This document shows positions 1-46,206 of a DNA stretch of 46,206 bases, piece after piece. This stretch comes from an uncultured bacterium (GTDB lineage: Bacteria > JAAXHH01). The stretch lies in the NCBI GenBank assembly GCA_913051705.1, contig CAJXCW010000007.1, forward strand, positions 1-46,206, given 5' to 3'. The first letter of the stretch is position 1. Each line of letters opens with the position of its first letter. Below the pieces are notes generated by a model, which saw only the letters and a program-made list of their open reading frames with translations, searched no databases and was not told the origin of the DNA. A program made the translations under genes and the position numbers.

Positions 1-31
1 GTTGATTTGTTAATTGTCTGAATTATTTTCA

Positions 32-55
32 ATCACCAAATCACCAAATCACCAT
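32..55. repeat. 8-base tandem repeat next to SDR gene
   Basis: Three adjacent copies of ATCACCAA (the last ends in T) follow the sequence TTTTCAATC, immediately 3' of the SDR gene stop codon. A related word pattern (TTTTCAATCACTCAACCACCATTTT) lies just 3' of the decayed ATPase gene at about 3745-3769. The 59 bases at the window edge hold no other recognisable feature; GTTAATTGTCT at about 9-19 recurs in the terminator-like repeat at 17673. Confidence 0.7.
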
Positions 56-59
56 TTTT

Positions 60-830
60 TTACCTTCCCATCCATCCCCCATCGACGGTAAGAATCGCCC
101 CGTGGACATAATCCGAGGCCCGGGAACACAGGTAGACGGCTGCGCCTTTGAAATCATCCGGCATCCCCCATCGTCCTGCGGGGATACGATCTGCGATGGC
201 TTTCGATCTCACCGGATCATTTTTCAGGGCGGTGGTCAGGTCCGTGTCGATGTACCCGGGGGCGATCGCATTGACGTTGACCCCTTTTGACGCCCATTCG
301 TTGGCCAGAGCCATGGTTAGCTGGCCGATAGCGCCCTTGGAGGCGGCATAGCCGGGCACCGTAATTCCCCCCTGGAAGGTCAGCAGGGAAGCAGTAAATA
401 CAATTTTACCTCGCCCGCGAGCGATCATATCTTTACCGATCTCCCGGCTGAGAATAAACGGGGCATGCTGGTTGACATCGATGACCTTATCCCAGTATTC
501 GTCTGGATGCTCCGCAGCCGGTTTACGGAGCGTCAACCCGGCATTGTTAATAAGAATATCAATCACCGGGAAATCCAACTTAACCTGTTTTATAAAACCA
601 TATAATGACGCTCTATCACTGAAGTCTGCCTGATACCCTTTAAATCGACGACCATGAGACGTGACCGCCTGCTCGATCTCACTTCCTGAGGCCTCGAGAG
701 ACGTACTTACCCCGATTATATCGGCCCCGGCTTCCGCCAGCGCCTCCGCCATCCCCCGCCCGATGCCTCTTCGGCAGCCGGTCACAAGGGCCACTTTCCC
801 ATCCAACCTGAATGAATCCAATACCGACAT
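60..830 (-). CDS. KduD-like short-chain dehydrogenase/reductase
   Basis: Classical SDR oxidoreductase of 256 residues, probably cytosolic and NAD(H)-dependent. Visible are the Rossmann glycine motif TGCRRGIG (about residues 17-24), the NNAG motif, the catalytic YAASK (Tyr-x3-Lys) and the usual C-terminal DGGW. The opening (F-x-L-x-GKVALVTGC) resembles 2-deoxy-D-gluconate 3-dehydrogenase (KduD), which acts on keto-deoxy sugars from uronate breakdown; the exact substrate is inference. An ATG at 842 is in frame, but the one at 830 has GGAG seven bases upstream, so I use it. It is the last gene of a minus-strand group with a zinc alcohol dehydrogenase and a Gfo/Idh/MocA oxidoreductase, which supports a sugar or polyol pathway. 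A 224-base gap with a fold-back repeat separates it from the next gene upstream. Confidence 0.88.
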   Translation of the reverse strand: MSVLDSFRLDGKVALVTGCRRGIGRGMAEALAEAGADIIGVSTSLEASGSEIEQAVTSHGRRFKGYQADFSDRASLYGFIKQVKLDFPVIDILINNAGLTLRKPAAEHPDEYWDKVIDVNQHAPFILSREIGKDMIARGRGKIVFTASLLTFQGGITVPGYAASKGAIGQLTMALANEWASKGVNVNAIAPGYIDTDLTTALKNDPVRSKAIADRIPAGRWGMPDDFKGAAVYLCSRASDYVHGAILTVDGGWMGR

Positions 831-857
831 ATAATTCTCCATGGTAAATTGACTTAC

Positions 858-1046
858 TGATGTTACGCAGCAAGCAGCGCAACATCAGCGCAGGTGGCCT
901 GTGGCAGGTAGCAGATGGTCTGGCGGCATGGGTGAACAGTATAGGATATGCTATAGGCTCGATTTTTCGCATGTTGTAACCTGAGATGTAATATGGTATC
1001 TCTCTTAATTTATACTACCCGCCACATGCCCCGCTGCGTAACATCC
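858..1046. repeat. Fold-back intergenic element
   Basis: GATGTTACGCAGC at 859-871 is repeated in inverted orientation as GCTGCGTAACATC at 1033-1045, so the gap between the alcohol dehydrogenase and the SDR gene can fold back on itself. A smaller hairpin (TGATGTT at 858-864, AACATCA at 881-887) is nested at one end. The same CTGATGTTACG word opens the repeat at 3511. Between the arms lie loose GCAGGT/GGCAGGTAGC words like those near 25673 and 20820. No gene is visible in this gap. Confidence 0.6.
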
Positions 1047-1054
1047 GTTATGAA

Positions 1055-2074
1055 TTATTCAGGCCCAAAAGTAAACAGCACTTTACACACTTGATTCCCA
1101 TCAAATATGGTCTTGAACGCACCTGCCACCTCCGTTAGCGGCAGGCGATGTGATACGATCTGGTCCAACGGCATCGCCCCGGCGATGTCCAGAGCGATGC
1201 GATAATCATCCTGCGTGTAGACTCTGGTACCGATGAGGGTCAGTTCCTTGAAATTAACCGACCGCATATCAACGACCGGCTGCTTTTTAAATACACTGAC
1301 GTTGACGATCGTGCCCCGTGGTCGAACCAGCTCCGTCATTTGCGTCGCTGAAGCCTGGACACCGGCCACTTCGAACAACCGGTCCGCCATATCGCCGTTT
1401 GTCGCCGCTTTGATGTATTCGACGATATCTGTTTGACTGCTGTCCACCGCATCAAATTTTAAGGACCGGGCGATATCCAGGCGGAACGGATCGATGTCCG
1501 TGATATACAGTTTTTCAACCCCTATGGACCGCAACGTCATCGCCGTCAACAGGCCGATAGGCCCCGCTCCCAGGACGACTACTGCGTCTTCCTTACGAAC
1601 TGTTGTCCTGCCGACCGCGTGGATGCATACGGCCAGCGGTTCAATCAAAGCGCCGACATCGTAGGTCATATCATTGGGCAACCGGACCAGAAGATCTACC
1701 GGAACGGTCACATAATCCGCCATCCCCCCGTTACGATCAAAACCGATCAACCGCAAAGAGGCGCACACATGGCTGAAGCCATTGCGGCAGGCGTAACACG
1801 TGCCGCAGGTCAGCAAGGGAAACAACGTCACCCGGTCTCCGGTCTGAAATTCGCCTGTATCTCCCCCACCGAGCGATACCACCTCACCGGCAAACTCATG
1901 TCCGATCACCAGCGGCGGTTTCGCCCGTGGATGCTGCCCCGACACAATTGCCAGATCCGACCCGCAAATACCCGACGCATATACCTTCACCAGGCCTTCA
2001 CCATCGCCTGGCGATGGGATATCCGTCTCTAAGGCCTCAATTTTATATGGTCCTTGAAAAGTAGCGGATAGCAT
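1055..2074 (-). CDS. Zinc-dependent medium-chain alcohol dehydrogenase
   Basis: MDR-family zinc alcohol/polyol dehydrogenase of 339 residues, a normal length. The N-terminal half carries the catalytic zinc motifs (CGSD near residue 37, GHEFAGE near 59) and the four-cysteine structural zinc loop CGTCYACRNGFSHVC near 90-104. The central Rossmann fold shows GAGPIG followed by an acidic ITDID, favouring NAD over NADP. Family members include sorbitol, threonine 3- and butanediol dehydrogenases; I cannot choose among them. The ATG at 2074 has GGA six bases upstream. It lies between a KduD-like SDR and a Gfo/Idh/MocA protein on the same strand, so a sugar-alcohol or keto-sugar oxidation step is plausible. 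Confidence 0.88.
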   Translation of the reverse strand: MLSATFQGPYKIEALETDIPSPGDGEGLVKVYASGICGSDLAIVSGQHPRAKPPLVIGHEFAGEVVSLGGGDTGEFQTGDRVTLFPLLTCGTCYACRNGFSHVCASLRLIGFDRNGGMADYVTVPVDLLVRLPNDMTYDVGALIEPLAVCIHAVGRTTVRKEDAVVVLGAGPIGLLTAMTLRSIGVEKLYITDIDPFRLDIARSLKFDAVDSSQTDIVEYIKAATNGDMADRLFEVAGVQASATQMTELVRPRGTIVNVSVFKKQPVVDMRSVNFKELTLIGTRVYTQDDYRIALDIAGAMPLDQIVSHRLPLTEVAGAFKTIFDGNQVCKVLFTFGPE

Positions 2075-2208
2075 ATTGATCCAATTGTTGATTTATGAAC
2101 CGCGCAGCGCTCGCTGGATCCCGCAGGGATTCAGCAATTATAGGACACGGTAAAAGTTAAAAGGCGCTCATCCCCTCAGGCTTTGTTCGGCGCCGGCCAG
2201 GCCGCCCT
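2075..2208. other. Intergenic with small inverted repeat
   Basis: No gene is seen. AATTGTTGA at about 2083-2091 faces TCAGCAATT at 2131-2139, with GC-rich CAGCGCTCGCTG between them, another intergenic fold-back. Nearer the PAS fragment, GCCGCC and GGCGGC around 2201-2217 form a six-pair stem without a T run. Confidence 0.4.
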
Positions 2209-2361
2209 TTATGGCGGCTTACCAGAACCGGCCGGCGTGTTATAGAGGAACCGTCCTTCCAGATCGAGGACACCGAGTTCGGCAGGAATATAATCGAGCA
2301 GCCGACGGTATAGCTCTAATTCATACAGTTCGTCCTGGCGTTTTGGCCGTTCTTCGTTCAC
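2209..2361 (-). pseudogene. Truncated PAS-domain fragment
   Basis: A GTG-started frame of 50 codons that opens like a sensor PAS domain: an acidic helix, then LLDYIPAELGVLDLEGRFLY and NTPAG, matching the usual 'LL..IP.GI.VLD..GRI.Y.N.A' start. The frame stops about 20 residues into the fold, and no continuation was noticed in the DNA immediately downstream. It starts 46 bases after the Gfo/Idh/MocA stop codon, with GGTGGA upstream. The most likely reading is the remnant of a PAS sensor kinase or regulator; a genuine 50-residue protein is less likely. Confidence 0.45.
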
Positions 2362-2407
2362 CTGTCCACCGCCTTATCCTACACACAAAACCCTCACCAA
2401 GCGCCAA

Positions 2408-3502
2408 TTATCCACCCCACCCCTCAAAAGGATTCCCCGTCTCATCCATCGGCAACGAAACCCGGGTGCCTCTAATATGGGACAGACGAGCGGCCATGGC
2501 CATTTCCATGTGACGACGCGCAATCTGACCCAGGCACAACTCGTATTCCGGCGTTTTGCCGTCCAGCATATCCAGCATGGACCGGGCCATGCGGTGATGG
2601 GCGTTGATCCATTTCTGACCGCCTGACACCTCTTCATGGGCCAGAATCTCCCATCGGTCATCCCCCACAAGCTGCGGATTCGTGTGGGGATGATAATAGA
2701 TATCGGGGCCATCCTGAGTGGGGCCCGGCAGACAGAGCGTACCGGCTGTCCCGTGGATGTCGATCCGGTAGGGATTCTCCAGGCCGTCTCCTGCATAAGA
2801 CTCGAATTCAACATTGAAGCCGGCAAACTGATAGTGCACCCAGATCCCGTTACCGGCGGACAGGCCCATACCGAATACGCCCTCTTTTATATCCGCCGGC
2901 GTGGCCGGCTGTCCGTCCTGGGTGATCAGCGCCTGGCACCACAACGGCTCACCGAAGACCTGCCAGAGGAAATCGAAGAAATGCGGATATAGATCGATAA
3001 ACCACTGGTCCCCGCCAAGTTTGCCGCCGAAGCCGTACATACGGGCCCATCGTGGTTCGCCGATTTTCCCTTCCTTGATCATCGGAATCGCCTGTTTCTG
3101 GATTTCAGGTCGTCCGCGCCAGGGATGCGCCATCACCAGCATCACGCCCGCCCGGTCGCAGGCGTCCAGCATCTGATCCACTTCCGCTGGCGTTCGGGCG
3201 AGCGGTTTTTCAACATAGAGATGCGCCCCCTGTGCCGCTGATGCCAGCACCATTGCGAGATGATTGCTCATTTCGTGGGTGGCTACGACGACAATATCAG
3301 GTCGCTCGACTTTTAACATTTCGGTATAGTCGGTATAGCCCGTCCTGGTGCCCGTACGTTCCATAAAGTCGGCTCTTCCAGCTTTATCCGGATCAGCCAG
3401 GGCAACGATTTCCGCCCCCTCTACACCGACAAACGCCTGGTCAAGAGAATGACCATAACCGCCGTCGTTTGTGTCGCCTATAATGGCAATTTTTCTGGTC
3501 AT
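2408..3502 (-). CDS. Gfo/Idh/MocA family oxidoreductase
   Basis: Cytosolic NAD(P)-dependent oxidoreductase of 364 residues, normal for the family. The N-terminal Rossmann part opens IAIIGDTNDGGYGHS, which lacks the plain GxGxxG and has an unusual Asp-rich glycine loop. The EKPLART motif near residue 98 supplies the family's conserved EKP lysine, and the middle MAHPWR resembles the usual substrate-side segment. The C-terminal alpha/beta domain (about 125 onward) is present. AGGAGAG five bases before the ATG supports the start. Such proteins oxidise or epimerise sugars, inositols and related compounds; with the SDR and alcohol dehydrogenase downstream it probably forms a catabolic set. Substrate unknown. 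Confidence 0.88.
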   Translation of the reverse strand: MTRKIAIIGDTNDGGYGHSLDQAFVGVEGAEIVALADPDKAGRADFMERTGTRTGYTDYTEMLKVERPDIVVVATHEMSNHLAMVLASAAQGAHLYVEKPLARTPAEVDQMLDACDRAGVMLVMAHPWRGRPEIQKQAIPMIKEGKIGEPRWARMYGFGGKLGGDQWFIDLYPHFFDFLWQVFGEPLWCQALITQDGQPATPADIKEGVFGMGLSAGNGIWVHYQFAGFNVEFESYAGDGLENPYRIDIHGTAGTLCLPGPTQDGPDIYYHPHTNPQLVGDDRWEILAHEEVSGGQKWINAHHRMARSMLDMLDGKTPEYELCLGQIARRHMEMAMAARLSHIRGTRVSLPMDETGNPFEGWGG

Positions 3503-3518
3503 TTTCTCTCCTGATGTT

Positions 3519-3556
3519 ACGAAGCTACGAAGCTACGAAACGACGAAACTACGAAC
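3519..3556. repeat. 8-base tandem repeat ACGAARCY
   Basis: Five consecutive 8-base units: ACGAAGCT, ACGAAGCT, ACGAAACG, ACGAAACT and ACGAAC. They follow CTGATGTTACG just upstream of the Gfo/Idh/MocA start. The rest of the 3503-3769 gap holds a GGCGCCATTTTTGG / TTTTGGCGCCA inverted pair (about 3555-3568 and 3641-3651) and no recognisable gene. The unit is close to the GAAACGAC repeats at 31745. Confidence 0.75.
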
Positions 3557-3769
3557 GGCGCCATTTTTGGGCTACATAGTTATGAGACAGTATAGATCAA
3601 GTGCGATGATATTGGGTCTCAAATACAAATTGATCGCTATTTTGGCGCCATTCTTTGTTCATGGAGTCTGGGCCTCAGGCGGACGATATTGAAGTAGCGT
3701 TAATTACGGAGTTAACTGAAATGTAACTGATCGATTTTTTCTTTTCAATCACTCAACCACCATTTTCCA

Positions 3770-4670
3770 TCATCCCAACAGCATCTCCAGCGTACGGCGC
3801 AGATCCATCGAAAGGACCCCTTCATGTTCTACAGGCTCGTTGGTCCGGCTGACCAATATGGCATGATCAGCACCTACCAGTTCGGCAACGCAGGCGGACG
3901 AGCATGTCGTGTTCAGGGTGACTCGAAATAGTAATGTCTATTGCCCAGCGCTTCTCCCGATATTCCAGCAGAAGGTGGAGCGTAAACCGATCACTCGTGC
4001 CGAAATGGGTCGCCTGAAGAGGCTCCCCGGTCACCTCAAGGCGGCTGATCATCTGTTCGATGACCCAACCCTCCCAACTGGCGCCAACCCAGAGTTGACC
4101 ATGCACCGAAGCCAGCATTTTGAACAGCCTTTCCGTAACACGCGGCGATGCGGGGAACCCCCAATTGGGTAAGTCCCGTTGCACCATCTGATCCAGATAG
4201 TGTTGCTGCCAGGACGGAAACGGTTCCAAAGCCCCGATATTCTCAGGATACCCACCGGTCGCCCATAATGCATCCTGCTGCTCTTCGTCCACCTCATCAA
4301 TTAAAAGGGGGGATAATTCACAGACGATAACGCGGCCTTCAAGCGATTTAATCAACGGCGAGGCAAATGATTCGGTGAGGAGAAAACGGCCGTTCTGTCC
4401 GTATTGTTCGTCGATAATGGCGCGTAAACGTAACAAGACCTCCGAGGCATGCTGAATCTCATCCAGAATTACCAGTTCTTCCCCACGCATATGCCGGCCC
4501 CATTCAATATCAAGACGCGTCAGGTCTTCTTCCCGCTCGATATCGAAATAGATATCTGAAAACGTCCTGGCATTGGTGGCCTTCCCAGGATGCCGCGCCC
4601 CGGAAAGAACCACGGCCGGATACTGCGTCAACGAGTGTTCAATATGCGATTGTACAAAACGAGGGATCAT
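3770..4670 (-). pseudogene. Decayed AAA ATPase, DUF4143 family
   Basis: The start matches the AAA_14/DUF4143 ATPase family (MIPR...YPAVVLSGARHPGKAT; Walker A region normally GPRQVGKTT; Walker B LVILDEIQ near residue 70). Three signs of decay are visible. The P-loop is altered (HPGKA). About 100 residues of the C-terminal module are missing between LASVHGQLW and VGASWEGWVIEQ, pieces far apart in relatives (intact members are ~380-400 residues). Near 3890-3900 the frame breaks: the first frame stops at 3867, but in the next frame a convincing C-terminus (CVAELVGADHAILVSR then LRRTLEMLLG) runs to a stop at 3770. These proteins are common accessory ATPases of uncertain role. The AT-rich 4671-4749 upstream could hold its promoter. 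Confidence 0.75.
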
Positions 4671-4749
4671 ATTTTGAAATACAGATACGTTTTTCTAATA
4701 TACAAGATATATTTGATACTTGATATAAAACCGGCTTGTTCTCAGGCCA

Positions 4750-7104
4750 TCAGTTTTTCAAATTCCAAAACGCCTTCACCGCCTCTTCAATCTCTTCAGA
4801 CCGCCGCACTTGTTGTACCGGATGCCACCACGCAGGAAACAGGCGCCGGTATCGACGATGGCCGAATCGTTGATCGATCAGCAGGACCGCTCCCCTATCC
4901 TCCGGCGTGCGAATAACCCGGCCCGCAGCCTGTAAAACCCGGTTCATGCCGGGGAACATATAGGCATAGGCAAACCCGTCCGCCTCCCGGGCTGCAAAAT
5001 AATCCCGTATCAACTCCCGTTCAAGGCAGATCTGGGGCAGACCGACGCCTACCACAGCCGCCCCCACGAGGCGATCCCCAACCAGATCGATGCCCTCACC
5101 GAACAAGCCGCCCATGACGGCAAAACCGATCAATGTGCCCACGGTGTTGGTATCGAATAAGGCCAGATAATCCTCCCGCTCTGTTTCCGTCATACCGGAT
5201 GTTTGCAGGTGGACATTCAGGTCCGGATAAAGCGTGTTGATCTGCTCGTAGACCGATTGCATATATCGATAGGAGGGGAAGAAGACCAGATAATTGCCCT
5301 GCCTGCCCTGCACGAGAGAAGCGACAGCATAGGCCACGGTGTCGTAAGTCTGGTCACGTTGTTTGTAGGACGTCCCGATATGGTCGGCCACAAGAAGCCG
5401 GAAATTTTCAGATGGAAACGGAGAATCCAGATACATCATCGGATCCTCCTCTTCCCCGCCCAGAATCTCTCGGAAATAATCCAACGGCGTCAGCGTGGCG
5501 GAAAAAAATATGGATGCCGTACCGCGCTGTAAACCCTCCTGTAATAGGTAGGATGGATCCAGACAGAACAGACGCAAGGTCACATCCTTACGGAATTTCT
5601 CCGCATAGGTTATATATCTGCCATCGAATAATTCCGCAATACGCAGGAAGGCCAAGGCCTCGAAATAGCATTCAAGCAGTTCATCGCGGTGAGGCAGCGG
5701 TCGATTCTGGGCCAGGACCTCTTCGGCCGCGTCGACCAGCTTATGTAAAGGTTTAAGGACGTCCTCAGGTAGATCTGTACTTACCCAGGTATTGTTTTTT
5801 CCTTCTTCTTTGCAGCGTTTTTGGTAGGTCAGCAGGGCTGAATTGACGGCGCCTGATCGTTTGGCTATCACCGGAGCGTGTGGTTTAAGATGACGCCGCA
5901 GATCCAGAAACATACGTTTGGATAAGGAAGCGGAAAACATCTCTCGAGCTCGGTCAACCAGATTGTGCGCCTCATCGATAAGAAAAAGGTAACGGCCCGT
6001 CTGATCCAAAAAGAACCGGCGGAGATACGCCCGTGGATCGAAAACATAATTATAATCGCAGATGATGACATCCGCCCAGAGCGACAGATCGAGGGAGAAT
6101 TCGAAAGGACACACCTTATGTTTATTCGCCTGGTCTTCTATAAACGATCGAGTCATCGCATGATGATGGGCAAAGGTTTCTGTCACCGCATCGTTGATTC
6201 GGTCGAAATAACCGATGGCGTACTCGCATTGATCGGGATCACAGGTGGCCAGGCCGTGCGGGTTAAAACATATTTTATCACGCGCTGTCAGCGTCACACT
6301 CTTGATGGAAAGCCCTTTGCGACGCATATCGTCCAGCGCCTTTTCTACGACGGTACGACCGATGGTCTTGGCCGTCAAATAGAAAATCTTCTCGGCATGC
6401 CCTTCCTTAAGCGCTTTAATCGCCGGAAATAAGACGGAAATGGTTTTACCTATGCCGGTAGGCGCCTGGGCGAACAGGCGGCATTCCAACTCGATAGCCC
6501 GGTATGTGGCGACGGCCAAGCGGCGTTGCCCCTGACGATATTCAGCAAAAGGGAATTCAAGCGTGTCTATCGTTGTATTTCGCTGCGCGGCCCAATCAAA
6601 ATAAACACGACGCCATTTCAAAAACTGGACCAGCAAATCATCAAAAAACGCCGCCAGATCCTCATGAGAGAAGGTGCGGGTATCCTCATGCACCTCCCAG
6701 GGATCAAGGCGGACATAGGTCAACTTAATATCTGCTTGTGGAAATTCCTGCTGGTGGGTGACGATCGCGGCGTACACTTTGGCCTGAGCCCAATGCACTG
6801 GATTATCCGGCCGGGAGGAATCAAATTCGCCGGTGATTGTTTTAATTTCTTCGATCAGTGGTCTGTCATCAGAACGGGTTAAACCATCCATGCGACCTGT
6901 AATATCGATTTTCAACCCATCACGCTCGACCGAGAACGAGACCGGGACTTCTGCTTCATAATCATCCGGTCGGGACTTCTGAAGCCCCTTATGCCCTCTG
7001 GTTCCTTCCAGCGCCCGGCTTCGTCCGGCAAAACCACGCGTCAGATTTCCTGCGCGTAAAACAAATTCAACCAGAAACCGCACCGAGATAGAAATCTGAG
7101 ACAT
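4750..7104 (-). CDS. RecB-like nuclease fused to DinG/XPD-family helicase
   Basis: A 784-residue protein with two parts. Residues about 50-170 look like a PD-(D/E)XK nuclease of the RecB/Cas4 type: GRMDG (Asp73), IEEIKT (Glu86, Lys88) and a downstream Gln (WAQAKVY, Gln107). From about 190 it is a superfamily 2 iron-sulfur helicase: a Q-type motif GQRRLAV, Walker A APTGIGKT (214-221), four cysteines at about 279, 288, 293 and 332 placed as in the XPD/DinG Fe-S domain, DEAH at 377-380, and C-terminal motif VI around GRVIRTPEDRG. It should unwind DNA 5'-3' and possibly cut it, in repair or replication-fork rescue. It is transcribed divergently from xseA, another nuclease gene, across the fold-back region at 7122-7348. 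Start choice is uncertain; only a weak GTGAG precedes the ATG. Confidence 0.85.
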   Translation of the reverse strand: MSQISISVRFLVEFVLRAGNLTRGFAGRSRALEGTRGHKGLQKSRPDDYEAEVPVSFSVERDGLKIDITGRMDGLTRSDDRPLIEEIKTITGEFDSSRPDNPVHWAQAKVYAAIVTHQQEFPQADIKLTYVRLDPWEVHEDTRTFSHEDLAAFFDDLLVQFLKWRRVYFDWAAQRNTTIDTLEFPFAEYRQGQRRLAVATYRAIELECRLFAQAPTGIGKTISVLFPAIKALKEGHAEKIFYLTAKTIGRTVVEKALDDMRRKGLSIKSVTLTARDKICFNPHGLATCDPDQCEYAIGYFDRINDAVTETFAHHHAMTRSFIEDQANKHKVCPFEFSLDLSLWADVIICDYNYVFDPRAYLRRFFLDQTGRYLFLIDEAHNLVDRAREMFSASLSKRMFLDLRRHLKPHAPVIAKRSGAVNSALLTYQKRCKEEGKNNTWVSTDLPEDVLKPLHKLVDAAEEVLAQNRPLPHRDELLECYFEALAFLRIAELFDGRYITYAEKFRKDVTLRLFCLDPSYLLQEGLQRGTASIFFSATLTPLDYFREILGGEEEDPMMYLDSPFPSENFRLLVADHIGTSYKQRDQTYDTVAYAVASLVQGRQGNYLVFFPSYRYMQSVYEQINTLYPDLNVHLQTSGMTETEREDYLALFDTNTVGTLIGFAVMGGLFGEGIDLVGDRLVGAAVVGVGLPQICLERELIRDYFAAREADGFAYAYMFPGMNRVLQAAGRVIRTPEDRGAVLLIDQRFGHRRYRRLFPAWWHPVQQVRRSEEIEEAVKAFWNLKN

Positions 7105-7121
7105 AATAGCTCACTATAAAA

Positions 7122-7155
7122 ACCGTAGGGACGCCATCTATCGCATCCCTACGGT
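7122..7155. repeat. Perfect 10-bp hairpin
   Basis: ACCGTAGGGA (7122-7131) and TCCCTACGGT (7146-7155) form a perfect 10-pair stem with a 14-base loop, just upstream of the nuclease-helicase start. There is no T run on either side, so it is not a standard terminator; a regulatory stem or part of a mobile-repeat remnant is possible. Confidence 0.7.
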
Positions 7156-7186
7156 CATGTCATTGGGACACAGCTACCATGTCCTT

Positions 7187-7348
7187 AGAGGGTGTACGGG
7201 AAGTTGCTCCGTAGACCAAAGAACGAGCGAAAAAGGCGGTATCAAAGCGTGCGAAGCAGGCATTTCTATGAAATGGCGATGCAGCACAACGCAGAGAGCG
7301 CCTTTTGCAGCCGTTCGCCGTCAGGATGAACTTTCCGTACACCCTCTT
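7187..7348. repeat. ~160-base imperfect palindrome (MITE/ERIC-like)
   Basis: AGAGGGTGTACGGGAAGTT at 7187-7205 pairs with AACTTTCCGTACACCCTCT at 7329-7347 with one mismatch. The inside is also partly self-complementary: AAAGGCG (about 7230) faces CGCCTTT (about 7300), GCGTG faces CAACGC, and the centre is CATTTC-TAT-GAAATG. The whole unit could form one long hairpin in DNA or RNA. It sits between the divergent nuclease-helicase and xseA genes. Reading frames through it on both strands are what any palindrome gives and look non-coding. Confidence 0.75.
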
Positions 7349-7377
7349 AGAACCGTATATCATACAGGATAAATGGT

Positions 7378-8664
7378 ATGACGGCCGAGTCCGACATATA
7401 TACTGTGTCCGATGTAACGACGGGTATTAAAGCCCTCCTTGAGGATACGTTTCCCCGGATTTCCATATCCGGGGAGATCTCCAATTTCAAGCACCATACT
7501 TCCGGGCACATGTATTTTTCACTTAAAGATACTCGCAGTCAGTTGCGCTGCGTTATGTGGCGATCTTCCACCAAGGGACTGACCTTCCAGCCTGAAGATG
7601 GTATGGAGGTGGTCGCCCAGGGCGCACTTACGGTATACGAGAATCAGGGTCAATATCAGCTTGTAGCAAAACGCTTGAAGCCGGTGGGCGCAGGGGCGTT
7701 GCAAGCAGCCTTCGAACAGTTGAAAACCCGACTTGCTGAAGAGGGCCTATTTGATGAGGGTAATAAACAACCGTTGCCGGCATATCCCGATTGTGTGGGG
7801 GTAGTTACCTCCGCCACAGGCGCTGCGGTTAGAGATATCATTCAGGTGCTGCATCGCCGGGCGCCCTGGGTGACGATCATTCTAAGGTCTGTACCTGTAC
7901 AGGGCGAAGGTGCTGCAAATGAAATCGCGACAGCCATCGACGAGATGAATATATTTGGTGGGGTTGATGTCCTGATCGTCGGTCGTGGCGGCGGTTCCAT
8001 GGAAGACCTCTGGGCCTTCAATGAAGAACCTGTAGTTCGTGCTATATATAAATCCAATATCCCGATTATATCTGCTGTTGGACATGAGGTTGATTTCACG
8101 CTCTCTGATTTTGCAGCCGACTTACGTGCGCCAACTCCTTCGGGAGCGGCTGAACTGGTCGTCCGGGATAGACAGGAATTGCTTGGCCGTGTTGCCGGTG
8201 CATTCACCCGCACCCACAGCGCCATGACGACCGGAGTAACCCGCAGACGGCAACAACTGGAGTCCATCCTGTCCAGTTATGGGTTTCGACAACCCCTGAA
8301 TTCGATCAGACAGTATGCCCAACAGATAGACGATTTATCTCATCGTATGACCGATCAATATAAACACCTGCACAAAAATCGGACCCAACGTCTCGGTAGC
8401 CTGGCAGGACAGTTGCAAGCCCTCAGCCCACTCGCCGTGCTGGGGCGTGGTTACGCCGTGTGTCGTACACCGGATGGACAAATTATTCAGGACGCCGCTC
8501 GTTTAAAAATAGGCGACCGTATGGATGTTCATTTTCATAAGGGCGAAGTGATCTGCCGGGTAGAACACACACGAAAAAAAACAGCCCCTTCGACTACACC
8601 AAGGGATAAAAAGAGAATAGAGAAGGACAAAGATGTTGTTCGGCTCAATCTGTTTGATGATTGA
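7378..8664 (+). CDS. xseA: Exodeoxyribonuclease VII large subunit
   Basis: Catalytic subunit of exonuclease VII, which degrades single-stranded DNA from both ends to short oligonucleotides. At 428 residues it has the family length. Order: N-terminal OB fold (about 5-105; ISGEISNFKHHTSGHMYFSLKD), central catalytic region with GVVTSATGAAVRDI, the IVGRGGGS loop and SAVGHEVDFTLSDFAAD..APTPSGAAE, then a long helical stalk (about 265-355) and the closing GRGYAV segment. The ATG at 7378 has AGGAT upstream. The small subunit xseB follows 74 bases later, as is usual. A basic tail of about 50 residues follows the conserved end. Confidence 0.97.
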   Translation: MTAESDIYTVSDVTTGIKALLEDTFPRISISGEISNFKHHTSGHMYFSLKDTRSQLRCVMWRSSTKGLTFQPEDGMEVVAQGALTVYENQGQYQLVAKRLKPVGAGALQAAFEQLKTRLAEEGLFDEGNKQPLPAYPDCVGVVTSATGAAVRDIIQVLHRRAPWVTIILRSVPVQGEGAANEIATAIDEMNIFGGVDVLIVGRGGGSMEDLWAFNEEPVVRAIYKSNIPIISAVGHEVDFTLSDFAADLRAPTPSGAAELVVRDRQELLGRVAGAFTRTHSAMTTGVTRRRQQLESILSSYGFRQPLNSIRQYAQQIDDLSHRMTDQYKHLHKNRTQRLGSLAGQLQALSPLAVLGRGYAVCRTPDGQIIQDAARLKIGDRMDVHFHKGEVICRVEHTRKKTAPSTTPRDKKRIEKDKDVVRLNLFDD

Positions 8665-8738
8665 TTTTATCAGGGTCAAATGAATTTTGTCCCTTCATAC
8701 ACCTGCTCATCCAATTTGCTGATCCGGAAGGCTTTATA

Positions 8739-8996
8739 ATGAGTGAAGAACCTCAAAAGACCTTTGAAAAAGCGCTTGAGCGTCTGGAAGAAATTGTTGT
8801 CGTTATGGAACGAGGAGAGTTGACGCTGGATGAATCGTTGTCCCTGTTTCAAGAAGGCGTGATCCTTTCTCAAACCTGTACACGGCAGTTGAACGATGCT
8901 GAAGCATGTATTCAAAAGCTGGTACGTATCGAAGATGGTAAATTTATTCTGGAACCGTTTTCTTCGTCAGACCCGAATAATGGTCAGGATGCGTAA
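8739..8996 (+). CDS. xseB: Exodeoxyribonuclease VII small subunit
   Basis: Small regulatory subunit that coats the helical stalk of XseA. It has 85 residues with the family signature FEKALERLEEIV (about 8-19) and the helical LDESLSLFQEGV segment. I start at the ATG at 8739 because GGAAGG sits seven bases upstream and the protein then begins just before the conserved helix; the frame is open further upstream from a TTG at 8661 but that stretch is not conserved in character. It lies between xseA and a polyprenyl synthase gene, the order seen in many bacteria (xseA-xseB-ispA). Confidence 0.94.
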   Translation: MSEEPQKTFEKALERLEEIVVVMERGELTLDESLSLFQEGVILSQTCTRQLNDAEACIQKLVRIEDGKFILEPFSSSDPNNGQDA

Positions 8997-9005
8997 CGGA
9001 AGCGT

Positions 9006-10106
9006 ATGCCCATGAATTCTGAACAACAGCAACAGTTTTTCGACGCCCTGGCGGAACGAAAAACCTGGGTGCTTGATTATCTGGCACAGGATCGGCGTAA
9101 GACCTTATTTGTGCCCGAAGATATCCATGATGCGGTCTACAGTTACGTCATGGCAGGAGGAAAAGTACTTCGACCCTGTGTATTGTATTTCGCCTGCGGC
9201 GCCGTTGGAGGGGACGAGCGTCTTGCTACCCCGGCAGCCGTGGCCGTGGAATTATTTCATACATGGACCCTGGTACATGACGATATTATGGATCGTGATC
9301 CGTTGCGCCGGGGGCAGCCGACGGTACATGAAGAATTTCGTCGCCGTGCCCTGGAACGTCCTGGATATACCGAGTCTGAAGCACAACATTACGGTATGTC
9401 TATAGGTATGATGACCGGAGAGGTGCAGCATGGTTGGGCTGTTTCTCTCCTGTCTGAACTGTATGACCGGTCCTCTGATAACGCAGAGGTCGTCCTGTGG
9501 TTGATTCAATATCTGGAAACAGAGGTCCTGTTGGCCCTGGTCGGTGGACAGACATTGGATATTCAATATACCAAGGCATCTATTGATACGATGAGTGAGG
9601 AAGTTGTTTTCGATATGCTCTGGAGAAAAACCGGGGCGCTCTATCAGTTCGCCGGTATGGCAGGGGCTATGATTGGTCTGAATATAGCCAACCCGAAACA
9701 TCCTAAGGTTAAGGCCATCGCCGATTTCACCGGTGGCTGCGGAACGGCATTTCAACTCCAGGACGACATTCTGGGCTTAATCGGTGATGAAGCTACCTTA
9801 GGTAAGCCGGTCGGTTCCGATATTCGTGAAGGAAAACGGACCGTCATTTTATGTCATGCTTTTCAAAAGGCGACATGTGTTGAAAAGCAACTGATGTTGG
9901 AGGTCGTTGGAAATCCGGAGGCATCTGATGATAAAGTCCAGCGCGTAAAACAATTGATGATTGCTCTGGGAGGCGTTGAGTATGCCAGAGTATTAGCTGA
10001 GCAACGTATCGCTACGGTGATGGATAATCTGGATGTCCTACCGGTATCGCCATACAAACAATATTTGATCAACTGGGCAGAGTATCTCATTGGACGGTCA
10101 TTTTAA
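9006..10106 (+). CDS. Polyprenyl diphosphate synthase
   Basis: Trans-isoprenyl diphosphate synthase of 366 residues, which condenses isopentenyl diphosphate with an allylic diphosphate. Both aspartate-rich motifs are present: HDDIMDRD near residues 92-99 and QDDILG near 250-255, with GKVLRP before them and GKPVGSDIREGKRT after. At 366 residues it is longer than typical bacterial IspA (~300), and the DDIMDRD form resembles long-chain or archaeal-type geranylgeranyl synthases, so product length cannot be stated. Start ATG at 9006 follows GGAAG; a second ATG lies two codons later. It shares the operon with xseB (9-base gap) and nadK (overlapping TAATG). No dxs gene follows, unlike in many xse-ispA operons. 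Confidence 0.9.
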   Translation: MPMNSEQQQQFFDALAERKTWVLDYLAQDRRKTLFVPEDIHDAVYSYVMAGGKVLRPCVLYFACGAVGGDERLATPAAVAVELFHTWTLVHDDIMDRDPLRRGQPTVHEEFRRRALERPGYTESEAQHYGMSIGMMTGEVQHGWAVSLLSELYDRSSDNAEVVLWLIQYLETEVLLALVGGQTLDIQYTKASIDTMSEEVVFDMLWRKTGALYQFAGMAGAMIGLNIANPKHPKVKAIADFTGGCGTAFQLQDDILGLIGDEATLGKPVGSDIREGKRTVILCHAFQKATCVEKQLMLEVVGNPEASDDKVQRVKQLMIALGGVEYARVLAEQRIATVMDNLDVLPVSPYKQYLINWAEYLIGRSF

Positions 10107-10993
10107 TGGAACGTGTCGGCATTATTGCTAATCCTGGTAAACCGATCATTCAGAGTTTGATTCCCTGGCTGCTGCAGTGGTTGGAAGAAAAAGTCATGAA
10201 ACCGTCATTAACCGACAGTCTGGCCGAGTCAATCGATGATGATCGTTTACGAGATCACTGCCGTGTTGTCGAATCGGAGCCCATGGTCGTTAAAGAGGTT
10301 GACTGGGTAATCGCCATCGGTGGTGACGGCACGTTACTTAAAACAGCACGGTTGGTCGGTGGATCCGACATCCCTATCCTCGGCGTCAATACAGGTACGC
10401 TGGGATTTATGATGCAGACGACGCCGGATGAATTGATAGTTGCCCTTGACCATATTGTTCAAGGGGCATATTTTCTGGATACACGTCTGGTGCTTCAAGC
10501 CCATGTTAATGGCGGCCGGGGATCCGTTGGCGGTCTCGGAAAGATCTATTCGGCACTCAATGACATCGTCATCGATAAAGGTGCCATTTGCCGGGTGATC
10601 GAGATGACCCTCCTGGTCAACGGGGAATATGTCAATACTGTTATTGGCGATGGGTTGATTATTTCAACGCCTACCGGGTCTACAGCCTATTCACTGGCTT
10701 CCGGCGGTCCGATTGTCGTGCCTGAACTGGAGGCGATGATCCTATCGCCGATTTGCCCGCATAGCTTGTCCAATCGGGCCATGGTGCTGTCTTCTCATGA
10801 TCGGGTGGCTCTTGAAGTCCGGGCCGATCATCCGGATCTGATGCTTACGATCGATGGTCAGGAAAGTGTGTTAATTCAACCCGGCGATTGTATCGAACTC
10901 TGGCGAGCGCCGTATACCATCAAACTGATTCGATATCCCGGTCGGTCGTTTTATGATGTGCTGCGAACCAAGTTGAAATGGGGAGAGAGATGA
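10106..10993 (+). CDS. nadK: NAD kinase
   Basis: Phosphorylates NAD to NADP; cytosolic, 295 residues. The family motifs are clear: IAIGGDGTLLKTAR with the GGDGT phosphate-binding loop (about residues 73-77), NTGTLGFM, and DGLIISTPTGSTAYSLASGGPI around 175-200. The start codon overlaps the stop of the polyprenyl synthase gene (TAATG), so translation is probably coupled. recN follows after a 114-base gap, a common bacterial neighbourhood. That gap (10994-11107) holds GATACAGAATACAG / GATACAAGATA words and GTAGCAGGCAGG, again repeat-like. Confidence 0.96.
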   Translation: MERVGIIANPGKPIIQSLIPWLLQWLEEKVMKPSLTDSLAESIDDDRLRDHCRVVESEPMVVKEVDWVIAIGGDGTLLKTARLVGGSDIPILGVNTGTLGFMMQTTPDELIVALDHIVQGAYFLDTRLVLQAHVNGGRGSVGGLGKIYSALNDIVIDKGAICRVIEMTLLVNGEYVNTVIGDGLIISTPTGSTAYSLASGGPIVVPELEAMILSPICPHSLSNRAMVLSSHDRVALEVRADHPDLMLTIDGQESVLIQPGDCIELWRAPYTIKLIRYPGRSFYDVLRTKLKWGER

Positions 10994-11107
10994 ACGATCC
11001 GGATGATCGTCTCGATACAGAATACAGGGTTCACGATACAAGATAAAAAGTAGCAGGCAGGGCGTATCGACTTGTATTCCATGTCCCTTTTTTTTGCATC
11101 TACTCTT

Positions 11108-12814
11108 ATGCTTACGAATCTTATAGTACAGAATTATGCCCTACTCGACGAGGTCAATATCGAGTTTTCATCAGGGCTCAATATACTGACCGGCGAAACC
11201 GGTTCCGGTAAATCGATCTTAATAGGGGCTCTGGGGTTGATTCTCGGTAGTCGGGCAACGAAGGACGCTATCCGGTCCGGTATGGATTCGGCCACAGTTG
11301 AAGGGCTTTTTGAATGGAAATCGGATGAGCCCATGATTCCACTACCGGAAGATTTAGATATTGAAATTGAAGACCGAACCTTGATCATTCGACGTGATGT
11401 GACTCGGGATGGTAGAAGTCGCTGTACAGTCAATGGGCATCCGGTTACCGTGACCGTTTTAAAACGTCTGGGGGAGTTCCTGGTTGATCTACATGGCCAG
11501 CATGATCACCAGTCTTTGCTGGATCAGCGTACACACATTAACTTTCTGGACGGTTTCGGTGATATCAAACGGCTGAAAGAACAGGTCGCTCATGCCTTTC
11601 GTCATTTTTCCGGAGCGGCACGGGCTCTAAAACAACTTGATGAGGAAAATCTGGCTACCCGGGAACGTCGTGAGCTGTATCAGTTTCAGTTAGAAGAATT
11701 GGAGAAGGCGGATGTCTATCCTGGTGAGGAGGACGAGCTGGAGCAGGAACTCGCGGTTCTGGAACATGCCGAACAATTGATTCAGGTAGCTTCCACCGCT
11801 TATGAAGCGTTGTCGCAACGGGAAGATGCGGTCATTGATCAGCTTATTCAGATTATTCGTTCACTGGAGGATATCGAACGGATTGACGTTTCTTTGAGTG
11901 AACCGGTTTCCAATGCCCGGTCGGCACGCTACTATCTGGATGATGTCGTCGTTTTTCTACAACAGTATCGAGATAGAATAGAATTCGACCCGGTTCGTCT
12001 GGACGAAGTGCAGGAACGGCTTGAACAGTTAAAAATGCTCAAAAGAAAATATGGCGGCACCCTCAAAGAGGTGTGCGTCTATCGGGATCGTATGGCCGAT
12101 GAGATTAATCGACTGGAGACAGCCGACGAACACCGGGCCGAACTGGAAGAGGCCCTGGAACAGGCTCGAAAAAATCTCACGGCGAAAGCGGAAAAACTAT
12201 CGACGGCTCGAAAAAAAACCGCATCCAGGATGGAAACACGAGTGGTAAAGGAACTGACTGAACTGGGCATGAAGAAAACTCTTTTTCAGGTACATATCGG
12301 ATGGCACGAGGTTGCAGATGGCCCTATCGTTATCGAGGGAAAATCATATCAGGCAGATGCTTCTGGTATGGACCATGTAGAATTCTTGATTTCACCCAAT
12401 CAGGGGGAGGAGCTCAAGCCGTTGGTCCACATCGCCTCAGGCGGTGAAATATCCCGTGTGATGCTTGCTCTCAAGGTGATTCTGGCTGAATCTGACCAGG
12501 TCCGCACCCTTGTTTTCGATGAAGTAGACCTGGGGATTGGGGGCCGAATTGCCGAATCTATAGGACAAAAACTCAAGCTGCTTTCCCAATCGCATCAGGT
12601 CTTATGTATCACCCATCTACATCAGGTGGCCTGTTGGGGACATACCCATTTCACGGTTCATAAAGAGTCATCCCGAGGGCGGACGGTCACTCAGATCAAC
12701 CATCTCGACCAAGATGGCCGGGTGCAGGAAATTGCCCGTATGCTTGCCGGAGAGACGGTTGATGATATGGCTGTGACCCACGCCCGGGAAATATTACGTC
12801 GCACCCTGGTGTAA
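11108..12814 (+). CDS. recN: DNA repair protein RecN
   Basis: SMC-like ATPase acting in double-strand break repair. From the ATG at 11108 it has 568 residues, the family length. Order: N-terminal nucleotide-binding lobe with Walker A GETGSGKS (about 29-36), a RecN-typical VDLHGQHDHQSLL near 133, a long coiled coil (about 155-400), then the C-terminal lobe with the ABC signature ASGGEISRVMLAL, Walker B TLVFDEVDLGIGG, and the ITHLHQVA switch. The frame is also open from a TTG at 11072 and an ATG at 11081; I chose 11108 because relatives begin MLxxLxIxNxAL. No good ribosome-binding site stands before it, so the start is less certain than the product. Confidence 0.95.
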   Translation: MLTNLIVQNYALLDEVNIEFSSGLNILTGETGSGKSILIGALGLILGSRATKDAIRSGMDSATVEGLFEWKSDEPMIPLPEDLDIEIEDRTLIIRRDVTRDGRSRCTVNGHPVTVTVLKRLGEFLVDLHGQHDHQSLLDQRTHINFLDGFGDIKRLKEQVAHAFRHFSGAARALKQLDEENLATRERRELYQFQLEELEKADVYPGEEDELEQELAVLEHAEQLIQVASTAYEALSQREDAVIDQLIQIIRSLEDIERIDVSLSEPVSNARSARYYLDDVVVFLQQYRDRIEFDPVRLDEVQERLEQLKMLKRKYGGTLKEVCVYRDRMADEINRLETADEHRAELEEALEQARKNLTAKAEKLSTARKKTASRMETRVVKELTELGMKKTLFQVHIGWHEVADGPIVIEGKSYQADASGMDHVEFLISPNQGEELKPLVHIASGGEISRVMLALKVILAESDQVRTLVFDEVDLGIGGRIAESIGQKLKLLSQSHQVLCITHLHQVACWGHTHFTVHKESSRGRTVTQINHLDQDGRVQEIARMLAGETVDDMAVTHAREILRRTLV

Positions 12815-12896
12815 AAATGGTGTTGTGTCGTTCTGGGCGTCGTCGCGTGCCGTGTAGCGACCAAAAAAGGCAGGACTTATTTCCATAGAGGTTTTA

Positions 12897-13547
12897 ATGC
12901 CAACTTTCGATACGGCCACCGGACATCGAAAAACAGCAGACGTATTCTGGACGCCGCCTAATCTGGTATCTATAGCGCGTATTCTTCCTATTCCTTTGAT
13001 CTACTGGAGTTTTAAACACGCCTTTGATTATCTGACGCTGGCGTTGCTCGGCGGTGCTTTTTTAACCGATGCGATCGACGGTTATCTTGCCCGGCGTTTT
13101 CGATGGGAAAGCCGGTGGGGACTGATCCTTGACCCTCTGGCCGACAAGGTATTGATAGGCTGTCTGGCCATTTTCCTGGTTATTTTTCGAGATTTTCCTG
13201 TATGGATGGCTTCACTGATTATTTTTCGAGATATTGCTATTGTCGTTGTGGGTATCTATTTATATTTTAAACCATACCACATTGTTGTGCCTTCGAATGT
13301 AACGGGTAAAGTGACCACTTTGGTGACCTCTTGTATGTTACTCCTTTACACGTTGGATTTTCAACCTTATGGTCAATGGTGTTTATGGGCGGCGTTGTTA
13401 TGCATTATCGGATCTGGCATTCATTATACCTGGGGATTTCTTCGATTGCTTGAACGTCCCTCGGTCCCATCGTCCGGATCACCATTGAAGCCTTCAAGTA
13501 TCTCAAAAATGAATGCCTATCAGCGTAGTCGTGGTACGGGTATATGA
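12897..13547 (+). CDS. pgsA: CDP-alcohol phosphatidyltransferase (PgsA-like)
   Basis: Inner-membrane phospholipid synthase of 216 residues. The complete CDP-alcohol phosphotransferase signature D-G-x2-A-R-x8-G-x3-D-x3-D is visible as DGYLARRF...GLILDPLADK at about residues 63-85, and four or so hydrophobic helices follow. It opens with TPPNLVSIARI, typical of phosphatidylglycerophosphate synthase, which joins CDP-diacylglycerol to glycerol 3-phosphate. Substrate assignment to PgsA rather than a related enzyme is inference from length and opening motif. AGAGG lies five bases before the ATG. Its stop overlaps the start of the next gene. Confidence 0.85.
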   Translation: MPTFDTATGHRKTADVFWTPPNLVSIARILPIPLIYWSFKHAFDYLTLALLGGAFLTDAIDGYLARRFRWESRWGLILDPLADKVLIGCLAIFLVIFRDFPVWMASLIIFRDIAIVVVGIYLYFKPYHIVVPSNVTGKVTTLVTSCMLLLYTLDFQPYGQWCLWAALLCIIGSGIHYTWGFLRLLERPSVPSSGSPLKPSSISKMNAYQRSRGTGI

Positions 13548-14488
13548 AGCGAGGCTCATCAAGATGGACGGCTGTTGGTTGGCATCATTTATATTTGGAG
13601 ATACCTGAAGATTGGGGTATCGGCGCAGTTAGCGGAGATGCATCGACCGGATATCTTCGACTTGATGATGCGGAAATGCCGCGTATCGAGTTGCGATGGG
13701 AGCCCGCACGTGGACAGGAACCGATTGATAAAGTAGTAGAAAGATATCTGAAGAACCTGACGAAGAAAGGACGAAAAAAAGCGCCGCCGATCAAAGTTCG
13801 GCGGGATCTAAACCTCATCAAAGATAAACGTCTCCTGGAAAATCGAGCGGTAGAAGGGTTTCATTGGCGGATAGATGGTGATGAACCCATTCAGGCTTAC
13901 GGGATTCTCTGGCGCTGTGAAGTCTGTTCCCGCATCGTTTTTTTGCAAATTCTTGGTCGGGCCGGTGAGTCTACAATGACGTTGGCAACCAGGATTTTGA
14001 ATACGCTCCAGGATCACCCCGTGGGGGATACGGTTGTCTGGGCTATGTATGGAATGAAGTTCGAGATACCCGTCACATGCGCCCTCAAAAGTCATTCATT
14101 CTTAACCGGTCAGATTAAGCTGAACTTCACGGACAAATCGTCGGAGATAGAGCTGGAACGGCTAAGCCTGGCTGAGATGCATCTGAAAGGTCGGTCTTTT
14201 GAGGAGTGGTTTCAGGATACCTATGGTCACGAAATTGAAACCCTGGACCCTCTTTCTGAAGAACGCCTGCGTCATCCAGGGGTTCAGGCATCTGGAACAA
14301 CCGTTGATCCTGAAACCGTTCATAAAAGGCTGGCCTGGCTGCCATGGCGCAGACCACGCAGACGACCTTTCGATAGTTGCAGTTGGCACTGCACAGATGG
14401 AAACAAACTGTTTACGCTTCGTCGTATGGGCGAGGGCGCTCAGCCTGAGGTGTTACTGGATATCGCGCAATCAGTCGTGTGTCATTGA
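13544..14488 (+). CDS. Uncharacterised two-repeat protein with Cys pairs
   Basis: A 314-residue protein I do not recognise. It appears to consist of two related halves. Each begins with a strand-rich stretch after an 'EIP' motif (YLEIPEDW near residue 17; FEIPVTC near 173), and each has a cysteine pair before a hydrophobic strand (WRCEVCSRIVFLQI near 123; SCSWHC..NKLFTL near 277). The pairs could bind metal or form disulfides. No signal peptide or membrane segment is seen, so it is probably cytosolic. It overlaps the phosphatidyltransferase stop by four bases and is followed by a PqqD-like protein, a small FtsX-type permease and its ATPase, all on one strand, so a shared job in a transport or peptide-handling system is likely but undefined. 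Confidence 0.8.
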   Translation: MKRGSSRWTAVGWHHLYLEIPEDWGIGAVSGDASTGYLRLDDAEMPRIELRWEPARGQEPIDKVVERYLKNLTKKGRKKAPPIKVRRDLNLIKDKRLLENRAVEGFHWRIDGDEPIQAYGILWRCEVCSRIVFLQILGRAGESTMTLATRILNTLQDHPVGDTVVWAMYGMKFEIPVTCALKSHSFLTGQIKLNFTDKSSEIELERLSLAEMHLKGRSFEEWFQDTYGHEIETLDPLSEERLRHPGVQASGTTVDPETVHKRLAWLPWRRPRRRPFDSCSWHCTDGNKLFTLRRMGEGAQPEVLLDIAQSVVCH

Positions 14489-14493
14489 AGCAA

Positions 14494-14580
14494 ATGAGCA
14501 AAGGGATGGTCCCCGCCGGACTGCATCAGTTGCTTTACGATGAGCAAATCAGCGTACGAGTCTATTTGCTTACCTGCTAA
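14494..14580 (+). CDS. Possible 28-residue small ORF
   Basis: An ATG at 14494, with GAAG five bases upstream, opens a 28-codon frame ending in TAA at 14578-14580. The peptide starts MSKGMVPAGL, is neutral to slightly basic and ends in YLLTC. It fills the gap between the Cys-pair protein and the PqqD-like gene. PqqD-like domains bind leader peptides of modified peptides, so a precursor is conceivable, but a frame this short arises easily by chance and the composition is not typical of a known precursor family. Confidence 0.2.
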   Translation: MSKGMVPAGLHQLLYDEQISVRVYLLTC

Positions 14581-14599
14581 TGATAAAGGTGTTCTATCC

Positions 14600-15001
14600 A
14601 TGGCGTTCTTCCGTAAGAAATCACCATCGTTGCCGCGTAGAGAGTTATTACGATCCAAACCGATACGTAATAGCCGGTTAAAATGGGAAGAGAATACGGA
14701 CGGCGAAGTGGTGCTGGCCATCCCGCGTCGCAGGACCTGGTGGCTTAATCTCGTGTCCAGAGTATTTTATGTCCCATCAAAACGGACCGTGGTACTGGAC
14801 GAGATCGGTTCATGGCTATGGTCGCTGTGTGATGGTCAGAATACGGTGGATCATGTCATTACCACCGTTCGAGAACGATATAAATTGGAACGCAAGGAGG
14901 CGGAAGTGTCGACGTTGACCTATCTTAAACAACTGATGGAAAAAGGGCTGATTGGCCTGGCTGTGTCGCACGTAATAAAAAATAAGGAGAAGCGTATATG
15001 A
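14600..15001 (+). CDS. PqqD-like domain protein
   Basis: A 133-residue cytosolic protein whose residues about 45-120 match the PqqD fold: VFYVPSKRTVVLDEIGSWLWSLCDG, then TVDHVITTVRERY and a helical LTYLKQLMEKGLIGL, the usual beta-strand plus winged-helix pattern. PqqD proteins and related RiPP recognition elements bind peptide substrates; many stand-alone members are of unknown role. A basic N-terminus (FFRKK, RRELLRSK) precedes it. I start at the ATG at 14600, preceded by AAAGGTG; an in-frame ATG at 14540 lacks a ribosome-binding site. The stop overlaps the permease start (ATGA), so the two are probably co-translated. Confidence 0.75.
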   Translation: MAFFRKKSPSLPRRELLRSKPIRNSRLKWEENTDGEVVLAIPRRRTWWLNLVSRVFYVPSKRTVVLDEIGSWLWSLCDGQNTVDHVITTVRERYKLERKEAEVSTLTYLKQLMEKGLIGLAVSHVIKNKEKRI

Positions 15002-15657
15002 CCACCCATTCGGCAACAGCCGAACCGAGCCAAAGGCAAATTTCTCTGCCGTTATCGAAAGCCATTGAAATTGCTTTTCGCAGCTTGAAAATCAGATTCT
15101 GGCGATCGTTGATTACCATTGGCGGAATCTTTTTCGGCATTGCTTTTTTGATGTCTATTTTGACATCTTCAGCCCTTAATAAAGCGCTGCTGGAAGGCGG
15201 TAGTTCGCAGGTCAGGGCATTGCTGGAGCAAAAAGGGACGGACGCAGAGGCCGAAACACAACAGATATGGCTGGTGACGTTGTCTTTGCTTGTTTGTGTG
15301 GTAGGAATTACCAATGCCATGCTGATGTCGGTTACCGAGAGGTATCGGGAGATCGGTACGATGAAATGTCTGGGGGCGTTGGATATATTTATTATCGAGT
15401 TGTTTCTACTGGAGTCCGCATTCCAGGGGTTGGTCGGTTCACTGGGCGGTGTCATTTTAGGATGCCTCTTTATGACCGTATCTATGATGTCGTCGTATGG
15501 GATGGAGCCGCTTTCCGTATTTCCGGTAATGAGCGTTTTGAAGTTTGGTTTATACTCGTTGGGTGCTGGGCTTTTCCTTTCTATTGTCGGTGCGCTTTAT
15601 CCTGCACAGCAGGCAGCAAAAATGTTGCCTGCCGATGCCATGCGAACAGAAGTATAA
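14998..15657 (+). CDS. Minimal FtsX/MacB-type ABC permease
   Basis: Inner-membrane permease of 219 residues. One membrane helix lies near residues 38-60 (LITIGGIFFGIAFLMSI), followed by only about 35 hydrophilic residues. A C-terminal FtsX domain with three helices comes next, carrying the characteristic ERYREIGTMKCLGA segment (about 112-125) and ending LYPAQQAAKMLPADAMR. MacB, LolC/E and FtsX-like permeases normally have a periplasmic domain of about 200 residues between helices 1 and 2; it is absent here, so this is a pared-down type VII ABC permease. AAGGAG stands eight bases before the ATG. It overlaps the PqqD-like gene and is followed 76 bases later by its ATPase. Confidence 0.85.
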   Translation: MTTHSATAEPSQRQISLPLSKAIEIAFRSLKIRFWRSLITIGGIFFGIAFLMSILTSSALNKALLEGGSSQVRALLEQKGTDAEAETQQIWLVTLSLLVCVVGITNAMLMSVTERYREIGTMKCLGALDIFIIELFLLESAFQGLVGSLGGVILGCLFMTVSMMSSYGMEPLSVFPVMSVLKFGLYSLGAGLFLSIVGALYPAQQAAKMLPADAMRTEV

Positions 15658-15733
15658 TGATCAGTCTCAAGTTCCATATTCTGGAAAATAACATGTGCAA
15701 ATTGCGCATACCTATATGAGAAGGGGGTTGTGC

Positions 15734-16504
15734 ATGTCGGAAGAACAAGCCGTTACCACAGAGCCGCAGGATATAGATGTTCAAAATATCGTCCGTACCC
15801 GCGGTGTGAGACGGGTGTATAAAATGGGTAAACTGGAGTTGGAAGCGCTCAAGGGGATTGATCTCGAAATTAAACGGGGCGAATACATATCTATTATGGG
15901 CCCATCTGGTTCAGGGAAATCAACCTTATTCAATATGATCGGTGCTCTGGATAAACCGACGTCAGGCAAAGTATATATCGATGAGGTGGATGTTGCTCAA
16001 CTGGACGCGTACGAGTTGGCCTGGCTGCGTTGTAGAAAAATTGGGTATATCTTCCAGACGTTTAATCTGATCCCGGTGATGACGGCACTGGAAAACGTAA
16101 CCCTGCCAATGATTTTTGCCGGGTTGTCAACAGACGAATCCATAGATAAAGCCGTTGATCTATTGGAGACGGTAGGCCTGGGGGACCGGGTTCAGCACAG
16201 GCCGTTGGAACTGTCCGGTGGGCAGCAGCAACGCGTGGCCGTCGCTCGTGCGCTGGCCAATGATCCAGCCATTGTCCTGGCGGATGAACCGACAGGAAAC
16301 CTGGACCGCCAGACCGGCCGTGAAATTATTGAGCTGTTAAGGCGACTGAATACGGAAAAAGAGGTGACGATCATTTCCGCTACGCATGATTTGAAAATGC
16401 TGGATGTCTCGGATCGTATTGTTTGGGTCGAGGACGGTAAGATTGCCAAGATTCAGCGCAGAGAAGACCTTGATCTTGATGTTGGTCAAATCGGTGAGGA
16501 TTAG
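15734..16504 (+). CDS. ABC transporter ATP-binding protein (LolD/MacB type)
   Basis: ATPase of 256 residues for the adjacent FtsX-type permease. Walker A GPSGSGKST (about 53-61), Q-loop in FQTFNLIPVMTALENV, signature LSGGQQQRVAVARAL, Walker B IVLADEPTGNLD and the switch histidine SATHD are all intact, in the arrangement of LolD/MacB/FtsE. I use the ATG at 15734 because AAGGGGG lies eight bases upstream; the frame is open further back. About 20 extra residues precede the first strand. The pair probably drives a mechanical task in the envelope, such as lipoprotein or peptide extrusion, rather than solute import. Confidence 0.9.
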   Translation: MSEEQAVTTEPQDIDVQNIVRTRGVRRVYKMGKLELEALKGIDLEIKRGEYISIMGPSGSGKSTLFNMIGALDKPTSGKVYIDEVDVAQLDAYELAWLRCRKIGYIFQTFNLIPVMTALENVTLPMIFAGLSTDESIDKAVDLLETVGLGDRVQHRPLELSGGQQQRVAVARALANDPAIVLADEPTGNLDRQTGREIIELLRRLNTEKEVTIISATHDLKMLDVSDRIVWVEDGKIAKIQRREDLDLDVGQIGED

Positions 16505-16515
16505 GAGGGCGTCGT

Positions 16516-17667
16516 ATGCCTACCCTGCGGCTTCTGGTAACCGCCGGTCCACATGTCAGACATGCCTGCCCCGTCAGTGTACCTGTAGATCTACCGGCAG
16601 GTACGAACGTCGGGATTACTGATATTATTTCCGGTCGCACCATGCCCGGACAGTGTGTCTCTGAGAACGGAACGACCTGCCTTCATTGGGTCATCGAATA
16701 TCTGGCGCAAAATGAAATACGGGAATATGTAGTTAATCCCAAGGTGACCTGGGATAATACCTTGCAGGGGGTAACGGTCAAAGACACACCGGATAATCGG
16801 GTCGATATTGCTATCGTAAACCGGTTGTTTACGGCCTATCATTATAGTTCGGAACTCGCTCGTCCTTACTGTTATCCGGTGAATGATCCGTACCGTTCTT
16901 GCGTAACACGCGCCAATGTGGGAGAAAAGCCCGGTGAGACTACAGATCACGAACATCACAGGTCGCTGTGGACTTCATATGGCGAGGTAAACGGTACGAA
17001 CAACTGGGATGAGTTGGAAGGTCACGGTCGTACTGTGCATCGATCTTTTGACCTGCTGGAAAGCGGTTCGGTGCTCGGACGTTTACGAGCCCATAGCGAT
17101 TGGGAGACGGCAGAAGGCGAGGTCCTTCTCCACGAGACACGCGAGTTTCGGGTATATGATAATCGAGATGATCTGGCTCAAATTTTCGATGTGATCTTAG
17201 AGCTGGAGGCGGCCAACGGAGATGTTCATTTTGGTGATACCAAGGAAGGCGGTTTCCTCTCAGTACGGGTCGCTTCCACGATGGACGCATCCGGCGACGG
17301 CCAGATTGAAAATGGATACGGTGGTATCGGGGAATTCGAATGCTGGGGCAAACGATCGTGCTGGTGTGACTATTCCGGTCCGGTCGACGGCCGTTGTTCC
17401 GGTATTGCCGTCATGGAGCATCCAGATTCATTCCGTAGCCCGACCTACTGGCACGTAAGGGATTATGGGCTGATGAGCACCAACCCCTTTGGCGCAGGTA
17501 CTTTTCAAAATGATCCCAATATATCCGGTGCTTATACCCTGCCTCAGGGTGAGCGGCTCCATTTCGCCTACCGCATTATGGCCCATCTGGGCGATGCCTG
17601 GGATGCCAATGTCGCCAAGGCCTATCACGGGTATATTAACCCCCCGAAAGCAGAAGTAATAGATTGA
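16516..17667 (+). CDS. DUF6807 (PmoA-like) family protein
   Basis: A 383-residue protein matching the DUF6807 family, often labelled 'PmoA' although unrelated to the membrane methane monooxygenase subunit. The hallmark region is present near residues 110-160: FTAYHY, ARPYCYPV, then TTDHEHHRSLW and YGEVNGTNNWDE (relatives read DHxHHRxLWxxHGxVNG). The conserved histidines suggest metal or substrate binding. Members are common beside Gfo/Idh/MocA and sugar genes in environmental bacteria, and no reaction is firmly known. GGAGGG lies six bases before the ATG. It is the last gene of the plus-strand run and faces secA across a terminator-like repeat. Confidence 0.8.
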   Translation: MPTLRLLVTAGPHVRHACPVSVPVDLPAGTNVGITDIISGRTMPGQCVSENGTTCLHWVIEYLAQNEIREYVVNPKVTWDNTLQGVTVKDTPDNRVDIAIVNRLFTAYHYSSELARPYCYPVNDPYRSCVTRANVGEKPGETTDHEHHRSLWTSYGEVNGTNNWDELEGHGRTVHRSFDLLESGSVLGRLRAHSDWETAEGEVLLHETREFRVYDNRDDLAQIFDVILELEAANGDVHFGDTKEGGFLSVRVASTMDASGDGQIENGYGGIGEFECWGKRSCWCDYSGPVDGRCSGIAVMEHPDSFRSPTYWHVRDYGLMSTNPFGAGTFQNDPNISGAYTLPQGERLHFAYRIMAHLGDAWDANVAKAYHGYINPPKAEVID

Positions 17668-17672
17668 TTTAA

Positions 17673-17718
17673 AATTGGTTAATTGTCTATTTGAAACCAA
17701 TCAGACAATCAACCAATT
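17673..17718. terminator. Bidirectional terminator-like inverted repeat
   Basis: AATTGGTTAATTGTCT (17673-17688) and AGACAATCAACCAATT (17703-17718) pair at 15 of 16 positions around a 14-base loop. It fills the 52-base gap between the convergent DUF6807 and secA genes, so it may end both transcripts. The stem is AT-rich with no long T run, so termination is inferred from position. GTTAATTGTCT also occurs at 9-19. Confidence 0.6.
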
Positions 17719-17719
17719 C

Positions 17720-20700
17720 CTATCCCACGCCCGCTCCGTGGCATTTTTTGTATTTCTTCCCGCTGCCACAGGGACAGAGGTCGTTCCGGCCGACTTTCTT
17801 ATCTACTTTTATCGGTTTTTGTTTAGGGCGTTGTGCACCAGGCTCCTGGCCGCCGTCGGCTTCATCACTTTCAGGCATGGCATCCATAGCGGTGGCTTCC
17901 TGGTGAATGGTCCGCATGTTTGTGGGCATCTCCTGACGCGGCACCTCCGCCTCCGTCAGCTCGGCGCTGAAGACTGTTTTGACGATTTCTTCATCCAGTC
18001 GATCCCACAGCTCTTCAAACATGGTAAACGCTTCTTTTTTGTACTGAATCAGCGGATCAAGTTGACCATAAGCCCGTAGACCGATCCCCTCACGCATACG
18101 GTCTATCTCATATAAATGTTCCTGCCAGGCATTATCGATCACATGCAGGGTAGCAAACCGTTCCAGATCCCGCATCAAATCCGGCGACGGGGCAAGCGTT
18201 GATTCTTTATGTCCATAGGATTCTATCATTTTTTCACGGATCATTTCCGTCAAAGATTCGATATTCAAATCCGCTATACCTTCTTCAGCCACATGGACGG
18301 CCACATGAAAATTACGGGCCATGTCCGAGCTGAGCCCGTCCAGATCCCAATCTTCCGGATAACTTTTCGGGTCGGTATACATCGCGACTTTTAAATCCGT
18401 AACACTATCGATCATTTCCATGACGTCGTCCCGCAGGTTGTGGCCTTCAAGGGCATGTAGACGCCGGTCGTAAACCGCTTCCCGCTGCTGATTCATCACA
18501 TTATCATACTCCAGCACATGTTTACGCATATCGAAGTTCCGTGCTTCCACCCGTTTTTGTGCACGCTCGATGGATTTGGTGACCATCGAATGCTCAATGA
18601 CCTCCCCTTCCGGTATCTTGAGGCGATCCATGACAGAGGCAATACGGTCAGAACCGAAAAGCCGCATCAGATCATCTTCCAGTGCCAGATAGAACCTCGA
18701 AGATCCCGGATCCCCCTGACGGCCTGACCGACCACGAAGCTGCCGGTCGATCCGGCGTGCTTCGTGCCGTTCAGTTCCGATGACATGTAGGCCGCAGGGC
18801 ATATCATCCATGCAATCCTGGACGGTCAATCCTTCCGCGGTGGGGGTATCCATAGGCTCGTCGTTATTCAGGTGGCATTTATCACATTTGACGACGCCGA
18901 CGCCGAGTTTGATATCCGTACCGCGACCAGCCATATTGGTGGCGATGGTTACCGTGCCGGGTTGACCGGCTTTTGCGATGATCTCGGCTTCCTGCCCGTG
19001 AAATTTGGCATTAAGGACACTGTGTGTTATACCGCGTCGTTTGAGCATGCGACTCAAGGTTTCGGACGCGTCTACCGAGGTCGTACCGATTAGAATCGGC
19101 CGTTTCCGTTCGTGCATCTCCTCGATTTCATCCAGCGCGGTATTATATTTTTCTCGTCGTGTTCGGTATATAACATCCTCGTAGTCCATACGGCGTATTG
19201 GCTGGTTGGTCGGAATTTCCACCACGTCCATCTTATATATTTCGAAAAACTCACCCGCTTCGGTTACAGCCGTTCCGGTCATACCCGCCAGTTTTTCATA
19301 CATACGAAAATAATTCTGAATCGTAATAGAGGCGACCGTGCGGGTTTCCTGTTCGATCTTGACGCCCTCTTTGGCTTCTATCGCCTGATGAAGCCCTTCG
19401 GCCAGCCGCCGACCGTACATCAAACGACCGGTGAACGTGTCTACCAGGACGACTTTGCTATCTTCGATAACATAGTCTTTGTCCTTCTCATAGATCGCAT
19501 AGGCCTGGAGCAGTTGATTCATATTATGAATTTTCTCACTACGTTCGGCGTAGAGTTTTTCCAGGGCGACCGTCTTATCATTTTTTTCCTGGGCCGTCAA
19601 ACTTTCATCGCTTTCGATTTCCACCATGCCTTCTCCAAGGTCCGGTATGATAAACAATTCTTGTTCTCTGGGAGAAAGCAGTTCACGGCCTTTTTCATTT
19701 ATCTCAGTATGTCGCGTTTTCTCATCGACGGTATAGTAAAGTTGGTCATCAAGCTCTGGCATCCGTTTATCACGGATATAATCAGCTTCTACCTGCTGAA
19801 TAAGTTTCTTAACACCGGCCTCTTGTAGAAGCTTCATGAACTTCTTGTTTTTCGGCACACCTCGTTGCGCCTGTAAAAGCTTGAAACCGGCTTCATAATC
19901 GTCTTCTTCATTATTTAACACCGCTTCAGCTTCGGCGATGAGTTTTGAAGCGAAACGCGCTTGTGCTCGCACAAGTTTCTCCACGTCAGGCAGGCAATCC
20001 GAATATTTTTCACTGTTCGATTCGCGGACTTCACCAGCAATGATGAGGGGTGTTCGCGCTTCATCGATCAGAATGGAGTCTACCTCATCAACAATGGCGT
20101 ACACGTGACCTCGCTGTACCCGGTCGTCCAGGCGCCATTTCATATTATCCCGAAGGTAATCGAAACCGAATTCATTGGTCGTGCCGTAGGTGATGTCCGC
20201 CTGATAGCCCGCCTTTTTCCGATTCATGTCGGGATCATTGGTGATAAGTCGATCCACGGTCAAGCCCAGAAATTCAAAAACCGGTCCCATCCATGCCCGG
20301 TCACGTTCGGCCAGAAATTCATTATGGGTCACCAGATGTGCGCCCTGGCCGGTCAGACCATTGAGATACAGCGGAAAAAGAGCGACCAGCGTTTTACCTT
20401 CTCCTGTAGCCATCTCGGTAATCTTACCTTCATGCAGCACGATACCCCCGATAATTTGTACGTCGTAGGGAACCATATCCCAGGCCATTTCGCCCTGGCC
20501 GGGTACCTCCCATTTTCTTCCGAGCAGATGTTGACAGGCGGCTTTAACGAGTCCGTACGCTTCAGGCAGAATATCATCCAGCGACTCGCCGTCTTTCCAG
20601 CGTGCACGTAATGTCTGCGTCTTTTCAGGAAACTGTTCATCGGTCAGATCCTGGTATTCTTCTGCCCATTCGTTCACCTCTTCAACCATGGGCTCGAGTC

Positions 20701-20779
20701 GTTCCACATCCCGGTCGTGTTTGGTGCCGAACACTTTAGCCAGCAGACTACTCAACCTAGTTATCAATCCCTGGGACAT
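17720..20779 (-). CDS. secA: Preprotein translocase ATPase SecA
   Basis: Motor of the Sec pathway, cytosolic and at the membrane with SecYEG; 1019 residues, longer than the ~840-900 of model SecAs. Motifs include MATGEGKT (Walker A), VDEVDSILIDEART (Walker B), ATNMAGRGTDIKLG and GRSGRQGDPGSSRF. Insertions explain the length. About 100 acidic or helical residues sit after the first nucleotide-binding segment, as in Bacteroidetes-type SecAs. A short insert just after GRGTDIKLG holds four cysteines (CDKC...DCMDDMPC) before GLHVIGTERHE. The C-terminus is a SEC-C zinc tail, CPCGSGKKYKKCH. I start at the ATG at 20779 (AAGGAT upstream); the frame runs open to 20827. Confidence 0.97.
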   Translation of the reverse strand: MSQGLITRLSSLLAKVFGTKHDRDVERLEPMVEEVNEWAEEYQDLTDEQFPEKTQTLRARWKDGESLDDILPEAYGLVKAACQHLLGRKWEVPGQGEMAWDMVPYDVQIIGGIVLHEGKITEMATGEGKTLVALFPLYLNGLTGQGAHLVTHNEFLAERDRAWMGPVFEFLGLTVDRLITNDPDMNRKKAGYQADITYGTTNEFGFDYLRDNMKWRLDDRVQRGHVYAIVDEVDSILIDEARTPLIIAGEVRESNSEKYSDCLPDVEKLVRAQARFASKLIAEAEAVLNNEEDDYEAGFKLLQAQRGVPKNKKFMKLLQEAGVKKLIQQVEADYIRDKRMPELDDQLYYTVDEKTRHTEINEKGRELLSPREQELFIIPDLGEGMVEIESDESLTAQEKNDKTVALEKLYAERSEKIHNMNQLLQAYAIYEKDKDYVIEDSKVVLVDTFTGRLMYGRRLAEGLHQAIEAKEGVKIEQETRTVASITIQNYFRMYEKLAGMTGTAVTEAGEFFEIYKMDVVEIPTNQPIRRMDYEDVIYRTRREKYNTALDEIEEMHERKRPILIGTTSVDASETLSRMLKRRGITHSVLNAKFHGQEAEIIAKAGQPGTVTIATNMAGRGTDIKLGVGVVKCDKCHLNNDEPMDTPTAEGLTVQDCMDDMPCGLHVIGTERHEARRIDRQLRGRSGRQGDPGSSRFYLALEDDLMRLFGSDRIASVMDRLKIPEGEVIEHSMVTKSIERAQKRVEARNFDMRKHVLEYDNVMNQQREAVYDRRLHALEGHNLRDDVMEMIDSVTDLKVAMYTDPKSYPEDWDLDGLSSDMARNFHVAVHVAEEGIADLNIESLTEMIREKMIESYGHKESTLAPSPDLMRDLERFATLHVIDNAWQEHLYEIDRMREGIGLRAYGQLDPLIQYKKEAFTMFEELWDRLDEEIVKTVFSAELTEAEVPRQEMPTNMRTIHQEATAMDAMPESDEADGGQEPGAQRPKQKPIKVDKKVGRNDLCPCGSGKKYKKCHGAGVG

Positions 20780-20999
20780 ATTTATCAATCCTTGATCTGA
20801 TTCTGTGTGTTCATAACAGCAGGTCACCGACAGGCGGAGGTCTGTTGCTCGCTTTTTCTATCTACCTGCCACTTGCTCTCTGCTCGTATGATGTTGCACA
20901 TCCGATACAAAGTACAAAGTACAGGGCATGAATACAACCTTTTTCTTACATTTGACCGAACGATTAACAGACGTCGGCGTTCCGGAATATGGAACAAAA
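20780..20999. other. secA upstream region with 7-base repeats
   Basis: No gene is seen. ACAAAGT is repeated in tandem at 20907-20920 and continues as ACAGGGC, a 7-base period. Around 20816-20890, AACAGCAGGT and CTACCTGCCACTTGCT resemble the inverted words found between purL and purQ. The secA promoter should lie here, but I could not identify a convincing one. Confidence 0.5.
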
Positions 21000-21034
21000 A
21001 AACCCCGGCGAGAAGGAGATTCCCGCCGGGGTTT
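21000..21034 (-). terminator. Rho-independent terminator of the YtxH gene
   Basis: AAACCCCGGCG (21000-21010) and CGCCGGGGTTT (21024-21034) form an 11-pair GC-rich stem with a 13-base loop. On the minus strand the stem is followed by a run of T (the A run at 20996-21002 on the plus strand), so it ends transcripts from the YtxH gene and possibly the sigma factor before secA. Confidence 0.9.
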
Positions 21035-21072
21035 AATCTATTGAAATATGATAACCGATTCTGAATTAACAG

Positions 21073-21312
21073 CTATTTGACTGTTTTTTTAACATCGTTC
21101 ATAATACCGCGTCCTGTTTCTTCCAGATCATCGATCACTTCGGTTACCTGATCTTTGGCCTCACCAGCGGACCTGATGATTTTCCGACGGGTTACTGCAC
21201 CGCTATGGGGGGCGATCAAGAGACCGAAAGCCAATCCGGCCAGGGCACCGAGAACCAGGCCGATAAAGAATACAAACGCTTCTTGACCTAAAGAATCATT
21301 ACGACTTATCAT
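21073..21312 (-). CDS. YtxH domain protein
   Basis: Small protein of 79 residues with one N-terminal hydrophobic segment (FVFFIGLVLGALAGLAFGLLIAP, about 13-35) followed by a charged amphipathic helix (AKDQVTEVIDDLEETG). This is the YtxH layout: a glycine-rich membrane segment with APxSG, then a helical tail. Relatives are general-stress or membrane-associated proteins of unknown biochemical role. It lies 51 bases downstream of the sigma factor on the same strand and upstream of a strong terminator, so the two may be co-transcribed. Confidence 0.8.
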   Translation of the reverse strand: MISRNDSLGQEAFVFFIGLVLGALAGLAFGLLIAPHSGAVTRRKIIRSAGEAKDQVTEVIDDLEETGRGIMNDVKKTVK

Positions 21313-21363
21313 AATATCCGTCTTCTGTTAATGCCGTTACGCGGCCTGGATATACAGGACACA

Positions 21364-22167
21364 TCAGTCATCGTCGTCTCTGAGATAAGGACTGAGTTTA
21401 CAACTTCGTGAAGCATGACGTAACCGTTGCAAGGCGCGTTCTTTTATTTGCCGAATACGTTCGCGAGTCAGACCGAAACGGACGCCGATTTCCTCCAACG
21501 TATGGGAACGATCGCTCCCCACGCCGAAATACAGCCGTATGACTTCCGCTTCGCGTACCGGAAGCGTACCGAGAACCTGCCCCACATCCGACTTTAAAAA
21601 TTGCAGCATGGCACTTTCGTCGGGCGCTGTCTGCATTTCGTCCGGCAGCAGATCGAGCAGACTACGGTCATCATCATGATTAAAAGGGACGTCAAGCGAG
21701 ATACAATGGCTGAAGGAACTCAGCGCTTCGTTGATCTCTGCGACGGTGGTATTCATTTCTTCGGCAATTTCATCAATTTCGGGCTTGCGGCCCAATTCGT
21801 GCTGGAGGTATTTTGAGGTCTGTTTAATGCGGCGGAGTTCTTCGGAGCGGTTAACAGGAACGCGGACGGTTCTGGATTGGTTGGCAATGGCTTGAATGAT
21901 AGCCTGGCGTATCCACCATACCGCATAGGAGATAAATTTATATCCCCGGGTTTCGTCGAACTTTTTGGCTGCTCGCATCAGCCCCATATTGCCTTCGTTG
22001 ATCATATCCAGTAAAGGCAATCCATAGTTCTGATACTGACGAGCGACGCTGACCACGAACCGCAGGTTCGCTTTCACCAGCTTATCAAGCGCTGTTTTAT
22101 CCCCCTGCTTGATTTGACGAGCCAGCGCGACTTCTTGAGCAGCATTGATCAACGGGTATCTCGACAT
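21364..22167 (-). CDS. RNA polymerase sigma-70 factor (RpoD/group 2 type)
   Basis: Sigma factor of 267 residues from the first ATG. Region 2 (ANLRFVVSVARQYQNYGLPLLDMINEGNMGLMRAAKKFDETRGYKFISYAVWWIRQAI split across 2.1-2.4), region 3 (ELRRIKQTSKYL) and region 4 with its helix-turn-helix (TLEEIGVRFGLTRERIRQIKERAL) are all complete; region 1.1 is absent. This is the short primary-type sigma seen in FCB bacteria. The start is a problem. The frame stays open 27 codons upstream of the ATG at 22167 and encodes a plausible region 1.2 (SLYRYLAE before MSRY). A strong GGGAGGTGA stands at about 22248-22257, yet no ATG, GTG or TTG lies in frame behind it. The true start may be the AUC at 22242, or a base is wrong. 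A hairpin lies in the leader. Confidence 0.93.
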   Translation of the reverse strand: MSRYPLINAAQEVALARQIKQGDKTALDKLVKANLRFVVSVARQYQNYGLPLLDMINEGNMGLMRAAKKFDETRGYKFISYAVWWIRQAIIQAIANQSRTVRVPVNRSEELRRIKQTSKYLQHELGRKPEIDEIAEEMNTTVAEINEALSSFSHCISLDVPFNHDDDRSLLDLLPDEMQTAPDESAMLQFLKSDVGQVLGTLPVREAEVIRLYFGVGSDRSHTLEEIGVRFGLTRERIRQIKERALQRLRHASRSCKLSPYLRDDDD

Positions 22168-22651
22168 TTCAGCCAGATAACGATATAGTGACTGCTCATA
22201 TCGTGTCCCGCTACCGTAAGATTCTTTATATGACGTGCTGATTTTACGTCACCTCCCTCTCACGTCAAACACCACGCATACAATAAGCCACTTCGTTCTG
22301 TCGAGTTTCGAATTAAAAATCGACAGGAGCGCTCATCGTCATCCTAAAAAAAGTGCCTTGTTCGGTGTGTGTCATATACATATCCTTCACAAAACTTAAG
22401 AGCCAATAATTAAAACACACAATGATTCGGACATAAGAAAAGGGAGAATTGCGGGTGCATTTATCCACGAGTTGTAAATATGGCGTTGCTCTGGTAGGAA
22501 CCGAGAAAAAACCATAATCATTTGTTGATGTCTGTGTCCTTTTGGATAGTCTTTAATCCAGTCTTGTGAGCCTTGAGTAGGCATGGTCAGACACCCGGTC
22601 ATAAATAATATGCAAAAAAGTCATTTGGTCAAGTCTTTTCTCTATTTTGGG
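22168..22651. other. Divergent intergenic region, sigma factor/purS
   Basis: About 480 bases between the sigma factor and the purS promoter. The first ~90 bases upstream of 22167 are probably translated (see the sigma factor entry). A 7-pair stem CTGTCGA / TCGACAG at 22298-22304 and 22320-22326, extendable inside by TTT/AAA pairs, lies in the sigma-factor leader. A 68-codon minus-strand frame at 22396-22602 has no ribosome-binding site or recognisable domain and I treat it as chance. The rest is AT-rich with no identified function. Confidence 0.5.
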
Positions 22652-22680
22652 TTGACAAATTGCGCGAGGCGGAATACATT
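22652..22680 (+). promoter_or_regulatory. Sigma-70 promoter of the purSLQ operon
   Basis: TTGACA at 22652-22657 (perfect -35), a 17-base spacer, and TACATT at 22675-22680 (four of six matches to TATAAT). It lies 69 bases before the purS start. Nothing like a PurR operator or purine riboswitch was recognised between promoter and gene. Confidence 0.8.
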
Positions 22681-22748
22681 ATGGCCCTTATAAAACGATA
22701 ACTGGCAGGGTGAGATGGGCTGATAATTCGCCTGTGGAAAAAACAAAA

Positions 22749-23234
22749 ATGACCTCCGGACAACAGACCTGGCGTATTGAAATTATAAATCGAGATGATG
22801 TGGTGGATGCCATAGGGGATGGGTTGTGCGATGATATTACCGATCTCGGCATCCGGGGGATTGAAAAGGCTCGATATGTCCGCCTTTATGCCTTGCAGGG
22901 CGATTTATCGGAACAGGAAGTTGATACCGTGGCCGCCCAACTGCTTGCTGACCCGGTTACACAAAATTATCGGTATCATCAAGATGGATCTCTTGATGCC
23001 GAGGCCGGTCAGTGGCGCGTGGAAGTCTGGTTTCGCCCTGGCGTCACCGATGCCGTTGGTGACACCACGATGAAGGGCGTGCGCGATCTGGGCATTTCGG
23101 GGATTACAGCTGCGGAGACAGGACGTGGATACATTATTTCAGGCCGGATCACCAAGGAACAGGTAGACATGATCTGTCGCCGCTTGTTGGCCAATGATGT
23201 CATAGAACGATATCAATATTATATGGGTGTTTAA
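22749..23234 (+). CDS. purS: Tandem-duplicated PurS subunit of FGAM synthase
   Basis: PurS is the small bridging subunit of the three-part FGAM synthase (PurS-PurL-PurQ) that amidates FGAR in purine synthesis. PurS is usually about 80 residues; this protein has 161 and holds two PurS-like units, about 8-80 (WRIEIINRDDVVDAIGDGL) and about 88-160 (WRVEVWFRPGVTDAVGDTT). Each has the same strand, D(A)xGD turn, helix and LGI..I pattern. The native complex uses a PurS dimer, so the fusion may supply both copies in one chain. The ATG at 22749 directly precedes the first domain; an in-frame GTG exists at 22710. Its stop overlaps the purL ATG (TAATGG). Confidence 0.85.
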   Translation: MTSGQQTWRIEIINRDDVVDAIGDGLCDDITDLGIRGIEKARYVRLYALQGDLSEQEVDTVAAQLLADPVTQNYRYHQDGSLDAEAGQWRVEVWFRPGVTDAVGDTTMKGVRDLGISGITAAETGRGYIISGRITKEQVDMICRRLLANDVIERYQYYMGV

Positions 23235-25666
23235 TGGAATCTTTGCAGGAAGACCTGGTTAGCACCGTTGATCTTCTAAATGCCTCGGACGATGATCTGG
23301 TTCATATCAGTCAGGACGGGTTGCTGGCGCTTAATGTAGAAGAAATGCGTGCCGTCCAGCAGCATTTTGTTGCGCTTGGTCGTAATCCGACAGATGTAGA
23401 GGTGGAAACGCTGGCGCAGACCTGGTCCGAACACTGTAAACATAAGGTATTTAACGGCATCATTGACTACACCGGTGAGGGCCGGACAGAGCATATAGAC
23501 AATCTGTTCGCTCAAACCATCCGGAAGGCGACCGAAGACATTCGACGTCAGAAGGGGGACAAGGACTGGTGCGTATCCGTATTTATAGACAATGCCGGCA
23601 TCATTGAGTTTGACGACGAATACCACCTGGTATTTAAAGTCGAAACGCACAACCATCCTTCCGCCTTAGATCCTTATGGTGGAGCTAATACGGGCATCGG
23701 CGGCGTGGTGCGTGACCCGCTCGGCACCGGTCTTGGCGCCAAGCCGGTTTTGAACACCGATGTCTTTTGTTTCGCTCCGCCGGATTACCCGTATGAGCAA
23801 CTCCCCGGCGGTGTATTGCATCCAAAGCGAATTTTCAAGGGCGTTGTCGCCGGCGTCCGGGATTATGGCAACCGGATGGGCATTCCGACCGTCAACGGTG
23901 CTATCTTATTCGATGATCGCTACCTGGGTAATCCGCTTGTGTATTGCGGGACGGCCGGGATTATTCCTGTTGATCGGTGTGCCAAATCGGTTGAACCGGG
24001 TGATCTAATCGTTGCCGTCGGGGGTAAAACAGGCCGGGATGGGATTCACGGGGCGACCTTTTCCTCTATTGAATTGACTGAAATGTCAGAGAGAACCTCC
24101 ACGCAGGCTGTCCAGATCGGTAATCCGATTGAAGAGAAAAAAATGCTGGATGTGCTGATGCAGGCACGGGACCGTCAGCTTTTTCGAAACATAACCGATT
24201 GTGGGGCGGGTGGGTTTTCTTCTGCAGTTGGGGAGATGGGTGAAGATACTGGCGCCGAAGTTCACCTGGATCGAGCACCTTTGAAATACGGTGGATTAAA
24301 ACCATGGGAAATCTTTCTGTCGGAGTCGCAGGAGCGCATGGTTCTGTCGGTCCCGCCCGAACATATTGATGAACTGCTTGATCTGTGTGGTCGTGAAGAT
24401 GTGCAGGCTACCGTGATCGGTACGTTTACAGATGATAAACGACTTACCATCACCTACCGGTGTGAGTCGCGTATAACCGATCGGATGACGGTTGCGGATC
24501 TGGACATGCACTTTCTGCACAAAGGCGTACCGCGTATTGTCCGGAAGGCGACCTGGGATAAATTCCGACATCCGGAGCCGGTCGATGTTGACACATCCGA
24601 TCCTGGCCGAAGGTTGACTGCTTTGTTGTCGACCTGGAATGTAGCCAGCAAAGAGTGGGTGATCCGTCAGTACGATCACGAAGTGCAGGGTGGCAGTGTC
24701 CTTAAGCCTCTGCAAGGGGTTTTAAACGACGGGCCTGGTGACGCTTCAATTGTACGGCCTGTACTTTCTTCGGATAAGGGGATCATCGTATCCAACGGGA
24801 TTAATCCGTCTTATGCCGATATTGATCCGTATTGGATGGCAGCGTCCGCGATCGATGAAGCCTTGCGGCAAATTACCTGCGTGGGCGGTCGTGTAGATCG
24901 TACAGCCCTGCTCGATAATTTTTGCTGGGGTAATCCGGATAAACCGGATCGTCTGGGAGCCCTTGTACGGGCCGCCAGGGCTTGTTATGATATGGCGGTG
25001 GTCTATGGCACACCCTATATTTCAGGAAAAGATAGTTTTTATAACGAATTTTCAGACGGCAGTCAGACGATTACGATCCCCCCCACGCTCTTAATTTCTG
25101 CGATCTGCGTCATGGACGATGTGACCAAGGCTGTGACCATGGATGCTAAATCTTCGGGCCAAGCGGTCTATATTGTCGGATTGACCAAAAATGAATTAGG
25201 CGGATCAGAGTATTATCGGTCCCTCGGATATATTGGTAATACCGTACCTGAGGTCGATCCGGTCGTGAGTAAGCAAACGATGGAGGCATTGCATAAGGCC
25301 GTCGATCAGGGATTGGTCGCTGCCTGCCACGATTGCTCGGACGGTGGTTTAGGTGTGGCTGCTGCTGAGATGGCCTTCTCTGGTGGACTTGGTCTTTCAA
25401 TAGATCTGGCGGCCATACCCCGATCCGATGATGTAGACGGGGATGATATTGCTCTTTTTTCCGAATCGAACAGTCGGTTTGTTGTCGAAGTACGCCGCGG
25501 CCATGAAGATCAGTTCGAGGATTTGCTGGCCGACTGCACTTTTGCTTCGGCCGGCCGGATAACAGATGATAATCAATTCCGGGTCATCGGACTTTCCGGC
25601 GAACCTATTATTACCGTTGCAACGGGCCGCTTGAAAGAAGCCTGGCAAAAACCGTTAAGATGGTAA
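23234..25666 (+). CDS. purL: FGAM synthase subunit PurL
   Basis: ATP-dependent large subunit of phosphoribosylformylglycinamidine synthase, 810 residues, the small-PurL class that needs separate PurS and PurQ. Characteristic segments are TWSEHCKHKVF near residue 65, the KVETHNHPSALDPYGGANTGIGGVVRDP catalytic and ATP region (about 136-163; split here), PTVNGAILFDDRY, GRDGIHGATFSS, and the second half's SGKDSF and CHDCSDGGLGVAAAE. Both AIRS-like repeats are intact. At 810 residues it is slightly longer than typical small PurL (about 720-760). Start overlaps the purS stop. Confidence 0.97.
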   Translation: MESLQEDLVSTVDLLNASDDDLVHISQDGLLALNVEEMRAVQQHFVALGRNPTDVEVETLAQTWSEHCKHKVFNGIIDYTGEGRTEHIDNLFAQTIRKATEDIRRQKGDKDWCVSVFIDNAGIIEFDDEYHLVFKVETHNHPSALDPYGGANTGIGGVVRDPLGTGLGAKPVLNTDVFCFAPPDYPYEQLPGGVLHPKRIFKGVVAGVRDYGNRMGIPTVNGAILFDDRYLGNPLVYCGTAGIIPVDRCAKSVEPGDLIVAVGGKTGRDGIHGATFSSIELTEMSERTSTQAVQIGNPIEEKKMLDVLMQARDRQLFRNITDCGAGGFSSAVGEMGEDTGAEVHLDRAPLKYGGLKPWEIFLSESQERMVLSVPPEHIDELLDLCGREDVQATVIGTFTDDKRLTITYRCESRITDRMTVADLDMHFLHKGVPRIVRKATWDKFRHPEPVDVDTSDPGRRLTALLSTWNVASKEWVIRQYDHEVQGGSVLKPLQGVLNDGPGDASIVRPVLSSDKGIIVSNGINPSYADIDPYWMAASAIDEALRQITCVGGRVDRTALLDNFCWGNPDKPDRLGALVRAARACYDMAVVYGTPYISGKDSFYNEFSDGSQTITIPPTLLISAICVMDDVTKAVTMDAKSSGQAVYIVGLTKNELGGSEYYRSLGYIGNTVPEVDPVVSKQTMEALHKAVDQGLVAACHDCSDGGLGVAAAEMAFSGGLGLSIDLAAIPRSDDVDGDDIALFSESNSRFVVEVRRGHEDQFEDLLADCTFASAGRITDDNQFRVIGLSGEPIITVATGRLKEAWQKPLRW

Positions 25667-25672
25667 GATAAC

Positions 25673-25740
25673 AGCAGGTGGGCAGGTGGGCATATGGGCG
25701 CCCTCTCTTTTGCCTACTTCCCACCTGCCCATTTGCTGCT
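25673..25740. repeat. Inverted 8-base-period repeat between purL and purQ
   Basis: GCAGGTGG is repeated at 25674-25681 and 25682-25689 and degenerates into GCATATGG. The facing arm at 25711-25740 (TGCCTACTTCCCACCTGCCC then ATTTGCTGCT) is largely complementary: AGCAGGTGGGCAGGTGGG aligns with the reverse complement AGCAAATGGGCAGGTGGG. It could form a long stem in the purL-purQ mRNA. Similar words occur near 886 and 20816. Confidence 0.75.
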
Positions 25741-25755
25741 TTTTGGAGTCTCTCT

Positions 25756-26556
25756 ATGTCTTCTACTTCCGTTCTGGTCCTTCGCGCCGCAGGTATTAAT
25801 TGTGATTATGAAGCCGTCCATGCCTTCCAGCTTGCCGGCGCAGAACGGGTAGACCATGTCCATATCAATGAGCTCCTTGCCGGCAGGGACCGGCTATCGG
25901 CATACGATATCCTGGTGTTGCCGGGTGGGTTCTCCTACGGAGACGACATATCAGGCGGGAAAGTGCTGGCGAACGAACTACGTTATAAATTGATGGATGA
26001 CATAGAGACTTTTATCCAGGATGGAAAGTTGATTATCGGTATCTGTAACGGGTTTCAGGTATTGGTAAAGATGGGGCTTCTCCCTCAAACGACACCGGGA
26101 ATACGAAGACAGGAATCCACGGTTTTTTATAATGATTCCGGTAAATTCGAATGTCGGTGGGTGTATTTACGAAGCAACCCGGATAGCCCCTGTGTTTTTA
26201 CCCGTAATTTGCCTGAAACGATTTACATACCGGTTGCCCATGGCGAGGGTAAGATTGTTACCGAATCCGAGGCCGTTCAAAGCCGCCTTCATGAATCCGG
26301 CCATATTGCGCTGCAATATGTCAATCCCCCGGACGAAGAACACGATAAGGCGACCTATCCCTGGAGCCCCAACGGCTCGATAGACGACATTGCCGGTCTA
26401 TGTGATGCCACAGGCCGCATCTTCGGTCTTATGCCACATCCGGAACGATACACACATTACACGCACCATCCCCGGTGGACCCGTGAAGGATCTCGTGAGC
26501 CCGACGGCCTTCATATCTTTAAGAATGCCGTGACGTATGTAAGAGAATCGCTATAA
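25756..26556 (+). CDS. purQ: FGAM synthase glutaminase subunit PurQ
   Basis: Class I glutamine amidotransferase that feeds ammonia to PurL; 266 residues. The nucleophile elbow GICNGFQ (Cys near residue 98), PGGFSYGDDISGGK and the His/Glu pair in MPHPERYTH near the C-terminus are intact. The frame is open from 25678, but GGAG lies eight bases before the ATG at 25756 and relatives begin with VLVLRAAGxNCDxE, so I start there. Separated from purL by the repeat at 25673. Its stop overlaps the next gene (TAATG). Confidence 0.95.
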   Translation: MSSTSVLVLRAAGINCDYEAVHAFQLAGAERVDHVHINELLAGRDRLSAYDILVLPGGFSYGDDISGGKVLANELRYKLMDDIETFIQDGKLIIGICNGFQVLVKMGLLPQTTPGIRRQESTVFYNDSGKFECRWVYLRSNPDSPCVFTRNLPETIYIPVAHGEGKIVTESEAVQSRLHESGHIALQYVNPPDEEHDKATYPWSPNGSIDDIAGLCDATGRIFGLMPHPERYTHYTHHPRWTREGSREPDGLHIFKNAVTYVRESL

Positions 26557-27268
26557 TGACGCCATTATCGTCGCCCCCCCCGTATCGATTTCTATTACTC
26601 AACATGCTGAGCGACAGCGTATATCACCATGTCTGTCATAATCTCGGCCTTCGCCGTTATTCGGACCTTGTCCAGCATCTCTGGGAGACAGCGACCTTTG
26701 ATCTGCGCTATGGCGTCTCTACAAAAGGGAACATACCGGTATCTAAGCTTGGTTTCGAAGATCATACCGTCCAGGTGCATGCCGAACCGTACAGTCCGGC
26801 GCCACCCTTCTGTATTCGTAATGCTTTCAGGCAATTAAAAAAACATCTTCATAGCTTCGAAGACGTCGTATTCGTAGATTATGGTTGTGGTAGGGGCAGA
26901 GTGATGCTTCTTGCATTAGAGGCAGGTTTTAGACAGGTTGTCGGGTTGGACCTGTCCTTGTCTCTCTTAGAACAATGTCGGGAAAACCTGCGTCGCTATA
27001 CACAGCATCAAAATGATCCGGCGTGTTTCCTGGTGCTGAAACAGAATGCAGCGACCTATCTGCCTCCTCCGGCAGCGAGTGTGTTTTTTTCTTCAATTCG
27101 TTCAGTGAGTTGATTTTCGAGCAGGTTGCGGTACAAATAACCCATTCCATTATCCGGCATCCACGACCGGTGTATACGCTGATTCTGGGTTCAGATTACG
27201 ATTTTTCATCCGCCGGTTTTAAGTTGATTGATCAAGTGACCGGTGTGCGCCTTTTCTGTAATACGTGA
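26556..27268 (+). pseudogene. Frameshifted class I SAM methyltransferase
   Basis: The first frame (26556-27113) gives an N-terminal YGVSTKGNIPVSKLGF region and the SAM-binding VFVDYGCGRGRVMLLALEAG followed by VVGLDLS. It then ends abruptly after PAASVFF. In the +1 frame the family's expected continuation follows: FFNSFSELIFEQV, RHPRPVYTLI, to a stop at 27266-27268. The switch falls at a run of seven T (27084-27090). Joined, the protein would have about 237 residues, a normal size. Either the gene is broken, or a T was gained or lost in sequencing, or slippage on the T run restores the frame. The substrate of this family is not known to me. The start overlaps purQ. Confidence 0.75.
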
Positions 27269-27390
27269 TAGGCTCATTCCCGGCGTCTTTTCGCGTTGGT
27301 GTTGAAACATAATTGACATCCTGACCATTGCCATATACTATAACTCAGGTCTATCCAAAGTTCATATATTGCGTTGGAGCAGATATAATC

Positions 27391-28308
27391 ATGTACCCTA
27401 CAAAACATGTAATGATCTGGGTTGTTCTGGTTGTCGTGGTCGGCTGCGCTTCTTCGCAGCCGCCGTCGTCTTCTCAGACTACAGTATCGCACAACGGCGA
27501 ATGGTACATGGAGGAGGGCATCAACGCCTTTGCCCGAGATGATTATGATCAGTCGATTATGTTGTGGGGAAAAGCAACGACCCTGATGCCTCGTAATGCC
27601 CGGTTGGCCAATTTCATCGGCCTGGCGCATTTGCGTCGCGGCCATGATGGCAAAGCGTCTCTGGCATTCGAAAATGCGATTGAGTTCGATGCCGGTCTTG
27701 CAGAAGCTTATAATAATCTGGGATATGTGTTGTTTCGTCAGCGTCAGTACGATCAGGCCATGGACTCTTTTCAACGGGCCTTCGCGATTGATCCGGAATA
27801 TGTAGAAGCCAGACGGAATTTCAAATTAGCGCTTGAAGCGTCTTCAGGCAATCTGGACGGATGGGCGTTTACCCTGGCGGAAGAAGCCGTACGGACGGAT
27901 GATCTGGACCAGAAGATAGCGTTGTTCTCGCACGCCCTGGAGGTGGACTCCACCTATGCGATGATTCACAACAACCTTGGCGTGGCACTGTATTATAATG
28001 GAGAGCTTCAGCACGCGCTTGCTGAATTACGACAGGCTGTCGAGATCGATCCCGGACTAGCGGAAGGGTTTAATAATCTGGGTTATATATATATTGACCT
28101 GGCCGAGTATACCAGAGCGATTGAACAATTTCAGATTGCTGTTGACATCGACCCGACATATATTGATGCCTACAATAATCTGGGCAGGGTATTTGTAAAA
28201 TCCGGTGACGTAGATCGGGCTATTGCCGTATGGGAATATACCTTAAGTATTGAGCCTGCCAACAGAATAGCCCAACGCAATCTCGCGCAATATCAAAATA
28301 ACAAGTGA
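27391..28308 (+). CDS. TPR repeat lipoprotein
   Basis: A 305-residue lipoprotein. Starting at the ATG at 27391 gives a hydrophobic signal ending in the lipobox VVGC (Cys near residue 19), followed by a Ser/Pro linker. The rest is tetratricopeptide repeats, about seven units, e.g. AEAYNNLGYVLFRQ, MIHNNLGVALYYN, AEGFNNLGYIYIDL and IDAYNNLGRVFVKS, each with the NNLG and IDP spacing of TPRs. Such proteins are envelope scaffolds, often for secretion or assembly complexes. The partner is unknown. The frame is open upstream to 27328 but that stretch is not signal-like. The 122 bases before the start hold no other gene. Confidence 0.88.
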   Translation: MYPTKHVMIWVVLVVVVGCASSQPPSSSQTTVSHNGEWYMEEGINAFARDDYDQSIMLWGKATTLMPRNARLANFIGLAHLRRGHDGKASLAFENAIEFDAGLAEAYNNLGYVLFRQRQYDQAMDSFQRAFAIDPEYVEARRNFKLALEASSGNLDGWAFTLAEEAVRTDDLDQKIALFSHALEVDSTYAMIHNNLGVALYYNGELQHALAELRQAVEIDPGLAEGFNNLGYIYIDLAEYTRAIEQFQIAVDIDPTYIDAYNNLGRVFVKSGDVDRAIAVWEYTLSIEPANRIAQRNLAQYQNNK

Positions 28309-28350
28309 TGAATTCATTCATATTCGTACGCATGTTGAGGAGGATAACGC

Positions 28351-28890
28351 ATGGCTGTCATTGATGAAATTCAACGTCAACAGGCCTATCATACACAGAT
28401 GGGGCGCGGTTCGTTGACTATTGACGATAGTTTCAGTTTAAGTTCATTTGACCTGACATTTCACTTTGAACGGGCGGGGGAAGGTGTTGCGGATTCGCTC
28501 ATTGCTCTGATGTCGGACATTATTAAAGAATGGGCGACAGCTTTTAAAAGTGGTAAGCAGACTCTGGATTATACGCCGGAACAAAAAGCGATGCTGGGGC
28601 GTTTTAATTTAGAGTTCCGTACCACGTATTTCGGTAAGAGCTTTGCAGAAGAGTTTAAAGATCAAATTCAGGTCCAGCAATTGTTTGATGGATCCAAAGA
28701 AAACACATTTACGGAATATGGCGCCAAATGCATTTTGATTACGCTTTTTGTCCGTGATCCGAAAATTGTCAACGGCGATTTCCCGTCTGCAGGTAATAAA
28801 TACGCCTATATGGCCGCCTTGAGAACCGGTATGTCCGAGATTTTCGATGGTAATCTGATTCCCAGTCTCTGGTGTATTCATGTGGCCTAA
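28351..28890 (+). CDS. Hypothetical protein, no recognised family
   Basis: A 179-residue protein with a good ribosome-binding site (GAGGAGGA seven bases before the ATG), so it is very likely expressed. It has no signal peptide or membrane segment and few repeats. The composition suggests a mixed alpha/beta soluble protein: a Ser-rich strand region near 28-40 (SFSLSSFDLTFHF), a helical part around 45-85, and a C-terminal part with two cysteines (AKCILITLF, SLWCIHVA). I do not recognise it. It lies between a TPR lipoprotein and an FtsK-type membrane domain, which gives no firm hint of function. Confidence 0.75.
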   Translation: MAVIDEIQRQQAYHTQMGRGSLTIDDSFSLSSFDLTFHFERAGEGVADSLIALMSDIIKEWATAFKSGKQTLDYTPEQKAMLGRFNLEFRTTYFGKSFAEEFKDQIQVQQLFDGSKENTFTEYGAKCILITLFVRDPKIVNGDFPSAGNKYAYMAALRTGMSEIFDGNLIPSLWCIHVA

Positions 28891-28985
28891 TAAGAGGGCT
28901 TGAGTTCTCCTAGTTTTCGTATTTTGAAACCAGGGCGCCCCGGACGGATAAAGCGCCGATCACAATCAACCTGTGATTATCTTTT

Positions 28986-29579
28986 ATGCCGCCGTCCTTT
29001 AATAAAGCGATTGAACTTCGGATGCGGGTGATCGGGATATTGTTGTTTCCCATCGCGTTTTTTGTCCTGGTCAGCCTGGTGACGTATTCAGATAACGATT
29101 ATCCGAATTCAAGTTTACGGCCGGATGAAGTCCTTAATATGGGAGGGCGTTTCGGGGCTCTTGTCGCCTTTCTTCTCTATATTATATTCGGATACGGTGC
29201 CTATGCCGTTCCCTTTCTTATCGGATTTTCCGGTTGGAATCGTCTGAATAACCACGGTCTGCATACCTTACTTATTATGATTGGCGCCGGTCTGGGTATT
29301 ATCATCGCCGGGGCTACGACCGCCAGCTTAATTACATCCCTTTCAGAAACGACACGATTTGAACTCAGTGGGGCATTGGGCTTGCGTTTGGGACAGTGGA
29401 TGTCTGAAACGATGGGTATCCAAGTCGCCTTGTTAACGGGCGTGGTTACGCTCTGTGTATTGATTTTATTCTCCGGATTCTGGACACTCCGCCGGATACA
29501 ACCTCGACGACGCGCCTCATCCCAAATTTACGTCGACAGAAATAAAACGTCCTCCGATCCAGGTTCCTCTGCGTCTTGA
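28986..29579 (+). CDS. Stand-alone FtsK N-terminal membrane domain
   Basis: A 197-residue inner-membrane protein with four hydrophobic segments (about 14-32, 55-82, 93-113, 140-163) in the pattern of the FtsK/SpoIIIE 4TM domain: the first helix is followed by VTYSDNDYPNSS, then GGRFGALVAFLLYIIFGYGAYAVPFLIG. In FtsK this domain anchors the DNA translocase at the division septum. Here the frame ends after a Ser/Arg-rich linker (RRRASSQIYVDRNK) with no motor domain, and the next gene is a secreted peptidase. It is either a remnant of a split ftsK or a separate septal membrane protein. Confidence 0.75.
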   Translation: MPPSFNKAIELRMRVIGILLFPIAFFVLVSLVTYSDNDYPNSSLRPDEVLNMGGRFGALVAFLLYIIFGYGAYAVPFLIGFSGWNRLNNHGLHTLLIMIGAGLGIIIAGATTASLITSLSETTRFELSGALGLRLGQWMSETMGIQVALLTGVVTLCVLILFSGFWTLRRIQPRRRASSQIYVDRNKTSSDPGSSAS

Positions 29580-29660
29580 ACAGCATTCCGATGCGTATTA
29601 CGTATCTACAGGGCGTCTTCAATCAGGACCATTGGACACCTCAATATCCACAGGTATATA

Positions 29661-31742
29661 ATGAAAGTCATCACTGTCTTTTTTCTCATCCTGATTCTGT
29701 TTGTTACACAGGAGGTGGCTGCACAAGATCCGTCGTGGCAATCCATTCCGTCGTTGACTCCAAGGATATCGCCGCGTTTAATGGCCTTTCTGTCGCGGCA
29801 GGCACCGGATAATGCGCTAAAGTTCTGGATATTTTTTACGGACAAGGGGATTACCTCCGAAGCAGCATATCAGATCGCTTTAATAGAAGCCGAACGCCGG
29901 TTGACCGAACGGGCGCGGCGCCGGTTGAGACGGGTGAACACGCAGGTAGACATCCACGATCTCCCCCTGTATCAGCCGTATATACAACAGATTGTTTCGG
30001 CGGGTGGACGGGTAGCAGGCCACTCCCGCTGGCTGAATGCGGTGAGCGTGTCTGCCACGCCTGAGATCCTGTATCGACTGGCAGAATTGCCTTTTGTCCG
30101 CACGATTGAGCCCGTATCGGTTTATCGTCGACCTATACCGCCTGCGCCGAAACCGGATTTACAAACCAGGATACTTAAACCCCCTTCGACCACGGGATTG
30201 AGTTACGGTCCATCCGCCACGCAACTTGCCCAATTACATGTCCCTGAATTGCATGATCTGGGTCTGTCCGGTCGTGGGGTCCTGATGGCTGTTTTCGATA
30301 CGGGGTTTAATCTTAATCACACCGCATTCGACAGCCTCCGCTCCCATGTGGTGGCTGAGTGGGATTTTATCCATGGAGATGATAACACGGCGGATGATCC
30401 GCAACAGGACATTTTTGTCGGGCAGCATAATCATGGCACAGAGACTTTGTCGGCTATAGCCGGCTATGCACCCGGTGCCCTGATCGGACCGGCCTATGGC
30501 GCTCAATTTCTTCTGGCCAAGACAGAAAGCATCGCCTTCGAACAACAAATAGAAGAGGATTGGTGGGTGCAGGCGATGGAGTGGGCGGACAGTCTTGGAG
30601 CCGACATTATCAGCAGTTCTCTGGGATACAATGTCTGGTACCAGATCTCCGACATGGATGGTAAAACGGCCGTAACGACTAAGGCGGCCACCGTGGCCGT
30701 GAGTCGGGGTATCGTCGTGGTGAATGCCATGGGAAATGAAGGTCAGACCTTATGGCGAAGAATGATTGCGCCTGCCGACGCGGACGGCATTATTTCTGTC
30801 GGTGCCGTGGATTCACTGGGTGCCCGCGGTGCCTTCAGTTCTATCGGACCGACATTTGATGGACGTATTAAGCCCGATGTGATGGCGATGGGTGTCGATG
30901 TGCGTGTCGTCAATCCGAACAGTGCCGATACGTATTTTCGTCTGAACGGCACCTCATTCGCAACGCCGTTGGTCGCCGGCGTAACCGCTTTGCTGCTGGA
31001 GGCGTATCCGCACTGGACCCCGGCACAGATCTTGGCCGCCTTGCAACAAACGGCCAGCCAGGCTGATGCCCCGGATTCATTTAAGGGGTATGGTGTCGCC
31101 CATGCCCTAGATGCGTTGTTGACGGAGTCAAGCAGTCAGGTTACCGCATTTACAGCAGTCAGTGACATTAACGGGGTGTTCTTGAGATGGACCACGGCCT
31201 TAGAGGTTAATATCCAGGCCTGGAGATTAACACGTAAAACCAGCCCTAACGGGTCTTTCGAAATGCTTCTTTCGTTTCCTATCCCTGCCCGTAGCGGTCA
31301 GATCAACGGCGGCGAACAGACCTATTTTTATCTGGACACGACCGCTGTACCCGGGCTCACCTACGAATATGCGTTGGCGCCGATAAGCGACAATAATTTG
31401 CCTCTGGTCGTACAACCCCTGTCTTCCAACGTCACATTTATCCCGACGGGAACGACCAACATCCCTCCGGTCTCTTTACATCAGAATGCTCCTAATCCGT
31501 TCAATCCGAATACTAAAATCACTTTTGATCTGACCAGAGATGCGCATGTCATTTTGATTATCTATAATATCCTGGGCCAGGAAGTCCGGGTACTGATAAA
31601 CGAACAACGCGGCGCCGGCAGCCATTCGGAAAGCTGGGATGGAACAGACGCCGGGGGACGTGTATTATCAAGTGGCGTTTACTTCTATAATTTAACGGCA
31701 GGTACTTTCCAGGATATTAAAAAAATGCTCCTGCTGAGATAG
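29661..31742 (+). CDS. Secreted S8 (subtilisin) peptidase with T9SS-type sorting domain
   Basis: A 693-residue exported serine peptidase. A signal peptide (VITVFFLILILFVTQEVAA, cleaved near residue 21) precedes a pro-region containing an inhibitor-like segment. The catalytic triad is visible as Asp213 (MAVFDTG), His258 (HNHGTE) and Ser432 (NGTSFATP), with the oxyanion Asn in NAMGNEG. After a spacer, the last ~85 residues (NAPNPFNPNTKITFDL, YNILGQEVR, GVYFYNLTAG) form a FlgD-like/T9SS type A sorting domain, which implies outer-membrane secretion by a type IX-like system. AGG lies nine bases before the ATG. Confidence 0.92.
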   Translation: MKVITVFFLILILFVTQEVAAQDPSWQSIPSLTPRISPRLMAFLSRQAPDNALKFWIFFTDKGITSEAAYQIALIEAERRLTERARRRLRRVNTQVDIHDLPLYQPYIQQIVSAGGRVAGHSRWLNAVSVSATPEILYRLAELPFVRTIEPVSVYRRPIPPAPKPDLQTRILKPPSTTGLSYGPSATQLAQLHVPELHDLGLSGRGVLMAVFDTGFNLNHTAFDSLRSHVVAEWDFIHGDDNTADDPQQDIFVGQHNHGTETLSAIAGYAPGALIGPAYGAQFLLAKTESIAFEQQIEEDWWVQAMEWADSLGADIISSSLGYNVWYQISDMDGKTAVTTKAATVAVSRGIVVVNAMGNEGQTLWRRMIAPADADGIISVGAVDSLGARGAFSSIGPTFDGRIKPDVMAMGVDVRVVNPNSADTYFRLNGTSFATPLVAGVTALLLEAYPHWTPAQILAALQQTASQADAPDSFKGYGVAHALDALLTESSSQVTAFTAVSDINGVFLRWTTALEVNIQAWRLTRKTSPNGSFEMLLSFPIPARSGQINGGEQTYFYLDTTAVPGLTYEYALAPISDNNLPLVVQPLSSNVTFIPTGTTNIPPVSLHQNAPNPFNPNTKITFDLTRDAHVILIIYNILGQEVRVLINEQRGAGSHSESWDGTDAGGRVLSSGVYFYNLTAGTFQDIKKMLLLR

Positions 31743-31744
31743 GG

Positions 31745-31865
31745 GAAACGACGAAACGACGAAACACGCAGTGATCCAAGTTACCTGCATTGCGATGGAG
31801 TCCAAGCCGCCAAAGATGGCTTACAACAACGATACAGTACTGATTCATTAGATTCGTCATTTCGT
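31745..31865. repeat. 8-base repeats flanking an intergenic fold-back
   Basis: GAAACGAC is repeated at 31745-31752 and 31753-31760, continuing as GAAACACG. ACGAAACGACGAAAC (31751-31765) faces GATTCGTCATTTCGT (31851-31865), complementary at 13 of 15 positions. The 31743-32026 gap contains no recognised gene apart from an open but unconvincing upstream extension of the next frame. Confidence 0.65.
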
Positions 31866-32026
31866 TGATTTATATCGTACCGCGAACTTTTTTATCCTTC
31901 GGTGCGTTAAATACTATTGGTGGCGTTTTTCGGGCATGTTTCGGGTGGATAGAGGGCATAATAAAACGACCTTCTACCAACGCCTATCTCTTTATTAAAA
32001 TAATATTACCGACTGAGGACAGTCGT

Positions 32027-34852
32027 ATGTTGCGATACTACGGCCTCATCTTGTGTGCCGTCATATGGTACCTCGCCGATCCCTATGCCGCATCTGCCCA
32101 GTATCTGAACTTTTTCGGGCGTAATAAGGTGCAGTACTCAGAATTCGAATGGAAAGTGATGCAGACCGAACACATCGATCTGTACTATTTTCCTGAAGAA
32201 CGTGAATTGGCTGAACGGGCTGCGGCATCGGCTGAACGCAGCTATCGGGCGCTCGAATCGCAGTTCAGCCTGTCGATACACCGACGTACTCCGCTTATCC
32301 TTTACAGCACCCACCAGTTTTTTGAAGAAACCAACACCATTCCTAATTTCTTACCCGAATCGGTCGGTGCCTTTACCGAGTTTCTAAAAGGGCGTGTCGT
32401 GATGCCTAACCTGGGTTCGTACCATGAGTTCGATAAGGTTTTACGTCACGAGCTCATTCATGTATTTACTCTGGAGAAAATCAAATCCGTACTGAAGAAT
32501 CATCGTAAAGCGCTCAGAGTCGGTCCGCCGCTCTGGTTCATGGAAGGGCTGGCAGAACACTGGTCGGAAGGATGGAGTTCGGAGGCCGACCTGTTTATCC
32601 GGGATGCCGTGCTGTCCGGCTATCTGGTGCCGATGACAGACATCAGACGTATTTTCGGGTCGTTCCTGATGTATAAGGAAGGGCAATCCTTCCTGAAGTT
32701 TATTGAAGAAAAATACGGGGATGATACCATTGAACTGATTTTTGAAAACTGGTGGCGCGGAAAATCATTCGAAGAAATCATAGTATTAACGTTCGGGGTC
32801 AGTCTCAAAAAGCTGAGTGATGAGTGGGTCTATTCATTACGTAAACAATACTACCCTTTCATGAAAGTAGCAGACTCTCCTGCTGTAATCACGACGGTCC
32901 TGACCAGGCGAGGACTCAATATCAAACCCGTAGCCGTACCGGATGAGCATGATCCGACAAGGGATGCCGGCATGGTTTTTCTCAGTACTCGACACGGTTA
33001 TGAAGACATATGCTGGGCACCACTTGAAGGGACGGAAAAACAGGTCGAACTGCTGGTGCGCGGCGGTCGCTCAGTTGAGTTTGAATCCTTCCATTTTTTG
33101 CGGACTAAAATGGACGTCAATAAGAAACAGCAACTCGCCTTCGTCTCTCAGAGCCGGTCCCATGATGTCCTCAATATCTGGAACCTCAAGACCCGGAAAC
33201 AGGATCAGCGTTTTGTTTATGATGAGATCATCGGGATGTCCTCGCCCGCCTGGTCACCTGACGGGCTGCGGATTGTATTTACCGGTTTAAATGTGGCCGG
33301 TTATTCGGATCTTTATGTGGTCAATACAGGAAATGGGGCTTTGGAGAAGCTGACCAATGATATTTACGAAGATAATGAACCTACCTGGTCACCCGATGGC
33401 AAGGTGATCGTATTCAGTTCGGATCGAGCCGACGGCGGTGAAACGCAGGGTTGGCATAATTTGTTCTCCTACCAGGTGGAAACAGGCGGTATCGAATGGC
33501 TTACGCAGGGAGCCCACAACGATCGGTCTCCCAGTTGGTCTCCGGATGGCCGGTGGGTAGCGTTTGTATCGGATCGGGGCCCCGCCCTGGATATCTATTT
33601 ACTCGATACGGCACGCCAAACGTATCAGGTCACCAACATGACGACCGGGGCTCTGGATGTTAACTGGACGCCCGATAGCCGGAGTTTGCTGATGACCTGC
33701 TTCGAACATTTTCAGTTTCAAGTACACAAGTTGGCCTTGCCCGACTCGTTAACGCCTGTTGAGACGCCTGAAAAGATAGACAAGAGCCTGGCATTTTGGG
33801 ACCCAGTACGTATCAAAGAAAGCCAGGTTAAAAAAACAGCACCCTATAAAAACCAGTACAGTCTGGATCTGGCGCAGGGCGGTTTCATTGCGCTTCCTCA
33901 AAGCAGCGATATCGCATTTGGCGGCGGCGCCCTGTTCAGGTTCAGTGATATGCTCGGCAACCACCATTATAATTTTCTGGTGAGCAACAGTACGGAGACC
34001 ACCAGCAACTTCTTCAAGAGCTTCAATATTTTCGCATCTCGAATGAGTCTTGCCCGTCGCTTAAACTATGGCTTCGGCGTTTTTCATCTTAACGGCCGCT
34101 TTTTTAATGAACGGGATGGGTTATTCGATGAACGGCGTATCGGGGCCGTTTTTCTGTACGAATATCCGTTTTCCCAATATTCCCGCCTGGAAGGCAACTT
34201 TGGCCTTTTGTATTCCATACGGGATCGGCCGTTTTTAAGGGATCCGGACGGAAAGGCTGAACTGGTTACCAATTACGTGTCCTATGTAAAAGATACCTTG
34301 ATGTGGGGGACGACCGGTCCTATTGACGGTGAGGGTTATCAATTCAGTGTAAATCACCTGACAGATATAAGACGCGGCGCAGCGTATTCTACAACGTTGC
34401 TGGGAGATTATCGAAGGTACTTCCGCCTATCTAATCGAGTTGCTTATGCTACTCGGGCGCTGAGTATCAGTAGTTTTGGCCGTCAGCCGCAAATTATCCG
34501 AATCGGCGGCAGTTGGGATTTTCGTGGATATCCTTTCCGTTCTCTGAGAGGGGACCGCATGTTTCTGGTCAATCAGGAACTGAGATTTCCACTTCTGGAT
34601 GTGATTAATCTGGGATTCCCTTTTGGCGTCATGAGTTTTTCCCGCATTTATGGTGCCCTGTTTATTGATGTCGGTAATGTCTGGTTTGACGATAATTTCG
34701 GGACGGTGCTGGGCAGTTTTGGGGCAGGAATCCGCATAGGCCTCGGTGGGCCATTGGTTCTGCGGTTCGACTTTGCCCGGCAGGTGACGGATAATCTTAC
34801 CAACCTGCAGCCCGGTCTTAAATTCACCTTCTGGTTCGGCCCTGACTTTTGA
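32027..34852 (+). CDS. Peptidase-MA-like/TolB-propeller/Omp85-type barrel protein
   Basis: A 941-residue exported protein with three modules. After a signal peptide (LILCAVIWYLADPYAASAQ), residues about 30-285 form a gluzincin-like domain with HELIH at 141-145 and a candidate third zinc ligand, Glu177 in GLAEHW. Residues about 300-570 are WD40-like/TolB propeller blades (PAWSPDGLRIVF, PTWSPDGKVIVF, PSWSPDGRWVAF). Residues about 620-941 look like an outer-membrane barrel of the BamA/surface-antigen type, ending GYPFRSLRGDRM, GALFIDVGNVWFDD and LRFDFARQ. It is probably an outer-membrane protein with a periplasmic or surface metallopeptidase-like head; substrate unknown. The ATG at 32027 has GAGGA eight bases upstream; the frame extends to 31865 without signal-like sequence. 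Confidence 0.85.
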   Translation: MLRYYGLILCAVIWYLADPYAASAQYLNFFGRNKVQYSEFEWKVMQTEHIDLYYFPEERELAERAAASAERSYRALESQFSLSIHRRTPLILYSTHQFFEETNTIPNFLPESVGAFTEFLKGRVVMPNLGSYHEFDKVLRHELIHVFTLEKIKSVLKNHRKALRVGPPLWFMEGLAEHWSEGWSSEADLFIRDAVLSGYLVPMTDIRRIFGSFLMYKEGQSFLKFIEEKYGDDTIELIFENWWRGKSFEEIIVLTFGVSLKKLSDEWVYSLRKQYYPFMKVADSPAVITTVLTRRGLNIKPVAVPDEHDPTRDAGMVFLSTRHGYEDICWAPLEGTEKQVELLVRGGRSVEFESFHFLRTKMDVNKKQQLAFVSQSRSHDVLNIWNLKTRKQDQRFVYDEIIGMSSPAWSPDGLRIVFTGLNVAGYSDLYVVNTGNGALEKLTNDIYEDNEPTWSPDGKVIVFSSDRADGGETQGWHNLFSYQVETGGIEWLTQGAHNDRSPSWSPDGRWVAFVSDRGPALDIYLLDTARQTYQVTNMTTGALDVNWTPDSRSLLMTCFEHFQFQVHKLALPDSLTPVETPEKIDKSLAFWDPVRIKESQVKKTAPYKNQYSLDLAQGGFIALPQSSDIAFGGGALFRFSDMLGNHHYNFLVSNSTETTSNFFKSFNIFASRMSLARRLNYGFGVFHLNGRFFNERDGLFDERRIGAVFLYEYPFSQYSRLEGNFGLLYSIRDRPFLRDPDGKAELVTNYVSYVKDTLMWGTTGPIDGEGYQFSVNHLTDIRRGAAYSTTLLGDYRRYFRLSNRVAYATRALSISSFGRQPQIIRIGGSWDFRGYPFRSLRGDRMFLVNQELRFPLLDVINLGFPFGVMSFSRIYGALFIDVGNVWFDDNFGTVLGSFGAGIRIGLGGPLVLRFDFARQVTDNLTNLQPGLKFTFWFGPDF

Positions 34853-34856
34853 TTTT

Positions 34857-35104
34857 ACCACTGAGACCGCAGAATAGGCACTGGGAGCCCGGAGTATGAA
34901 CTTTAAACGGTTATACCTCTCGATTATAGAATTGGCCGATAGATTGGGGCCTTTATTGTTTGCCTCCTGCTGCCTGGCTACCTCGTATGCACACAGCGTG
35001 CTATGTGCCCTATCCACTTACTGCTTACCACTTACCCACGTACGTACACGGCGTGCCGTGTGCCCTACTGCCTACTGCCTACTGCTTACCGCTTACTGCT
35101 TACC
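34857..35104. repeat. 7-base tandem repeats at the PQQ-propeller gene start
   Basis: CTACTGC is repeated three times at 35065-35085 and continues as TTACCGC, TTACTGC and TTACC to 35104. A second 7-base series, CCACTTA/CTGCTTA/CCACTTA, lies at 35014-35034. Upstream, ACCACTGAGACCGCAGA (34857-34873) resembles the CCACGGGGACACAGGG word at about 44423. The repeats run through the 5' part of the reading frame that starts at 34896. Confidence 0.75.
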
Positions 35105-36125
35105 GTCTTCCGGCGCCGTCCTGGCCCAGGAACCATTTCAGGCCCCCGCGCTGGTGTGGAAGGTGAAGTTGAAGGGGCCTATCCTTTCGCCGCCTGCTGT
35201 ACATGAGGGGATGTTGTATATTCCCATGTCGAATCAAAAATTGTACCGTATGGATGTGCGAAATGGGAGGTATGAGGATATAAGTAAAGTTAATGGGGTG
35301 GCTTCCCTGACGCCTCAGGTTTATGCCGGTCGATTGTTTTTTATGCTGGATGGACAGCCTAAGAAAGATCGGCGGATGTTAGCCGCCTTTGATCTTAAAA
35401 AAAAGAAGACCCTCTGGCAGAAACCTTTACTTAACACCTGGTCTACACCTCTTTTGCATGAAACAACCTTGTATACCGGGGCGGAAGACGGATATGTGTA
35501 CGCCATGGATATAGAAACAGGAGACACACGGTGGCGTTTTCAAACCAAACGCCGGATACGCTCCTCGCCTGTGATTTCGGACAGCCTGCTGTTTATAGGG
35601 TCTGATGATAATCATCTTTATGCCCTGCATACCGAAACAGGCCGTTTAGTCTGGTCGTTTGAAACCGGAGGGAGTATTCTGGCCGCCCCGGCTGTCGCAG
35701 ATGATGCCGTCTATACTGTCAGTTACGATCAAAATCTGTATTGTCTGGATCAGCATACCGGCAAGCTGCGTTGGACGTTCAAAGCAAACGGCAGTTTGTA
35801 CGCCGCGCCGGTCGTCTCATCGTATCGTATTTTGCTGGGGTCCAATGATCGGAATCTGTACTGTCTGGACGCCCGGACCGGTCGGTTGTTCTGGCGATAC
35901 GAAACGGGTGGTATTATTCGTGCGACGCCTGTGCTGCATGAAGACGTGGTCTATATGGTCTCTTCAGACCGTCATGTATACGCAGTGGATATAGTGACCG
36001 GTCGGGTGTTATGGCAGTATGAAACGGAAGGCAGCATTACCGTGTCACCTGTTATAGTAGATCATACGCTGCTGGTTGGTTCTGAAGATCGCCATATCTA
36101 TGCGTTCAGGAAGAGCGGGATGTAA
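34896..36125 (+). CDS. PQQ-type (BamB-like) beta-propeller protein
   Basis: A propeller of about eight blades, each with the pyrrolo-quinoline-quinone repeat form (YVYAMDIETGDTRWRFQT, LYALHTETGRLVWSFET, LYCLDARTGRLFWRYET, VYAVDIVTGRVLWQYET). No quinone-enzyme features are seen, so a BamB-like scaffolding or ligand-binding role in the envelope is more likely. The conserved part begins near residue 75 (LVWKVKLKGPI). The first ~75 residues are odd: they are encoded by 7-base repeats and rich in Cys, Tyr and Leu, but end in a signal-like LLLTAYCLPSSGAVLAQ. The true start may be the ATG at 34896 (GGAG upstream) or an internal GTG near 35057. Export is probable. Confidence 0.8.
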   Translation: MNFKRLYLSIIELADRLGPLLFASCCLATSYAHSVLCALSTYCLPLTHVRTRRAVCPTAYCLLLTAYCLPSSGAVLAQEPFQAPALVWKVKLKGPILSPPAVHEGMLYIPMSNQKLYRMDVRNGRYEDISKVNGVASLTPQVYAGRLFFMLDGQPKKDRRMLAAFDLKKKKTLWQKPLLNTWSTPLLHETTLYTGAEDGYVYAMDIETGDTRWRFQTKRRIRSSPVISDSLLFIGSDDNHLYALHTETGRLVWSFETGGSILAAPAVADDAVYTVSYDQNLYCLDQHTGKLRWTFKANGSLYAAPVVSSYRILLGSNDRNLYCLDARTGRLFWRYETGGIIRATPVLHEDVVYMVSSDRHVYAVDIVTGRVLWQYETEGSITVSPVIVDHTLLVGSEDRHIYAFRKSGM

Positions 36126-36170
36126 GGGTGAGAAGATGGAGGGATGGCAGGATAATCATTCCAGGAGCAA

Positions 36171-37004
36171 ATGATGTCTCAGAGACGCTATCATATCATT
36201 ACGCTGGTTTGCTTGAGCGGAATACTTATGTCTGCCCACGCACAAACGTCGAGGGGATATCTTTCCGTCTCTACCGATCCGTCGGCGCAATCTGTGTATG
36301 TCGATAGCGTATTGATCGGTCGAACGCCTGTAGACGCACATATCTTAACCGTCGGCCATCATCATATCCGTATCACACATCCTCATAGAGCGGATTGGTA
36401 TGCCAGAGATTATCAGGATGAAATCGTCATTGAGGCGAATGAAACGCTGTCAGTGGTTGTGCCGTTCAGCGGTACGCTCCATATTCTATCCGATCCGTAT
36501 AATGCGCAGGTATATATTGTAGAGGGGTTGGGAACTCCAGAATATTTTGCAGGGACCACACCGCTGCGATTACCCAACTTAGATCGGGGCACGTATCTTA
36601 TTTCCATCCGGTTCTCTGGGTACCAGGATATCGTAGAGCAGGTCGTCGTATCCGATGCGCCTCGGACCTTATCGGTAGAGTTAACACCTATAGGGTCTGT
36701 TCACATGAACAGTATCACTTCAGTACAGAAAAATTCAAACAGGCGGCTCCGTAAAATCTTTGGATACACGACGCTTGGCCTTGGCGCTGTATTCACCGGC
36801 CTGGCTCTGCATTCCAACCGGGAGGGGAACCGCGCCTACAATCGATATCTTTCCACAGCCGATCCGACCGCTCTTGAGCAGGCCTTTCAAAGTGCTGCCC
36901 GTCACGATACCCGTACGACCCGTTATGTAATCGGCGCTCAGTTGAATTTTACGGCCACGTTTTATTTTTTCATCACCCATGTATTCAGAGATGGAAAGAA
37001 GTAG
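36171..37004 (+). CDS. Secreted PEGA-domain protein
   Basis: A 277-residue envelope protein. A signal peptide (ITLVCLSGILMSAHAQ) is followed by two PEGA-like units: GYLSVSTDPSAQSVYVDSVLIGRTPV (split across about 28-53) and a second around GTLHILSDPYNAQVYI to GTTPLRLPNLDRGTYLISI. PEGA domains are small beta-sandwiches found on envelope and surface proteins. A C-terminal part after about 190 has one hydrophobic stretch (IFGYTTLGLGAVFTGLAL) and a final hydrophobic segment. AGGAG precedes two adjacent ATGs (36171 and 36174); the second has the better spacing. It probably forms an operon with the propeller genes on either side. Confidence 0.8.
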   Translation: MMSQRRYHIITLVCLSGILMSAHAQTSRGYLSVSTDPSAQSVYVDSVLIGRTPVDAHILTVGHHHIRITHPHRADWYARDYQDEIVIEANETLSVVVPFSGTLHILSDPYNAQVYIVEGLGTPEYFAGTTPLRLPNLDRGTYLISIRFSGYQDIVEQVVVSDAPRTLSVELTPIGSVHMNSITSVQKNSNRRLRKIFGYTTLGLGAVFTGLALHSNREGNRAYNRYLSTADPTALEQAFQSAARHDTRTTRYVIGAQLNFTATFYFFITHVFRDGKK

Positions 37005-37009
37005 AACAT

Positions 37010-38344
37010 ATGATAATTCGACATATCAGCTCTCTGTTTATTGCCGTCCTGGTGATTTCTGTCGGATGTGAGAAGACAGATCGGGCTCGATTCAATCCGT
37101 TGGACCCATTGAATACTACAACAGGCGGTCGTCCTCAGGGTCTTCAGGCGGTGGCCGGTCATGAGCGCGTTTTGTTATCGTGGGCCGACCTGGCCATAGA
37201 TGCGGTGACCGGTTATCGATTACGGCGCCAGGATAATGGGGGAAATGAAACGATTGTCGATCTGGCCGAGCGCTCATTATCGGCTACCTTTATCGACAGC
37301 ACCGTTGTTAATGGCCAGACATATACCTATCGACTAAGTGTGTTTATCCAGGAGAGCGAGGGCGGTGTGATCCAGGAGTCGCCGTCCTCGGTGCCCGTAG
37401 AGGTGACGCCCGGACCGGATATTTGCTGGATAGCGGATGAAGGTCTTACACAGATACTTACGATGACTTCGGATATCAGGGTGGTCGGCCGTCAGATCAC
37501 ATCCATATTCGGGGCAAAGCACCTGGCCGTGGACCCTCGTAACGGCGCAGCCTGGACGACCACGCAATTCGGAGGTACCGATGGGGCCGTGGCTGTCCGG
37601 TTCTCCTCAAAAGGGGTTATAGATCGGACGGTCACTGGATTCACCTTTCCTGCTTCCGTTGTCGTGGACCCAAGAGACGGGGCGATCTGGATTGCTGATA
37701 TCGGAGCAACCCTGGGCAAAGAAAGCAGCGTAAGTCGTTTCAGCCAGAATGGGGGATTGCTTTTTAAAATCACAGGATTTTCCGAGCCATCCGGCCTGGC
37801 GGTCAACCCGAATACAGGGGCCTGCTGGGTGGCTGACCGCGGCAATAACACCTTGCATCTGATCGGGGACGATGGGACGATCCTTTTGAATATCAACGGG
37901 CCTGGGCAGCCGACAGCGGTAAGTGTTGATCCGGCTACAGGAGATGCCTGGGGCATCAACGCCGCGACGCAGCAGGTGTTCAAAATTCGTAGTGATGGGA
38001 CCATCAGTCTAACGGTTTCCGGATTTAAACAGCCTGTTCGGCTCGCTTGCAGTGCCTTAGATGGCAGTTGCTGGGTAGTGGATGCGGGGGGCAGTCAAGT
38101 CATCAGGCTGAGGGCCTCAACACCGGATGGATATCATATTGTCCAACAAAGTGATTTTCATCTTTCCCTGACGGATTTTTTTGAACCCGTTGATGTCAGT
38201 ATCGATCAGATATCCGGTCAGGTCTGGATTGTGGACAGGGGCGAAGGCTCGGTAGTGAAAATAGCAGCGAACGGCAGTATCATACGCCGATTTGTGGCGC
38301 TTGTTCTCCCGGTGGCGCTTGCCGTGGATGCCGGTCCGCGATGA
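37010..38344 (+). CDS. Propeller lipoprotein with Fn3-like domain
   Basis: A 444-residue lipoprotein. The signal ends in the lipobox ISVGC (Cys near residue 20). Residues about 45-130 look like a fibronectin type III domain (PQGLQAVAGHERVLLSWADLA, then YRLRRQDNG and TYTYRLSVF). From about 135 there are six or so NHL/SMP-30-like blades, each with a W-(I/V)-A-D/V-x core (ICWIADEG, AIWIADIG, ACWVADRG, SCWVVDAG, QVWIVDRG). This suggests a surface or periplasmic binding propeller; the ligand is unknown. It starts five bases after the PEGA gene and is the last envelope gene before the Fe-S group. Confidence 0.83.
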   Translation: MIIRHISSLFIAVLVISVGCEKTDRARFNPLDPLNTTTGGRPQGLQAVAGHERVLLSWADLAIDAVTGYRLRRQDNGGNETIVDLAERSLSATFIDSTVVNGQTYTYRLSVFIQESEGGVIQESPSSVPVEVTPGPDICWIADEGLTQILTMTSDIRVVGRQITSIFGAKHLAVDPRNGAAWTTTQFGGTDGAVAVRFSSKGVIDRTVTGFTFPASVVVDPRDGAIWIADIGATLGKESSVSRFSQNGGLLFKITGFSEPSGLAVNPNTGACWVADRGNNTLHLIGDDGTILLNINGPGQPTAVSVDPATGDAWGINAATQQVFKIRSDGTISLTVSGFKQPVRLACSALDGSCWVVDAGGSQVIRLRASTPDGYHIVQQSDFHLSLTDFFEPVDVSIDQISGQVWIVDRGEGSVVKIAANGSIIRRFVALVLPVALAVDAGPR

Positions 38345-38401
38345 TAAGGCAATCAGATCGTACATCTTGAGAATAACAACCGAGGTTCTAGTGATTATAG
38401 G

Positions 38402-38430
38402 TTGACAAGTAGCGAAAAATTGGTTATATC
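38402..38430 (+). promoter_or_regulatory. Sigma-70 promoter of the Fe-S carrier gene
   Basis: TTGACA at 38402-38407, a 17-base spacer and TATATC at 38425-38430 form a near-consensus promoter. The region to the start at 38506 is AT-rich with repeated TATATTTATCAAT words (about 38454-38487), a possible regulator site, though no IscR- or Fur-like motif was recognised. Confidence 0.8.
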
Positions 38431-38505
38431 ATTTGTACTCTGGAATGTGTTGGTATATATTTATCAATATAATTATATATTTATCAATCAAGAGAGGAGC
38501 ATCAT

Positions 38506-38829
38506 ATGGTCACGGTAACCGAATCAGCTGCCGATAAGATTAAAACCATGATAGAAGACCAAGGGGATCCGGACCTCGGCCTGCGTATGATGGTCGCCGG
38601 TGGAGGCTGCTCGGGTTTTCAGTACCGCCTGGCCTTCGATAAGGAGACCGGTGAGAATGATCAGGTTATGGAACAAGATGGTGTGAAGGTCCTTATTGAT
38701 ACGAAAAGCGCTATTTATCTGATGGGCGCTGAGTTGGATTATGTAGAAGGGCTGATGGGCGCCGGGTTTAAAGTCAATAACCCGAATGCCAAGAGTACCT
38801 GCGGCTGTGGTGAATCTTTCCAGGTTTGA
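38506..38829 (+). CDS. A-type iron-sulfur carrier (IscA/ErpA/SufA family)
   Basis: Small cytosolic Fe-S cluster carrier, 107 residues. The three conserved cysteines are in place: Cys35 in GGGCSGFQY, and Cys99 and Cys101 in the C-terminal CGCGESF. It opens VTVTESAADKIK, typical of ErpA/IscA. It transfers clusters to target enzymes; which member it is cannot be told from sequence alone. GAGAGGAG lies six to eight bases before the ATG. It is flanked by its own promoter and a strong terminator, so it may be mostly monocistronic, upstream of the Mrp ATPase gene. Confidence 0.93.
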   Translation: MVTVTESAADKIKTMIEDQGDPDLGLRMMVAGGGCSGFQYRLAFDKETGENDQVMEQDGVKVLIDTKSAIYLMGAELDYVEGLMGAGFKVNNPNAKSTCGCGESFQV

Positions 38830-38843
38830 GCAAATACATGTTT

Positions 38844-38892
38844 AAACGGGGAGGTCGGGTCGAATCTTCGGCCGGTCTCCCCGTTTTTTTTT
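38844..38892 (+). terminator. Rho-independent terminator
   Basis: AAACGGGGAG (38844-38853) pairs with CTCCCCGTTT (38877-38886), followed by a run of nine T to 38892. It ends the A-type carrier transcript; some read-through to the Mrp gene 12 bases later is possible. Confidence 0.93.
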
Positions 38893-38903
38893 AGGTAGGT
38901 ATT

Positions 38904-39740
38904 TTGACTGCAGAATCTGAAACATCCAGACCAGCGCCGTCTCTTGCCGGTGTTCAACATATTATTGCCGTAGCCAGCGGCAAAGGGGGGGTCGGGAAAT
39001 CGACGATCAGCGTCAACCTCAGTTTGGCATTGAGTCAGGAAAAGAAAACGGTCGGTCTGCTTGATGCGGATATATATGGGCCAAATATCCCTCAGATGAT
39101 GGGTATCAGCAAATCGCTTGAAAAGAGCCCGTCCGGAAAAATTCAACCTCTGGTCAGCCACGACATTCGTCTTATTTCCATTGGATTTGTAGTCGGTACC
39201 TCGGATGCCATTATTTATCGTGGCCCGTTAGTTGGCAAGATGATCAAACGGTTTCTGGATGATGCTGAATGGGGCGAACTGGATTATCTGGTCATTGATT
39301 TGCCACCGGGTACCGGAGATGCGTCACTTACACTGGCGCAATCTACCGCGTTAACCGGTGTCGTCATTGTAACGACACCTCAGCAGGTTGCTCTGGCGGA
39401 TGTGCGGAAATCAATCAGCATGTTTCAAAGGTTACGGGTGCCTATTCTCGGCATTGTTGAGAATATGAGCTACTATGTTGATCCTCAGTCGCAGTCGCGA
39501 AGCTATATATTCGGCCAGGGCGGCGGTCATGCGCTCAGTGACGAGTTGGACCTTCCCTTTTTAGGGGAGATTCCGCTTGATCCGGCTGTATGCGCGGGCG
39601 GTGATGCCGGTAAACCGGTATTTTTATCTCACCCGGAATCGGCATTGGCGGAAGTATTCAGACAGATCAGCCAGAATATGGTAGACCGAATCAGCCAACT
39701 CGCCCGAATAGACAGCTCTGATATAGCCATATCGTCATGA
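38904..39740 (+). CDS. Mrp/NBP35-type P-loop ATPase lacking the CPxC motif
   Basis: A 278-residue ParA-like ATPase of the Mrp/ApbC group, Fe-S cluster carriers and assembly scaffolds. The deviant Walker A SGKGGVGKST (about 25-34), LLDADIYGPNIP and the DLPPGTGD motif are intact. The usual N-terminal DUF59 domain is absent. The conserved ENMS(Y/F)xxCPxCG segment reads ENMSYYV-DPQS, so both cluster-bridging cysteines are replaced (Asp193, Ser196). Some Bacteroidetes-type members also lack them. The start is a TTG with AGGTAGG upstream. The stop overlaps the next gene's ATG, and an A-type carrier lies upstream, which supports an Fe-S role despite the missing cysteines. Confidence 0.88.
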   Translation: MTAESETSRPAPSLAGVQHIIAVASGKGGVGKSTISVNLSLALSQEKKTVGLLDADIYGPNIPQMMGISKSLEKSPSGKIQPLVSHDIRLISIGFVVGTSDAIIYRGPLVGKMIKRFLDDAEWGELDYLVIDLPPGTGDASLTLAQSTALTGVVIVTTPQQVALADVRKSISMFQRLRVPILGIVENMSYYVDPQSQSRSYIFGQGGGHALSDELDLPFLGEIPLDPAVCAGGDAGKPVFLSHPESALAEVFRQISQNMVDRISQLARIDSSDIAISS

Positions 39741-40198
39741 TACGTATTCCACATGCTGCATATGCGGATATGAGCGCTCATGCTGCAAATTTGTATCCGG
39801 ATGAATGTTGCGGCTATATCACCGGAACGGAAGATCCGGCTACCTGGACGGTCCATCGGTGTCGTAATATACAGAATGATCTGCACACCCGTGATCCGGA
39901 ACAGTATCCGCGTGATGCCCATACGGCCTACGCATTCAGCCAGGAGGATATGACGGCTCTTTTTCACGGTGAGTTTGAACCTTGCGATGCCCGCGTGATC
40001 GGGTTTTATCACTCCCATCCCGATCATTCGGCTTATTTTTCCGAGAAAGATCGCCTGGATGCCCTGACCGATTGGTTGGATCCAGAGCCGGGTTATCTGG
40101 TTCTGTCCGTAATAAAAGGGCGTGTGGAAGATCTAAAGTGGTTTCAATGGGGGCCGGATAGGGAGACGTTTGAGGAGTTGACGGTCGAAGTGTTGTAG
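39737..40198 (+). CDS. JAMM/MPN+ (M67 family) metallopeptidase
   Basis: A 153-residue zinc isopeptidase-like protein. The JAMM residues are all visible: Glu in PDECCGY (about residue 22), the HSHP pair (about 94-97) and the distant Asp in SEKD, i.e. H-x-H-x10-D. Bacterial members trim ubiquitin-like sulfur carriers such as ThiS/MoaD or CysO, releasing their C-terminal GG. Here it is coupled by an ATGA overlap to an Mrp ATPase and followed by XdhC, so a role in sulfur or molybdenum-cofactor chemistry is plausible, but no MoaD- or ThiF-like gene is in the window. Confidence 0.88.
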   Translation: MIRIPHAAYADMSAHAANLYPDECCGYITGTEDPATWTVHRCRNIQNDLHTRDPEQYPRDAHTAYAFSQEDMTALFHGEFEPCDARVIGFYHSHPDHSAYFSEKDRLDALTDWLDPEPGYLVLSVIKGRVEDLKWFQWGPDRETFEELTVEVL

Positions 40199-40259
40199 AA
40201 CGGAATAAGTCCCATTCGGCTTGAGTCAGTACCAGACCATTTACCGAGAAAACAATCTC

Positions 40260-41360
40260 ATGAAAGAAGTATTTGACGAAATCATACAAGTCTTGTCCCG
40301 TGGAGAAAAAGCCGCGTTGTCAACCATTGTATCGAGTAAGGGTTCACTGCCGATGAGTAAGAAGGCAAAGATGCTCGTCAAACAAGACGGTACCTTTGTT
40401 GGCACGGTCGGCGGCGGATGCCTCGAAGCGGATGTATGGGCTGAGGCACGGCAGGTTATGGATCAGGGCGTATCTACGCTCCAGCGGTTTATTCTAACTG
40501 AAAAACATGCCGGTGATGAAGGTTTGAATTGTGGAGGAAACGTAGAAATATTTACGGAACCGGTACAGGCCGGTGTCATGCATGAAGTATTTGAGGCGGT
40601 TAAGCATCTGCACGATACACGAGGATCGGCCTTGCTGGCTACGCTGGTTACGGGGGACAGTCAAATGCGTGGCCATAAAATGCTTATCACCGAATCAGGG
40701 CAGGTCACCGGCACACTTGGAGATCCTGAGCTTGATCACAGGGTACAGCAGGAAATGGGCACGGTCATTAATGAAGATTTGCTCAAAGTTTTCACAGTAG
40801 ACCATTACGGAGCGGAGGTACGTGTCTTTGTAGAAGCTATTCGACCGTCGCCGCAGCTTATACTTTTCGGTGGCGGTCACGTTTCCAAAGCCATTGCCCA
40901 GCTTGCCAAAACAGTCGGATTCCGCATTGTCATCGTAGATGACCGGCCGGCCTTCGCCAATCATGACCGCTTTCCGGAAGCCGACGAATGTATCGTAGAT
41001 GAATTTGACAGCGTTGTTGGGAAGTTACCTATCGATCGTTCATCCTATCTCGTGGCGGTAACCCGTGGCCACCAATGGGATCAGCCGATTATTGAACAAG
41101 CTGTATGGACCGAGGCCGGTTACATTGGTATGATTGGCAGCCGCCGGAAAATTGCGTTGATGTGGAAAAAATTGGAAGAGAAGGGTATTCCGCGTCAATT
41201 GCTCGACCAGGTTCATGCCCCGATCGGTCTGGATATTTATGCGGATACACCGGAAGAGATTGCCGTAAGCGTAATGGCCGAGTTGATCCAGGTCCGTCGA
41301 TCCGGTGGCAAACCGGCGCATACCATGGTTCAGGAGCCAGAGAAGATAGAACATGGATAA
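40260..41360 (+). CDS. XdhC/CoxI family protein
   Basis: A 366-residue molybdoenzyme maturation factor. The N-terminal XdhC_CoxI part has GSLPMSKKAKMLV and TVGGGCLEADV (about 30-60); the C-terminal Rossmann part opens LILFGGGHVSKAIAQLA (about 200-216) and holds VTRGHQWDQ, GMIGSRRK and APIGLDIYADTPEEIAVSV. XdhC-type proteins bind and sulfurate the molybdenum cofactor before insertion into xanthine-dehydrogenase-family enzymes. I use the ATG at 40260, since the upstream frame to 40221 is not conserved in character; the ribosome-binding site is weak. No target hydroxylase lies in the window. It converges on the aminotransferase gene with a 10-base gap and no clear terminator. Confidence 0.9.
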   Translation: MKEVFDEIIQVLSRGEKAALSTIVSSKGSLPMSKKAKMLVKQDGTFVGTVGGGCLEADVWAEARQVMDQGVSTLQRFILTEKHAGDEGLNCGGNVEIFTEPVQAGVMHEVFEAVKHLHDTRGSALLATLVTGDSQMRGHKMLITESGQVTGTLGDPELDHRVQQEMGTVINEDLLKVFTVDHYGAEVRVFVEAIRPSPQLILFGGGHVSKAIAQLAKTVGFRIVIVDDRPAFANHDRFPEADECIVDEFDSVVGKLPIDRSSYLVAVTRGHQWDQPIIEQAVWTEAGYIGMIGSRRKIALMWKKLEEKGIPRQLLDQVHAPIGLDIYADTPEEIAVSVMAELIQVRRSGGKPAHTMVQEPEKIEHG

Positions 41361-41370
41361 AGGCGTTCCA

Positions 41371-42603
41371 TTACTCGCGCGCTAATTCCTGGCGTCGCTC
41401 GCGGATTTTGGCGATGGCCCGCACAATGTCGTCCATGTCTTCCTTTTCGCCCAGAAGGACGCTCTGCGAAATCCAGATGGCCTCATCTGCGCAGGCTTTT
41501 TCTGTTTCAGGCAGGTTTAACGCACCAAAATCGATTTCCCGCAGGGCCTCCTGCATGTACACCCCAAAATTCTTCTCAAGGAAAACAGGCTGCTTGTATA
41601 AAGGCAACGAATAGCCGGGACTGGCGGGAATGCCTTCGGCGTTCAAAGCATCTACAAATTTGGATTTGGACGTGCCGCCGAATGCGTCCGCCTTATATCT
41701 GAAAACATAAAGATGGCGGGCATGTCGATTGGCTTGTCCAGGGCGGATGGTCGGAGAGATGCCTGCAATCCGGCTAAGTTGCTCCGTCAGATAATCTCCG
41801 TTTTCATGTCGGCGTTTGCACTGTTCCTCAAGTCGGGCCATCTGTGACAGGAGCAAAGCGCCCTGCATCTCCGTCATCCTGTGGTTGCCGGCCAGCCGAT
41901 AATGGCCATACCAGAGTCCATCATCCGACCGGCCGCAGTCGGCCAGAGAACCGGCGATGCCGGCGAGTTCGTCGTTATCAGTCAGGATGATGCCGCCTTC
42001 GCCCGCGTTCAGATTTTTCGATGCCTGAAAACTGAAGCCGCTGATATCTCCGATCCCTCCAACACCCTTTCCATTCCATTGGGCTCCATGTGCTTGAGCG
42101 GCGTCTTCTACGATGGCCAGATGGTGCCGTCGCGCAATATCCTTTAATCTTTCCATATCCGCAGGCAGGCCGGCAAAATGAACCGGCATAATCACGCGAG
42201 TTCTGGGGGTTATGGCTTGCTCTACGAGGTCAGGGTTTATATTGTAGGTATCTGGATCAATATCCACAAAAACCGGTACGGCATTCGACATTAAGACCGT
42301 GTTGGCCGTCGCAATGAAGGTATAAGCCGGCACAATCACTTCGTCGCCGGGTGTAAGACCAACGGATTGAAGGGCCAGGTTTAAGGCCGTCGTGCCGTTC
42401 GTGACAGCGATCCCATGTTTGGCCTGTTGAAAAGCGGCAAATTGATCTTCTAAGGTATGCACCCGGTCGCCCTTTGAACTTCCCCATTTTCCGCTGAGAA
42501 TGGTATCACTGACCGCCTGTGCATCTTCTTCCGTGTACACCGGCCAGGTTGGAAAGGGTATGGTTCGAACAGGCGTGGCGCCGTTTATAGCAAGATGGGG
42601 CAT
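41371..42603 (-). CDS. DegT/DnrJ/EryC1/StrS aminotransferase
   Basis: PLP-dependent sugar aminotransferase-fold enzyme, 410 residues. The cofactor lysine sits in FSFQASKNLNAGEGG, with VEDAAQAHGA upstream and the NGTTALNLAL and GDEVIVPAYTFIATAN segments near residues 64-100. Members aminate keto-sugars for surface polysaccharides or antibiotics, and a related subgroup acts as sugar dehydratases or inosose-type enzymes. With no other nucleotide-sugar gene nearby the substrate is open. AGGA lies nine bases before the ATG. It follows ftsY by 38 bases on the same strand. Confidence 0.9.
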   Translation of the reverse strand: MPHLAINGATPVRTIPFPTWPVYTEEDAQAVSDTILSGKWGSSKGDRVHTLEDQFAAFQQAKHGIAVTNGTTALNLALQSVGLTPGDEVIVPAYTFIATANTVLMSNAVPVFVDIDPDTYNINPDLVEQAITPRTRVIMPVHFAGLPADMERLKDIARRHHLAIVEDAAQAHGAQWNGKGVGGIGDISGFSFQASKNLNAGEGGIILTDNDELAGIAGSLADCGRSDDGLWYGHYRLAGNHRMTEMQGALLLSQMARLEEQCKRRHENGDYLTEQLSRIAGISPTIRPGQANRHARHLYVFRYKADAFGGTSKSKFVDALNAEGIPASPGYSLPLYKQPVFLEKNFGVYMQEALREIDFGALNLPETEKACADEAIWISQSVLLGEKEDMDDIVRAIAKIRERRQELARE

Positions 42604-42641
42604 GGTAGTAATTCCTGTGTTTTGTGCGTCACATCGGTTAA

Positions 42642-43556
42642 TTACTCAAATAAGGCCGTCACGAAATCTTGAGCGTCGAAATCCTGCAAATCTTCGATAC
42701 TTTCCCCTACACCGATCATTTTAACGGGAATGGAAAGCTGGTCGGTGATAGATAGAACAATGCCGCCTTTCGCGGTTCCGTCCAATTTGGTTAAGATGAT
42801 ACCGGTCAATCCGTCCAGCGTCTCATGGAAGATTTTCGCCTGCGTCATCGCATTCTGACCGGTGGTACCGTCAAGGACGATAAGTGTTTCATGCGGTGTG
42901 CCGGCGATTTGCTTGCTGAGTGTACGTTTTATTTTTTTTAATTCTTCCATCAGATTATCTTTGGTATGCAGTCTACCTGCCGTATCAATGATTAAAACAT
43001 CTACATCCCGGGCGATTGCTGCTTGCAGCGCATCAAAGGCGACAGCCGAAGGGTCGGAACCCTGTTGATGTTGGACCATATCAACCCCTGATCTACGGGC
43101 CCATACTTCCAGCTGTTCTATGGCGGCGGCCCGAAACGTGTCCGCAGCGGCAAGCAGCACCTTTTTCCCCTCTTGTTTGTATCGCGCTGCCAATTTACCG
43201 ATGGTCGTTGTCTTACCTGTGCCATTTACACCGACCACCATAATGACATGAGGCTGGTGTTCCGGTTCCGGCGCCGAAGGAGGGCGGTTCATGATCCGGG
43301 CCATCTCGTCACGAAGCAGGAGATGAAGATCCTCCGGTTTTTTTGTCCGTTCTTCCATCGCCCGGTCTCGCAACCCATCGATGATTTTCATGGTCGTATC
43401 GACACCCACATCCGTTTGAAGCAGGATTTCCTCTATTTCCTCCAGGAGATCTTCATCAATACGGTCATACCGACGAATAGCCTGATCAATTTTTTTAACC
43501 AGACCTTCCCGCGTGCTAGCAAGTCCCTCCCGTAAACGTCTGACGACACCCAGCAT
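42642..43556 (-). CDS. ftsY: Signal recognition particle receptor FtsY
   Basis: SRP receptor GTPase, 304 residues, delivering ribosome-nascent chains to SecYEG. The helical N domain (about 1-95) is followed by the G domain with VGVNGTGKTTTIGKLA (G1, about 108-123), DTFRAAAIEQL, DTAGRLHTKDNLMEEL, TKLDGTAKGG and GVGESIEDLQDFDAQDFV. It lacks the long acidic A domain of E. coli FtsY, as in many bacteria. GGGAGGA stands about ten bases before the ATG. It lies between trxA, which has its own terminator, and the DegT gene. Confidence 0.96.
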   Translation of the reverse strand: MLGVVRRLREGLASTREGLVKKIDQAIRRYDRIDEDLLEEIEEILLQTDVGVDTTMKIIDGLRDRAMEERTKKPEDLHLLLRDEMARIMNRPPSAPEPEHQPHVIMVVGVNGTGKTTTIGKLAARYKQEGKKVLLAAADTFRAAAIEQLEVWARRSGVDMVQHQQGSDPSAVAFDALQAAIARDVDVLIIDTAGRLHTKDNLMEELKKIKRTLSKQIAGTPHETLIVLDGTTGQNAMTQAKIFHETLDGLTGIILTKLDGTAKGGIVLSITDQLSIPVKMIGVGESIEDLQDFDAQDFVTALFE

Positions 43557-43593
43557 ACTGATTTCGTCCTCCCAAAGCTGATGTTCCGCTAAT

Positions 43594-43629
43594 AAAAAAG
43601 CCGGGAAGCAATATAAGGCTATCCCGGCT
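43594..43629 (-). terminator. Rho-independent terminator of trxA
   Basis: AGCCGGGA (43599-43606) and TCCCGGCT (43622-43629) form the core of a stem extended by AGC/GCT, with the A run at 43594-43599 giving a T tract on the minus strand. It lies just 3' of trxA, separating it from ftsY. Confidence 0.88.
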
Positions 43630-43652
43630 CTTATGGCAAGCTTAATACCCGA

Positions 43653-43976
43653 TTACAGATGGCTGTCGATTTTTTCCATGAGCTGTTGTTTCGGAAGGGC
43701 GCCGATAATCCGGTCTACCTCGGTGCCGTCTTTGAAAAGCAACAGGCTCGGGATGCTACGAATGCCGTATTGGGTGGCGGATTGGTGATTCTCATCAACA
43801 TCGACTTTCACCACTTTCAGACGGCCGTCATAATCACCTGCAATTTCTTCCAGAGTCGGGGCGATGGCCTTGCAGGGCCCGCACCACTCCGCCCAGAAAT
43901 CGACAAGCACCGGCGTACTGCTTTTAATAACTTCGGATTCGAATTGATCATCTGTGATTTGGGTAGGATGTGACAT
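43653..43976 (-). CDS. trxA: Thioredoxin
   Basis: Small cytosolic disulfide reductase, 107 residues, with the canonical WCGPCK active site (Cys32, Cys35), the cis-proline SIPSLLLF region and VDFWAEWC strand. It reduces protein disulfides using thioredoxin reductase, whose gene is not in the window. AAGGAG lies seven bases before the ATG. An ArsR-type regulator with four cysteines starts upstream on the same strand, 47 bases away, and a strong terminator follows, so the two probably form a regulated pair. Confidence 0.97.
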   Translation of the reverse strand: MSHPTQITDDQFESEVIKSSTPVLVDFWAEWCGPCKAIAPTLEEIAGDYDGRLKVVKVDVDENHQSATQYGIRSIPSLLLFKDGTEVDRIIGALPKQQLMEKIDSHL

Positions 43977-44023
43977 GTCTCTACTCCTTTCTGTTATTGT
44001 ACCTGAAGATAAGTAAGGTATAT

Positions 44024-44314
44024 CTATACCGATTGATCAAAAGCGTGGTTCTTAAGAACCGCTAATATATGAGCTGCTCGCGAATCCCTGATAGAATAGC
44101 AGATCCTGTTGCCGTCACGTGAGCAGGATACGATGCCGCAATTCCTCAAAATAGATAGATGCTGAGACAGGTTCGCTTGCGGTACATCCATCAGACCCCC
44201 AATATGTTTAACGCAAATGGGTTCCTGTTGTAAAATTTCGATAATCCGAAGGCGTGTTGGATGAGCCAGAGCTTTGAGTATTTGTGCCTCAACTTCGAAA
44301 TCGATGTCTACCAT
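44024..44314 (-). CDS. ArsR/SmtB-family transcriptional repressor
   Basis: A 96-residue winged-helix repressor with the ArsR core: ALAHPTRLRIIEIL (about 15-28), recognition helix VPQANLSQHLSILRNCGIV (about 44-62) and the wing SRDGNRICYSI. Cysteines at about 34, 59, 64 and 72 could sense a metal, sulfane sulfur or redox state; only one lies where the classic CVCDL metal site would be (PICVKHI). I start at the ATG at 44314, with GAGGTGG just upstream; an in-frame GTG is at 44320. It is followed by trxA, and a perfect palindrome lies 28 bases upstream, so it probably controls its own operon. Confidence 0.9.
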   Translation of the reverse strand: MVDIDFEVEAQILKALAHPTRLRIIEILQQEPICVKHIGGLMDVPQANLSQHLSILRNCGIVSCSRDGNRICYSIRDSRAAHILAVLKNHAFDQSV

Positions 44315-44342
44315 AACCACCTCGATTATTCATATATGCGTA

Positions 44343-44360
44343 TATTCGAATATTCGAATA
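44343..44360. promoter_or_regulatory. Perfect 18-bp palindromic operator
   Basis: TATTCGAATATTCGAATA reads the same on both strands and contains two overlapping TTCGAA cores. It lies 28 bases upstream of the ArsR start, where the promoter should be. ArsR/SmtB-type repressors bind AT-rich palindromes of this kind, so it is the likely operator. Further bases to 44465 include the CCACGGGGACACAGGG word and no gene. Confidence 0.75.
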
Positions 44361-44465
44361 CCAATAAATACTTTTTCACCCTCCTGTCAAGTTTTTTTGT
44401 GATTTTTTAGATAAGAACTGAACCACGGGGACACAGGGCTTTTCAATTAATGACAGATCAGGAGA

Positions 44466-45400
44466 TCACTCGGATTCTGACCCATCCAGGCCATAATCTT
44501 TAATCTTGCGGTAGAGGGTGCGTTCACCGATGCGGAGTTCCCGTGCGGCTTTTTCACGATGCCCGTTGTGACGTTCAAGCGCACGTCGAATGGCTTCCCG
44601 TTCCCAGTCTTCCATGGTACGAAGATGATCCATCTGATCATCGGTAATAATAAGAGGTGGTTCAGCCGGAGTGAAAGTAGAGACGTCTTCAATATGGGGA
44701 GGAATTTGAAAGCTTTCCGGCAAAGAAGGGATCTGATGGCCGCCTTGCAAGGCTTCCACGATTTTGGGAGGCAGATCATTGATAGCCGTCGAAATTTGCC
44801 ATAGTATTTTATACAGCATCTCGCGATCGAGATCCTCAGGGCTCCTATTTTGAGCTACCGGCAGTGCCCGATTAAACGTGGGGGAGGTATAAACCGAATC
44901 GGGTAAATTTTCCACATCAATTCGGCGTCCCTGTGATGTCACAACGAGTGTTTCGATCATATTGCGCAGTTCGCGAATATTGCCGGGCCAATCGTAATTG
45001 ACCAGCCAGGCTGCGGCATCCTCCGTCAATGCAGGGCCCGGTGTCTGATGTTTTTGAGCCGCCTCTTCAGTGAAAAACCGGATAAGCCTCGGGATATCTT
45101 CTCGACGCTCTCTGAGGGCCGGAAGATGGATGTTTACAGCATTCAACCGATAATATAAATCCTGCCTGAAGGTCCCTTCCCGGATGGCTTGGTGTAGATC
45201 TTTGTTGGTCGCGGCAACAATGCGAACATCTATTTTTATCGGCGCCGATCCGCCAACGCGCATAAATTCCTGTTGTTCCAGCACACGCAGGAGTTTTACC
45301 TGAGTAGCCAGAGGCATTTCTCCCAGTTCATCCAGGAAGATCGTTCCTCCATCCGCCTGTTCAAAGTATCCTTCGCGACGTTTTTTGGCATCTGTAAAGC
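44466..45400 (-). CDS. Sigma-54-dependent regulator, C-terminal part
   Basis: Enhancer-binding protein fragment of about 311 residues. From its 5' edge it reads FTDAKKRREGYFEQADGG, i.e. the GAFTGA loop region (here FTDA), Walker B GGTIFLDELGE, the RREDIPRLIRFF arginine-finger region, PGNIREL, and a C-terminal Fis-type helix-turn-helix (EKAARELRIGERTLYRKI). The N-terminal receiver or sensor domain and Walker A are missing because the sequence switches abruptly to glycerol kinase at about 45400. Intact relatives are about 450-500 residues. The signal it senses is therefore unknown. It is on the minus strand after a 105-base gap. Confidence 0.88.
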
Positions 45401-45403
45401 CTG
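45399..45403. other. Junction between unrelated sequences
   Basis: On the minus strand a glycerol kinase frame ends at GDQQ and, within a base or two of GGC TTT ACA, the sigma-54 regulator begins in another frame. The codon before TTT should encode the Ala of GAFT but reads Gly, placing the break at about 45399-45402. Base composition changes at the same point, from about half G+C to strongly AT-rich. Confidence 0.85.
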
Positions 45404-46150
45404 CTGATCTCCTGCAACACCTTCAATTGGTATGGAGCAAGCTCCAATTATTGCTGATCCAAAATTGTCCATAGAATTTTTCACCTCTGGAAGAATGCTT
45501 TGTGATACATTGAAAAGTTTTAAAAGATCTTTGTCCCAGGTTTTTGAATTTATATTAAATAGCATAGTCCTGCAGGCATTGGTATGCTCTGTTACATGGT
45601 TTTTTCTGCCTGTTAAATTCCAGATGATCCATGTATCAATGGTTCCAACAAGCAGATTTCCTTGATTTGAAAGTTTTTGAGCAGTTTTTATATTATCAAA
45701 TATCCATTTAATTTTACTGGCTGAAAAATAGCTATCAATATACAGCCCTGTTTTTTCATAGACTGTATCTTTGTAGCTTCTATTTAGATTATCACAATAT
45801 TCTTTTGTACGTCTGCATTGCCATACTATAGCATTATACACAGGTTCTCCCGTTGTTTTATCCCACATAACAACGGTTTCTCTTTGATTGGTGATGCCAA
45901 TAGTTAATATTCTTCCCTTGAGTTTTTTACTCCTGTTAATAGCTTTAAGAAGAACTTTTTTTGTCGTTTTCCATATTTCTTCTGGATTATGTTCAACCCA
46001 GCCATTATTTGGAAAATACTGTTTAAATTCCAATTGAGATTTAAATATTGGAACACCAGAAGTATTAAATAAAATTGCCCTACTTGACGTTGTTCCTTGA
46101 TCTATTGCTACAATAAATTTTTTTCTATCTTTCAAAGAATTACTTTCCAA
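45402..46150 (-). CDS. glpK: Glycerol kinase, N-terminal half (truncated)
   Basis: About 250 residues of glycerol kinase, which phosphorylates glycerol to glycerol 3-phosphate (full length ~500). FGGY-family motifs are clear: AIDQGTTSSRAILFN (about 14-28), GITNQRETVVMWDK, YNAIVWQCRRT, TGLYIDSYFSASKI and GVAGDQQ, after which it stops matching. The AT-rich codon use differs sharply from every other gene here and fits a low-GC marine alphaproteobacterium or similar. The start may be the TTG at 46150 or the TTG at 46135 (giving MKDRKKFIVAIDQG); neither has a clear ribosome-binding site. Beyond the junction the frame runs 35 codons through the sigma-54 gene in the wrong frame. Confidence 0.9.
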
Positions 46151-46205
46151 AAATAAACTTTCTAATTAAAAACAAAAAAGCAATAATTTCAATTTTTCCA
46201 AGAAT
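46140..46205 (-). CDS. Possible C-terminus of a TrkH-like potassium transporter
   Basis: The window edge opens a minus-strand frame of 21 codons ending in TAA at 46140-46142. Its LGKIEIIAFLFLI resembles the C-terminal LGR(L/I)E-hydrophobic end of TrkH/KtrB subunits, but the piece is too short to be sure. It overlaps the upstream glpK start candidate and belongs to the AT-rich segment. Confidence 0.3.
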   Translation of the reverse strand: MLGKIEIIAFLFLIRKFIFGK

Positions 46206-46206
46206 C

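Follow-up and report, generated by a model that had tools for sequence, protein, structure and literature searches.

Four tightly packed genes on the plus strand raise the question of what cellular system, if any, their products form together. They lie in the window, by which we mean the whole stretch of 46,206 nucleotides that was analysed, and encode a soluble 314-residue protein (ORF314; 13544..14488), a 133-aa PqqD-domain protein (14600..15001), a short FtsX permease of 219 aa matching PF02687 (FtsX220; 14998..15657) and a LolD/MacB/YbbA-like ATPase of 256 aa matching ABC_tran (15734..16504), the starts of the PqqD-domain and ATPase genes being set from relatives. The earlier note had described tight packing with overlapping stop and start codons, and both points hold: 4-base ATGA overlaps join pgsA to ORF314 (13544-13547) and the PqqD gene to FtsX220 (14998-15001). 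The upstream pgsA gene (CDP-alcohol phosphatidyltransferase; 12897..13547, plus strand), whose stop overlaps the start of ORF314, is a conserved neighbour within the same order only and is outside the machine discussed below. Downstream, a DUF6807 gene (16516..17667, plus strand) begins 11 bases 3' of the ATPase gene; it adjoins the ATPase in G000 (the genome of the window), G001 and G015 only, and thus is probably a local neighbour.

FtsX220 matches PF02687 with 61.4 bits against a cut-off of 25.5 (E 1.1e-16), and alignment together with a TM scan indicates an FtsX-type permease fold with a conserved TM2-TM3 coupling segment, TERYREIGTMKCLGALD. In the same scan TM1 and TM2 are separated by about 35 residues instead of the usual periplasmic domain, in agreement with the permease without such a domain that had been proposed from the window. 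In MacB, about 200 residues of extracytoplasmic domain lie between these helices (PMC5985334). FtsX220 is devoid of this Type VII domain, which is present (PF12704) in a much larger permease, GIANT, described below. The ATPase assignment was likewise borne out by an ABC_tran match of 1.8e-34, with intact Walker A, Q-loop, LSGGQ signature, Walker B and H-loop motifs. We looked for a clear assignment to the Lol, Mac, FtsEX or Ybb systems, and none of the NCBIfam equivalog cut-offs was passed, either by the ATPase (LolD 238 vs 308, FtsE 203 vs 265, YbbA 216 vs 336) or by the permease (lolCE 41 vs 362, MacB 53 vs 966), so that the description of the set as uncharacterised stands.

The PqqD-domain protein scores 48.7 bits against PF05402, above the gathering threshold of 23.4, which supports a stand-alone PqqD-like fold, and carries a conserved extension of roughly 50 residues at its N terminus. 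Among solved structures, lasso-peptide PqqD-family chaperones are its closest relatives, and it falls below the PQQ and lasso PqqD equivalog cut-offs (32.8 vs 46 and 31.5 vs 80). For the suggestion that this protein controls the system we found no support.

ORF314 has no predicted TM helix or signal peptide and matches no Pfam family at E<=1, and a sequence search of solved structures with the 314 family returned no credible match. Its predicted model (pLDDT 80.2) shows two PsbP-like halves, at about residues 5-160 and 161-314, as anticipated for a duplicated-domain protein. In structure comparisons of the model, the N-terminal half aligned with CyanoP (Z 14.6, rmsd 2.8, 141 aligned) and the C-terminal half with Tsi3 (Z 10.4, rmsd 4.1, 114 aligned) and RseB (Z 9.8, rmsd 2.8, 88 aligned); by fold, the scores were 14.6 for PsbP, 12.4 for DcrB, 11.8 for SciW and 11.2 for EagT6. 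ORF314 is thus predicted to consist of two tandem PsbP/Mog1/DcrB-fold domains. The PsbP-like fold is common to proteins of many functions. The two CxxC-like pairs that the earlier note had pointed out are present in the window (C125-x2-C128 and C279-x3-C283), but they are no family signature: of 91 relatives, 37 retain the first pair and 8 retain C279, whereas the single C283 persists in 85 and a C-terminal Cys-His in 77 and 80. This lack of conservation led us to reject a redox or zinc role of the pairs as a family trait.

The gene set is not a product of chance, being conserved across genera, families and phyla. The order 314-PqqD-FtsX220-ATPase was found in all 14 relatives having the set, with G012 split by a contig end, and in one 83% complete assembly (G014) the ATPase, FtsX220 and 314 genes are all missing together. 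One FtsX220 per genome was present in 15 of the 16 genomes checked, adjoining an ATPase of the family described above wherever both were located. The 314 family itself occurs in 80/84 Poribacteria genomes, usually beside PqqD and the ATPase. We also compared 67 loci of this family from a named collection, comprising Poribacteria and one contig labelled Planctomycetota. A PqqD gene is present at 61 of these, and four of the six loci lacking it end on their contig within 250 bases; the 314 family is therefore not found mostly without PqqD. At 57 of the 67 loci the genes follow the order GIANT-OPT(-OPT)-314-PqqD-ATPase on one strand, and most of the others end at contig ends. The pairing of 314 with a short permease held in part, since Poribacteria encode the short FtsX at another locus but carry the FtsX-domain protein GIANT two genes upstream of 314.

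GIANT is a protein of 1,500-2,400 residues that combines M28-peptidase-like, MacB periplasmic and FtsX domains. Its layout comprises an N-terminal hydrophobic segment, the M28-like domain, three extra TMs, an FtsX core with the MacB-type periplasmic domain and a conserved C-terminal domain. In the M28-like domain the first His is replaced in 29 of the 30 sequences covering the position, the Glu-Glu is replaced and the last His is variable, so that zinc ligands and catalytic glutamate are lost; a weak sequence match links this domain to nicalin (E 0.0036). The C-terminal domain has no solved relative by sequence, and its kinship with ORF314, considered as a candidate, was rejected, as no similarity was found between them. 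The OPT-like partner is a multi-TM protein with a weak relation to PF03169: 4 of 13 members match at E<=0.1 (best 4.9e-6), and the G053 protein reaches 19.7 bits against a gathering threshold of 25.8. Its AlphaFold2 model, for which the alignment comprised 22 sequences with a column identity near 80%, reached a pLDDT of 39 and was set aside, and profile comparison with DUF6785 gave a weak match (probability 18%, E 0.0013).

GIANT and the OPT-like genes adjoin the set in Poribacteria, G053, G142 and G432. All six genes are contiguous in G053 and G432, and the order is 314-PqqD-FtsX220-ATPase-DUF6785-GIANT-OPT in G142 and GIANT-OPT-PqqD-FtsX220-ATPase in G314 and G174. Family f88 is without a 314 gene and G442 without an adjacent PqqD, both keeping GIANT, the OPT-like gene, the short FtsX and the ATPase; 314 and PqqD therefore look like accessories rather than core parts. 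FtsX220 and the ATPase lie away from GIANT in G223, G358, G378 and G388. In a sample of 384 genomes, GIANT was present in 23/23 that are 314-positive, and by genus the two co-occur in 12/12 (hypergeometric 8.6e-19, a statistic that ignores relatedness). This co-occurrence partly reflects the shared ancestry of a few phyla. The genome of the window and G002 each encode several GIANT and OPT-like genes with one ATPase of this family and one short FtsX. In the former, GIANT and OPT-like genes are on contigs other than that of the four genes; the ends of contigs C75 and C105 carry N- and C-terminal portions of GIANT genes, which may be one gene. The four genes had been taken as the system: they are a real conserved set, but not a self-sufficient one, since the periplasmic parts and the membrane partner are encoded elsewhere.

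Taken together, these data suggest that the set supplies the ATP-driven core of an apparently undescribed membrane machine in several uncultured bacterial phyla. We give about an even chance to the reading that the products of the four genes form the cytoplasmic, energy-supplying half of a Type VII (mechanotransmission) ABC system not yet described. Three parts (PqqD, M28 and OPT-like) are related to peptide-binding or peptide-transport families, and the system probably handles peptides or proteins at the inner membrane; handling or export of a peptide, lipid or protein, as first suggested, remains the best class of function. FtsX220 would pair with GIANT as LolC does with LolE, both sitting on an ATPase dimer, and a single engine could serve several GIANT partners. 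ATP binding and hydrolysis would move the periplasmic parts of GIANT, whose M28-derived domain may grip a peptide or protein without cutting it. The PqqD protein might bind a cytoplasmic peptide segment, of the substrate or of GIANT, and ORF314, with its predicted Eag-chaperone fold, might act as a cytoplasmic loading or assembly factor. The OPT-like protein could be the membrane path or a partner transporter; Type VII systems typically pass no substrate across the membrane (PMC12646458), which makes this transport role a guess. Because Poribacteria possess two ATPases of the family and encode FtsX220 at a locus of its own, the short permease may function independently of GIANT in these bacteria. 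A bolder reading, which we regard as doubtful, is that the system represents a novel type of machine for translocating peptides or proteins at the inner membrane. A single common engine of ATPase and short FtsX would then drive several exchangeable giant permeases with pseudo-peptidase domains, which would be partnered by OPT-like or DUF6785 channels and loaded from the cytoplasm by PqqD-like and Eag-like chaperones.

The genes could instead represent a divergent form of one of the known Type VII systems, namely LolCDE (lipoprotein release), MacB (efflux), FtsEX or YbbAP, accompanied by accessory genes and working by no new mechanism. The ATPase and permease do fall in these superfamilies, and YbbAP, which pairs a Type VII ABC transporter with extra TMs and a periplasmic hydrolase, resembles GIANT (PMC12646458). 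We consider this unlikely, as all tested equivalogs score far below cut-off. Moreover, to our knowledge no described Type VII system includes a PqqD protein, a PsbP-like cytosolic protein, an M28-derived domain or an OPT-like partner. Similarly improbable, in our judgement, is an FtsEX-like signalling or regulatory unit made of FtsX220, the ATPase, PqqD and 314, whose link to GIANT and the OPT-like protein would reflect shared lineage and not function. The near-absence of a periplasmic part in FtsX220 is what a regulator would lead one to expect, and the loci where FtsX220 and the ATPase lie away from GIANT point the same way; operon-like linkage with GIANT and OPT-like genes in Poribacteria (ATPase, PqqD and 314), G053, G142, G432 and f88 argues against it, with the genes split in other lineages.

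Export or immunity for a RiPP or lasso-type peptide, with PqqD presenting a leader peptide to an ABC exporter, is far less probable. In its favour, leader-binding proteins of the lasso and PQQ types come closest to the PqqD domain, sharing with it the fold and the stand-alone form, and bacteriocin exporters are among the proteins that the ATPase resembles. Yet we recognised no precursor gene, a scan of flanking genes turned up neither a radical-SAM nor any other modifying enzyme, as the earlier note had stated, and the PqqD equivalog models stay below cut-off. Near-universal presence in single copy across a phylum is also unlike a biosynthetic cluster, and the PqqD protein differs from RiPP recognition elements in its N-terminal extension and in having an ABC transporter as partner.

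The system is near-universal in Poribacteria and, within the sample searched, otherwise limited to a handful of uncultured lineages, and is thus probably important to their cell envelope. In the literature searched, we found no mention of DUF6785, and no paper linking FtsX to both M28 peptidase and permease, or to both Poribacteria and ABC transporters. The system that we propose would add a Type VII ABC machine combining a catalytically dead peptidase domain, a shared engine and a peptide-binding cytoplasmic adaptor, and would give a first context to DUF6785/DUF6784 and to the unnamed 314-residue family.

Several of its parts have counterparts in known systems. Each half of ORF314 has the predicted fold of the Eag (DUF1795) chaperones EagT6 and SciW and of DcrB, PsbP and Mog1, but ORF314 differs from these in its tandem duplication and its own conserved residues, and 0/24 family members match the DUF1795/DcrB, PsbP or Mog1 Pfam families at E<=1. 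Eag chaperones bind and shield TM helices in the cytoplasm (PMC7773334); no Type VI secretion context was seen for ORF314. Degenerate M28 proteins such as nicalin share with GIANT an M28-like domain without metal ligands, which in GIANT is fused to a bacterial FtsX permease. A pair of unlike FtsX permeases served by one type of ATPase would resemble LolC/LolE/LolD, but here one permease has the great length of GIANT, the other is without a periplasmic domain, and both the permease and the ATPase score far below the Lol cut-offs. YbbAP-TesA, an E. coli Type VII ABC system with a periplasmic hydrolase (PMC12646458), likewise combines a LolD/YbbA-like ATPase, an FtsX-type permease, extra TMs and a hydrolase-related periplasmic part. 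In the system described here, by contrast, the ATPase falls below the YbbA cut-off, the hydrolase-like domain forms one polypeptide with the permease and no longer has metal ligands, and a short FtsX, OPT-like, PqqD and PsbP-like proteins are present in addition.

In the window, recN, pgsA, ORF314 (the gene for a 314-residue protein), a PqqD-domain gene, a short FtsX permease gene (FtsX220), an ATPase gene and a DUF6807 gene run in one direction over 11072-17667. ATGA overlaps mark the pgsA/ORF314 and PqqD/FtsX junctions, and gaps of 111, 76 and 11 bases lie between ORF314 and PqqD, FtsX and ATPase, and ATPase and DUF6807, counted from starts backed by relatives (14600 for PqqD and 15734 for the ATPase). 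Pfam gave no match for ORF314 and placed the other three genes of the set clearly in PqqD, FtsX and ABC_tran; the ATPase keeps all its nucleotide-binding motifs. The permease, which the earlier note described as lacking the usual periplasmic domain, indeed has only about 35 residues between the hydrophobic segments TM1 and TM2, at the position where the periplasmic domain of MacB spans about 200 (PMC5985334). The two Cys pairs remarked on in ORF314 are present in the window sequence, but comparison with relatives showed that they are not a family trait. The DUF6807 gene (16516-17667), 3' of the ATPase, also adjoins it in genomes G001 and G015, and is not adjacent to it in genus g3 or in other phyla.

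The 314 gene occurs in 14 of 15 relatives of the same family or order, and the kind of conserved neighbourhood that the earlier note proposed to look for was found there: the order 314-PqqD-FtsX220-ATPase is kept, divided by a contig end in G012, with identities to the window of about 56-62%, 66-78%, 78-84% and 84-87%, respectively. The window genome and G002 each have one ATPase of the family (E<=1e-70) and one FtsX220, both within the set. Among other phyla, the 314 family was detected in 80/84 Poribacteria genomes, in both of the genomes from G053's phylum, and in G378, G388 and G432; 23 of 384 sampled genomes carry it. The short FtsX is present in 76/81 Poribacteria genomes, as a single copy save for one genome with two matches, and a second ATPase of the family adjoins this separately located gene.

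At 57 of 67 Poribacteria loci, the genes for a very large protein (GIANT) and a multi-TM protein of about 662 residues (OPT-like) precede 314, PqqD and the ATPase on the same strand; contig ends cut most of the others. All six genes stand together in G053 and G432, and G142 has the order 314-PqqD-FtsX220-ATPase-DUF6785-GIANT-OPT. G314 and G174 carry GIANT-OPT-PqqD-FtsX220-ATPase without 314; G442 matches them except that no PqqD is adjacent. All 23 sampled genomes with 314 also have GIANT; by genus, the 12 bearing 314 all fall within the 16 bearing GIANT out of 322 (hypergeometric 8.6e-19, uncorrected for relatedness).

Two Poribacteria loci (L183, L206) have 314 with none of its usual neighbours recognised, and truncation is no obvious explanation. 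The OPT-like gene is tandemly duplicated in one Poribacteria group (L176, L177, L179-L182). A GIANT-OPT-314 arrangement lies on a contig labelled Planctomycetota (L236, isolate CPC9), whose bin may be misassigned.

The window genome carries GIANT relatives on contigs C9, C86, C19, C105 and C75 and OPT-like genes on C51, C105 and C50; no ATPase of the set family was found beside them on those contigs. Some of these GIANT genes adjoin OPT-like or DUF6785/DUF6784 genes. Across the loci compared, DUF6785/DUF6784 membrane proteins are encoded beside GIANT genes at L141 (4284-6314), L139 (3473-5428), L147 (12606-14600) and L135 (4571-6592). N- and C-terminal GIANT parts at the ends of C75 and C105 (L141, L140) may represent one gene broken by assembly.

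Pfam recognised FtsX, a MacB-like periplasmic domain and an M28 peptidase in GIANT, plus LysM in the Poribacteria protein; OPT matched the multi-TM protein weakly. At the M28 metal positions, nearly every copy has Phe or Tyr for the first His; the Glu-Glu pair is substituted, usually with a conserved His, and the last His varies. The motif around these positions is strongly conserved. Because the metal-binding positions are changed, the domain probably serves for binding and not as an enzyme. Ahead of its FtsX core, GIANT has additional TM segments. Its C-terminal domain, about 160 residues long and strongly conserved (WLAPYDLGVSQ, SWKRLNRRFLNxLRKQFLVWRT in the GIANT alignment; e.g. L054 4108-4578), gave no relative, solved or otherwise, by sequence.

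AlphaFold2 modelled ORF314 as two halves of like type (mean pLDDT 80.2, pTM 0.75, with low values at 248-271). Structure comparison related the N half to PsbP, Mog1, DcrB and Eag chaperones, with Z between 14.6 and about 11; for the C half the matches were Tsi3 and RseB (Z about 10). Since neither a TM segment nor a hydrophobic N-terminus was predicted, a cytoplasmic location is expected. In the cytoplasm, TM helices of effectors are shielded by Eag proteins, which share this fold (PMC7773334); the likeness may serve as a functional lead, not a test. The nearest solved structures to the PqqD protein are lasso-peptide chaperones of the PqqD family.

The analysis shows how the parts are built and that they are conserved and inherited together; the four genes, GIANT and OPT-like very probably form one system. 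On the best reading, FtsX220 and GIANT would pair as the permease halves above a single ATPase type, one engine perhaps serving several GIANTs in the window lineage. The M28-derived domain might hold a peptide or protein that then goes to the OPT-like partner or to the envelope; this more specific peptide-handling model is put forward tentatively, as somewhat doubtful. We infer roles for PqqD and 314 in the machine.

The literature searched, with subscription papers mostly outside it, held no description of DUF6785 or of this gene combination. The set resisted clear assignment to Lol or Mac, as anticipated: the LolCDE, MacB, FtsEX and YbbAP models tested all scored far below cut-off, so we file it under none of them. 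In Type VII ABC systems, ATP moves periplasmic parts, substrate is typically not passed through the membrane, and function is defined by partners (PMC12646458). The set probably works like such a system. Its FtsX/ATPase engine belongs to a known kind; its partners and arrangement are new.
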